Source of the DNA: Antedon mediterranea
Taxonomy: Eukaryota; Echinodermata; Crinoidea; Comatulida; Antedonidae
Length of the DNA: 64,000 nt
Assembly (NCBI RefSeq): GCF_964355755.1
Contig: NC_092674.1
Coordinates: 26,152,001 to 26,216,000 of the forward strand
Direction of reading: 5' to 3'
Positions within the stretch are counted from its first letter, which is position 1; each line of letters begins with the position of its first letter. Both the position numbers and the translations under genes were made by a program. Below the pieces are notes generated by a model. It was given only the letters and a program-made list of their open reading frames with translations, was not told the DNA's origin and did not search any database. Positions 1 through 64,000 of this stretch are shown one piece after another.

Positions 1-744
1 ATGTCCTATTCTTAACCATGTACAAATACATATAGTAACCTAGTACAATATCCTATTCTTAGCATGTATAGTACAATACCGACCGATGATGTAATCAGAG
101 CCATGGAATACAAGTATTATTTGATCGCATTACCGTACTTAACAACAACCTCTCTAGACAATACTAAATAAAAGTTTGTTATATAACACATATTCAGATC
201 AAATTTTGAAAATTACAAAGCAGAGGGTAGGCTGTTAAGTTCACTTCATGTCACACACACAATCTCCCCCTACCCTTTTTAAAAATCCTGGATCCTCCAC
301 AGTAGCATATGTAATGATAAATTTTAATCTGAACATTTCTTTTGAATTTGAAGTAATAATGTCTAAATAAATTTAATCACAATTATATCTAATTAATGTC
401 TGTATATTGGCAAATAGTATGAACCAATAAAACAAATAAGGAAGGGGGAAGGTGTGTAACACAATAATGCAAATTCTCCTGCTTTAAAAACAATATTGCA
501 TGCATTCGTTGATCCACTAGAAATAGTAAGAAAAATTCAAACCCAGTCATTTGATGTGAAGATAACCATGTTATTCAGAAAAAAAAGGATTAAATGTCCA
601 TATTATTTTGACACAGAAAAAATGTGTTAAGCCTTTCAAGCGATGCTATTAAATTCAGTATACACAATCTATAAATTTCATTCTAAAATTAGAAAATTAA
701 TTTAATATTAATATGTAAATGAATTTTGATTTGTTTGCCTTTAG

Positions 745-932
745 TATACAGACAAGAATTCATTATTGACGCAACTCCTAGGTAGGCACGTCAATATTAA
801 TTCATTAAATTGTTTTTCATAGCAAACTGAATAATTCACAGGAAATATTCTCCGACTGGAGAAATCAACATTGATGAATCATTCAAGAAAGCTTACGACA
901 AATCTGCCTTAAATAAAACGATTTTGAATTAA
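745..932 (+). CDS. Last two coding exons of an unidentified gene (3' partial)
   Basis: Two short exons read as one protein-like end. Exon 745-781 follows a TTTAG acceptor and ends at AG|GTAGGC; exon 842-932 follows a CACAG acceptor and ends in TAA. The phase is consistent (two bases plus one make an Arg codon), giving about 42 residues that include the motifs FIIDATPRKYSPTGE and DESFKKAYDKSALNK. The intron between is only 60 bp, and reading through it meets a stop at once. An AATAAA lies 86 bp past the stop. I do not recognise the family. Upstream exons must lie outside the window or in the first 740 bases, where I found none convincing. Coding status is inferred from residue composition, phase and polyadenylation context. 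Confidence 0.5.
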
Positions 933-1017
933 ATTTGTTGTGTTATCTTAGTGATAACAACTAATGTGTATGTAATATTGTCAGTGATATTAAATGTTCA
1001 GTGTTCTGTGTATTGGT

Positions 1018-1023
1018 AATAAA
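1018..1023 (+). promoter_or_regulatory. Polyadenylation signal AATAAA
   Basis: Canonical AATAAA 86 bp after the TAA at 930-932. The flanks are rich in T and GT, as expected near a cleavage site. It supports the two exons just upstream being the 3' end of a real transcript. Confidence 0.45.
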
Positions 1024-2018
1024 GGTATGGTCTTGAAAAAGTAAATTTTCTTGAGCTCAAAAAAGACCATTCAAATTAATTCATACTCATAGCCTAATAA
1101 AGTATTAAAGGCCCTGTTTTGGGAATTTTAGCATGATACACTAGCATCTTGGTCACATACTGTAATTAATCTTATGTCTCTTAATTACCAAAGTTACAAG
1201 ATAGGTGCTACTGTCACATACTTTCCCAGAGACATTTCTGAAAAATGAAAATTCTAAAAAAAAAACATAGTTTCTTTCAGTATTTACATTTCTGTAATCT
1301 ACAGTATATCCGTTTTTCTTCCACAAATTCCAAAATTATGTAGCCCTCTGGATCATAATTGGTTGGATTATCCTTATGATTACCACACTTAACTCTCTAA
1401 CCAATTAAATTAATGCACTAAATTATTAAAATAATTAATATTACATTTGTACACTATAATAGATAAAACTCTCAAATTCGTAAGTTTTAATGTGATTCCT
1501 TTCATTAATTAATAATGAATATTCATACATCACATGTCATTGGCACAGATACCTATTGAAATCCAAAAACTAATTTATTAAAATAAATTAGTTCAATTTA
1601 ATGTGATTTATATTCATGCCTGGTGCACATAATTATTCTACAAAAAAAAAAGAAGCAGTATTTTATCTTGTTAAACAAAACATAAAATTGGCGGGATTAC
1701 AAACTAACATCTAATAAAATTTAAAATGTAACATTTAACTATTTAAAGTTTCTTACGACTACATTCAACAATTATAATATCTGGAAGACATGTATAGTTA
1801 TTTGTTATTACTAAACAGACAAGGCAAAACAATATGTACTTTAAAATAATACCTAACAAAGGAAATACAGAATAGTCTACACATGGTCTACACTAGCAAA
1901 CTCAGGAGTTCGCTCAACTTTGCAAAGTTTGCCTGTGTAAATGGAGTTTAGCAAGAAAAGTTGGTTAGGTCGTAGACCAGAGATAAACTTTAGCAAACTA
2001 TAGAAAAACACAAGAGCC

Positions 2019-2395
2019 TTACACTAGCAACATTTGGTTTACTAACTTGAGCAAACTTTGGTTTGCTAACTTGAGCAACCTTTGGTTTGCTAACTTGAGC
2101 AAACTTTGGTTTACTAACTTGAGCAACCTTTGGTTTGCTAACTTGAGCAAACTTTGGTTTACTAACTTGAGCAACCTTTGGTTTACTAACTTGGGCAACC
2201 TTTGGTTTGCTAACTTGAGCAAACTTTGGTTTACTAACTTGAGCAACCTTTGGTTTGCTAACTTGAGCAAACTTTATTTTGCTATTAATTTGGGCAAACT
2301 TTGGTTTACTGACTTCAGCGACCGTTGGTTACTAACTTGAGCAAACTTTGGTTTGCTAACTTGAGCAAACTTTGGTTTGCTAACTTGAGCAGAAG
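2019..2395. repeat. 24-bp minisatellite, about 15 units
   Basis: Head-to-tail units of the type GAGCAAACTTTGGTTTGCTAA plus CTT, with a few recurrent variants (caaactttgg/caacctttgg, gctaac/actaac). Because 24 is a multiple of three, several frames stay open on both strands and give an 8-residue repeat (NLSKLWFA type), which I regard as an artefact. The flanks at 1885-2015 contain ACTAGCAAAC-like words that recur near 54345-54430, so the array may have arisen inside a dispersed element. Confidence 0.9.
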
Positions 2396-2856
2396 TTAAG
2401 TCATGCATCTTTTTGACAAAACCTTTGCTGAGATTTGGGAACTTCAGTGAATCAAACCACATATTGTCACATGGTCATGAAGATGGAAAACGAAACGAAT
2501 AGTTACAAAACTTCTCTAAACAGTGAGAGTGAAATCGAGAGTTTTGGTGAAGTTTGTAGACTACAACAAAAACAATAAGCAATAATTATAGAACAACAAA
2601 ATCTTTGGGGAATTTTGTAGTGTGAAAAGACAGCTATAGTGAAAGAAAAACGAAAAACTTTAGCCAAAATCTATATAACCTTTTAGCCATGTTATAAAGA
2701 AGTAGTGGCACTGGAATGGAAAAAAAAAACATAGAACCATCATATGGAACACAGGTTGGACAGTACTGCATCTAGTCAAGTGTTTCACCAACTTGCTTAG
2801 AATGAGATAAGGATGTATAAGTGTGTGAAAACCGTTCTAGTCATAATTTGAAAATA

Positions 2857-3039
2857 CACCCAACTCTCCCAATACTGATCACACTAAAGGCTAATCTAAT
2901 ATGTATGGTTTTCTGGAAAGTGTGGTATTTGTGTGGTGTATTTTTAATGTTAAAAAAGAATTTTGGATCTCAAGAAAATTTCAGTTTTTTTCGAGTGTTC
3001 TTGTTTTCAAAGAATCCCGTAATGGGAGAGTTGACTGTG
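2857..3039. mobile_element. pogo/Tigger-like MITE, copy 1
   Basis: A 183-bp element with imperfect terminal inverted repeats: left CACCCAACTCTCCCAATAC, right ending GGGAGAGTTGACTGTG. It is flanked by TA on both sides, the target of the Tc1/mariner superfamily. Its sequence matches, in opposite orientation, the 177-bp element at 28668-28844, including shared interior words around GGTTTTCTGGAAAG. There is no transposase. An open frame of 167 codons runs across it but looks fortuitous. Confidence 0.65.
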
Positions 3040-4239
3040 TATATGAAATTACTCCATAAATTCAAATTTCTGTGGCACATACTAGAAATGCACAATCTCA
3101 ACAGAAATCTAGTAGCTAAAAACATTAGCCAAAAAAAAGAAGCATTTTTAAAAGAGTGTAAACGAATTTGGAACAGGAGAGAAAAGGTTGTGGGAGAGAT
3201 TTTAAAGATTTTTTCAATCATATGTACAGTTTTAGGAGTTCCAATAAAATGTTTATCAGCAACAAAAACTTCTTATTCACATGGCAATATGTTTCTAAAA
3301 CTTATAACTTACAATACTGTATGATTTAAATAATAGGTTTCTTTTAAAGCCCACACAACATACAGTATATCTGGCTCAATAAATGTATAGTTTATATGTT
3401 GGAATGTTGTATGTTGGCAATGTATCTATTTGGAATGTTATGATTTTGATTTGGTGGTTTATCCAACACATAATACACCATAATTACAATAGACACCTTC
3501 TTCTTCCCTATTGAAGGCAAACCCCTATTCAAATGACACACCTATACACTATAGTCAACCTATGTTAAATGAACACTTTTTTAAACCTGCTGTGTCTTAA
3601 TAAAGGACAGTGCTATCACTGGCTAAACCAAGAGGCCCCACTGCTTAAGCCAGAGCAACTAACCAGCATTGGAGGGCCCTTGGAGTGCTAAAGTACCTTT
3701 TCCCCCTGTGTTATGCCACTAATAGGGGATCTATTATTATCAGTCTATTGAAAAATAAATCCATGTGCATAATAGGCCACTCAAATTAATTGGGAAATGA
3801 TTGAAGTTTATTAGTATCTGGCTACTGTAATAATGAATTAATTTAAAACCATCAGTTCAAATATTGAATTATTTATGGAGAGATAATCAAGTGGTATATA
3901 CTGTACCGCAATATGTGGGAAATTGCAAACAATGTCAGTAGTTAGGTAATTTATTAATATATTATTAGGAATAAATTTAAATAATAAATACACAAACTAA
4001 AATGGAATGAAGTGATCCAGCATCTTTGATGATAATGGTAACTGATTTTAACAAGTTAGGCGTAAAAATAGATTTTAAAAGTCGTAGTAAACCATACTGT
4101 ACCATCTCAAAAAATTTAACTCGATTGAAAATTAAAGTTATTAACATCTTGAAAATATATATTTTTTTCGAATTGCAATAAAAGAACATCATAACATTGT
4201 TTGATTACAAAAAAACTTCTGAAACCAAAGTGTTTTTGG

Positions 4240-4610
4240 AGCAATGGAAAAAATGTTTGTTTTGTTTTGTTTAGATAACTGATAAAAATAAAATACTATA
4301 TTGGCACAGAAAAAATTAGTGAAATCAAAAAAAATGTGTTTGTTGTTTTAAATAACTGAAATAAAATACTATATTGGAACAGAAAAAGATAAACATGTTG
4401 TTTTAGATAAACAAAAAAAGTGATAGAAATAAAATTAAAATTTTTTTTAAATAATATAGATTTGTTTGGTTGTAATTGTAAAAATATTCAAACAGAAAAA
4501 GATAAGCATGTTGTTTTAGATAAAAAAAGTGATAGAAATAAAATACTAAATTCAATTTTTTTTAAATAATATAGATTTGTTTGGTTGTAATTGTAAAAAT
4601 ATAATTTTTC
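4240..4610. repeat. Degenerate tandem duplication, about 113-bp unit
   Basis: The segments at about 4379-4492 and 4493-4605 are near copies (each begins ACAGAAAAAGATAA and ends in TTGGTTGTAATTGTAAAAAT). Shorter, more diverged versions (ATAAAATACTATATTGG) precede them from about 4240. It is very A/T-rich with no coding signal. Confidence 0.7.
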
Positions 4611-4868
4611 ATTTTGATGAAGAAATAGGCCAAAGTCACTTCATCCGGTAAGTTTAGCATGTAATGCATTGCAGATGCTATTATATTGCAATTGAAGTGT
4701 TGCGAGTTAAATAAATAAGCACAGATGTTGAGTAACAAACAAAAGTCAATACACTATTAAACAATAGTCTTATCAGTGGTTAAAAGAAAATTGTACAGAT
4801 TTATTACATGCACTTAACAAAATCAGAAGCTTCTATATTTAAAATTTGAATTGAATTCATAGACTATA

Positions 4869-4965
4869 CCATTTGTGGAGAGGGGTGCTCAATGAAAATT
4901 TCTACTTTTGCTCTTCGTGGAGAAAGGGCTATTTTCAGTTTATCCAGGTAAGCTAGGCACGAACA
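4869..4965 (+). repeat. Dispersed repeat family G (GGTAAGCTAGGCACGAA), copy 1
   Basis: Ends with the block TCCAGGTAAGCTAGGCACGAA, preceded by a GGAGAAAGGGCTATTTTCAG-like block. The same two blocks recur near 8030-8094, 33620-33690 and 48527-48585. This copy is the most diverged. Confidence 0.6.
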
Positions 4966-5382
4966 AACCTACAATATTTCTCCATGAAACAGTATAACCC
5001 AATGATAGAGGTCATGTAAAATAGTAAAAAGGTAATTATTTTACTAATCCCAAAACAAACATAACTGATCTTTTAATTCCAAAATGAAATCAACAATTTA
5101 CATTTTTGGTACTTTGGTATAAACATGGTGGAAACATATATAAATATATATATATATTTCTCCATGGTATAAAGGTCCTTTCATACGCATGATAAAACTA
5201 AATTAATGACAAATTTGACGTTTTAACAAGGAATTTGATTATAAAGAAAAAATATGGTACCTAAAATACAAATAATATTAATTAAACAATCAGAAATAAT
5301 AGGTGGAATATTGTACACTATAGGAAATGTCTTACATCATAACCTTAACTACTATAATATTGCCTAGACTCACACACCGTCG

Positions 5383-8300
5383 TCAAATGTCATTAAAATT
5401 GATTTCATCCTCTTTAACGTCTTCTTCCTTCACTTCGCTTTCGTCGAGTGAATCATCATCAGTGTACTCTTGTCTCGGTAAAATGTCGTTCATATCGAGT
5501 CGTGGAATGGACAGCTGTTCGGGATTTAACCACGGTTTATGATGCGGTCTGTTTTTCTTTTTCCACGTTGGATATTTCAAACATGCCTTGTGGAGCCTGT
5601 TCATCATCTGAAAAATTGAAAACATTATTAAATGATGAAAATATTTTGGATATCAATATATTTAAATGAATAACAAACATCTTGTAAAGATATTACAGCA
5701 GATTTATGAGTTTAGAGAGTTAACAGATACACAATATTGATAGCGGCGATTTATTTATTTATTTTGAGTAGAGATCTACTTACAAGTGGAAACGGATATA
5801 GTTAATATCCAGATAAAGATCTATTTATTTATTTTGGTATAAAAAAAACATACAATATATATTTTTAAACCGATGATAGAGACGTATACTAGAAAAAAGA
5901 TACCAGAATATAAAACTGTATTTAAGCAAAATCAAGTAGCTTATGTTTGGAGTATTGAGATAAGATACGATTATAATATTATGTTTGTAAGCTTTCAATA
6001 CAAAAGAAGACCTATCATCAATAATACTCCCTCGGTAATATATTTCTCAGACAAAGTATGATTAAAAACGATCTAGAGTAATATTCATATTATTCAACTC
6101 TTTCCATGCAGCAACTTTGATTTTAATAAGTAAACAGAAATGCATAGTTGGATGCAGTGCTCAAACAATGACATCACAACAGCAGTGCTGATTTCATTTT
6201 CGCTCGTCTGATTGGCATATTGAGCCGTTGGCAGATCATGTGACATGTATTAATTACTATAAGTGTGTTGTGTAGAATTCATCAATAGATCTTATTTTGG
6301 CAATTTCATGCTATACCTTTCAAAAATTGTTTACATTAACATTTTTTATGCTAGTATAAATACTTGTTAACTACTATAATAATAAATGCTTTGTGTACAC
6401 ATGCCCACTATGCTGGACACAATCTAAGCCCCATAATGCATTATTTGATACTCTTGCCAAAATAACAACTCATCAGTCCTTTGATCTTATGTCTGGCTGC
6501 GACCAATACAAACAGTACTGTACTATGTACATATTCTCCATGGCGCATGGTGTCTGTAAGGGGCATGGAACTGATAATGTAGCAGCCACAGATAAAACCT
6601 TTGATCTCCATAACTCAGTATCCTGTTGTTAGATTGCCTTAATGTATGATTGAATTCTCTCATTGCCCGTTTCAAACTAGAGACCATAGGCCTAGTAATT
6701 TTTTGGCAAATCCTACTCTACCTAACCAGCAAGCAAATGTTATCTTCCAAGCTAGACTTAAAATTAACTTCTGTAGTCTTTACAAAGTTTACACTTTCAA
6801 TCCCCTATTTCGAAAAAAAAAAAAGACCCAGTCTGCAACAAGCCTGCCTATAGCATTCCAGGGCCTTAGCCACCAGTAGGGTTGGTAAGTTTTCAACCTG
6901 ACCACTTTTCAACCTTTTTCACCGAAACTCTTCTAGAAAGCCTTCTAATTTAACGCTTTATCGTGGAATCTATTATATTCTTAGTCCTTTCTAAATCTCT
7001 AATAACATTCCATAAAATATGCATTAAGGATTTACTATATTCACTCTCGTATTACCATAGCAATAAAATAATGCAAATTTAATTTTATGACAAAAAGATG
7101 GCACGGCACAATCAAGTATTAAGTCTGTATATTTTACTTTCATTGTAACCGAATCAACAGAGAGACTTTTTTCTATCCCGACGAAATTTCATTAAAACGT
7201 GGTGTCATTATAGAGAAGTGAATACCAATCACGCGAATGAGTTGTCATTAACGAAATGGAAAGGGCATTCTAGTTACACTACTAATTTTTATAATTGCAT
7301 TTGCATGTAAATAGAAATATGTAATGCATCGTCTAAGCATCAAGATCTAAAAAGAGTTGGTAGAGTAGAATACTACGTACAGTATAATTAGTATTAGCTT
7401 TGCCAGGGTACGTTTAATATAGTTCTCTTTGGAGAAGCAGTTGGCATGGTTTATGTAATTTACACAAAAGTCATTTCATTATGAATAATTCTTTTAAAGT
7501 CTAAAAGCAAATTACACAATTAAAATAAGAAAGAAATAAAACCAACTTTATTGTGAACATCAGTTAAAACATCTTGTTATCAAGAATATCTTAATTATTT
7601 ATTTTAAGCATACCTTTGGAGCTAGATATTGTGTGAGTTTATTGACTATCCACTTTGGTAATGACCCTGCAAAAAATAAGTAAAAATAGATCATAAGCAA
7701 AGAAAGTCCGGGAACACCCACCTACAAATGTTGTTCTTTTATAATCTTTCCTTGCCCAACTATTATTGTACTGTTACAGTGTTAGTTTTTTTTCTTTTAC
7801 TAGGCTTAAAGTTTTGTCAATAACCAATGCTCTCAAGTGGGAGGGCCCAGATACAAAAAGTTAAAAGTTCCTAGAACACCCCTTTACCATAATGGACTAG
7901 TCTGCAACTATGCCCTCATGTGGGAACATCCAATTGTACAACCATCATCATTAAGCTTTGACTGTGAGAATGGCAGGTGTGGTTGCGGACTAGTCCATTA
8001 TGGTACAGGGGAAAATTTTTACTTTTCGTATCTAAGCTCCTTCCCTCTGGAGAGCACAGGCTATTGTAGGTTTAACCAGGTAAGCTAGGCACGAAATAAA
8101 CTGTCATTACAGTACATTATTATTGAACATGTTATTAGTAATGTTTACAATCAACACAGGAAACACAAGGAAACAACATATTGAATGTTATTAAGAATAA
8201 ACAATACAAATTGATTGATGTAATATTAAAATATCAAATTCAAATGAAGGAGTAATAACCGTAGTTCACATAAAATTAGGACAGGATAATGTTACTAAAT

Positions 8301-11300
8301 AAGACACTTGATAGCACTGTAAGCTTAAGTGTGAACCGATAGCTATTAAGTGTGTTACGAAGACGATAACTCAATTATCCACACTTGAGTCAACTAGATC
8401 AAGCAACAGCCAAGTTAATAATAGGCAACATTTTCATCATGTGACAGTCACTGACGAGAGAAGTATTATTTAAAGACTAAATACAACACAATGACTCAAT
8501 GGTTTTGTGTCTGGAACTAATAGCTAATAACTGTGGAGTGGAGACTGGGAAATTGTCCAGTTTTTAAGTTCCGGAACAGAATACATTACTTGTGTCTCCA
8601 TAGTAATATATCTTTCTGACGACTTAGGGTTTAAAAAAATACATTAAATATTACTCCTCAAAGTGTTTTGAAACAGTCATGTGATACTACGCTGATTCAC
8701 TTAGGATTTGAACCTCACCTCTTGGATCTGATTGTGAAACATATGTCAATTCGCAGCCTTTTCCATTCACCCTTACCAGATAACCAGTTAAAATTGATTC
8801 CGCGCGTATAACACCTTTCCTTTCTGGAACATTCTATTAAAAAAAAAACATCACAAAAACCTTTGAAAGGTGGTTTTGAATTGTAAAATGATGCGTTATT
8901 GCATTATAATGTAATATTATAATTAAATAAGTATGTTTATGTCGTCATTATATTATGAGAAATATTTATTGGATTTCATTGAAGTATGCACAAACAAAAA
9001 AAGAACTTTAACACCCTTCAAAGCTGTTTGCAAGATCTAACAAATAATTTATTCTGGTATAAATAGATCTCATTCTGTGGTGTTAAGTCGTCAAGCACCA
9101 CTGCACAGTAATTTCCTACGAAAATATATTTCAATGTTTTATTCATAACATTGACAATCTACAGTAGATATTCCATTTCTTTTGCCAGATTAAGTCAACA
9201 AATTCAGTTCAGAATGAAGAATACAATGCAACAAGCCAGGGTCCAATACATCCTTGGATTTTAACCATTTGTTCACCATAGAATTCAAAATAAAATAACC
9301 ATTATTTGTGAGACGCTACTCTTGCATAGGGTTTTTGTTTAGGAAGAAACGTCGAGACTTCTGCATACATGCGTATTTTGGTTTTGGACTAAGGTTCAGG
9401 CATGGGCTAGAAGCTTTCTTAAACCAAGCATATCAAATTTTTGTCTTCAATTCTTCAATTTTTAACAAAAACCCTGTTGCATTATAACTACAGTATATTG
9501 GAGAATGGCTTCTGTTCCCTAGCTAAAACCTGGTATTTATATAATATACCAAGCAATTACAGTCTGTATTCAAATACTGTGTATTTAAAGCAATCACAGT
9601 TTTAAATACAGGAACAAAACATCAATACTTTCTCATCTCTTTATTGAGCTATTAAAAACGTGTGGTATTTTCTGCGATTATTGCAATTACCTTGTGGAAT
9701 ACGGAATGATTGAAAATATATGAAGCATCCAGCGTCTGTAGCCATATTCTTTGCATTAAGTAATCTCGGTTTTTAAATGGTGAAGGAACTTTCACTGTGT
9801 AGAAAAAAATCAGTAAAATCATTATTAAAATACAATTTTCACTTCATATTATAAATGGGTTCTATAATACTGTAATAAATGTTAATGAATTGTTAAGAAT
9901 TTGATAATTAATTTCCATAATTAAAAACATATTTTTCTAAATGAGTCATTACCTTATGAGATGAACAATAATATGTAACAATAGGACAAAGTTCATTGAC
10001 GTATAGTAAATTTAGTATTCAATAATGGGAAACAATATGGACGGACTTATATTATTAGTATAGTTAATTATAAAAAAAATAGGCTAGGCTGTCAACTGCT
10101 CGTTAGAAAATAAACTGTATTGTCATGCCATCTATAATTGTTTTACTCCACCTAAAAAATTGGAGTACTAGACTGCCTTCTCGAATGGTTCAGGCCTTGG
10201 CCTAACCCATTGGTAAAAATATGTGTGTTTTTTTATAAACAAATATACAAGGTTATATTTTTTCGGTACAATAATTTAATTTGGTGAATGATGAATTATT
10301 TTATTTTCCCCTCATGTATTTATTTACACCATTGCACTCAAACATTAATTATTTGTATAATGTCCCATGGGGGCTTTATGTTTAAGGCACTACACTTTAA
10401 TTAGTGGATTTAAAAATGATCTACTTCTACTATAAGTCAAAACAATTAAATTTATTTTTATTATACTGTTAACAAAAACTTCATTAGAATACGAATAAGT
10501 CAACCGGCTCAGCTACAGTGATTAAGTTCACTTAGGTTGACCCTGGTCTTCCCAATTTCAGTTCTTTTTTTGTTATGTATATACTGAAATAGACCGAATA
10601 AATAATGAAATGAAAGTATTAAAAACTGGGTATTTGTATAATTTATGGAATACAGGTAATTATTATTGTACTATAGGTATTATCTTTACCAATTATTTTA
10701 ATGAATTATCAATGTTATCTTACTTCCTATGGAGGTCCCCAAGCACAAACAACATTTATCAATGTGTGAATAACAATATATGCGTGGGTACAAAGTGCAT
10801 TATTTACTGACGTCAGGCGTGATGACTTCAAAAGACAAAAAGCCAAATCGTTTTCTATTGTTGTTGAATTGACAGTGTACAGTGCTTGAACGATACAGTT
10901 ACAGCTTTAGATGACGTTGGTTAACTTAAACAGCTGACAGCTTCAGGTCATATGAAAGGTCATATGAATTATTAAATACATACAAGTTTTATAAATCAAA
11001 CACATTTACAGAAAAACACTGTGAAAAATGAGATTCTTAAATATTTTTTCTAGAAACATATTTTTTTTTCATTACTGTAATTTCTGAAAACCATGGTAAT
11101 TAATAATAACAAATAATATTGACAATTTTGAGTAGAAATTGCGTTCAAAAACAAATTAATGCTGGTAAATTTTACCAATGTTTTTTTGGTAATTAAATAC
11201 CAAATACAGAATGATCCAGTAAACATAGAAGCTTAAACAGAAACTTAAAACTCTTATTTTTTATAAAGAGAATCGATGACATAAACATTGGTAATTTTTA

Positions 11301-14300
11301 CATAACTCTTCAACTATATTCAGTGATGTAGTCATAAGAAATAAAGCGAGCCAGTTTTCGCAAGAAATATCTTTTCTGCCAATGGGTTGTCAAAGGCATC
11401 TGTGAAAAAGTGGTCAGGTTGAGCTTACTGGTGGCTATGGCCTTGAATTGGTCCTATAAAAAGTAATAGTTATTCTTTGCTAAAGTAAATACTTGCTGTA
11501 GCATGCAGACCTATTGTACATACATAATCATTTTTTCAGAGTTTTATCTCTTACATAAAATCATTGTATGCAGCAGTTTATTATATTATTCATTGCTAAT
11601 AATGCTACTGTTATGTACAGTACTGTATTTATATTAAAGTTTTAAAGGCTTAGTCTATTTTTACTTTAAAAAAAGAACTTCACAAGGCCAAATAGTACTA
11701 TTACACTTTCTAATAAAAGTCACTGATTATAAAATAATCTTTGCAGTGATTTGAATAATTGTCTTTTTTAGTGAAAGAAGGTGACTGAACTAAAATAACA
11801 AAATACTGAAATCACAGCCAATTGCACAACAATGAATATTGGAGTCAGTGAGGCGTATAAGAGCTCATGTAGAAACGCTGTTATAGAAAATAGGTTCAAT
11901 ATGGATCAATTTTAAAGCTCAACATATGTAATGTACAGTAGCCATTTTTTCCATAAATAATCCAAAATATATTTTGTCAATGTCTGAATTTTATTTAGCA
12001 TAGTTTAATAAAGGGACTTTTGCTAACTAGCATTAGTTTACAGTAGAACTCCTCCTAGTTAGTATTCAGGGGGAACTTCTCCTATTATTTAGAGGAACCC
12101 CCTCCTAGTATTCAGAGGAACCCCTCCTACAGTAGTATTCAGGGAAACCCTTCGTACAGTAGTATTCAGGGAACCCCTTGTACAGTAGTATTCAGGGGAA
12201 CCCCTCCTAGTATTCAGGGGGAACCTCTCCTAGTATTCAGAGGAATCCCTCCCAGTATTCAAGGGGACCGCTCCTACTATTCAGGGGAACCCCTCTTGTA
12301 GTATTCAGGAGAACAACCTCCTAGTATTCAAGGGGAACCCCTCCTAGTATTCAGGGGGAACCTCTCCTAGTATTCAGAAGAACCTCTTCTAAATTCTAAA
12401 GTAGAATTCAGGGGAACCCCTCCTACAGTAGTATTAAGGGGAAACTCCAATTAAGAGCATTCTCCTGTGAAAAATAATGTTATATATTGTTAAACCAGAG
12501 AGTTGTTATTTGGCTAGTTAAACTTAAACTTTATGCCCAGCCAGCCCCTAGTATGGAGATACTTTTTTTGTATGAAGGTATCACTTAATAGAGGGTCTAC
12601 TGTTTACAGTACAACAGAAAATCAAAATAAATCTGTTGAAATATGTTTTCAATTGAATTTTCGCTCAGTCTCAATCTGAGGATTTTGTATTGAATACAAT
12701 AGATTTTCTCTTAAAATCCTGACAGGTATAGAGCCTCTCATATAACTAGATAATAATGCCATTATAATATCTATAGTGTCAATGATTTAAAATCAAAAGT
12801 TCAAATATAATGATATGGTACATTACACAATCTATTCTTCTATTGTTTATAGTACCAGCATAATTTTAGTTGACATTTTATTATCCCAATGAAACAATCA
12901 TCCATTTAATTAGTATGGAACAGGAATGTTACAGCATTAAAGCCAGGGTTTAAAGAAAGGTCTGGCTTTTGATTAAATTATGATTATATTAAAAACTGGC
13001 AAGTTATTCAAATTTGATATCTGGTCATAAAATATTCAATCAATCACTTGGAACACAAACAAAATGACAGAAATGAACAAACACAGTCATAAATTCCAAT
13101 TTACATACACTATTAAATAAACTAAACATGATGATATCAGATTTAACAAACACGTTCTACCTGGACTGAAAAAAAGGTTGTTGACATTTCAAAGTATTCA
13201 TCATCAATAAAATAATATTTCTATGACATGGATTTTATTTCTTCGTATGACACATTTTCCATTCAACTTGCTGTGCATTTTATAAGTCAATATTATTTAT
13301 ATGATATAGTACTAGTTATAATGTGACCAAGGCAATCTAACAACAGGATGCTGAGCTCCAGATATCAAAGGGTTTAACTATGGCTGCGACACGATCAGTA
13401 CCAAGCCCTTTAAAAGATACTGCGCCACGGATGATATGTACATACTTTAGTACAGACTGTTGGTATTTGTCGCAGCCAGACATAAGATCAAAGGACTGTT
13501 CCGAACTTGGCAAGGCGAGCTCAGTGGCCTGTTTTTGTGACTTTAACCTACAGAATGTACTATACAGTACTGTAAACAATTGCAATTATAATAATAAATT
13601 TAGTATAATAGAATATAAACGCATTAATTGCTGTACATTGATTGTTTTCACTGCAATGCACTACAGTAATCTCAAATTGGAAAGTGGTCTAATTAGAGTG
13701 ATAACGTTGATGACTTACAAATAATAAATTTAAACAATTTTAAAGGCAAAGTGCAGTTGGTAAATAAAATACTGTATAAAGTATTTGGAGCTTTTTAAAC
13801 AACATGTTAGGGAAAAATGACTCAAATATATCGATAGCATAGAAATTTAACTGACAAATTAAGACATGAAAGTAGGCTGATAAATAATGTTTCCATGAAC
13901 TGCTAAGCCCACTTAATACATGCTGTAATTTATCATCCAATTGTGGGGGCGATGAAAGATGATTCAGTCACTAGCCAATTGACACATTTCAAGTTGTGAA
14001 AAATGAAGAGCTTTAAATGTTGCTACATACATACAACATTCTAATGTTGCTATGTGTTAGTGGAACATGTAATACAGTGAAATCCCTATTAAGAGGACAG
14101 CTTTGAGACCAAATAATGTTTCCCTGAATAGGGGGGGGGGGGGGATGTTGTTCCTCATTCATTTCATGCAATAATTAGGCGTACCCTTTAATCTTTTAAT
14201 AACGGTGTACCTATCAATAGGGGTGTTACAGTACAGTACTTGTATCTTTCAATAGGGGTGTACTGTACTTTACCCTTTAATAGGGATATATCTTAATTTA

Positions 14301-17300
14301 TAACAAATCTTTCAATAGGGGTGTATCCTTCAATAGGGGTGTGTATCTTTCAATAGGGGTGTACCCCTTAATAGGGGTGTGTACCCTTTAATAGGGGTGT
14401 ATATCTTTCAATTGGGATGTACCCTTTAATAGGGGTGTGTACCATTTAATAGGGGTGTGTACCCTTTAATAGGGATGTGTACTCTTTAATAGTGTACAGT
14501 ACCATAGAGATATTATAGTTAAATATTCACTATATAATATCTCTATGGGTGTACCAATTAATAGGGGTGTACCAATTAATAGGGGTGTACCAATTAATAG
14601 GGGTGTACCAATTAATAGGGATGTACCAATTAATAGGGATGTACCAATTAATAGGGATGTACCAATTAATAGGGATGTACCAATTAATAGGGATGTACCA
14701 ATTAATAGGGATGTACCAATTAATAGGGAGGTACCAATTAATAGGGGTGTACCAATTAATAGGGGTGTACCAATTAATAGGGGTGTACTGTACAATTTAA
14801 TAGGCGTGTCCCAAAGGAGGCGTTCTATTGTACAGTGCTCTAGTCTTTTGAAAACTAAGATTGACATAGTGGTTATTAAGTTTGAGAAAATTGTGTTTGT
14901 TTCTTTTTTCTTATTTTAATCAACTGATTAAAGATAAACATTTTCAACTACCGTAATCATAATTTGAGAAGATAAGTTCTGTAAAATGATATTTGTATCA
15001 AAATCTGCATGTACTGTATGTATTCTATGATCCAGTATCGTACAACATAATTGAAATACATAGTAAACAAGATACCAATTTGTTTCTTTGCAATCATATA
15101 GTAGTACAGTATCATCTTTAATCAATATCAAATGTAGATAGAAGGTAAAAAAAAAGTCTATGAGTGGGTGCTAGCTAATAATAGGACTTCTCTTCTCAGC
15201 AAAATGCAAATTATAACAAATATAATTCAATGTTTTATTCATGATATTGCCATTGATTACTTATTGTAAGTAAACAAATTGAGTAGGATGAAGAAATCAA
15301 CACAACAAACATTGAAAATCCCCACTCAAACATTGAAAATCCCCACTCAGACATTTAAAATACACCACTCATATTGTTCACCTTTTTTGTAATGTATTTT
15401 GAGGACATGTGGCAAAGTGTGTTGACGTTTACTGATCATGGTTCAAATCCAACTCTAGCCGCATTAGTTGTATCCTTAGGCAATACATTTGCCTCTCTCC
15501 ACCCAATTGTATAAAATAGGTACTGGTTAGATCAAGACACAACTTTGCGCTGATCACTAGCTGCATTATTATGGGAGTATTTTTCCATACGCGTTTGATC
15601 CAAAAAATTCCGGGATGTGCAGCGCATTGAGAGCTTCTTTATATGCACTATATAAGAATGAACTATTATTATATTTTCTGAACTAAATAATTGTTCAATT
15701 GGTCTGAAAATCTTCAATAAGATTATTACAATCAATTCTGTAAATTGTCCACTGATAAAAATATTATTTGATTTCAGTATTTATGAATAATGCATAAGAT
15801 TATGACTAGGAATGAGTGGGATGAATTCATAATGATTGAGAATTACTGTTTACTTTAGAAATAAAGTCAATTTGGTTCATTTAATATGGTCTGCTTCAGA
15901 TGGCAATAATAGATGAATCACGCGATTAAAATGACCGTGACTACAATTTTCAAATATACTGTATCACCCGAAGAATCAATATTTATTTTTAGGAATATTA
16001 TCTTTCTTATTATCTCATAAATATGCATTGGATAGTGTGTTAAAATAAACATTCACCATATTTTGTCTTGGAAATAATAACTTCATACAGTAAGGATGCT
16101 CTTACATAGTAATATGGGTTAATTAATAAGTGCTGGTTGTATACAGTTAGTGATAAGAGTACTGTATGCCTAAGAAAAGTATCAATTTTAAAGGGTGCGC
16201 TAATCTACTAGGGGTGCCCTAATGTTCTAGGGGTACCCTCAAATTAAGTGTTGGCTCAATGTTGAGATCTCTTTTGAGTATATCAATTGTGTTTCCTATT
16301 GTTAAAATACTGATATTTCTATATAATACTTTCTGGAAATGGTTGACACATACTGTACAGTACTGTGGTTTCATTTGAAGCAATCAGGAAATTTAAATCA
16401 GAATATCAGTTAATATAAAGGTATATTATCAAGAGTCTAAAAATACAGAAAATAATTCTGCACTAGAAATTCTGATATATTTTTATATAATAATGACAGT
16501 ACAGAATACTTTGTGATGTGCCCAAATATAGTAGTGATATTCTCAAATATGGCAGTGATACTGTACTGTATGACATCACATTATTTTTTCACATACTGTA
16601 ATGTTTGAAAAAACATCTGTGTGAAATAGAAAAATATACAGTACAGTAATTACTAGACTACAAAGGATTATTATAAAAAAAACATTTTTTTCAGAGATGC
16701 CAAGGGAAACTGGTTATTAAAGCCGATTTTCCACTAGGCGAATTTGTTCGCGCGAATCGAAAGCGTCATGCTATGCGCATGCGTATTCAAGTTTCTGTCT
16801 GTCATACTCCCTTCTGCGACGAATTCTTGTTCCTTTGATTTTTCGCTTCAGCGAAATTTACTAGTTCGAATTGTTTCTACTTTTTGCGAAGCGAAATATT
16901 GCGCAACCAATCAGAGCTCAGGAGATGAGCTATGACGCTTTCAAGAGCACTCATGCGAATCGAAATGCTCAGCAACCACGCGACAGTTTTACCCGATCAC
17001 CCAAGGAAATTTCATTTGCATATTTTGTACAGAAACCTGATTAAATATACTGTAATTCTGGCTCAGTGCAAACGTAGCTTATTTATCCCCTAATATGGGT
17101 AACTTGGCATCTCTGATTTCTTGCAATGACTGACATACGTACACTGATAATAACTAAGATCACTGTTTGGACACACCATATACATCTCTTTGCCTTCCTC
17201 CATACTTGAATCCCATTTTACTCGAAAGTCTGAATCGTGTAATACATCATACATTACGGACGCTGATACATCTGAAAATACTTTATGTGCCTGAAATTTA

Positions 17301-17951
17301 AAATGAAAAAAAATCATTTGCCAGATCATGAAAAGTTATTTTTGTACTGTAAAAAATAAACATTCAGTCTATACATTGTTTATTATCCGGCACGTTTTTT
17401 TATAGCTAAGCTGTATAAAACTTTACTGATTTATTAATAAATACTCACTGTAAGTGTAAGTCAGTTAAAAAATAAAATATAATTTCCCATAAGAATTTGC
17501 TGGTATTATAGATTACGGCAATAAATAACATGTATAAATATGCAACAATGGTGCAAAGAAAGGATAAAACATAAAGAAAAACCACACATACACACAAATT
17601 GTAGGCTAGGCTACAGTATGCCAGTAATAATATTAATAGAGAGTGATACTGATAGATGTCTGGTTTTTAACCTGGCTTGTCACCATAGCTTTAGGCCTAG
17701 GTAGGTAGTCTAGGCTAAACCAAAATTCTTCAGATCAATAAAAAACGTCACCAATTATAAAATATGTACATTTAACGTAAAAATCTAACTTAACATACCT
17801 TAAACATTTTGGAAGAAGTATCTGAATTTTTAGCCCAAACTTTTGTTCCATTTTTGCTGTATTTTTCTGTCCACCCGTCAACACTGTCTGCTAAATTGCG
17901 AAAAACTTTGAAATCGCTGTCTTCGGGGTATTTAACTTCTCCGACTGCCAT
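5383..17951 (-). CDS. STARD10: START-domain lipid-transfer protein, STARD10-like, six exons
   Basis: Exons on the minus strand: 17799-17951, 17143-17290, 9691-9794, 8719-8833, 7614-7666 and 5383-5607 (stop at 5383-5385). All introns are GT-AG and every junction keeps phase, giving 265 residues (human STARD10 is about 290). The START domain spans roughly residues 8-195, with recognisable blocks [16 protein letters not shown] (exon 2), PFKNRDY (exon 3), [10 protein letters not shown] (exon 4) and [18 protein letters not shown] (exon 5). The last exon carries the conserved STARD10 tail [14 protein letters not shown]...[10 protein letters not shown] and a very acidic C-terminus with a SLDE site. 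In mammals that tail is phosphorylated by CK2, which lowers lipid transfer. The family moves phosphatidylcholine and phosphatidylethanolamine between membranes. The start is the only ATG in frame after an AT-rich leader. It diverges from AASDH. Confidence 0.93.
6390..6960 (+). repeat. Dispersed repeat family D, copy 1
   Basis: A block at about 6471-6640 (contains GATCTTATGTCTGGCTGCGAC and CAGTATCCTGTTGTTAGATTG) recurs inverted at 13329-13510 and in part at 22256-22335. The following block with GGCCTTAGCCACCAGTAG and CCTGACCACTTTT recurs inverted near 11383-11450, so this copy is composite or longer. It lies in STARD10 intron 5. Short open frames in it are not credible genes. Confidence 0.6.
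7805..8094 (+). mobile_element. Family G element with internal inverted arms, fullest copy
   Basis: Contains the inverted pair CCATAATGGACTAGTCTGCA (about 7887) and TGCGGACTAGTCCATTATGG (about 7983). An outer block CTCAAGTGGGAGGG mirrors CCCTCTGGAGAGCA. It ends with the family-wide block CCAGGTAAGCTAGGCACGAA. The structure is that of a foldback, non-autonomous DNA element. It is in STARD10 intron 5, just downstream of an exon. Confidence 0.55.
9795..12040. other. Intron sequence of STARD10 without a recognised gene
   Basis: AT-rich intron 2 DNA. Apart from the family D block near 11383-11450 I see no coding exon, RNA gene or clear transposon. The open frame at 10610-10810 lacks any family resemblance. 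Confidence 0.6.
12041..12602. mobile_element. pogo/Tigger-like element with minisatellite core
   Basis: The left end CAGTAGAACTCCTCCTAGTT and right end TTAATAGAGGGTCTACTG are terminal inverted repeats, and TTTA flanks both sides. Between about 12055 and 12440 lies a minisatellite of roughly 22-24-bp units (CCTCCTAGTATTCAGGGGAAC and variants, about 16 units). The unit resembles the left-end subterminal sequence, so the array probably grew from the element's own end. There is no transposase. Confidence 0.65.
13329..13510 (-). repeat. Dispersed repeat family D, copy 2 (inverted)
   Basis: Inverted relative to 6471-6640: both contain GTCGCAGCCAGACATAAGATC (or its complement) and the CAATCTAACAACAGGATGCTG block. 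The copies appear about 75-80 percent alike by eye. It is in STARD10 intron 2. Confidence 0.7.
14075..14830. mobile_element. pogo/Tigger-like element with two minisatellites
   Basis: The left end CAGTGAAATCCCTATTAAGA and the right end (complement CAATAGAACGCCTCC) are inverted repeats flanked by TA. The interior is almost all tandem repeat: about 14165-14490 has 18-22-bp units (ACCCTTTAATAGGGGTGTGT), and 14546-14790 has about 14 regular 18-bp units (GTACCAATTAATAGGGGT, with a run of GGGAT variants in the middle). A 50-bp palindrome at 14500-14549 (arms CCATAGAGATATTATA) separates the arrays, and a poly-G run sits at about 14131-14143. Units resemble the element terminus (CCCTATTAAG). Confidence 0.75.
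14546..14790. repeat. 18-bp minisatellite, about 14 units
   Basis: Very regular GTACCAATTAATAGGGGT units. Units 5-10 or so carry GGGAT in place of GGGGT and one carries GGGAG, giving a block-homogenised pattern. Both strands stay open and would encode a 6-residue repeat (GVPINR or TPLLIG), which is a by-product of the period and not a gene. Confidence 0.92.
15401..15675 (+). mobile_element. tRNA-derived SINE, copy 1
   Basis: The head resembles a tRNA with a degenerate A box (TGTGGCAAAGTGTGTTG) and a B box (GGTTCAAATCC). The body is shared with the copy at 24901-25197: TTGTATCCTTAGGCA, TTTGCCTCTCTCCACCCA, GGTTAGATCAAGACA and a GCACTATATAA tail followed by ATTATTAT. This copy is more diverged. 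It is in STARD10 intron 2. Confidence 0.8.
16505..16600 (+). mobile_element. Partial MITE family M copy
   Basis: Contains the family M interior words GTGATGTGCCCAAATAT, GTAGTGATAT and TATGACATCACATT. The terminal repeats seen in the AASDH intron copies are missing, so it is a decayed fragment. Confidence 0.5.
16720..17000 (+). mobile_element. Possible MITE with AAAGCCGATTTTCCACTAG end
   Basis: The left edge resembles the end of the element at 47694-47876 (AAAGCTTGGTTTCCACTAG). The interior is richer in CpG (CGCGCGAATCGAAAGCG) than its surroundings and ends near the START exon 2 region. I could not define the right end. Confidence 0.35.
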
Positions 17952-18973
17952 CGCTGAATTTATAAACAACTTACAATAACATTTATATTATCCTTTAGAA
18001 CAATACTATTAAAAGTATTAGTAACTTCTGTGAATCCAATAACTGGTATTTTAGTAGAGTTTTCTCAACTTTTTCCTGTGTGAGTGAGCAATTAATGACA
18101 ACAACCCTAAAATACTTCACACAAATTACCTTTACAAATGCAATTTTGCCACCTCAACAACCACTGCTTGGATTTTTGTTTCCAGATTTCGGCCCTCTCT
18201 TGTTAAGTTAATTATAGATGGCGGTATTCTCATTTTGGATAATTCCTTTTTTCTTTAAATCATCCGTGATTAAAATGACTGTTTTACAACTAAAAAAAGC
18301 CTCATTTATTTAATTGCAAATGACTTGAATACAAAATGAAGCGCGCATTTACTGACGCACTTCCTACGCACATTATCTACGCACTTCCGATATACTTACG
18401 CGCCTGGCACGCATGCAGCCCGCCCTCAATGTTTGATAAAAGTGCACCAAAACAAAAACATGGTCGTCCGTCGGAAGACCAATAAATAGAGCAAAGCAGT
18501 TAAAAACAGTAAAAATATGGTGTAGTTTATGCTTTGATTTTAAAGATTGATATACGATACGATTCAGTAAAGTTTAGTAAAGAGTTCAGAAGTAATACAT
18601 CTTTAGTTGCATTAATTGTTAAGCTGTATACAGATGTTAAAGCTAGGCTATGGTTAGCTAGGCCAATCAATGGCAATATCGAAAACAACTTTGCCGAGGA
18701 AAGCCGTTTTTTACCGCGGGGCATATTCTCAAGTAGGCCTATGTATTATATTAGACAAATCTCAGTTTAATAAATTATATTATATTTTTAGAAACATCGA
18801 TTTTGATTATATTTTGTATTATATATTTTTATAAAATTATATAAATTAAATTCTAGGCCTATATTTATTTTATTTTTTTTTATATTAATGTTCAAGCTAT
18901 GCTATGCTTGTTATTAATTACCATTTTGACTTTTCTTTTATATCAGATATGAACTACAGTATTGTTTCTCAAA
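17952..18973. promoter_or_regulatory. Head-to-head intergenic region of STARD10 and AASDH
   Basis: The STARD10 ATG (complement of 17949-17951) and the AASDH ATG (18974) point away from each other with 1,022 bp between. It must hold both 5' leaders and probably a shared bidirectional promoter. A locally CpG-richer stretch lies at about 18340-18480. A possible acceptor (TATATCAG at about 18940-18947) suggests an untranslated AASDH first exon. No TATA assignment is safe. Confidence 0.55.
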
Positions 18974-21900
18974 ATGCAGAAATCACTCAACCTGTGTAGT
19001 CTTTTTGACGAGGGATGTGCTAAAAATAACCAAAACATTGCTGTTTGTATGCTGACAGAGAAAGAGTTACTTAACACCACATATTCTAAACTATCAGAAC
19101 TTTCTAAAGTAATAGCATCTGTACTGAGACAATACAGTTGTATTGGAAAGTTTATTGGTATCATTGCATCACCTTCAATTCACATTCCTGCTATTATTTT
19201 AGGGTGTGTATGCCTTTTATTGTCACACAAAGTTCTAAAAATCAGATTAAAATCAAATACTATATTTCAATACAATACAGTTTTATCATCCTTAACAACA
19301 ATACTATTATTTTTAAAACTTTTATACAAATTATTTATGGCAAAAACAAATTCTTATCCCCTACTGAAATTATTACTTTTTTTACAATTAATGAAAATAT
19401 TTGTATTCAGTAAACAAAATTTAAAGAATCATTATCGAAAATGCATGATTTTGGTTGTCAAGCGTTCAAAGGTATGGTAAACATTGACTGGATTTTTTTA
19501 ACTCACTTTAATCATAAAATCGTGGACATAAATTTAAACTTTTTTATTTGGCCTCTGCATTATTAATGTTTATTTTTACTGACGGAAAACTTGATCAGTA
19601 TTAGCAGTATTTTTTGCTTGATATTTTTAAATGTTTTTTTTCACAGGATCCTGAATGCGCCAGCTTGTTTCGTTCCAGTAGACCTTTTGCCAGATACCGC
19701 CCTCAACAGTCTCGGCATTGATTACATGATCTGTACAAACCGTGATTCCCGGGTATTAACATCATAAAATAGATATTATTTCAAAATAAATACATTTTTC
19801 AAAATGTTTGTGTCCTCCTGTAAAGCCCTGTCTACACTATCAAACTAGTTTGACAAAAAATGTGAGGTGCCCAAATATGGTAGCGATATGACATCATCGT
19901 GCCCAACACATCTTTTTTTCACATAAAGTTTGATAGTGTAGACAGAGCTTAACCATCAACATAGTTTTGAAATTGTTTTCCAGATAATCTTAGAACGTTT
20001 TCATATGAAGCATGTGGAATCACCAGCACTTGTCCCATATCAACTTGTATTGATGATGCGCACTACAAATATTACTCAACTAGAATCAAAACATAATTGT
20101 CAAATAGCATATGCAATGCACACGTCAGGCTCCACTGGAACACCGAAAGTGGTACGGGTACCTCACAAATGTATTGTACCTAATATTATGAGTTTAAGGT
20201 AAAAAGCTCTGTCAACACTATCAAACTTTATGTGACAAAAAAATGTGATGATGATGATTTGGGAATATCACTACCATATTTGGGAATATCACTACCATTT
20301 TTGGGAATATCATTACCATATTTGGGGATATCGCTACCATATTTGGGCACATCACATTTTGATTTTTCAACTAGTTTGATAGTGCAGACAAAGCTTTACA
20401 CATTAGAACCCTGTCTTTGGTCACTTCTGTTCTTGTATAATGAATGAGGGGAAATATAGTTTAACACTACAGCTAATAAAGGAAAATCCCTAATAAATGG
20501 ACACTTTGTTGGGTCCCTGAGATGTCCCCTTAATAGGTGTTCTTTTCACATTATCTTTTCACTGGAAAAAAGACAGATATATCGACAGTGTGGAGAGAAG
20601 ATATATACAGCGATTTTGCCAAAATGGTTTCTTTCTCTTTAATTTTCAAATCCCTATATTTTTGTTATCAACCTTCCAGATCTAAATTAAACGTGAGTAG
20701 TCAAGATGTAGTTTTTATGGCATCACCTTTAACCTTTGATGCTAGTATTGTGGAGATGTTTCTGGCCTTGTCTACTGGAGCAACATTATTTATGGTTTCT
20801 ATGACAACAAAGTTGATGCCGAGGAAGCTGGCTAAAGTTTTACAAGACAACAGTGTCACAATCATACAGGTACAAAAAATATAAATCAAAATCAATGATG
20901 TTTTTAATCTACTAAACTTAAACACATCACAACAGCAGACATAAATTTATATTTTATTTTTTTTTTAAATTAGGCAACACCAAGCCTTATTTTCAGATTC
21001 GGACCAGACCTCTTAAAGAAAACCATTCTAAGTAGAAGTACAAAGCTCCGTGCATTGATACTAGGAGGAGAGCCATGTCCAGTGCCGGCTGTGATAGCCG
21101 AATGGAAAGAGGAAGGAAATACAACAGAGATCTGGAATATATATGGAATAACAGAAGTTTCAAGTTGGGCTACACTGTACAAAATAGCAGAAAAGGATAT
21201 TAAGAACAAAGTGAATAAAAGGTATGTTATTTTATCTTAATCAATGGTCTCTATCTATGGACCACTTGTTGCTGTTTCAGCTCTTTATAACTATTCAACT
21301 TATACTGTTTCTGTTAAATTTCTTCGCTTTCTTGATTTTTATTTTGACAATGGAGTGTGCCACTTGGTGAACCATTGGATGGAACAGTTCTTCAAGTCAG
21401 GAACGATAGAGGGCAGGCTATAACATCTGGAAAAGGACAACTCTACATAGGTTTGTTTTTAAGAATATTGTTTTAAAACAATCCTTGAAAAACATTGTTC
21501 TTTCATTTTTATTTTTTTATTTCATAAGCATCCAACAGCGAGAACAAACTCGCCAATTATAGGATGGATAAACTATTTAATAATTTATCATGCTTATAAG
21601 CTAAGTCTCATTTGAGGCTTAGGGAGTGGAGTTTAAAGAGTCGTGAGTTTAGTTGGCACTAGGTCAGGATTGAACCTAGGATTTTGGGATTGGCAAGTAT
21701 GGTAACCACCAAGCTACAGCTCTACTATTGTCATATATAATAAATGTTTCCATAGAAACAAGAACATCATCTATCTGTAGACTATCACAAAATACAATGT
21801 TTAGCTTAGCTCACTGAAACATGTTGCAAATGAGGTTAAATTAAATACAATTCTACTTTCGCAATCAGGTGGAGAGGAAAGAGTCTGCTTGCTAAATGAC

Positions 21901-24900
21901 GAAGATGTCATTATACCGAGGACAATGAGAGCAACTGGTGACATTGTTGAATTGTCACCTGAAGGTCTATTGTATATTGGCAGGAAAGATCACCAGATCA
22001 AAAGAAATGGACAGCGTATTAATCTGTCACAGCTATCAGAGGTACCAAATATTTGGTTAAATGCTACACATACAATCAGTCATCACATAGTAGAAACCCT
22101 ATTCAAGGGAAAAATCCTATTAAGTGGACAATTTCCCATGTCCTTCTAATGCTGGTTCTACTGTTATGTGGAGGGCAGCAAAGGCTGATGATGATGTATG
22201 GAAAATAATTAATGACATGATTTTTGTTTAGGTTTAGATGCTACACAAACAAACAGTAATAATCGTGTCACAGCCACAGATAATCCCTTTGATCTCCAGA
22301 GCTCAGCATCCTGTTGTTGTCCTATTGCCTTGCTTCTATTAAGGGTCAATTTCCCATGTTCCCTTTAAAAAATATAAACCTTGAAACCTAAATACTACTG
22401 ATAATTTTGACAAAAACCGAAATAATTACAATAAGGTAACTATCTACAAAACAGAGTATATATAAACAATAGAAAGGAATTCAAAGTAAAAGATACATGA
22501 TTTTATTTATTTAGGCAGTATCATCAGTTTCACTATTCACAAGTAGCTGTATTCTACAAGAACCAAGCACCAATAAACTGTTGCTGTTTGTTATACCAAA
22601 TACAAGCAAAGCACAACCATCAGTAGATTCTGTATACCAAGAGTTAGAAAAAGCTTTACCCAGGAATTGTATTCCTGATGCTATCCACATCCTGGATGAA
22701 CTACCAATGACAAAGCATGGGAAAGTGGATACTAAGAAGCTGCTAGCTCAAAGGGAGGTTGCAAGAAGTGGGGTTGCTGGAGAAACGATATCTGATGAGG
22801 AGCTGCGAAAGATTTGGAAGGTATGACTAACATTTGAAGGGCGATACAGTAGAATCTCTTTTTGAATTGCTGTAGTCTACATTATCAAACTAGTTTGACA
22901 AAAAAGTGTGATGTGCCCAAATGCAGTAGTGATATGACATCATCATGTCCATATATGGGCACATCACATTTTTTGTCATAACAATTTGGTAGTGTAGACA
23001 GAGCTCAAGACATTTGATACATACAAAAAGAAAACACATAAAAGACATATAAACAAGTTAGAATATCAAAGGAACCTAGGAATATGCATGTTCTGGAAGC
23101 TGGAGTTGAAGGGTCACACCATTCCTGGTGATAGGATCTCTTGACCCTTCTTAGCACACTTCACTTTTGTGTTGTTTATTTTTTAAATTAATGTTTTCCT
23201 GAAGGGATAAGATAGAATTTTCTGAAAATAAAAGAATAATAATAATAAATAATAATAATAATAATAATAATTTAATAATCATAAATACATTATTTTATTA
23301 TTAAAATAATATATATCTGGAAATCATGGAATGTCTAGTTTTAATAGAGAATTATTTCTCTTCATTATGACATTGTAATCATTTTTTCAAATGTAATTTT
23401 GGTATAAGAAAGGTCATTGAAAATCATGGAAATTAATTCTTGAGAAATTGTATAAACCTTGATATATACTCGCATATTTTCATTTCATATTATAATTTAT
23501 TACAGCATTATTGTTGTAATATCTTTCAAATTAAAATTGATATTCATAGCTGTTAAGGGTTTTAAATTAATCTTATAATACCACATAAAACATAATAAGC
23601 ATGTTATGCTTCAGTTGCGTCATGTGTCCTATCAAATTTAATTTGTTGGTACATAAACTAAATTGTATGTTGTGTTCTAACATTCTCATGATTAATACAA
23701 TGTGATATACTACTGACAGGCCAACCCTTGAGACAATTCAAATTACAATCTAAAGATTGTCTAGAATATCAAACTAGTGTGATGTGCCCAAATATGGTAG
23801 TGATATGACATCATCGTGTCCATATATGGGCACATCATATAAGTTTGATGGTGTAGGCAGGACTTTAGTAAAATTTTACCTTAACCTCATAATATTAGGT
23901 ACAATACATTTGTGGGGTACGCGTGCTACTTTCGGTGTTCCAGTGGAGCCTGATGTGTGCATTGCTGATATAGGCACATCCCAATTTTTTTGTCACAAAG
24001 TTTGGTAGTGTGGACAGAGCTTTAAGACTAACATCATTTCTACTTCTGTAATTATATCTTGAATATCAATCAAATTCTCAGTTTAAAATGTCACTTAATG
24101 TTTACCTTATAGTATTACTATTAATTGTCTGACATTTATCACTTCATCTCTTTCAGGATGTTCTACAAATTAAGAGTGAAATTAACGATGATAGTAATTT
24201 TATTTTACTCGGAGGCGATTCTTTCCAAGCTATCAGACTATTAAATCAAATTGAACTAGTTACAAGGCAGTCTGTACCAGATCTATTAGATTACATACTT
24301 CATAACAAATATCATGAAATATTTGAACTTATAAAGAAAAATGTCTCAAAGAAAACCACATGTAAACTATTGACCAATCACAGTGCTGCAGAAAAAGGAT
24401 GTTCAGTTTTACATGGATTGTTTTCAGATAATGTTCAAGATAAACTGTTAAACCCAGACACAGAAAATAAGAATAACTTAAAGACCACATGTAAGGTAAC
24501 TACCAATCAAAATGCTGAAGCAACAGGATGTTTAATTTCACATGGATTGTTGTCAGATACTGTACCAGATAAATTAAAAAATTTGGATACAGAGAATGAA
24601 AGGAAAAGAAGCATGAGTTCAGTAACAGATAATTTAAATAAATCAAAACAATTAAAAACAGATAATACAATTGCATCAAATAGTTGTACATTTTCAGATG
24701 ATAAAAAAGTATGTCGTGGTTCACAGAGAATAGTGCAATATACAGACAAGATTATATTAGAATGTAATAATAGGACTAGAAAAAGGAGTCAAGGAACGGT
24801 GTCTATTAAGGAGAGGTGGAAATATGACACAGCCAAATGCATTGATGCATCACCACTATTGGTTTATAAAGATGGGTAGGTAATCTATCAATCTATATAA

Positions 24901-27862
24901 GGGCGTGTGGCGCAGTGTGTTGGACGTTCGACTACTGATTGCGAGGTTCGAATCCAACTCTCGCCACATTGCTTGTATCCTTAGCCAAGATATTTTACTT
25001 ATGTTTGCCTCTCTCCACCCAGGTGTATAAATGGGAACCTGGTTAGATCAAGACATAACTTTGCGCTTATACTATAGCTGCATTATAGGAGTATGTTTCC
25101 ATACATATTTGATCAGGAAAAAATGACAGGGGTAATAATGTTCAGCACTCAGGTTTCACAACATTAGGCACTATATAAATTTGGGATATTATTATTATGT
25201 CAATTTTCCTATTTTACGTCTTTCATCATCAGTAAGAGTTTACAGCAAGATACTTAATATGATCGTTATTTGCAACTATACCACAAAATGTATTATTCAA
25301 TTTATTTTATTTTTTTTAGTGACAATGGTGTAGTTTATATTGGTTCTCACTCTCACAAGTTTCAAGCAGTTTTATTTGATACTGGGTTGCTGCTTTGGAC
25401 AAGAATGTTAGGGGACCGAATTGAATCCTCAGCCTGCCTTTCGAAGTGTGGAAATTATGTCATAGTTGGTGAGTACAATAATTAGATTATGGAGATATAT
25501 ACCTCTATGAATTTATTAGTTGTGTTAGGATTGAAAATTGTGTGAGTGAATTAATCGTGGAAGTTATAAGAAAAGATGGATGAAGAAAAAATGAACCAGT
25601 AAAGAGAACTTGGCATCTAGATGTTGGAGCGGAAGAGAATGGTCAAAGGTGGAAAGATATGGTACAAGATTGTTAACACAAATATCAGTTTGGAAGAAGT
25701 GGAGTATGTCTATAGTATAACACCATGGAGTGAGTGACAGTCAGTAACCACATGGAAGAAGAAAAAGAAAATTGACTTGAATAAAAGATTTGATAATAAT
25801 AATAATAATGTTCAATTTATATATTGCAAAATGCAGGGTGATAACATCTTTTGTTTTACCTTAGGATGCTATGATCATAATGTGTATGTGTTAAATGCGG
25901 AAAATGGTGGAATATTTTGGACATGGGAGACAGGTGGGCCAGTCAAAAGCTCACCTATTGTACACCTCCACACAGGCATTGTGTTTATTGGGTCACATGA
26001 CCAGTGTATTCACGCTCTTGATATAGAGGTAGATAAATATAATTTAGCTTTATTAAATAGTGCCTTTATTTGAATGCACTATATTCAATCTCAATATATT
26101 GTTCATTTAAATTAAATTTTTAATGTGAGTTCTAATTAGTGTATCTTAAATACTATGTCAATATAAGTTTATTTGTTGGAAGCTGGAGTTAGAGGGTCGA
26201 CAATTCCCATGGATATAGATATCTCTACTCTTGGCACTCCAGATCCAGGGGATCCAGGGGAGGGCCCCTTCCCCTAAATTTTTCAAATTGTAATGCAAAA
26301 GATAGGACATCAAATTAAGGTCAGTCCTTCATTTCACTGTTTTTAGGCACTGGGCCCCCTATTTCAAAATCCTGGAGCCACCACTGACAACACATTGTGT
26401 TCTTGTTTATTTTTATGTTATGTTTATTTCGTCTTGCTGAAAAGAATAAAATAAAGCTCTGTCTACAATATCATATTCTATGTGACAAACAAATTTGGTG
26501 CCCATAATAATGGACATGATGATGTCATATCACTACCATATTTGTGTATATCACTACCATATTTGGCCACATCACATTTTTTTTAGTTTCTAGTTTGATA
26601 GTGTAAACAGGGCTTAAGACTCATTGGTACATTAATCATCTTTTGAACTACTTTTGGTTTCAAGTAAATTTTAAGAGAAAGATCAATAGTTTCATCAAGG
26701 CCAAGTCATCAAAAATGAAACAAAAATGAACCATGTATTATATGTATATAAGCTGGGTTAAGTACATGAAATGAAATATATTGATTAAATGACATTTAGA
26801 CTAATTATGTTATTAGAAAATAAAGACCTAGATAAACATATGATTATTTTGTCATCAACAGAATAAAAACTGTTTATTTTCAACTCATTGCGGCGGAGGT
26901 TCAGTCTTTTCATCGCCTTGCATCGATGTCGCCATGGATACAGTTTACGTTGGTACATTAAATGGAAAACTAATGTCCATCAATTGTGTAAGAGAAATAT
27001 ATTAACCTTATTACTGCAGAAGAGCATCCCTATCAGTTAATGGTACAATCCATAAACCCCCATCATCAAGTGGAAACAACCCAACACACTACGCAATAGA
27101 CAGTCATACTGTAGATGTTTATACAGTAGAATACTTTTGTTTTTACATATATTTTCAGATATCTGGTAAAGTGAAATGGAAAAATAACATTGGCAAGCCA
27201 ATATTTTCATCACCATCGGTAACAAAAGAGGGTGTGGTTGTCGGGTGCGTTGATAATAATCTGTACCATATTAGCTCGTCAAATGAAATGGTAAATTGAA
27301 ACAATATATAAATGATATAAATATACATAAAATTAAAAAAATAGAAAATATAAAAGCATTTTAACCTTTAAGTATATAACAACCTACTAACTGTTATCAA
27401 GCCTAAACATATTGTTATTGGCTAAAAAAATAACTAAAAAATTGTAATCCACAGCTTTGGTCTTTCGAAACCAGTGCTCCAATATTTTCATCACCCTGTG
27501 TATCAAACACTCACCAATCAACCACTGAATTAACAGTAATTGGATCACATGACTCTTATATCTATTGCATTCATACATTGACGGGTAAAGAAGTTTGGAA
27601 GTTTAAAACGCCCTCACCTGTCTATGCGACACCATTTATATTTCAAAGTGATATTCTACAGAGCGAGGGCGGTAATAATCACTTTGTCGTTTGTTCTTGT
27701 ACTCAGGGTTTTATTTTCGTGCTTAGTTTATCAGGACAGTTGGTGTTATCGTGGGAACTGAATGGCGACATTTTCTCATCACCGATTGCTCATGATAACA
27801 ATATAATAGTAGGATGTAGGGACGATAATATTTATAATTTACAATTTGTGAATGACAATTAA
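18974..27862 (+). CDS. AASDH: AASDH / ACSF4: adenylation, carrier and PQQ-like propeller protein, 14 coding exons
   Basis: Exons: 18974-19203, 19647-19752, 19984-20198, 20680-20869, 20974-21221, 21356-21450, 21869-22041, 22515-22820, 24157-24875, 25320-25468, 25865-26028, 26862-26987, 27159-27290, 27455-27862. All introns are GT-AG and all junctions keep phase: 1,086 residues (human about 1,098). Adenylation domain about 1-500: TSGSTGTPK (159-167), YGITE (304-308), ATGD (383-386), GRKDHQIKRNGQRI (399-412) and the catalytic-type Lys489 in KHGKVD. Carrier domain: LGGDS with Ser543 as the predicted phosphopantetheine site. The linker contains a 43-residue tandem duplication (587-629 and 630-672). 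The C-terminal third has repeated VYIGSHSH/FSSP/VGC motifs of PQQ-type beta-propeller blades. The family activates an amino or fatty acid as adenylate and loads it on the carrier; the human substrate and role remain unsettled (beta-alanine has been proposed). The gene looks intact. Confidence 0.96.
19823..19950. mobile_element. MITE family M, copy 1 (intact)
   Basis: A 128-bp element with inverted ends AAGCCCTGTCTACACTATCA and TGATAGTGTAGACAGAGCTT. The interior has GTGCCCAAATATGGTAG and a TATGACATCATCGTGCCC block. It sits in AASDH intron 2. The superfamily is unassigned. Confidence 0.85.
20204..20396. mobile_element. MITE family M, copy 2, with amplified interior, abutting a splice donor
   Basis: Ends are AAGCTCTGTCAACACTATCA and TGATAGTGCAGACAAAGCTT. 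The interior is a short array of about four to five 21-bp units (TTGGGAATATCACTACCATA), present once or twice in other copies. The left edge lies about 5 bp after the AASDH exon 3 donor (GT at 20199-20200), so the element supplies much of the 5' part of intron 3. Confidence 0.85.
22256..22335 (+). repeat. Dispersed repeat family D, partial copy 3
   Basis: Matches the end of 6471-6640: CAGCCACAGATAA, CTTTGATCTCCA and CATCCTGTTGTTG are shared. It is in AASDH intron 7, preceded by a short Tigger-like end (GAAACCCTATTCAAGGGA and CCTATTAAGTGGACA at about 22091-22130). Confidence 0.6.
22869..23006. mobile_element. MITE family M, copy 3
   Basis: The left end CTGTAGTCTACATTATCAAA and the right end TTGGTAGTGTAGACAGAGCT are inverted copies. 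The interior has GTGATGTGCCCAAATGCAG and ATATGACATCATCATGTCC. It is in AASDH intron 8. Confidence 0.8.
23096..23280 (+). mobile_element. Retroelement-like 3' tail ending in an (AAT)n microsatellite
   Basis: The block GAAGCTGGAGTTGAAGGGTC through TTTGTGTTGTTTATTTTT and a CTGAA...GAATAAT end resembles the segment at 26175-26452. It runs into (AATAAT)n, as is typical where SINE or LINE 3' ends insert. Class not established. Confidence 0.45.
23757..24023. mobile_element. MITE family M, copy 4 plus an adjoining second partial copy
   Basis: The first part, 23757-23868, has left word AGAATATCAAACTAGTGTGA and right word GTTTGATGGTGTAGGCAG. A second right end (CACAAAGTTTGGTAGTGTGG to ACAGAGCTTT) lies at about 23996-24023 with a diverged interior. 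So this is one degraded copy followed by part of another, or a single copy with an insertion, in AASDH intron 8. Confidence 0.65.
24352..24609 (+). repeat. AASDH: In-frame 129-bp tandem duplication inside AASDH exon 9
   Basis: Two adjacent 129-bp units (24352-24480 and 24481-24609) encode similar 43-residue segments. Each begins with KTTCK or a close variant and contains HGLxSD, PDKL or QDKLL and DTEN. The duplication keeps frame and lengthens the carrier-to-propeller linker. The copies differ at many positions, so it is not very recent. Confidence 0.85.
24901..25197 (+). mobile_element. tRNA-derived SINE, copy 2 (well preserved)
   Basis: The head has an A-box-like GTGGCGCAGTGTGTTGGA and a canonical B box GGTTCGAATCC 27 bp later. 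A body shared with the copy at 15401 follows, then a tail GGCACTATATAAATT and ATTATTATTAT. It lies in AASDH intron 9, 25 bp after the exon 9 donor, in the same orientation as the gene. Confidence 0.87.
26175..26452 (+). mobile_element. Retroelement-like 3' tail, second copy
   Basis: Begins with GGAAGCTGGAGTTAGAGGGTC as at 23096, continues through CTTGGCACTCCAG and CTGGGCCCCCTATTTCAAAA, and ends in TTTATTTCGTCTTGCTGAAA plus an A-rich tail. MITE family M copy 5 is inserted directly at its end. Confidence 0.45.
26454..26615. mobile_element. MITE family M, copy 5
   Basis: Ends are AAGCTCTGTCTACAATATCA and TTTGATAGTGTAAACAGGGCTT. The interior has GGACATGATGATGTCATATC and two TCACTACCATATTTG units. 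It is in AASDH intron 11. Confidence 0.85.
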
Positions 27863-28009
27863 GCCACTGTTTGGAGACATTTCAGCAAACGTCATTGTTC
27901 CTTTAGTGACACTATAATAATATATGTACACTAATATAAGTCATAATTTTTAGACTTGAAGATAAATATATGAATTTATACCAGTAAATTACAGTAGTTT
28001 AGTTATTTT

Positions 28010-28015
28010 AATAAA
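28010..28015 (+). promoter_or_regulatory. Polyadenylation signal for AASDH
   Basis: AATAAA about 150 bp past the AASDH stop, followed by a T/G-rich stretch (GAGTCTGTCTTTGGTCTCTTGTG). It is the best candidate cleavage region. Confidence 0.6.
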
Positions 28016-28667
28016 AATTATTAATTATTGAGTCTGTCTTTGGTCTCTTGTGCGAATTCGTTAGTTGAGGCCTTTTCAATTATTTTTAAAGTAATTAAAC
28101 AGATTTGGTTTTATATATAAATATATAGTCATAACAACAAAATATATATATTCATGTTCAAGATATGCATAATTTATACAAAAATTATGACATGGCATTT
28201 AGTATAGCCATATATGTACAGTATTAATCAAGAGAAAATGAAGGAGTTATTGTAATGCTTTTCAACAGCAAACTATCCAAAACTGTAGATAAAAAATCTT
28301 TATTTTTATTATAAATGTATTGCCATTTTTACATTTAAGCTGGTAAAACTCATAAAACATCTCAACAATATGCACCTCTAAATTAATTATTTCAAAAAAA
28401 TCGACAAACTATACTATTATTTTATAATTTAAAACAAATCAATTTTAGTAACATTACCAATAAAATGTAAATCATTAAAGTAAAAAAGGAGTTTTATCAA
28501 CTTTGGATGGAATGCCTATAACATTGTTTTATAAACTCAAGTCTGTTTATCTATTCACACTGATGATAGAGGGTTCAGGGTCCCCCTGTAGTAGCATGCT
28601 ATCGACAAGGAATTTGTACAATTTTGTACATATAGGGACCATATCAAAGGAATTCTACAACAGTATA

Positions 28668-28844
28668 CAGTCAACTCTCTCAATACCGGACTCTCTAAAA
28701 ACCGGAAAATCTCCCAATAATAGACTTTTCTTGAAGTCCAAAAGGTCCAAAATTCATTAAAAACACATTCTGAATACCAGACTTTCTGGAAAACCGGACA
28801 TATTTGGCCAGCCTAAATGTGTCTGGTATTGGGAGAGTTGACTG
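28668..28844. mobile_element. pogo/Tigger-like MITE, copy 2
   Basis: 177 bp, with left CAGTCAACTCTCTCAATACC and right GGTATTGGGAGAGTTGACTG, nearly perfect inverted repeats flanked by TA. Interior words CCGGAAAATCTCCC and CTGGAAAACCGGACATATTT are inverted partners too, so the whole element folds. It is related to 2857-3039. Confidence 0.85.
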
Positions 28845-29479
28845 TACTACATTTTGTTTTAACCTATTTTACAATATTTAGTAAGATGTTCGTGGTAATC
28901 ATACACATTGTTTATTAATATTATAGCGACTTCCTAAAACTTCTACATAAACAAAGTAAAATCTTACATTACTGCAGTAAAATATTTAGTTACTGCAGTA
29001 CTGCACAGTAGAATAATTCTGACATGATCCCTTTACACATGTTAATTTAAAGAATAACCCTCCTAATAGTGAAAACATTTTCTTCTGCCTTCTATTAGTA
29101 TGGTAAAATAAAAGTATATATAATAACCCTCCTGCTGACATTGTGAATTGTAAAATTTCATAAACAATTTGAAAAGAATGTGTTGCACACAACATTCAAG
29201 CATTACACCAAGGTGATTACACAGAATAGCATAACCTGTAAAAATGGTATTCTATAAACAAATAAATCCTTGGTGCTTATGTTTTTTGCGCTGCTGCAAG
29301 CACAAACAAATTCACACTCATGTAAAGATTACATAGAGATTATAGTATACAGCATTTTACAGCAGCCTGTGATAGTTTGTAGAGCATTATACAGTAGCAT
29401 CTACGCTTTCACAAGTTTTAAGGAAGATATAATAATAATATAAAGTTAAACAATACTTCAGTGTGAAACAGCACTTGTA

Positions 29480-29725
29480 GATTTGGAAAGACGATATCAG
29501 CACAGTTCAGTTGACCGAACATATTTTTTTCTATCGGCACAGTTCGCCATGCTGATATTTAGTATGGTTGTGTGCGAAAAACATTGTTTGACCATGCGTC
29601 TGATTCCTTGCTCGTTATTTCTGCACAGGGAACAGGCGCACAGGTTGACATTAGACGCTGTCTGTGCAGATAGAAAATATTGATTTACACGCACAGTTAA
29701 CTGTGCCAATAGTCGCTTCCAAATC
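29480..29725. mobile_element. MITE with GATTTGGAA ends
   Basis: The left end GATTTGGAAAGACGATATCA then GCACAGTT mirrors the right end AACTGTGCCAATAGTCGCTT then CCAAATC, so the termini are inverted repeats of about 30 bp. It is 246 bp with a slightly more GC-rich interior than its flanks and no coding sequence. Family unassigned. Confidence 0.65.
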
Positions 29726-31056
29726 ATGCATTTAAAAAAAAAACAGATTCAAGAAATTTAACTAAAGAAATCTAGTTTTTTCCTCCATTTTAGGCATAGA
29801 TAAATTCTGGAAAAAACATATTTTCAAGATATATATGTATTTAAAACCCTGTATGTATAGCACACACCCTGAAATAATATCAACCTCACAGGGTTAGCAC
29901 CGATTAGACCAATTGGTATTTTAAAATAAAAAATATATATCTATAATATTATGGTATATAAAATGTAATCGTTCTAACTAAATGGCATAAGATGATCTCA
30001 GATTAAAAAATACCTCATCGATTATTAGTCCCAGAAAATAAAATTTTCCCTAGATTTCAAGTAACCATTTATAACTCGCTCACAATACATTGATAAACTC
30101 CAAGTGTACAAACATAAATATTACAATAAAAGAATTTCAGATTGAAAATATTATTAGAAAGTAGGAAATATATTTTAAAAATTTATTTTTTAAGTACAAT
30201 ACCTCATATTAAGACAAAGGGACTAACATAGCATAGGCTGGTTTTGCAATATGTAACATTTGTTGCTTATAAATTGCAACACTAAATACCACCATTTTAT
30301 ATAGTAATTAATTAATTACTTTATAAAATCGTAGAAACACCACAAAAACAAAGAAAATACAAGGTTATTTTTATGAATTTGTTGTAGTAAATTACATGAA
30401 ACAATGATTTTAAAAACACATACTGCTTATTCAAAAATATTTTTTTATATAATTTTCTCTTCATAGCTTTTCTTTTACAGTTGATTTCTAACATATGAAA
30501 TCTTTGGAAAAAATTTTAAAATATTCAATATATTTATATATAAATAAAATTTGTAATTAAAACCATGGTAAATATATATCTTTGATTGTATTTCAAAGTT
30601 CTTTGTTCGATTCCAGAATTTTTTTTAAATGTAATAAAATGTATTAGAATTTGTAGAAAGATCTTTAACATCACAGGGTTCTTTCTAAATTCCACTTGAT
30701 TTTTTTTACTGTATCTTCATATATGGCATTTGTCTAGTATCATAGTATATAGGCACATTCTCTATACACCGTCACATATATGTGGTGCCTATATGTTAAG
30801 GTTGGCTTATTCATCCATCACATGTGATACACATATGACACCGTATTACAGAATTTGCTAGATAATGGACAAGTGATAGATGCAGTAATGAAAATTCACT
30901 AATGTGATAGTTAATTAAATTTCCGATGTATTAGTATCTTTCTTAGTACTAAATGCACTAATTGAGTTGTTTAATTTTCATATTTCTCAGAAGTAAATGC
31001 ATTGGAGTTGTTTAATCTTCTATAGTACCTTTCTCAGAAGTAATTCAGTGATTATT
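29726..31056. other. Intergenic AT-rich stretch
   Basis: Lies between AASDH and the 3' end of the mucin-like gene. I see only AT-rich DNA and a few short inverted words around 30720-30850 (ATATAGGCAC and GTGCCTATAT), perhaps a decayed MITE. No exon or RNA gene seen. Confidence 0.6.
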
Positions 31057-34000
31057 TCATAACCTACTTAAAGCCTCATATGAGGCTAGTTCAGAGCCTG
31101 GTGCCTTACGTGTCAAGGTGTTATTTCCCAGTGAATTATCTACATCGACTTGAAGTCCTGCATTATCCACACCCTCCTTCTCCTTCCTCTGTGAACCACC
31201 CCTTAAAAGCACATTGGTATCACCCGAAGATGAGTCTGTAAGCTCTGAGAATGCATCACTCTGCCTGTTCAATTGTGGAACGGGTAAAATGATATCTTTC
31301 ACTGTTGGGTCTTGATTGTTAGATGATGCTATTGGTGGTGGTGGAGGAGGGAATGGTACACTGAATGTACGAGAAGACGGCCGACTGAATTCATGGATGC
31401 TTGCAGTTTCAGAACCGTCTACCTCACTCCCAGCACGAACTACCCCTAGAGCAAAATGAATCAATCCATGTTAAATCCACTATAAATCGCATGCATGGAA
31501 ATTAATCTAGAATCTAAATAAAGAACTATATTCATTTTTTTATTTTTATGGTGCATATTATACGGTAGAAACCCTTTTAAAGGGATAACTTCCGATATAT
31601 CTTAGCAATATATTAAATAATCAATATATTCAATGATCAATATATTCAATAATCAATATATTCAATAATCAATAAATCCAATAATCAATAAATCCAATAA
31701 TCAATAAGTCCAATAATCAATCAATCCAATAATCAATATATCCAATAATCAATGTAAACCAATATGTACCTTCTAGTTGTGGAAGTTTCCATTCCGGAAT
31801 GCTACTCATTCCAAATTGTTCAGTGGCTTTAGTACCTGGAGTAGTGGGTTCATTGACCTCTGCCGCAACTACCACACCACCTTCACCATCACTGGACATA
31901 ACCTCTCCATTAGGTTGTGTTTCGTCATCATACATAAATGCACCATTGTTATAATAGTAATAGTTGTTCGTTATCGCGAATAAGCTACATCGAGTTTCGT
32001 AATCCCCGACATTTGCGTAAATACTCTTAGGTCGTGGGATGATTGTCGTCGTAAGGTTCATATCGGAAAGTTTAGTCAAATGCTCAGTCTGGAAGCTAAT
32101 GTCTTTATCACGTTTTTTACATCGGTTTTTACACGATTGGCAGAGACAAGCGCACATGGCAAGGATAATAACGAAGCCTAATATTCCACCAGCTATGATA
32201 TAGATAAGACGTCGCTGATCTTCGATGCTTAAACCATCGTCATCTGAAGTGTCATTAGGTTCAAGAGGTTCCACCAGTACCACACTGTAATCAACATTTT
32301 TAAACCTGATTATCAAAGGTTCTTCATCAGATGCCATCTCCAGCATCTCACTACCTTTATCATCTCCGGTTTTATCAGAGAACGTAAATTCCACAATGAT
32401 GGAGCCACACGCAATATCATCAACCTTAAGTTGCTTCCTATCAACTCTAGTTCTTTTTACAATTGCGTCCACACACGCTTCTTTAAATGTGTATTCATCT
32501 CGCGTTACTTCATTGCAATCTCCGTCCATCTTCATTGTAAATTTGAAATCTTCCGCAGCTTGTGTTGTACCAGGCGGTCTAACTGTCGTTTGTTTTGGAG
32601 ACGTTGCAAGCGTTGGACCTGCTTGTGTACTTGAGGGGGCTATTGTAGTTGATACTGGAATGTTTAAAGTGGTTGAATCAACTGGGGATGACGTTAATGA
32701 ACCATGTGTAACTGATGACATAGTAGTATCTGGTGTGCTTTTGACATGATCAGTTGTCTCCACACGGTCAGTCATCAAATTTGTCAGCCATGATTTTGAC
32801 TCTGTAGTAACTGGTTCTAAATAAACTTCAGTTACTGTATAATTACTGTCTACATCAGTTGCATATACCAATGTAGAAGATGGTTCATCTGTTGTATTGA
32901 GAATGGCATCTGTTGCACTATATTCTGATGTATTACCTTGTGATGTCATCATTGTTTGTGTAGTTTCATTCTGTGAAATCATTCCTTCTTGTGTTGTCAT
33001 CACTTCTTGTGTTGTCATCACTTTTTGTGTTGTAATCCCTTCTTGTGTTGTCATCACTTTTTGTGATGTAATCCCTTCTTGTGTTGTCGTTCCTTCTTGT
33101 GTTGTCATTCCTTGTCGTGTTGTAATCTCTTCAGGTGACATAGTCTCATTTTGTGACATCATTTTATCTTGTGTCGATGTCATCATATTTTGTGACATCA
33201 TATCTTGTGATGTCATACTATCGGTCACATTATATACATTTTCGTCCTCTGTAATACTTGAAGTTAATGTTTGCGTATTGGGTTGATATGTGGTCATAGA
33301 AGTAAAATCTAAAAAAATAAAACAAAGAAATTATATATTAGGCCTATTACGATTTTCCGTATTTGCTGTTAGAATGATTCAAGTTCATTAAAGACGAAGG
33401 TGCTTTAACCTGTGAACTCTGACCTCACTATTACTATAAAGGACTATATGAACTCACCTGTAAAACATTTAAAATGCATACTTGAAAAATTGCTTTCTAA
33501 TGTAATTTAATAAATATCACTGCAAAATATCTTCACTTAAATTAATGTTTATTCTACACAATTGGATTTCATAAATTTATAAAGTTGATTGAGAATCAAA
33601 AGCAGTAACTTTAACTTTTCGTATCGTACCTCCCTCTGGAGAGCATGGGCTATTGTCAGTTTACCGAGGTAAGCTAGGCACGAAATAGACTTATACATTA
33701 TATATTATGGCATTTATAATATAAAACATATTTTTTTAAATAGCAGTTGAATGCAAATAAATCAGTTGCATTACTTGTATATACACCTCACATAGTAAGT
33801 ACTAATTTTGTCGATAACCATTGCTAATGGATGGTAATTTATATATTTTAATGAATAAAAAGCTTGTTGAATGATGATTCTAATTACATGAAATGTCACA
33901 AAGAATATAAATCATTTATGGACAGAGAATAAAAACATAGAAATGTTATCAAAACATTTAAACAACATATAACAAACAATGTTATGCTCAAGACATATTG

Positions 34001-34551
34001 CAGTTGTTTTAAAAAATAGTAAAATAGATTAAAACATCAGTATGGCTTCCTTCTCTTTATTTAGAGAGTAAACCACTTTATATTGTAGTTCATATTCTAA
34101 TAAATGAGGTCTCATAAAGAAAAATACATTTCTTTATATCATACTTCTGATGTGACTTGCATTCTAAAACCAATTTGATTCATTTTAACAACTTTTATTC
34201 ATATTTTTATGTATTTTTACAATTCAATATCTATACATATGGCGTCTTTACCAGTACCAGTTTAAAAAATTGAAAAATTATGCAATTTCACATGCTTGTC
34301 TGGCAGGAACGCACATTAATCTGTGAACTCTGACCCCCAACATTCAAATGAATTGTACATGAACTTACCTGTAGCATTTACACCCATCACATAATCTGTG
34401 AAATCTGACCCCAACATTCAAATGAATTGTAGGCCTACATGAACTTACCTGTAGCATTTACACCCAAACGCCTGTTGCTTATTGACTGAAGTAATGCGAA
34501 CATCACAGAAACATAAGAAAACTTCATGGTTATGTTTTGTATATATTATAC
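31057..34551 (-). CDS. Mucin-like type I membrane protein, three coding exons
   Basis: Coding parts on the minus strand: 34449-34527 (ATG at 34527; the exon probably extends to 34551 as leader), 31770-33308 and 31057-31445 (stop at 31057). Phase is kept at both junctions: 668 residues. A signal peptide is predicted in the first ~25 residues (MKFSYVSVMFALLQSI). Residues about 30-280 are rich in Thr, Ser, Gln and Met, with a degenerate MTTQEG/ITSQKV repeat (about 90-140) and several N-glycosylation sequons. Residues about 281-375 form a compact cysteine-containing juxtamembrane domain (SEA-like in position; family not proven), with CGSIIVEF. One membrane helix is at about 394-417, followed by a Cys/Lys/Arg stop-transfer segment. 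The roughly 250-residue tail has a proline run and Tyr-rich patches. Likely a glycosylated cell-surface protein; I cannot name an orthologue. Confidence 0.85.
31606..31758. repeat. Short tandem repeat, 15-17-bp unit
   Basis: About nine units of AATCAATATATTCAATA or AATCAATAAATCCAATA, in the intron between the second and third coding exons of the mucin-like gene. The array stops about 10 bp from the exon 2 donor, so length changes could affect that splice site. Confidence 0.85.
33620..33690 (+). repeat. Dispersed repeat family G, copy 3
   Basis: CCTCCCTCTGGAGAGCATGG, GGCTATTGTCAGTTTACC and GAGGTAAGCTAGGCACGAAA match 8030-8094. It lies in the first intron of the mucin-like gene, antisense to it. 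Confidence 0.8.
34316..34460 (-). repeat. Tandem duplication spanning the first 5' splice site
   Basis: A block of about 75 bp, including the last bases of coding exon 1 (GGTGTAAATGCTACAG) and the donor GTAAGTTCATGTA with following intron, is present twice (donors at 34447-34448 and 34367-34368). A more diverged third trace is near 33410-33465. The duplicate has its own potential acceptor (TTTCACAG ending at 34396) bounding a 27-nt open cassette 34369-34395. Confidence 0.8.
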
Positions 34552-37500
34552 CTGTAAAAATAAATAGAAATATTAAAAATGCTTAAACATCAAATGGATT
34601 GATTAAGTAACAAAACTTATGGGATGGTAAACCTGGAAAAATGGCTAATCTGAAGAAAGCTGTAGCAATGAAAAAACCAGAATACAGTCTAGGAAAAAAA
34701 AAAACTAAGAATGTTTGACACAAAGAGATTATCACCATTATAACTCAACATTCAATTTAGTAAAAGTCTGACAGGCTGGAAAAATGTCCCAGAAAGTGGC
34801 CGTATTGGCCATTTAATTTTTCACAGATATTTCATAATAATATTGTACTAGTAAAAATAAATTTGCTTAATAACAACACAAACTGGCCCGGCCCGGTTTG
34901 TCCTATTATAACAAATTGTATATTTAATTTTCATAGGAAAAACAACTAACTATACATCTGTATACAATACGAGTATCCAACCATCAACCAAGATTTTTGA
35001 TCTCTATAGAAAGATCTGTGTGGGTGGTGTCTATCTACCATGTGGCTACAGATGGCTGATACACCACTGCATGTACTTTGAGGTTAATTTAGTCATGGAG
35101 GTTTATACCTCCATAATTTAGTATAAGGCTATTAAAGAATTATTATTAACTGAAAAAAAAACTGGGTCTGTGTTTAGTAGTGTATCTGAATATGCAGGTG
35201 CCAAGATTCCTATTTTATGGATAAAGAAACTCTGGCTTCTGATATTAACAGGATTATGACCCCTTCATTAGAAGGATACCAGCTTATAAAATACATCTGA
35301 ACTTGCTTTTGTCATGGAGTTCCGCAAAACTTGGAAATCTAGCTAAGCTGATGTCTGATTGATGAAGATGGTCGACTGCGGTCGATATATGATGCTTAGA
35401 AGAAGGGATCCAAATAATTTTCCATTAGAAAATATAAAAATACTATAGTCTTTATTACAACATATGATAACAATTTATGCTTAAAATTGCTATTCTGATG
35501 ACAAAATAAACTGTATAATAAGGACATAATTTATACAAATTATAAATTACAGGTTGCTTACATAAAAACAACATTTTCATTTTTGACAAATTACATGTAC
35601 TGCATAATAACAAGATATTACCTGTATTAAAGTTCAACCAACTATCTCATTCCAGTAGTGTCTACAACCACATAGAGATCACTAATAAAAGTCTCTAATC
35701 ACCTCCTAAATAGAATATAAAACCAACAAAATGTATTGTTAAATCTCCAAATCACTGTCATCGGTACAAACAACAGATAGATTTACGATCAAGTATAAAC
35801 CCCCAATCAAAAGTTATTTATTAATAAATATTGCAAACTGATGTTCAGACAACAACAGAACAACAATTCTCTTTGTCCCGTTTCTGTCGCATTAGTCGGT
35901 TTCAGTATTGATGTTTCTTTGTTTGTGACATAACTAGGGCCCCAACTGGACAGCCTAGTGCTATAATTAAAAACACAATAGATTTAATTTAATGAGCGAT
36001 TATTAGGGCAATTAAGCATGCGTCCAACATTCGGGAAATGGTATAGACTAAAGATTAATACTTTATGCTATTCCAGGAAACTTTATGTGAATCCGGTCAG
36101 ATCAATTGATTTATTTTCAAAAGGAACATACATAAAACATGTATTATGATTACAAAGTGAGGAAAATATTAATTAAATGCTTAGATATAACATAATCAAA
36201 CACGTTTATGAAGTATCTAAAAAAATAGAGTTCAGAAGAAAATGTATTGTAAAATAAGAATACATAGTTTGTTCAAATATAATAATCAAAATTCTTTACT
36301 GGAAACCCATATAATATAAACCTTCTAAATCTGTTAAAGGGCCTGTTCAGGTCAGCTGTGCTGTAGTACAGCTGTTAGATCTACCTATTATAAAATAAAC
36401 AAATAAAATAGTGGCCTGAATTATATATATACAAAAAAAACAGTACTACAAAATACTGTAATTGTTTTCAATTAAAATCTGTGTTTAGTTAAATTCAGAG
36501 AGATGTAAAAATAATAGTTGGTTATAGGTAAATAAATAAATATGGCTTACTGTATATTAGCCATATAACAATTTTTATTGGATCAAAACCCTAATTTTCG
36601 ATTAATAACCAGGCAGAGAGTTATAAATAGATAATGCTAAATATCTTTTCATCTATGAAAGATAATAAATTAATTATTAAAAAATGAATAAATATATAAA
36701 TAAAAATAAACTATTTACATAAACCAAGAATAATGAACAAACAGATGTAATCAATATATACAATTTCATTGAAAAATGAATATTTAATCAAATATATAAA
36801 CCAATGCTTGAAAAAAATAAATACAACATTTTTCATTTTCAAAACGTTTAAAAAACAAGTATAAAATTGGTATTCACGTACAAGGTAACATGTTTACGTC
36901 ATGAGGTGGTTTCCCGAATAATCGTATAATTATTTAAAATTTAGTATTTTAACTTTGGTTGGCATTTGGTTAAATATCACATTTTATGGATAAATGTACA
37001 TTTTTATGTTTTAAATACCGTTTTGTCATTTTCTTTCCTTAACTGGAAATATAATACAACGATAGGGTTATAGATCAACCCACCACATTTTTGTTCACTG
37101 ACAAACTTAGCCCATTTTGGCTACCATAACTGGGATTTATATTAGGGAATCTGCAAAGAACAATAGTAAATATTGGTATGCATTTTTTTAACAAATAATA
37201 ATGGGTTACCGTAACTGCGGTTTATAATACAGTCTGTACAGAATACTCAATAATGATATGCGTTTTTAAAACAAATACTAAAAAAAAATAATTTTTGCTA
37301 CATACTGTCATTTCAAAATAAGTAAAAAATACCTGAACTACAAATAGATTTAAAAGAAGGTTTATGACATGATTGTTATCCAGACTTTTTCAAAAATTAT
37401 TGCAACAGTACAACACTATTCAATTAATGATTACATAGATGCATCTGAAACTGGTAAATAATTAATTAATCACCAATTACTTTGCTGAATGGATCACTAT

Positions 37501-37770
37501 AAATCATAAAGCGCTCTATATTGAAACACATTTGCAATAATTGAAAGTTATCATTTATCCAAAGCAGGTAAGCGTTTGACTTCTGATGACAACGCCGCAA
37601 TAAATCAAAACAACAAGAAAAGCATGTCAATTAATTCTGTAAATTCACACCTGAACTGAAGTGTTCTGATTTTAAAAGGTCACAAATTTATATTGCATTT
37701 TGTATCAATTTTTATGATGCAATTAGTAAGCAGATACCTGAAGAAGATTTTGTTGCAATTACAGTATGAA
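34552..37770. other. Gene-poor stretch upstream of the mucin-like gene
   Basis: AT-rich DNA that must contain the promoter and any upstream untranslated exon of the minus-strand gene. I see no coding exon. A small palindrome GGAGGTTTATACCTCC lies near 35097. Confidence 0.55.
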
Positions 37771-37773
37771 GTT

Positions 37774-37824
37774 GTTCACACGTATGGCGTAAAGCCACAC
37801 GAGCATTACGCCGTATGTGTGAAC
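37774..37824. mobile_element. 51-bp hairpin with perfect CpG-rich arms (MITE remnant)
   Basis: Left arm GTTCACACGTATGGCGTAA and right arm TTACGCCGTATGTGTGAAC pair with almost no mismatch across a 13-bp loop. The arms resemble Harbinger-type termini (GTTCACAC). It is probably a minimal two-end remnant, though a regulatory hairpin is not excluded. Confidence 0.6.
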
Positions 37825-38914
37825 GTTCCCTAATGGCATGATTGTACTGTACCAATTCATCAATATAGAATTTTAAAAATCGCAAGTTGTTCTCTGTCTG
37901 CTCATCACATACTGTTTCTGCAGCGAAACAAATAACTGATTTATAAACAGTGGGAATAAATTACCATCATTGGAAGCAGAATCAGGAATCAAATAAAAAC
38001 CAGTTCTAGTATTCTCATTAACGGTTAAAACAACCAACCAGCATTTGACCAGTTATTGTCGCCACTCAAAATAACTGATCGTCGTTTCACCATAAGTAGC
38101 ATCTTGAACTTATTGAGTGCATTGCATTTTGGGTAATGTTAACATTTTCATTAATAACACTGGGAGAACAAACTTAGCATTTTATAACCAATATAAAATT
38201 TAATTTTTTTAATTCACTAGTTCTAGATTCAAGAGATTGTATTAGTCCACTTTAAATGGAAATTCATTTTGCTTGACATAATTAAGACAATAAAAAAAGA
38301 AAGAAAGAGAAATACATCAAGCACTATAGGCCAATGCTAAAATACTGATATTATTAGCAATATGCAGCAGAAACAGGCCTCAGTCTCGCTATAACTAATT
38401 ACCTCTTTAATTATCAATAAACTACTCTTCCCCTTCCCAGTTAACCTTAATTGTTAGTGGTAATTAAAACTCTGGGTCTCCTTATTTTCTTGAAATGCTA
38501 TATTTGCAAAGAATATCACAAACTCAAGTTGAGAATGAAACGCCAGCTGAGAATGAAACCTGATAGGTTTCGAAACGTACTGTAAGTTAGCTTACGGTAT
38601 ATTATTTTTTTGGGTTGTTCTAAAAGAAATTCTATTTAATATCATTTCTACACAGTTTTCTACATGCCCTCAATTGAAATTACAGTTTAATTTCAAATAT
38701 TAATCAAAACCTAATTATGTAAATTTAGTTTGTTTAACCTTAAATAAACTGGCCTTATAACATAATTTAATTGTGGCCGGAAACTAATATCATTATAGTA
38801 CTGTGATTTATCAATCCAAATTGACAATAACATCAAGTACTCAACAAGATGAAATTTGTATCCAAACCTAAAAGATGAAATTCTGTTCACACAAGATCAA
38901 ATTTGGTGCCCATT

Positions 38915-39165
38915 TCATTCCCTACATCATAATTTGACAGTAGAGTATAACCAAGAAACCATGAAAATAAAATCTACTAACATTTTGTTCCAATAAAATA
39001 ATATTTTATTTCCTAAATCATAATTTGACAGTAGACTGGAACAAAGAAACTTTGAAAATAAAATCTTACTAAAATTTGGTTCCCATAAAATGAAATTTCA
39101 TTTCCTACATCATAATTTGACAGTAAACTTCAACAAAGAAACTGTGGAAATAAAATCTCACTTCT
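38915..39165. repeat. Tandem repeat, about 87-bp unit, three copies
   Basis: Three units each contain CATAATTTGACAGTA, CAAAGAAACTTTGAAAATAA and an AAATCT...ATTT block. No coding potential. The neighbours at 38840-38915 contain shorter related words (AAGATGAAATT). Confidence 0.8.
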
Positions 39166-40684
39166 AAAATGTCAGTAATTAGAAATGGAATGAATGGTAT
39201 GGTACAAGCATGGTATTTTCCCATAATTTGATTCTTGCTTTTATAGCATGGTTTATTGCTCTACTGGGAATGTACGAAAACACCTTAAAACATGGTTGTT
39301 GGCAACAATGATCTATCTGTTTTACACCTCCACTAATTTATCAACAAGTTTAAAATATGAAATATTCTATTTAATTTACTGCAATGACTAATTGTTGTTC
39401 CTTGTTTCCAAGGGTATTGGTATTTTAATTGAAATTAAAAACCACTTTCAACTGGAACAAAATACTCTATCAAAAAAAGGAAACAGATTTTCTTCCATTT
39501 TCAGGGGCTTACCCTAAATTTCAAAGTCAATCTCAGTAATAAGTCTTTATATGAATATTTAAAAAATAATAAATGAGCACAAAATTAAATTGTATTGTAA
39601 GTACCTAGAGTCAGACATTTTACATACAATGGAAAATGGTAAGATGCATGTCTTCTAAACACATGGTCTTGAGTTCAAATCATATATGATCATTCCTTTT
39701 AGATACAATAGAGACTTTAGATTGTCACGTTGACTATTTCAATTTTAACATGATTACATCATTTTGACGCATTGTGTATGCACTGCATCTTCTTCCTCAT
39801 TCACTGCTTGACTATGAATTTGCCGTACACCTCAAAACAGGTCGATGTGAATGGCGTCCACATTCACTTGAATAAAGGTCTCTAATATAGCTTTTGGTTT
39901 GGTGTCAACCCAGGTCAAGTCAAACACAAACAAATATATTTTAAACATGGTTAATAAAAAATAATATGTACAGTACTGTATAGAAATTAACATGTGTTTA
40001 GAGAAAAAATATATGTAGAGAGATAAGTAGCATGTACAATATAGCCTATGGAAAAAAAAGTAAGATGAAACCCACATAAGATGATAAAAAATAAAATATA
40101 TTTTATTTTTTTTAATATCCGTCCTTCATGTTTGAAATGAAACTAGCGCTTATAATTATCCTCAATAACTCAAGGTCTTAAGCGGTAACGAACGCTTAAT
40201 GATAACGAACTCATGAACGACAATTACAGTTGTCATCACGTGAATTAGCCACAATACAACAATGAACATGATGATTGCTCAACAAACAGCCTTCTGGCTT
40301 TCTCACAAGAAAGTTATTTTAATTACAAATACGAAACCACTGTTGGTTTTAATAATATGACTGGTACACAGACTGACTACAGTGGGTCTAGCCTAATTGA
40401 GTAGGTTTGTTTGAGTATCAGTGGGAGTCTACAACTCAAAATATACTACTCTCCATTTATTAGCCAGCATATTACAAATGCACTACAGGAAATAAAACCA
40501 CAAACTATTATTGTTATTACTTATCATCAATAGTTAAATATATATTTAGCAAATTGAGTATAAATTTGAAAACATTTTAATTATGCTACGCCAGAAAATT
40601 GTAACATTATTTATTAAATACATATGTTATAGTTAATTGTAATTGTCTAATTTTATATAACTATATGCTGTACCTATTTAATCC

Positions 40685-40802
40685 TTAAGGGCCACAATGG
40701 AAATAAGTTTGAACATTGGTTACTTTTTGTGCTACCCTCAATTCAATCCTGTACTGTTTTTTATTTAATGTTATTTTGTTTTGAATTGGAATAAAGAAAT
40801 AA
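40685..40802 (+). mobile_element. Probable non-LTR retrotransposon 3' end
   Basis: AGGGCCACAATGGAAATAAG followed by a pyrimidine-rich stretch and an AATAAAGAAATAAAA end resembles the 3' tail of truncated LINE copies in many animals. No reverse-transcriptase coding remains. The assignment rests on remembered tail motifs. Confidence 0.45.
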
Positions 40803-41284
40803 AAGGTCCCACTGTCCCTGCGCACAATATAATTCCATGATGTAACTAGTTCCTAAGTCCTAGCAAATCAAAAAGCTTTTCCTATTAAAATGATATTTAT
40901 TGAAGATAAAAAAGAACATTAAAATACTAGTTTGATGAAAATAATTCAATTATAGGTTGTTTACATTAAACACAATGTAAACAAATGCTTAAATGCTAAG
41001 ATAAATATACAGATTAATAATACAATTAATGTAAATCCCAATAATATGAAAGGCCAAGATGTATTAATTCATTGAGGAAGTTGGAAGAATTTGGCTTTAT
41101 TTTCTCAAGCACAAGAAAACATACATGGAAGGATCTGTGCAACAGATCTTTGAAGCTAATATAAATATTGATATTGCTATACAAAACCAATTATATTTTC
41201 ACCAACAATAGCCTAAAACCAATTTTTTAAATTATCTTAATACTTATTTTTTAAATAATTTTGATGTTGAAAATGTGTGTAGGG

Positions 41285-41465
41285 TGTAACGATACATGCA
41301 GTAGACAGGTCTCGCGTTAAATAAAAACTTGGTAACATTCAGTAGACCGTTCTAACATTAAATTAATAACTGTCTATATACACAGGTAGTACACTGGTGT
41401 AAATTTCAATTAATAACTCTATACATTCAGTCAACAGGTCTAATGTGAAATTAAAAACTCTGTGA
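41285..41465. repeat. Degenerate ~60-bp tandem repeat
   Basis: Three diverged units share ACATTCAGTAGAC or ATTCAGTCAACAGGTCTAA and AAATTAATAACT. It lies just after (downstream on the minus strand) the terminal exon at 41503. Confidence 0.55.
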
Positions 41466-41502
41466 CAGAATAGATACATACCTTCAAAGCACAAATCTGA
41501 AA

Positions 41503-42167
41503 CTAGTACCAGTCAGAGAAATAATTAACTTCATCAACACATTCTAGTATCTCAGTGAGTATCTCTTGAGCTACCTCTTTTGTTGTTTCTTCATCATAGA
41601 GAGGAAACACAAGTTTACGCAGCCTATTGAATCATACAAGTACAGACAAGTACTAGTATAATGATTGCTATATACAAGTGTTCCAGTCATAAATTACAAC
41701 ATGGGTTGTAAGTTTACTTGGTTGCTAATGCAAAACGTGACCCCATGTGACCTACCACTTGCTGATTTCCAAGTCTCGCTTTGGGAGGAGGTGCTTGCAA
41801 TAGGCTAAACATAATCATGTTGTCATCAGATATTATTTATGACTAGGATCTACAGAAAACATGATTTTAAGAAAACAAATAATATGAGCAGAAAGAGGAA
41901 GATTTTAAGGTATTTTATTTGCATCATAAAATAGAATTTGTTTAAGAATTCTGTTGCATACAAAAGCATTTTACTTTCACTTTTAAGAATAAGGCGCAGG
42001 ATTGGTCCTTTTACTGCGCCTAGGTTAATTAATAGGTGAATATACAATAATTCTACAATGTTGATAGTACCCAGAAAGTATATACCCTATACCTTGAAAT
42101 TATAGAGAGGAAGGGCCAACAATTGTCTACTTTGTCTTTCAATGGAGGCTTGTATTACTTGATGGGT
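41503..42167 (-). CDS. Last three coding exons of an unidentified gene (5' partial)
   Basis: Minus-strand exons 42093-42167 (after TTTGTAG), 41756-41793 (after a GCAAG acceptor) and 41503-41623 (stop TAG at 41503-41505). Donors are GTATAG and GTAGGT, phases agree (0, then 2), and the 77 residues read smoothly: HQVIQASIERQSRQLLALPL, then HLLPKRDLEISKW, then FPLYDEETTKEVAQEI and a C-terminus VNYFSDWY. The composition suggests a helical, globular C-terminal domain. I do not recognise the family. Upstream exons should lie above 42167 but I found no convincing ones. An alternative acceptor (TTTAG at about 41805) for the middle exon would break phase. Confidence 0.6.
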
Positions 42168-42839
42168 CTACAAATACAATTGGAAGAGTCTCGAACTGGA
42201 TGGAAAATCTGTTCACTGAAAGTAATAATTCACCAATACCAATACTAAAGAATCTATTCCTCTGCAATGCATGTATATTGAAAAATTAACTGAATAAATT
42301 CTACATTTGTGTTCCATCTAAATACTACACAGTGACAATTATTTTTGATTGGTCAGATATTTTGCCATAAAGACATTTGAGAACACATGTGTCGAAATCT
42401 GCATGTAAAATTCTTGATTAGGACAGTTTTTTCTTTGTCATAAAACACTCAATAACTTCAAGTAGTTTTTTAAACGGTAAACAATTAATGGTAAGAGAAA
42501 CAGGACTTTGAACTGGAGACTTCTTTAACTGTTAAAAGAGACTAGGTCATTCTTAATATAAGGAACTTTCATTGAAGTAGCTACAGTATCATTAGCACAA
42601 TATTTACACAGTAGAAGCCCTTGACAATGACACAAGAGTGGAAGTATCAAGGACATGACAAAACCATAAAGATAGCACTTAGCACACACTATTAATAACA
42701 GTACAATACTTCAATAAAGTATGTAAATATAGCTCTCTGTTTAATAACACAATGGCAAACAGTACTGCATCTAATTATAAAAGAATAAATATTTTGAATA
42801 TTAACCATATATATTACTGTACTATATTTTGTTGGATAA

Positions 42840-43012
42840 GACACACCTTACCGGTGACAGCGTTTTGTTTAATGCTTTTGTCTCTCCTCGGCTTTGTGTC
42901 TTGTATTTCATATATATATATATATATATATATTTCTATGTTTTTTTTGTTTTTTTTTTGTAATTATTATTTTATGTTTATTGCCGAAATTAATAAAATA
43001 AAAACAAATAAA
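42840..43012 (+). mobile_element. Retroelement-like 3' tail with (TA)n tract
   Basis: CTCCTCGGCTTTGTGTCTTG, then (TA)n at about 42909-42932, a T-rich stretch and TTTATTGCCGAAATTAATAA with AATAAAA. This order is common at 3' ends of LINE-like elements. No coding sequence remains. Confidence 0.4.
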
Positions 43013-43269
43013 ATATATAACCGACCTTATTAAATATGTATTAAATTGATAAATAGGGCTGCATGCAATTTGATAAAGCATCATATCCAATAGTCATAGT
43101 GGTGTCCAGGGGCATCCCAAAGATGTACATTTGATAATTTAGTTTATGTATTCAATTCTATTCATATTTATTTTCACAATATAACAACATACAATAACAT
43201 TAAAATTATGATAAATTAATTAGGTAATTGATAAACTTGCAAAAAATGTAATGAAATATAAAAAAGTAG

Positions 43270-43450
43270 TTCAGTCATATGGGGGGGGGGGAGGGGTTGC
43301 GTCTGATTCATGCCACCTATCAAATAGACAGTTTCTTTGGTATTTAAAAAACATATATAGTCGACCTTCTTATTTACGTATTTCTCATATACGAACCTTC
43401 TATTTTACGAACGATGTTGAAACGATGAAATCATCGGCTAATAAAAGAAA
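43270..43450. repeat. Poly-G tract
   Basis: GGGGGGGGGGAGGGG near 43280-43295 in otherwise AT-rich DNA. Similar G or C runs occur near 14131, 58107, 61631 and 61949, mostly at or near transposon ends. Confidence 0.6.
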
Positions 43451-44702
43451 ATAACGTCTTGTTGATAAAACTTTTTCATACCTATATTATCTTCTTAATT
43501 TATTAATCCGAAAACAATTGTACACAAAATACTTCTTTTATAATTTAAACTGTATATTCTGATGGTACTGTATATACTGTGTACAGTACTGTAAAATCAC
43601 ATAGTTAAAGAAGAAATATTTGTTTAGTATAAATTCCAACAATTGAAGTAGTTTAATTGAATTACCATTCTGTCAGAAATCTAATCATTTATACAGCTGT
43701 TGATTGTATTTACATTGTGTAGTGTAAATTGTACTTTTTCAACTCAAACATCAGATCTAATGTTAACATAAGCCCAAAACAAAGTATTTTCAGGATTAAA
43801 ACATATAAAGTCCTGTGACCGTTTTGAGGAATTAATTAAATGTGAATTTATAATTTAATTAATTATTAACATGGAAAAGTGGGGTTGAGACAAATAAGGT
43901 AATTAAATCTTTCATTTATATCGGAATGTAAACATATTTGAATGCTGGCCGTTTACTAGTGTTCTGTCGGATGACGTTGTAATTCCAAGCGTGACTGGTT
44001 TAACGAATCTCTCCACTATGTATCTTTTAGACATTCCACAAGGTTTGTTCCCCCTAATTTGAGGTATACAAATGTCAAAACAAAAAGAGTATTATGGGAT
44101 ACAAGAACCACTACTAGAGTATCCAGGGCTCTGCTGCATGTAAAAGCTTGATTATTAATTTGCAGAGTGCCTATTTCACCATTATAATGAATTGTTATAA
44201 TTTGTACAAATTTATGTGAAATAAATATTACTTGAATTGAACAAAGTGCCCCCTTAGGAGTGAGCCTCCTGAATACAAGTTGGACGTAGTGTTAAAGCAT
44301 ATACTTTAATACTATGTTAAAACAAGAAAGTGTCTTCTTTAACAAACGTATGAATTATGTATGGCATAGTAAGTAAAAGTTTATACTCCAGGTTTCTACT
44401 GATGTTGTAAGACTACAAAAATGTGAACATTTTCCTCTGGGGCTTATTGATAAAGGTTAACGCCCAGGGTAACAGGTGGTCTGAAAGAGCTAACAAATAA
44501 AGCAATATGAATCTCTGTAAATAACAAATAAACATCCATTACGCCCACTAGCTCTTGACCTGGGGAAATGTTGTGACTTTGATGACAAACATCTAGACTA
44601 TTTAAAACCAATTTACATCCAAATAAAACCTGACCACTGTGAAAACTTCAAAACATTTTTTTTATTTTTAATATCTGGCTCGTGTGCACTTTAAAGAACC
44701 TA

Positions 44703-45381
44703 GGTCGTGTTCGTACGGTGGTTAAAATAAGCGCTTAATTTCACCCATGCCTCGGGTTATAAATTGAGCGTTGTTCGTACTTGAAATATTTAACCACTTA
44801 AATGCTTAATCGACGAATCACCAACCGGAAATTACGTTTTAAGGTCAGTTGTCTTTACAATCTACGACCCCATTTTCGCACGCTAGTTTCGTGTTGTATA
44901 TTTTTTACTCGCGATCTTTCTTTACAATAACAATTACTTGCTACCTTTTACACTGCTTATCCTTGCGACAAACCTTATCGCCGATAATCCTGCCGAAATA
45001 TGCCTTCTCCTGACGACCATTATTTTACTCCTTGACGAAGAATTTGAGCCCAATGTTACACGAAACACCACCGACCAGCTAGGCCTACTAAACGGTCTAC
45101 ACCAACAAGGACAGCACCAGCTGACGATCGCTCTCGAAGCGTGTATGTAAGAGCTTCGTAGGAGAAATGACGGGCCTAGGAAGCGAACGTTTGTCAAAAT
45201 TTGACACATTGCCTCTATCGGAGATTTATTATCCTTGAAGGCCGAGTATAATTGTATTATCGCTGAAATAACCTGCAAATTTGGTGAACATAATTTTTTG
45301 TAGCCTGAGGCAAAAGTTAATTGGGTCACGCGAACGGAAATCGGGAATAAGCTGGTATTTTCAACCCCTACGAACAGGCCC
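44703..45381. mobile_element. Harbinger-type non-autonomous element
   Basis: 679 bp with inverted ends GGTCGTGTTCGTACGG and (complement of right end) GGGCCTGTTCGTAGGG, flanked by the 3-bp duplication CTA at 44700-44702 and 45382-45384. Three-base duplications and GGGCC-GTTCG termini are typical of PIF/Harbinger. The interior is more GC-rich than its surroundings and holds a 131-codon open frame on the minus strand. I cannot match this to a transposase, so it is either a decayed fragment or unrelated filler. Confidence 0.75.
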
Positions 45382-47316
45382 CTAGTTCATCCTTCAGAAG
45401 AGTGCATAATGGTCAGTCCCTGTCATTGTGGACAATGTGAGCCGTAAAAAAAAATTCAATATAAGTGGTAGGCCTACTTTAAGATAAGATAATATACATC
45501 TTTCTTGTATATTTGTTTATTGTTACTTAATTATCATATTCATTTTGTGTGGAAAATCAATAAAAAACAAACAAACAAACAAGATAATAATATTTATAAA
45601 GCGCACATATCCAGTGCTAAAGTTTTGTTTTTATAGAGAACACCTAGAACATTAAAGATACTGTACCAGTACAACAGACAGACATAAACAAAATTATGGT
45701 GATCCGGATATGCGATAATTGCATGGGCTGGACACTATACATTTTTGGTAACAAATTCTTGGTAGGGTAAACCACAAATACAAAGAAAAAGAAAGAAGGT
45801 TTAAAAAGAATTATAACAATATGCCACTTAGATAAAGATTATTATATAATACCATCATATAATAGCGAATTTCGATTTCATCAGGATACTGGGTGAAGTG
45901 ATTACAGGGCTGACCTACATCAATATCCACTGATTCATGACCGTTATGAAACTCTTAAATAATTATAAATTATAGTACAATAAAGTATATAATGTACTCA
46001 TAATTTTATAAAGAGTATACAAAATTATAAGGCCGGTTTCTGTTGAAAAATACCCAAAAAACATTTTGTTTAACTGCTTTTATTATTAATTATTTAACAA
46101 AGATCACGTTGAAGCATAATTCTGTTCTCAATAAATATAATGAACGGCTCATTTGATGGTTGTGTACAATGAATTTCATCAGATCAAAAAAAAATGTTGA
46201 CTTGCTATTTGAATATTTGACCACTACACATTTAACTGGCCATTGGCTGGCGGACCAGGGTTATTGAAAACGCTGGATTGTACAATTCAATGATTCCCCA
46301 TCCAAATTAGTCTGGGTTCCAGACGGAGTTTTGTCTTAATATTAGTAAAAAAGATAAATATTTTGGCACATATGGCGTTTCATACGTATACTACTTGATT
46401 TTGAATACTCCGTTTGGGGAAACACGCACAAGTCACGTGGTTTGACACCAAGAATTCTTGGTGCATACGATTATCCGGTTTAATAGTTTCAGCTGCATGC
46501 GATTGGCTACTCACTCGTACACCGTTTTAAATATTCATATTTCAGAATTTCAAAGACTCAACAACTAAGATGATGCGCGTGCGCTATGTTACGTTTAGAC
46601 AATGTGTACTTGGGTACATTTTTGAAAGTTTCTGAAGGCTAGAAATTATTTTAATATGCCTAGTAGTCTGGTAAACATTTGATGGGATTTTTCCCAAGAA
46701 CATGAAAACTCGTCTTGATATGATAGGCTAGCTTCTCCGCAAATCAAACATTGAATGGATCATTTATTACGCGGAGATAATTTTGATTTAATTCCCACCC
46801 AGACCCTTTCCTGTTCTGTGTGGTGGTGTAGCCCTGTTGTGTGCCGGTGGTATGTAGACCTAGGCTACTTTATTGGCGTTTTATTTGGCAGGTCATACGT
46901 GCGAGTTGAGTAGGACCTACGAAAGAGGCCTAGGCCAAGGACTAAACAATTAATAAACAAAACAACTTGGCATTACGATTTTATATTTCAACAGTCTCGA
47001 TCGTACATTCAGCACTGTCCGTACTCGATCTTTTTCATTTTGAAACAAAGTGGTCATTGGTTGATTCGAAATCCATATTTACATACCGCCCGCCCCATAT
47101 AGCCAAATACGGTATGATAACCTACGTCATTCTTATCGGATGTTTGCGGTCTGCAAATCGATTTCTATACGTGTTTCACAAGTCTGTATTTTCAGACAAA
47201 AATCGCGGTCGAAATAAAAACAAATAAAAAAAAAAAAAAGATAATACAGACTTGGGGCAAGTCTACATCCAAATAGACGTTGCTATTCCAACATTACAGT
47301 GTTTTATAAATAAAAT

Positions 47317-47403
47317 CTATGTTAAATTGAAAGTAAATTGGTCGTCATCACCGTGACCATACTTGAATTCGACTGCCACTGCAACAGTACCACCTACAGT
47401 GAC
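47317..47403 (-). CDS. Candidate terminal exon of an unknown gene
   Basis: Minus-strand reading from an AG acceptor at 47404-47405 gives 28 residues (VTVGGTVAVAVEFKYGHG, then DDDQFTFNLT) and a TAG. The residue mix is protein-like, but no neighbouring exon was found. The opposite strand is also open and ends at a GTAATG donor-like site, so the strand is uncertain. Confidence 0.25.
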   Translation of the reverse strand, partial: VTVGGTVAVAVEFKYGHGDDDQFTFNLT

Positions 47404-47693
47404 CTCAAGGTAATGTTATTTTGATAATTCATTCTTTTATGTTGGTCAACAAGCTACTTGACCTTGTGAACAGCAGTGGTCAATATGGTCAACATTCAAT
47501 GTTAATAGCAATATTAAATAGCTTTCTCTCATTAATGACCTTCAATTATTAATATAGATATAAAATTGGACCGAAACATGCTTTTTATTGAAATTCCAGT
47601 TTCGACTTCAAAATAAAGAACTATTTACAGAGTTATGTTTATTTAAGCCTGGTTCCCACTAGAATTTTATAATTTATCGTCTTATTTAAGGCT

Positions 47694-47876
47694 AAAGCTT
47701 GGTTTCCACTAGAACGTAACGCAAGGACGTAAACACAACGCAAACGTTTTAACCAATGACAAGCGAAGTTATAGACAGTTAGCAATCACAAGCGAATAAG
47801 CCATCGCTTTTGATTGGTCAATTCACTTGCGTTGCGTTACGTCCTTGCGTTGCGTCGCTAATGGGAACCACGCTTT
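47694..47876. mobile_element. CpG-rich palindromic MITE
   Basis: The left end AAAGCTTGGTTTCCACTAGA and right end AATGGGAACCACGCTTT are inverted. Subterminal ACGCAAGGACGTAA and TTACGTCCTTGCGT are perfect inverted partners. A second left-end-like word, AAGCCTGGTTCCCACTAG, lies at about 47645, suggesting a neighbouring solo end. The interior is unusually rich in CpG for this window. Confidence 0.75.
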
Positions 47877-48526
47877 ACAACACAGCCTAATGAAGACCAA
47901 TGTTCACCAAAATAAACATAGCAAGCTATACCTTTAATTGATTTATGCAGGAATTAATAAAATAAAAAATAAATCCATAATATCTATAATCTATCTAGAC
48001 CACTACTAAAATGAATATTAACAATTTATAATTTCTATCAATTTTTCTAAAGCAATAATAATTTCTTTAATTTCAACAGAAATTATTGATTGTCCAATAT
48101 CTGAAACACTAAGTCATTTATTTCTCACTAAATGTAAGATTCTATACTATATCGTCTTTGCTAAAACGTATTGATTTTTTAAGTGCCAGTACGTAAAAAT
48201 AATATATAAATAATACATATTTTCATAAATAATCCTATCTTATCAGCATATAGATTTGAAGAAAATATTATAAAAAATGAGTGCCAAATACAGGAAAATG
48301 GTTTTGAACAAGACCTTAGCCATAGAATGTATGTACAGTATAATATTGAATAGAAATATATAAATATTTTAATATACAAAATTAAAGTAGATAAATGCAA
48401 ACCTGTAGAAAATATGAAGAAAGAATAATATTTATATTTACGCATATTATATACCTCATTATAAAACAGACAATGTGAGCAAGGCCTTAGCCATAGAATG
48501 AATGTACAGTATTGAAAAAAAAAGAC

Positions 48527-48585
48527 CTCCCTCTGGAGAGCATGGGCTATTATCGGTTTATCCAGGCAAGCTGGGCACGAAATAA
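48527..48585 (+). repeat. Dispersed repeat family G, copy 4
   Basis: CCTCCCTCTGGAGAGCATGG, TTTATCCAGGCAAGC and TGGGCACGAAATAAACT match the other copies. Only the distal ~60 bp is present. Confidence 0.75.
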
Positions 48586-48658
48586 ACTAAAACATATTTA
48601 AATTTTGTTTTGGTCCTATGGTTTGCTGGTGGAATGCCATCCTGAGATGAGTAGTATA

Positions 48659-48819
48659 CAAATAATGAATGTTTATGAGTGCAATGGTACAAATAATGGC
48701 ACGAGGTGAATGATGAAAGGTTATATCAACGAGGCAAAGCCGAGTTGATATAACCTTTCATCATTCACCAAGTGCCATTATTTGTACCATTACACGAATA
48801 CAAAACATTCATTATTTGT
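48659..48819. mobile_element. 161-bp near-perfect palindrome (foldback MITE)
   Basis: Arms of about 70 bp (left begins CAAATAATGAATGTTT, right ends AAACATTCATTATTTG) pair around a ~13-bp loop GAGGCAAAGCCGA. Inner arm words GGTACAAATAATGGCAC and GTGCCATTATTTGTACC are perfect complements, and only a few indels lie near the outer ends. It would form a strong cruciform or, if transcribed, a long hairpin RNA. Confidence 0.85.
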
Positions 48820-49580
48820 TTTATATAACATCTAGACGTTTTTTTTTCGTACACAAAAATGTTTCAAAAAGTACTATTTAACGATCGTTGAATAGTGCGT
48901 ACTATTGCACGCCATGTGACCCACATTCGTCCAATCAAATGACAGGAATTTATATAGGTGTTATATAGTAGTAATTATTCTTGTTTATATGCAATTTTTT
49001 ATTTCTATGTACCAGAGATTCCAAAATAAAAGTTTGAATGAATTGAACTGTATTCATTTATATTTTTATCAAATGTTTTTATCACGGAACAGAACGAAAG
49101 TAAATACCTTTGCATGGGAACATGTACATTTCCAAAACACATACTCACAAACATCTCCGATATATCTCTAGAGATTAACATTAATGTTATTTAAAGCCTA
49201 CTCTTGGGCATGTACAGAACACTATTTCTTTTGTTCCAAAATTTACCATTAAATTTGTTTTTTATCTTTGTCGCCAACTTCCAAATTTCTATTTAATTAC
49301 AGGATTTTAAAGAAATCACAGACAAATACAGCTTTGTCTACTTTTGGTGGGAAAAACATGTTTATAATTAAAAGGTAAAAATTCCAACAAATTTTCTCTA
49401 CCATGATTTAATTTTTTAAAATATAATTAGTCTAGTAGGAAAAAATTTAGTTTAATTTTCATAGAATATTTTAAGAGGATTAATTTTTATTTAAATGTTT
49501 ACATGGCGAACTCTGTTTCATGTGCATTCATGCGCCAGGTGTAGAAGAGTCGCTATCAGATTTTAAAACCATACTATTAA

Positions 49581-49638
49581 ACCCCAGTGGTTTAATGGTA
49601 AGATGTCAGACGATTCCAGGTTCGAATCTTGGTTGGCT
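49581..49638 (+). ncRNA. tRNA-like sequence lacking a full anticodon arm (pseudo-tRNA)
   Basis: A-box-like AGTGGTTTAATGGTAAGA and a good T arm CCAGGTTCGAATCTTGG lie only ~17 bp apart, too close for a normal anticodon stem. The acceptor ends do not pair well. It is best read as a deleted tRNA gene or a SINE head. Confidence 0.4.
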
Positions 49639-49639
49639 C

Positions 49640-51298
49640 ATGTTTTTTCCATTCTCAAATCTTTATCTTATCTTACCATTTATATAAATTGATTTCAGAT
49701 AGCACTTATCTGCGGTTTAATATTTACTTTATGCCTTTAAAATTAATATCCTACTGTACATAAAATGAAAAATGTTTATCAATATAAATTATAATATATT
49801 ATACTTACATATAGTCAATGTCAATTTAATACAGAGTACCCATTATCGTTTATTATACATAAAGATGGAATTATACAAACATGTATTCACCAATGAATCT
49901 TATTGTAAACACAGAGTATGTACAGTAACAACAAAATAACAGTTCGGCTTATTTACTCGGTCAATAAATCGGTGTGAAACCAAACTAACAATATTAAGTT
50001 GTTACTTAATCTGTCAACAAGTTGAACTTTACTGACCAAGTAGGACAAAGGAATTAAAAGTTGAGTTGCTATGGACTTGGTATGTGTAATCTTTAATCAC
50101 ATAATTCCTTACCTATTATTAAAGCGCTCACACATAACAATCTGTTATTAAACAAATTTGTGATCATGATTTAATTAATAACATGTGTTGGCAGTGATTT
50201 TATAGAATTTATCATTTAAATAGTTTCACTTTAGGATAAATTTAACAAAAAATGTTAAAGGTCAAAAGTATAAAGAAAAATAGACAGAAGCTAATTTGTG
50301 GAAAAATTATAAAAATTCAAAGAAATAAGTGTAGGCCTAGTAAAAGAATAAATATAGTACAAGCGTTGTCGTTGATTGTTGGCAGTAAAAAATAATAAAT
50401 GAATCAATTATATTAAAATAATCAATAAATGGAGAAATCAGTAAAATTTCATGTTTAAAAAACTGTATATAACGTGAAAATGTGTAAAGATTTCTGACAG
50501 AAAATTTAAAGACAAAAGAAAAAGAATGCCTAGGCGTTCTTCTCCTGCCTTTTTCAATCTTCCCCATCTCATACTCCACGAGCAATTTATCCCCTTACTT
50601 AACCTACCCATGCGTGAACACCAAGCAGACAATAAGTGAGAACGATGGTGGTTAAGACTGATAGACTCAAATTATTATTAATTTATTTACTAAAGTTTAT
50701 GAATAATAAGGTAATTTAATTTCTTTACAAAATAATAATGATGTACTAACCTCATTGTTCAGTTTACATCTGTTGTTTTGTCATCTTTTCGCGATTGAGG
50801 TATACTATGGTATGCAGAATCATAACACATTCTCAATTTACTACCAGCTGATAAAGAATAATGCTCAAATTGTTGAGGGCAGTATAACGAAAAAAGTACC
50901 AATTCTCGACAACAATCTTTCCATCACTCGTACAAAAATGAGTGAGAGACAAATCATTTTCTGTCTTAACCATTGTTTATTTATTACATCATAATAAATT
51001 GTTTTTACAATATCACATCATAATAAATTGTTTTATACTGTCTCATAATTATAGGCCTACATCAAAAATCTTCTTTTACCATCAGAATTATCCCGCAGTA
51101 CTGGTACTGGTACTGGTTCAAATAACCGTCTCACAAATACATTTGGTAGCCATTGACTTGAAGTTGGCATTTGGATGTGATACTTGTGTATTAATTAAAT
51201 AGTCGATTTACAAAAAATAAAATAAAGAAAAGTCGATTAGGGCCTAATGGTTAAATAAAATAATCAATTACTGAGATTAAATATATAAATATCACATA
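49640..51298. other. Intergenic AT-rich stretch
   Basis: No convincing gene. A 79-codon open frame at 50755-50994 (+) has a somewhat protein-like composition, but no splice partners or recognisable family. Confidence 0.5.
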
Positions 51299-52654
51299 TC
51301 ATATGTACTTAAAATATTGTTGGATTTCCCACTTGTTCAGGTTTTCGATACCTACACCAGCTTGCTGATTGGCTAGCCTTATTTCATGTTCTTTAATGGC
51401 AACAAAACACTTGGTGAAATCTTCACCGAAAGCATTCCGAATAACCTTATCTTTTAAGAACGCATCAATCGCGGTTTGCATGGTTATTGGTATTGCCTGC
51501 GTAGATGGAGGAACATCATCCTCTACGTATGCACATCCTGTGATGTCATTAGGTAATGGTAGTTTGTTTATTATACCATCCATTCCTGCAGCAATTGTTG
51601 CGGCTAGTACCAAGTACGGATTTGAACCTGCACCTCCAATACGATTCTCAATGTATGTACCGCTTTCTCCATTGACCTTCAAGCGGAATGCGCATGACCT
51701 GTTGTCAAAACCCCAAGTAGCATTTATTGGCGCGAACGTATAAGGCGCGTATCGCTTTCTACAGTTTGTGGTAGGTCCCATAAGAAGACTCAATGCTGGT
51801 GTGTGATGGATCAATCCTGCTAACCAGTGCTTCATAACATCAGATAGGCCATCAGACGAGTTGGCGTCAAACGTAACGCCTTTCTTACCCGCTACATCCC
51901 ATAACGAATGATTATAATGGCACGAAGAACCACTTTTACCCCAATGTGGCTTAGTCATAAAAGAAGCCATCAAACCATGTTGCTTGGCTATCTCTTTAAC
52001 AGAGCATTTAAATGTAAAAGCGTCATCCGCAGCTTTGATTCCAAACGATGGTTTGTACGTTATCTCGTGTTGTCCAGGTCCATATTCATTTTCTATACAT
52101 TCAAGATCAAGGCCAACTTTTGGCAGATCTCTAACTAATTGATGGACGAAGGGAGCACATTCATACATTCTAATAGTCGATCGTATGTTATAATCATCAG
52201 TCACTGGCTTCATTGTGGCTGCATCAACGACATAAAATTCATATTCATGAGATGAAAGCAGACTATAACCCAACTTCTTTAGTTCTTCTATTTGTTTTCT
52301 GGCAAGAGTTCTTGGATGTGCAGTCACTTCTTTTCCTTCAAACGTTGGTTCTGCCAGAATTCTAGCAGTATTATCCCACCAAGGGATCACTCTAAAAGTG
52401 TCGAGGTCTGGAAACAAAATCGCATCTGGGTAATGTCGGTACTTCCCATCGTTGTTATAGCCCGATCCTTCGACTATATTTGCCAAGGAATCCATTCCTA
52501 GATACCCCAGACGGAAGCCTACACCTTTCTCGGCCTTAGATCTAAAGTGACGAGCTGGGATTAACTTGGATCGAGAGATACCAAACATATCAGAATTTTC
52601 AAAACGAACAACCTCTACATTTTCCTTTTCAAGTTGATTTAAAATTTCTTCCAT
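51299..52654 (-). CDS. LGSN: Class-I glutamine-synthetase-like protein (lengsin-type), single exon, intact
   Basis: An uninterrupted 451-codon frame with ATG in a good context (AAAATGG). Glutamine-synthetase beta-grasp about 1-110, catalytic domain about 115-451. Recognisable motifs are HEYEF (136-140, the metal-binding Glu pair), GPGQHEI (192-198), KPHWGKSGSSCHYNHSL (235-251, His246 in the family His position), NRSCAFR (318-324) and IENRIGGAGSNPYL (335-348). The regulatory adenylylation loop of bacterial enzymes is not evident. Animal members of this class-I branch are lengsin-like, and vertebrate lengsin lacks measurable glutamine synthesis; related microbial enzymes glutamylate polyamines. 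The Glu, His and Arg positions are kept, so catalysis is possible but unproven. Lack of introns suggests ancient retroposition or a naturally intron-poor family. A broken tandem copy lies 2.2 kb upstream on the same strand. Confidence 0.92.
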   Translation of the reverse strand: MEEILNQLEKENVEVVRFENSDMFGISRSKLIPARHFRSKAEKGVGFRLGYLGMDSLANIVEGSGYNNDGKYRHYPDAILFPDLDTFRVIPWWDNTARILAEPTFEGKEVTAHPRTLARKQIEELKKLGYSLLSSHEYEFYVVDAATMKPVTDDYNIRSTIRMYECAPFVHQLVRDLPKVGLDLECIENEYGPGQHEITYKPSFGIKAADDAFTFKCSVKEIAKQHGLMASFMTKPHWGKSGSSCHYNHSLWDVAGKKGVTFDANSSDGLSDVMKHWLAGLIHHTPALSLLMGPTTNCRKRYAPYTFAPINATWGFDNRSCAFRLKVNGESGTYIENRIGGAGSNPYLVLAATIAAGMDGIINKLPLPNDITGCAYVEDDVPPSTQAIPITMQTAIDAFLKDKVIRNAFGEDFTKCFVAIKEHEIRLANQQAGVGIENLNKWEIQQYFKYI

Positions 52655-52719
52655 TTTAACAATCTATGAAAATATATATGGATAACCTAAGAAACAATAA
52701 ACAAAAATAATATTTAATA

Positions 52720-52721
<2 letters not shown>

Positions 52722-52782
<61 letters not shown>
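52722..52782. repeat. (AT)n microsatellite
   Basis: About 30 uninterrupted AT dinucleotides starting ~70 bp upstream of the LGSN-like ATG, thus within its leader or promoter. Confidence 0.95.
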
Positions 52783-52786
<4 letters not shown>

Positions 52787-54812
52787 TATATAAAAAGTGT
52801 TTGTTCTAACAGTTTTTATTATGAAAAGCTTGGCTTACTTTTAGAGTAAACAAGTTGCAATAAGTATTAAAATGTGGGATTAATCCGTTCAGAATCAAGT
52901 AAGTTAAACTTTATAACTTAAACATTAAAAGCTACAAACAATGTAAATTATAAATCGTGAATATGTTTACCTGAAAAGGTACCAAAATGTTGGAAAACGA
53001 CTTCTCCACAAACAATCCGTGATATCGCTGTAAAAAATTTTACCTGCTCTTGTCTAATTTCTTAGATCAGAAGTGAAGGTTTAGAAATAAACTAAACAAT
53101 TATTACTTAACTATAAAATAATCACGAGGTAGTCATCATGCAGTTTTAAGAGACAATAACGACAACAAAATCTTATTTATATAGACACTATACACGCATG
53201 TGTACGATAAACGTGATGGTCGCCTGTTTAATATATATTTTACGGAAATAGACAATAATTAAAGCAAGTTAATTGTTTTACCGTAATAATTATTTATTAT
53301 TCAGAATAAGCATTTGGCAATTAAAAGGTAGCCGATTAGAACCGGACATATGCAGAATTCACACGCTATAAATTGGCGAACAATTAATCGAATAAATTAT
53401 ATGATTTTGAATATTGTTTTTCAATAATCTTGGTGGGTTTGTAAAATCGGGTTTTAACAAATTGATAAATTTCCAATTTGTATTCGATTATAATTTAAAT
53501 ATTAAGTAATATGAATCTAAGTAATTGTTTTTTAATTCATTTATTTATTTATAAACACTTAAAAAAATAAAACATACATTTAACTTAACTGGTAACAATA
53601 AATAAGCACTGTTTCAGGGATCGGAAAAAGAAGTAAAAGAACTTGTCAAATACCAACCCCTAAACAAAACAAACTAACAAAAAAGCAACTGCATGACAAA
53701 TCTATAAATAAATAATCATAAAAAAATCATAAAAAAATCATAAATGTTTTAGATATTTCATTTAACAAATAAAAATCTAATCACGGCTCATTATGATTGT
53801 ATTTGGAAAAATATGTTTTGTTTACATATTTTTAAAGATTGCTTAAGCAGTCTTCTTTGGACCCACACTCGCGTAGACATTTTTCCGAATACAGAATACA
53901 CGTCTTTTTGAAAACTCAACGAGATGAGAACAACGTTGATGAGCAGCTCATTTAAAAGTTACAAGGCTACTATGATTCACAAGAATTAGCTAAAACCAGG
54001 TGTAATTTAATATAATAATATTGGTCTTTCAAATATGTACCTTACAATTTTTGATAAAACTTATACATTTCCTCCTAATAAATACCTTTGGAAATAGTGT
54101 ATGCCATAAAAGTTATTTCATTCGCCGATCATCAGCAAACCAGAAGTTATACGTACATATAGCTAACAGTTTATCAAAGTTTATCAACAAACTAATGTTT
54201 GGTGTAGACTATCTAACTTCAAATTATGGTTTTACGGTTTGCAGTTTTTCAACTGTCAACACTAATTTCCACAATTGGTGTTTGCTTTATAAATGTAGAC
54301 CAATTCACATGTTGACATCGGAAAGTTGACTTCGTCCACAGAAGTCTAAACTAGCAAACTTTTGTAGTTTCTCCAAACTCAAGTTTACTAACAACAATTT
54401 GGTAAAGATTGCTAATGCAGTGTGTATAGACCTAGGTTTCTGCAATTTTCCAGTTCATCAACTATAGTCAAACAAACTTTGGAAAACCTTTCGTTTCAAA
54501 CTAGCAGTTTGTTCGAGCACGAAATGTATAACACAATAACAAATCTAATTCAAAATCTCATCATTTTTTGGGTTTTTTCTTTAGCAAATTGGAATACAAT
54601 ACTCATGAAAGACGATGAAATCACTATAATTTTGGATCCATCAGCCAGGTTCTGCTAGATTCAGGTTAGGGAATTTTATTACATTATCAATAATTACATG
54701 GAACAACCTATGTAGTAGTTATATCTACCTCAATGTTTTAGATGTATATGGACGTCGTAGTAAGTACTTTACTCAAATTTTAGGATCCAAATGAATTATT
54801 ATTTCAAGAAGG
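52783..54812. other. Stretch between the two glutamine-synthetase copies
   Basis: AT-rich. It should hold the promoter or upstream leader of the intact copy. Words near 54345-54430 (CTAGCAAACTTTTG, CTAATGCAGTGTGTATAGAC) resemble the flanks of the minisatellite at 2 kb, so a decayed dispersed element is likely. No exon found. Confidence 0.5.
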
Positions 54813-56295
54813 TTACATGTATTTAAAGTATTGTTGGAATTCCTATCTTCAATACTAACACCAGCTTGTTGATTAGCAAGACTTATCTCCTGTTCCTTAA
54901 TGGCATCGAAACACTTGGTGAAATCTTCACCGTAAGCATTCCGAATAACCTTGTCTTTTAAGAACGCATCCCATTTGCGTACGTTCTCGATACCAACACC
55001 AGCTTGTTGATTTGTTAGCCTTATTTCATGTTTTTTAATGGCAACGAAACACTTGGTGAAATCTTCACCGAATGCACTCCGAATGACCTCGTCTTTTAAG
55101 AATGCTTCAATCGCGTTTTCCATGGTTATTGGTATCTCTTGCGTAGATGCAGGAATGTCATCCTTCACGTATGCACATCCTGTGATATCATCCGGGAGCG
55201 GTAGTTTATTTTTGACACCATCCATTCCTGCAGCAATTGTGGCAGCTAGTACCAAGTACGGATTTGAACCTGCACCTCCCATACGATTCTCAATGTATGT
55301 ACCGCTTTCTCCATTGACCTTCAAGCGGAATGCGCATGACCTGCTGTCAAAACCCCAAGTAGCATTTATTGGCGCGAACGTGTAAGGTGTGTATTGCTTT
55401 CTATAGTTTGTGGTAGGTCCCATAAAAAGACTCAATGCTGGTGTGTGATGGATCAACCCTGCTAACCAGTGCTTCGTAACATCGGATAGGCCATCAGACG
55501 AGTTGGCATCAAATGAAACATCTTTTTTCCCAGCTGCATCCCATAACGAATGATTATAATGACACGAGGAACCACTTTTACCCAAATATGGTTTACTCAT
55601 AAAGGAGGCTGTCAAACCATGTTACTTTGCGATCTCTTTAACAGAACATTTGTGGGTAAAAGCGTCATCCGCAGCTTTGATTCCAAACGATGGTTTGTAC
55701 GTTATCTCGTGGTGTCCAGGTCCTTTTTCATTTTCCAGACATTCAAGATGAATGCCAACTTTAGGCAGATCTCTGACTAATTGATGGATAAATGGAGCAT
55801 ATTCGTACATTATAAGAGTCGATCTTAAGTTACAATCATTCGTCACTGGCTTCATTGTGGCTGCATCAACGACATAAAATTCATATTCATGAGATGAAAA
55901 CAGACTATAACCAAACTGCTTCAGTTTTTCTACTTGTTTTCTGGCAAGAGTTCTTGGATGTGCAGTCACTTCTTTTCCTTCAAACGTTGGTTCTGTCAAG
56001 ACTCTAGCAGTATTATCCCACCACGGGATCACTCTAAAAGTGTCAAGATCTGGAAACATAACCGCATCTGGGTAGTTTCGGTACTTGCCTTCGTTGTAGC
56101 CCGATCCTTCGACTATATTGGCCAAGGAATCCATCCCTAGATATCCCAGACGGAAGCATAGACCTTTCTCTGCCGTCGACTTAAAGTGAGTGGCTGGAAT
56201 TAATTTGGATCAAGAGATACCGAACATACCAGATTTTTTTCGAAACGAACAATCTCTATTTTCTCCTTTTCAAGTTGATGTAAAATTTCTTCTAG
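54813..56295 (-). pseudogene. LGSN: Disabled tandem duplicate of the glutamine-synthetase-like gene
   Basis: Collinear with the intact gene throughout, at roughly 85-90 percent by eye. Lesions: the position of the ATG reads CTA (56293-56295); a one-base change in an A run near codon 19-20 shifts the frame; the codon matching Arg28 is TGA; the codon matching Gln225 is TAA (55621-55623). The 3' end has an in-frame tandem duplication of the last ~45 codons (two AFLKDxVIR...NQQAGV segments) and a small deletion before the old stop. Two long open pieces remain (170 and 280 codons). A one-codon deletion lies in the GYN-GKYR segment. It could be polymorphic or an assembly variant, but several independent lesions argue for a real pseudogene. 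Confidence 0.9.
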
Positions 56296-56922
56296 TTTAC
56301 CAATCTATTAAGGGAGATAAGAACCAATCATGAATATAAACATTATTGTCTTTAACATAACCATAACATTGTAAGACATTTTGTTTTATCAATTCAAATT
56401 AAATTCAACTACAGGCGCTGTCTAAACTTAAAGAAATCTGGAAGTGAACTACTATCTAGGCGGATTCAGAGAACAAGGAACTCTAAATGTTGGCACCATT
56501 CAATACAAAGGATATGATTAAGAGTTAGTTAGGTTCAGCACATCATTATTTATTCATTTATTTATTTCAGTGATGCATAATAAAGGAGCACTGGGGAAAG
56601 ACATTAAGAACGGTTAAAGCTAGACAACAATCGCCAATTTTTAGGGTCTGGACCACGCTGCGTGATTTGATCGGATCCGAGAGAGACAACCAATATTCAT
56701 ACACATACCTCAATCTATAAAAATAGTTATACATTTCAAAAACAAAATCATGAAAATAAACAAATATGCCTACAGTACATGTACTGACTTAAAGTTGTCA
56801 TAGCAATGAGCAGGCCCTTTTTAAATCGAATGTATCGTCACGATACGTCACGGTCCGGTTTGCCGAAGAAAAAGTCTGACTTGATTAGAAGTTACCTATA
56901 ATAACAATTTGTATGCTCCTAA

Positions 56923-58017
56923 TGTCATGTTATTGAAAACACCTAATATAATACTGTAACATACATGTCTGAACAACACCCCTGGATGACTTGTTTTGAT
57001 ATATTCTTGTCTGGCTGACTGCCCTGGATGGTGTCTGTTTATAGGCATCATATATACCTTTTTAAGATGACAATAGTTCAAATACATGTAGCATGTCAAT
57101 ATAATCTGTATGTATTGGTATTTGTTTAACATATATATTTTTCTATATTTGCAATATTTTATATCGTATACATGTCAATTTAATCTATAGGTATGTGTAT
57201 TTGTTCAATATATATACTTCTATATATTTTTATATATTTGCAATATGTTATACCGTAAATACAAATTGTAAGTAGTAGTTGTACTAAGATGACATCGGGT
57301 ATGAAGCGTCTCACATACACACAGAGCCAAAATTGCATCTTGGACTTGCACAGTGTATGGACTCTAACCTTACGGTTTCCATTAAATATACCATTTCATG
57401 CTATCATTCTAAATAACTAACTTTCAACCTATTGCATTCCTCTTTTTTTCATTCCATCCATCTTATCTTGGTGAAAAGGGAGGATACTACATTTTCCTCC
57501 CCTGAGTTTATAGCCTCTCTACTCGAACACAAATAAGAACACAAATAAGATAGTTTAACAAGAAAATTTTAATCATGTATTTTACCGCCATTTTTCATTT
57601 CTACATTTTAATTAACATCGTATCTAAAATTTTAAATGAGAAAATATATGGTTAATACTGAATTCTGGCATCTTATTATGTAAATATACCGGTATTTTAA
57701 CTACTCTAAACACTTACTTTTAATTGTCACAAATGTACTTATATGTATATAAATGAGAATTTAAATAAACGTGAGAAGAACTCACACAAGACAAAAAAAA
57801 AACACTCTCACTTTGACTCTCACTCAGGAGAGACTGCAGAGAAAGAACCAGGAGATAGACAATAAATACCAGATCACTTATGATTGTCTAAGTCTAATGT
57901 TATTATTAATACTAATAGTCTGCAGCCAGACAAGAATATGTCAAAACAAGTCATCCAGGGGTGTTGTTCAGACATGTATGTTACAGTATTATATTAGGTG
58001 TTTTCAATAACATGACA
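56923..58017. mobile_element. 1,095-bp DNA element with ~100-bp inverted termini
   Basis: Left arm from TGTCATGTTATTGAAAACAC to about 57020; right arm from about 57920 to GTGTTTTCAATAACATGACA. The arms differ at about one position over ~100 bp. Flanked by CTAA at 56919-56922 and 58018-58021, a probable 4-bp target duplication. The interior is AT-rich with no transposase. Superfamily not assigned. High arm identity points to recent activity or gene conversion. Confidence 0.8.
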
Positions 58018-58408
58018 CTAATTCAATTACACAGTTCAGTACATAACACAAGTATTGTATTACTACTCCAGGCCCGTAGCCAGGGGGGTACCTCCCTTTA
58101 CAGCGAACCCCCCCCCCCTCCCCCTTAACTGACTGCGAACCCCCATCCCCGACATCCCCAATACCTCACCACACCCTCATCTCTGAAAATCCTCCAAATA
58201 CGTGCCCCACAATACAAAAGGTTGTTTGTAAATTGAAAAATTCGTAAACTCGTTCGTGAATAACTCATACCTTATTGTTAAACAAATGAATTGGTTGCCG
58301 ATTTTCACCTGTAAAATAATACGAATTTTTGGTCCCAGGATGTAACATGATATTGACGCGAGCTGCTTGGGCACGAACGAATCGTACAAAGAACACCGCT
58401 AGACAACC

Positions 58409-59616
58409 GGGTGTCACGAAACCTAAGACCACGAAAGCGAAGACCCCCTAAGACCTAAGATCACGAAAGCTAAGACCCAAGACCTAAGATTACAAATATT
58501 TATCTTTCGCACCTGCCTTGTATTTTAACTCCCAACATTTATTCTGAATACCACACCTTAGAATTGGCACTTTCATGAAAAAGAATCACATAAAAAGTAA
58601 CAAATACATTTTTAAATTGATGATTTTACAGACGTTTTTCTCGCACACAAAATGACTAGCCTACAGTACTACAGTAGGCCTACCCCATGTTCAATGTTTT
58701 TGTTTCTATGGAACGTCAAAAGAGCAAAAATTATATAGAGGGCTGAAAACTCTGTGGAGTCCATCTACAGTGTGGATGGAACAATGTAAAATTAAAATTG
58801 TAATGATAATAGCATAATCATGCAAGTACGAAGAAATAAATACTGGCAAATAAATTTTAATTTAAAAATCATGATAAGTTTTTTTGTTTCGTTTTCTTTC
58901 TGTTTTTATGCTTGTACTATTATTGTTGCTCTTTTGGCGCTCCATAGAAACAAAAACATTGAGCATGGCAGGTGGGAGCTCGAGGAGTTACATTACAGTA
59001 TACAAAGAAATACATCTGTAAAATCATCAATTTAAAGGATTTATTTATTTGTTATTATGTGTTTCTCCTTCTGAAAGTACTTATAAGTCCTAATTTTAAA
59101 GTGTGGTTTTCAGGATAAAGTTAGTCAACAAATTTGGAGTCAAAATACAAGAAAGGCAGGTCAATCAGGGGAAAAATGGCAAAAGGTTTCCTACTTTCTA
59201 GGATTTTTATCAGATAATCTATATTGTTTTGACTACTCTTGTAACATGACCACAGTGCTGATTTTGCCATTTTCCCCTGACTGAGGTGCGTAAGAAAAAC
59301 ATCCTCTGAACCAACACAATGGAGTAAATATATACCAACAAACAACCCGTCAAGTTTGTTTGTTGTAAAGAAAAAATATACATTTACTCAACGGGCGAAA
59401 ATAATGTGAGTTTATCTATGTTTTGCGGTAGTATTAAATTATATTTATGGTAATAAATGAAACCTACTGTGTTTAAAATTATGTATGGATAAACAAGTAT
59501 TGTTTTTAAGCTGTAGTATATCTTAGTATTTGTAATCTTAGGTGTTGGGTCTTAGCTTTCGTGATCTTAGGTCTTAGGGGGTCTGAGCTTTCGTGGTCTT
59601 AGGTTTCGTGACACCC
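58409..59616. mobile_element. Mutator-like foldback element with 10-bp target duplication (nested)
   Basis: The left terminus GGGTGTCACGAAACCTAAGA and right terminus TCTTAGGTTTCGTGACACCC (with one indel region) continue as inverted arms of ~90 bp. They carry an internal CTAAGA(CC/TC)ACGAAAG subrepeat. CTAGACAACC is present at 58399-58408 and 59617-59626. Further inverted pairs lie deeper (AAATTGATGATTTTACAGA near 58615 and its complement near 59015; ATGTTTTTGTTTCTATGG near 58693 and its complement near 58945), so most of the element folds. An extra segment in the right half (about 59120-59530) has its own inverted pair (CAGGGGAAAAATGGCAAAA). Long ends and a 9-11-bp duplication point to the Mutator superfamily. 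Confidence 0.8.
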
Positions 59617-59755
59617 CTAGACAACCGCGTACCTATTGTTTCGATCACTGGCAGTCAGCATGCATAAAGTATAATAGCCTTCCGACGTACATCAAAAAAT
59701 GGAACGCTGCGGTTACCTACAATATTTATGTGTGGCTATGAAGTATAGTGTATCA

Positions 59756-59811
59756 TCATCATAGAGGATTATAGTGAATTTAATATTTTACACTATAATA
59801 TCTATGGTATC
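59756..59811. repeat. Small palindrome related to 14500-14549
   Basis: Arms AGAGGATTATAGTG and CACTATAATATCT around an AT loop. A very similar palindrome separates the two arrays at 14 kb. Probably a tiny MITE. Confidence 0.55.
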
Positions 59812-59969
59812 ATGTACTGTAGTTTACATTAGGCATATAGCATTCGATTATTTTTTTCTAGACCACCAGCCGATACGTAGGCCTACTCAACTGTATCAAT
59901 ACCACCTATTTACATTGATATATTTAGTTTCCTCAACAAATTGCTGTAAATAAATATAGATAGAGCTAT

Positions 59970-61583
59970 CAGGGACGGTCGCAGGACTATTTTAAGAGGG
60001 TTGCCCAAAGACTCCAGGGCTGTAGACACTGAGTATTTGAGCAAGCAAATTGTTAAATGACACCCCTAGGTGGCCGCAAATAGTACTCTCACACGTAAAT
60101 TTATGATAATTTTTTTTCGTTCAATGCGAACGTCACGGGGAAGTCTCCGATTAAGGTACTTTTGGTACGGTAATACATTCTAATAACTGTACTCAATTAA
60201 TGTAAATTAATTATCAATTAATAATTTTAAAAAGTTGTACAAAAAATATGAAGCTGTTGCTATAAATATATTGAGCAAAAGGTTAAATTGTATAATTTGG
60301 AATTTTAATTCATTTAAAAATGCTAAATAAAGTCAGATGTTAAAACCACGATTTCCAAAAATTCATTTTTATTTATCCACTATAAACTTTACAAAAGTGT
60401 TTTTTTAAACCACACTCCAAATAAAACAAAGAAAATAATGATAGGACATTTGCAGAAAGAAGCAAACTTGCTCTGTTACCGGTATAACACGGTTCAAATT
60501 TTGGAACGTCTATATAAATTACTACGGAAATTCGGCCTATTTACGAACGTACGGAAATGAAGATAAATAGGGTACTACTGTACACGCATCGGAAATACAA
60601 CACTATACGCACAATTATGATTTGGCCTAAAAATTGGACTTAGATTATGGAAAACCCCCGGCAAAACGCAATAATTATGGACAAATCGATTATTAGCCTT
60701 TGGCAATATGCCTAATATTTAAAAGGAATGAATATAGGCTATATTTCGTTTGTCGATGAATTTTTGAATTCATGTGTGAATGATTGATCCATTAGAGGTA
60801 ATCTGTGATGGCTCAAGTAACACTGCTATGCGTGAGTAATTTGTGAATAACGTAGTATGCTACATACACGAGCAAGATATGTACTGTCGTTCATTGCGAG
60901 AGGAGGGGGAAGTCCGGTAATGTGTCATGAAAAATGTAACAAGTCAGAGATGAAATAAAATTACTAACATTTAGCTGATTATCGTTGTTTTAGTCGTCGT
61001 CAGAAGTTTATCGATCGACATCTATTTCTCAAGTGTAGTAGAGCGTTTCTTTGATTGAATAATTTTGTTTGTATTATAACACAAGTTCATTTTGGATTTT
61101 CAGTAAATTACCAATGGTTTATTCAAAGTCAAACTGTAACTAATCCCTCACTATTCAATCAAAATGTTATTATTATACTACTATATTGTTGAAAAATGGA
61201 TTGCGTGACATGAAAATAGATTGATAGTAAAATGTAATAAAGATACGTTCTTATCTGGTTATTAGGTATGCATGCTCTGATAAAGCAGAGGATTATTTTG
61301 TAGCGTTCCATTTAAAATAAATTTTATTACAAAGAAATATTTTGGTTGTGAAGGTCGTTTTAACAATTAGGCTAATATCAAAACATTCAACAATGATAAA
61401 ACGCCCTGCAACTCTGTAACTACTTTATGACTAAGCCTATCAAGTTCCGGCGGTCCGGATGGATATTGTAGGCCTATACGATGAAATGGAACTCAATTTC
61501 AATTTAGTGGCAGAAACAACATTTAGTATGAAATTAAGGCTGTTGCCCGGGCCACAAGGGAAACACTCCTGGGTCCGCCCCTG
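59970..61583. mobile_element. Second hAT-like element nested in the outer one
   Basis: The left terminus CAGGGACGGTCGCAGGACT and the complement of the right terminus CAGGGGCGGACCCAGGAGT share about 14-15 of 19 bases. GCTAT flanks both sides (59965-59969, 61584-61588). The right terminus matches the common hAT CAGGGGCGGACCCAGG pattern. Subterminal sequence at 60021-60100 is similar, inverted, to 61855-61945 in the outer element, so the two are relatives or the pairing of ends is more complex than stated. Confidence 0.55.
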
Positions 61584-62614
61584 GCTATAATAAGCATTGA
61601 ATTTTCCTTCTCACCCAAATTGTGCTTTTGGGGGGGGGGGGGGGCTTGTAACTTGAACGCAAAACAAAATACCGAGTGAATGATCAAACAATCGGCGGTG
61701 GTTCCGCACACAGAGCACACGCGCATCTAACATACGGCAAACAAATAGTCCACGTGTGTGAGGAGGAGGAAAAAAGAACGATCGTTTTGTTCAATGGTAG
61801 CATGCTGCATGAGAGTGTTTTTTCCGGCCAATTAGAGGTGCCATTTATCATGAATGTTATGTGCGAGAGTATCATTTCCGGCCATCAAGAGGTGTCATTT
61901 AACAAAATTCGCCTTGGGACAGTGACCCAAATACTTAGTGTCCGAACCCCCCCCCCCCCCTTGACAGATCCTGGCTACGGCCCTGTACTCATTCTAGATA
62001 TAGGCCTACGTTAACTCAAAAGTTAAAAGAAATAGTGTACAGACCATTGAGCAATATTTACGAATGTGTCCAAACGACTGTCGACTGATCAAGCCACAAC
62101 TAAAGAGCTTCATGTTTGTTGAGATGAGCGACTAAAAACGGACGTTGTCCAAATAACTTCCTTTGTAAATAATAACAGTTTGTCTTGCTTCCCGACGGCT
62201 AAAATAACTTTTTTTTCCCGGCAGGTATTAGAATGCCTTGTTCTGGATTCACAGGTTCACAAACTTTTATCACGGTCATCATAAAACCGAATAACAGTAA
62301 ATTTCAGAATTTATTAATATATTCAAAATCAAGAAAATAAAATCTGATGAACAAAACTTGGAAAATGCATGGATTAAGCTTAATCCATGGAATATGCTAT
62401 TAATTCGTCAATGAGGTATGAGAGGTCTAACTGTATGCTATTATAGCTGATCGGTACTTATTTTTTACATTTTCTCTACAGCTCACTATGCCGGTCGGTT
62501 CGTCGGTCGGTCGGCAAACACTAACTCAAATTTTTGCACGCGACTGCAGCCATGTATATGGCCTTGTTTTCAGTTTCATGACAAATTCTGTAATAAAATG
62601 TCTTACCACATTAG

Positions 62615-62700
62615 ACACCTGTATCATAGACAAAAATAATACATACGCCGATTATACATTAGACACCTCAGGCAAAAATAATACATGCACCGATAGGCGT
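62615..62700. repeat. Two-unit tandem repeat, about 42 bp
   Basis: ATTAGACACCTGTATCATAG and ATTAGACACCTCAGG, each followed by CAAAAATAATACAT and a CCGAT word. Confidence 0.6.
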
Positions 62701-62969
62701 CATATGTGTCACTGTATATAGAATTTGCCTGATACTGTGCAAAATGTGGAGATACACCATAGTACCATGGAGAAATAAGATTTCTCCATGGTAGTTCAGA
62801 GAATCGGCCGACATGTAATTTAATTAAATAAACTTGAGGTTATAAAAATATGGCATACAAAATATTTAAGGAGGCAAATTAATTTATTATGTAAATAAAA
62901 AATACTCTGAATTTAGCTTAAACTTGTGCAGTTATAATACAGTAGGCCTACCATTTAATTAAATAACTT

Positions 62970-64000
62970 AACTAGAAATATAGCATAAAATAATAAATGT
63001 AGACATTTAGAATAGCATTTTAGTAATGCAAATGTTGTATAGAATTATAATAATTGCCATATTATATTATTACACAGAACTAAATCACATCTTATGTAAA
63101 CAAATATTTATCACAGCATCATTAATAATGTAAACAAATATATAGCAAAAAAATGTAGCATGAAATCATAATGTAAATGTAGCACAGATCCTAATAATGC
63201 AAAATATATATCATGACATCATAATGTACACAAAAAACATGTAACATGATATAATATAAACAATAAATGTAACATGATATAATGTAAACAATAAATGTAA
63301 CATGACATAATGTAAACAAAAATGTAGCATAAAATCATAATTTGAAAAAAATGTAGCATGAAATCATAATGTAAATGTAGCAGAGATCCTAATAATGTAA
63401 AAAAAAATATAACATGAAATCATAATGCAAACAAAACTTAACATGACATCATAATGTAACACAAATTTAGCATGAAATCATAATGTAAACAAAAATTTAG
63501 TATGAAATCATAATGTAAACAAAAATATAGCATGAAATCATAATGTAAACAAAAATGTAGCATGAAATCATAATGTAAAGGTAGCAGGGATCCTAATAAT
63601 GCAAAATATATAGCATGAAATCATAATGTAAACAAAAATGTAGCATGACATCATAATGCAACCAAAATATAGCATGACATAATGCAAACAAAATTTAGCA
63701 TGACATAATGTAATAAAAAAAATGACAATATGTAAAGAAAAATGTTTCATTACATCATTGTATAATAATTTAAACAAAATGTAGCATGAACAGTAGTATT
63801 ACTTACATTCTAATAAAACAAATGTAGCATAACATCATATTAAGTAAACAAAATAGAAATATATCTACAGTACTATCCGAATATGATCACAAGCCTCAAG
63901 TTTATCAACAAAAATGTAGCGCCATGTCAATCAAACACAAAATGTAAAAAATGTAGCAGAAATCATAATATAGTATACTAGTCTAGAAATATAGGATAAA
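62970..64000. repeat. Satellite-like array, ~28-30-bp unit, continuing past the window end
   Basis: Degenerate units of the form TGTAAACAAAAATGTAGCATG plus AAATCATAA. A higher-order marker, GTAGCA(C/G)(A/G)GATCCTAATAATG, recurs at about 63180, 63378 and 63582, at intervals near 200 bp, which suggests a higher-order repeat of roughly seven basic units. No coding potential. The array has no right boundary in the window. Confidence 0.85.

Follow-up and report, generated by a model that had tools for sequence, protein, structure and literature searches.

Locus-specific minisatellites derived from the subterminal motif of a pogo/Tigger-type MITE family in Antedon mediterranea

In every array that was tested within members of a short pogo/Tigger-type MITE family of Antedon mediterranea, the repeat unit derives from the element itself. 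In-place expansion from direct repeats built into the 3' end of this non-autonomous element is, in our judgment, likely to be the best explanation. The birth of a minisatellite or satellite is usually reconstructed from a single finished array. Here, one family in one genome presents many apparently parallel births, and because unexpanded, intermediate, and finished arrays can all be read, the rule proposed for where an array starts (where a probable binding motif is directly repeated) is directly testable. The window, i.e. the whole stretch of 64,000 nucleotides that was analysed, is C5:26152001-26216000 of a host genome of 354 Mb in 18 contigs.

Elements and arrays in the window

Two elements, A and B, were located at coordinates that agreed exactly with those of the first-pass annotation when the sequence was re-read. 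They and their parts are the following.

12041-12602, minus strand: element A, member of the CAGTAGAACC..TTCTACTG MITE family, reversed, with its own 5' end at 12602
12046-12443, minus strand: array A, ~14-16 units of ~22 bp (22-23 bp), GGAGGGGTTCCCCTGAATACTA, from TRF
12444-12602, minus strand: 5' portion of element A outside the array, together with its 5' terminal repeat; ordinary element sequence
14075-14830, plus strand: element B, same MITE family as A, forward, 756 bp
14075-14134, plus strand: in element B, the 5' terminal repeat plus the first of the subterminal motifs, from reading of the sequence
14184-14500, plus strand: array B1, older, diverged units of ~18-20 bp, GTGTACCCTTTAATAGGG type
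14502-14548, no strand assigned: near-perfect 47-bp palindrome between B1 and B2, inverted arms of 16 nt (100%)
14549-14790, plus strand: array B2, homogeneous 18-bp units, TGTACCAATTAATAGGGR
14806-14830, plus strand: 3'-terminal segment of element B, at which the array ends; 3' end pattern score 21/25

The two had been described merely as related; they are oppositely oriented members of a single pogo/Tigger-type MITE family of short (~170 bp) elements. When compared to the family consensus, the 5' part of element A (as its reverse complement) scored 79.5 (shuffles: mean 26.6, maximum 44.5), and that of element B scored 83 (mean 26.2, maximum 45). Element A is 562 bp long, and its termini read CAGTAGAACTCC and TCTACTG; the outer 136 bp of its non-array 5' part, when used in a DNA search of the genome, matched this copy only. 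Element B extends from the C at 14075 to the G at 14830, and its 3' end (GTGTCCCAAAGGAGGCGTTCTATTG) agrees with that of the family. Flanks of TA or TTTA had been claimed for both. Element B is flanked by TA at 14073-14074 and at 14831-14832, and TTTA stands to the left of element A; to the right of A the sequence is again TTTA and TA does not follow directly, which makes the TSD of A imperfect.

TRF confirmed arrays in both elements, at 12046-12443, at 14309-14492 (~20 bp, 9.4 copies), and at 14550-14788 (18 bp, 13.3 copies, 98% match). The second of these falls inside the B1 zone, the start of which was set by eye; the third represents B2, and the nearest neighbours of the B2 units all lie within B2 itself. 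The initial description of the interiors as almost wholly minisatellite overstated the case for element A, in which the array occupies only ~70% and 12444-12602 is not repetitive. Array A consists of the expanded 3'-subterminal motif together with terminal bases. In both elements, the array takes the place of the same 3'-subterminal segment and adjoins the element's own 3' end, as it does in A because that element is reversed.

The palindrome sits within the array zone of element B. It was considered as a nested repeat family and rejected, because it is single-copy (one genome-wide match at ≤3 mismatches). Elsewhere in the window, at ~20690-22040, there are exon-like stretches that, as read by eye, may encode an AMP-binding (acyl-CoA synthetase/AASDH-like) protein.

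The MITE family and its end motif

Family members were sought using a 5' end pattern (CAGTRGAACCYCTATTAAGRGGACA, ≤3 mismatches allowed) and a 3' end pattern (GTGTCCCAAAGGAGGGRTTCTACTGTA), with reversed patterns as controls. Genome-wide, the 5' pattern had 871 + 860 matches (~1,700) and the 3' pattern had 339 + 248 (~590), counts that include repeat matches inside arrays; both reversed controls had 0. A direct 60-bp DNA search returned five loci only, and it was the pattern searches with mismatches that recovered the family. The terminal inverted repeats start with CAGT (5' CAGTAGAACC..., 3' ...TTCTACTG) and occur in both window elements and in hundreds of copies (control, 0). TA was immediately 5' of the element in 17 of 23 family loci. 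The family is short and without coding capacity, with the shortest complete copies being 83-101 bp in length. A very short (~75 bp) relative without an array is present in the window at 22088-22163.

The family consensus (~170 bp; CAGTAGAACCTCTATTAAGGGGACACCTTTGGGACCCAACAAAGTGTCCCCTTAATAGGGGTTGGCTGTAGTGTTAAAACATATATTTCCCCTCGTTCGTTTCACAGGAAAGTGTCCCCTTAATAGGGGTGTCCCCTGAATAGGGGTGTCCCAAAGGAGGGGTTCTACTG) was compiled by eye from roughly twelve members. It features GTGTCCC at positions 44, 112, 129, and 146, and the inverted word at 20. The end motif (GTGTCCCCTTAATAGGG) is therein bounded by direct repeats, i.e. GTGTCCC words 17 bp apart, which are already present in unexpanded copies. A further direct copy of the motif is found near the 5' end, and the inverted copy is in the 5' terminal repeat. 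The 3' part holds one 17-bp unit in some members and two in others; even the one-unit form is flanked on both sides by GTGTCCC.

Origin of the units

The units of the window arrays were aligned to the consensus and compared to 5,000 shuffles. The scores were 29 for unit A (p 0.0004), 34 for unit B2 (p 0.0004), and 43 for unit B1 (p 0.0002). The best of 3,000 random 170-bp pieces of the window scored 22, 24, and 30, respectively, and none equalled the full consensus score. The units thus fit the element far better than they fit shuffles or AT-rich window DNA. When one motif copy was removed from the consensus, the signal for unit A fell to p 0.0024 (0.005 versus window pieces). The first-pass annotation had taken the units for copies of the subterminal end sequence; their origin in the element held, with the qualification that they stem from the subterminal motif and not from the extreme end, and only unit A includes terminal bases (GGAGGGGTTC).

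The same comparison was made for all TRF arrays. Those inside family elements (in the window and in the end-chosen samples described below) beat all 300 shuffles against the consensus, with z from 4.7 to 52, whereas z did not exceed 3.2 for those in the flanks or in the rest of the window.

Unit number and array frequency

A search for copies with 1, 2, or many units had been proposed. Copies with 1, 2, 3, or many units are present with the same 3' terminus as the stop, and they form a ladder of 0, 1, 2, 3, ~10, ~21, and >30 units. The 83-101-bp elements L111 and L110 have 1-2 units. Arrays abut the 3' terminus in L037, L038, L039, L053, L099, L104, L114, and others; L039 is complete, with a 5' end, ~34 units, a 3' end, and TA on either side. 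In L047, the array is located inside the 5' terminal repeat instead of the 3' part.

The 5'- and 3'-end samples were chosen by ends alone and are biased towards copies whose ends are well preserved. Of their 43 elements, 14 contained arrays; ~1.07 were expected from the rate in the flanks (~0.15 scored arrays per kb; P ~1e-11). Loci that had been retrieved with the array pattern itself were excluded from this rate. L069, L074, L078, and L084 represent a different duplicated sequence and were set aside, as were L080-L082, whose matches all lay inside one array. A chance origin was rejected on the basis of the shuffles, the reversed-pattern controls, and the flank rates. Arrays of at least 3 units were present in 7 of the 20 elements of the 3'-end sample:

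L098: 82 bp, 4 copies
L099: 17 bp, 21 copies
L104: 16 bp, more than 30 copies (a lower bound)
L108: 17/51 bp
L109: 18 bp, 3 copies
L114: 20 bp, 10 copies
L116: 43 bp, 3.5 copies

The unit counts for L109 and L114 were taken from TRF; the automatic upstream walk missed their diverged units.

Arrays crossing the element end

Arrays lie mostly within the element, as the first-pass annotation implied, but they can extend past its end to include the terminus and flanking DNA. C6:20677125-20680985 (L117, L118) is a 3.9-kb satellite whose 61-68-bp units are made up of the MITE's 3' half with its terminus and TA. Its 61-bp unit begins at internal TATTTCCCC, crosses the 3' terminus, and ends at flanking TATTT, with a junction microhomology of 5 bases. 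C4:15881270-15883990 (L080-L082, L119) is a 2.7-kb satellite with ~49 units of 55-56 bp; the 55-bp unit comprises the MITE 5' terminus, TA, and ~28 bp of flank-like DNA. In L058, a near-whole element is repeated together with adjacent DNA. Because these loci cross the element end, confinement is usual, not strict.

Proposed mechanism

We infer a mechanism of slippage or unequal exchange from the anatomy of the element. Once an element had inserted, slippage during replication or unequal exchange involving its built-in direct repeats would generate a tandem pair, which would then expand and be homogenised in place. The iterated putative transposase-binding sites (see below) would be the seeds for these events. 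Exchange among the 3' motif copies would give rise to ~17-bp minisatellites, and exchange of 5' with 3' motif copies to arrays of 65-82 bp. Long-period arrays bounded by 5' and 3' motif copies were found in L066 (65 bp) and L098 (82 bp); the periods of 43, 56, 72, and 228 bp do not match the predicted spacing of motif copies. Microhomology with the flank could carry an array past the element end, as the TATTT junction of the C6 satellite suggests.

Probable transposase-binding sites and a second MITE family

Around 12 DDE_1 loci, no autonomous element with the full terminal repeat of the MITE was found; L085 alone had recognisable ends. At 428-3183, this locus holds an apparently intact Tigger-like transposon with a perfect 24-bp TIR (CAGTAGAACCTCCATTTTACGTAC) and TA on both sides. 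The encoded protein (539 aa) has DDE_1 (1.9e-46) and HTH_Tnp_Tc5 domains. The outer 12 bases of the TIR, and no more, are in common with the MITE. At the 3' end of L085, a motif occurs three times at 15-16-bp spacing (GTACGTAAAATCGAGG, GATCGTAAAATCAGG, and GTACGTAAAATGGAGG), of which the third is the terminal repeat. As judged by sequence, the MITE ends follow the L085 plan with a different motif. The shared outer 12 bases, together with the threefold iteration of a comparable motif in L085, make it probable that the direct repeats of the MITE are iterated transposase-binding sites.

A pogo-type transposase, or a CENP-B-like derivative of the host, might drive expansion by nicking the iterated end motif after binding to it. 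The arrays consist of motifs that probably bind transposase, DDE_1/Tc5-HTH transposase genes that look intact are present in the genome, and Kipling and Warburton 1997 put forward nicking of satellites by CENP-B (summarised in PMC5857280). We nevertheless regard this explanation as unlikely, because a similar ladder of units exists in a second MITE family with unrelated ends (AAGCTCTGTCTACACTATCAAACT); pogo-type ends are therefore not required. In this family, a 21-bp unit (CATATCACTACCATATTTGGG) is present at 1, 2, 3, or 4 copies, and the single-copy form has nearly identical words on either side (CATATCAC and CACATCAC), at a spacing of 21 bp. Its members are as follows.

In the window: 19823-19950, 20204-20396, 22867-23006, 23753-23865, and 26454-26615
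Outside the window: L044, L057, L060, L062, L072, L114, and L117

Since its ends are unrelated, the ladder of the second family favours a general direct-repeat mechanism over a pogo-transposase-dependent one. It is doubtful that pogo-type ends, made of putative transposase-binding sites, are hotspots at which a transposase or CENP-B-like protein promotes expansion. If that were true, the genome would be a record of CENP-B-like binding-site satellites arising repeatedly from transposon ends.

A further repeat (CAACAGGATGCTGAGCTCC ... GGCTGCGACA), at 13340-13540 and ~22240-22330 of the window and also in L065, resembles a third MITE family; inverted arms were noted at 13374-13391 and 13468-13485.

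Independence of the arrays

A total of 458 units were cut from 19 arrays (A, B1, and B2 were counted apart). The nearest neighbour of a unit was in the same array in 91% of cases (0.91), compared to 10% (0.097) with shuffled labels, and 16 of the 19 arrays had no exact unit in common with any other. The units cluster by locus, and therefore most arrays are separate births or were separately homogenised; the differing periods (16, 17, 18, 20, and 22 bp) favour separate births for many of them. The recurring route from transposon end to tandem array, suggested at the outset from A and B, was borne out by the private-unit arrays at many loci. Neither of the two outcomes named at the outset as contradicting this route was seen as a general rule.

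Exact units were common only among L039, L040, and L047 (three types in L039/L040, one in L047/L040), so that transposition or convergence may account for a few of the array-bearing copies. The broader proposition, that a few source elements gained arrays and spread by transposition with the tandem repeats riding on the MITE, could draw on these loci; it is distinctly improbable given the arrays without a common unit, the same-array nearest neighbours, and the variation of period by locus. It is very improbable that longer arrays were selected because extra binding sites raise transposition. There is precedent for such selection in Galileo and Tetris (PMC4079207), but array variants are almost never common to loci, which argues against array-bearing copies as the active ones. 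Although tandem repeats are abundant in the genome, as the flank rate given above shows, the notion that elements inserted into, or captured, pre-existing minisatellites is hardly credible, as it is contradicted by units that match the element inside elements and do not outside them, and by the replacement of a fixed element segment by arrays.

Comparison with known systems

Arrays born from MITEs or terminal repeats are already known (Xstir, miDNA4, and Tetris TIR-220). In Xstir / Xmix of Xenopus (Hikosaka and Kawahara 2004, described in PMC12628747 and PMC9659126), MITE-internal sequence gave rise to tandem repeats, as is seen here, with MITE, composite, and array forms side by side. Xstir differs in being a piggyBac-type MITE (PMC2872659) for which repeats were reported to ride on the element and a stem-loop mechanism was proposed; the Antedon case comprises many private arrays in a pogo-type family. 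The Tc1/mariner-type MITE miDNA4 of Xenopus tropicalis (Scalvenzi and Pollet 2014, described in PMC12628747) carries one monomer or a variable array. Short direct repeats of at least 5 bp are invoked for its expansion, a point of similarity, and its ancestral MITE is considered to have captured a pre-existing repeat. The Antedon unit, by contrast, is a subterminal motif native to the element and arises repeatedly in different versions.

Tetris TIR-220 of Drosophila virilis (PMC4079207) is alike in that repeats in the TIR are partly terminal-like and some arrays reach kb size. However, it is a foldback element with a 220-bp unit of one common type and mostly no contig clustering, whereas the Antedon units are 16-22 bp and locus-specific. 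BrickBuilt of Porphyromonas gingivalis (PMC4596501) likewise has a 23-bp minisatellite in the MITE interior; it is bacterial, and no statement that the unit comes from the termini was found in PMC4596501. Coral CMITE arrays have been attributed to slippage (PMC2872659).

Traits of tandem arrays derived from transposable elements are present here: the unit comes from the host element, and there are copies with one and with many units. A single array type common to many copies, which is usual in the described cases and not strictly defining, was not seen; the units are mostly private. In a limited literature search that included few subscription journals, no description was found of a family in which ~1/3 of the sampled members bear their own array of mostly private units. 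The unusual part of the Antedon case is the frequency of recurrence within one family.
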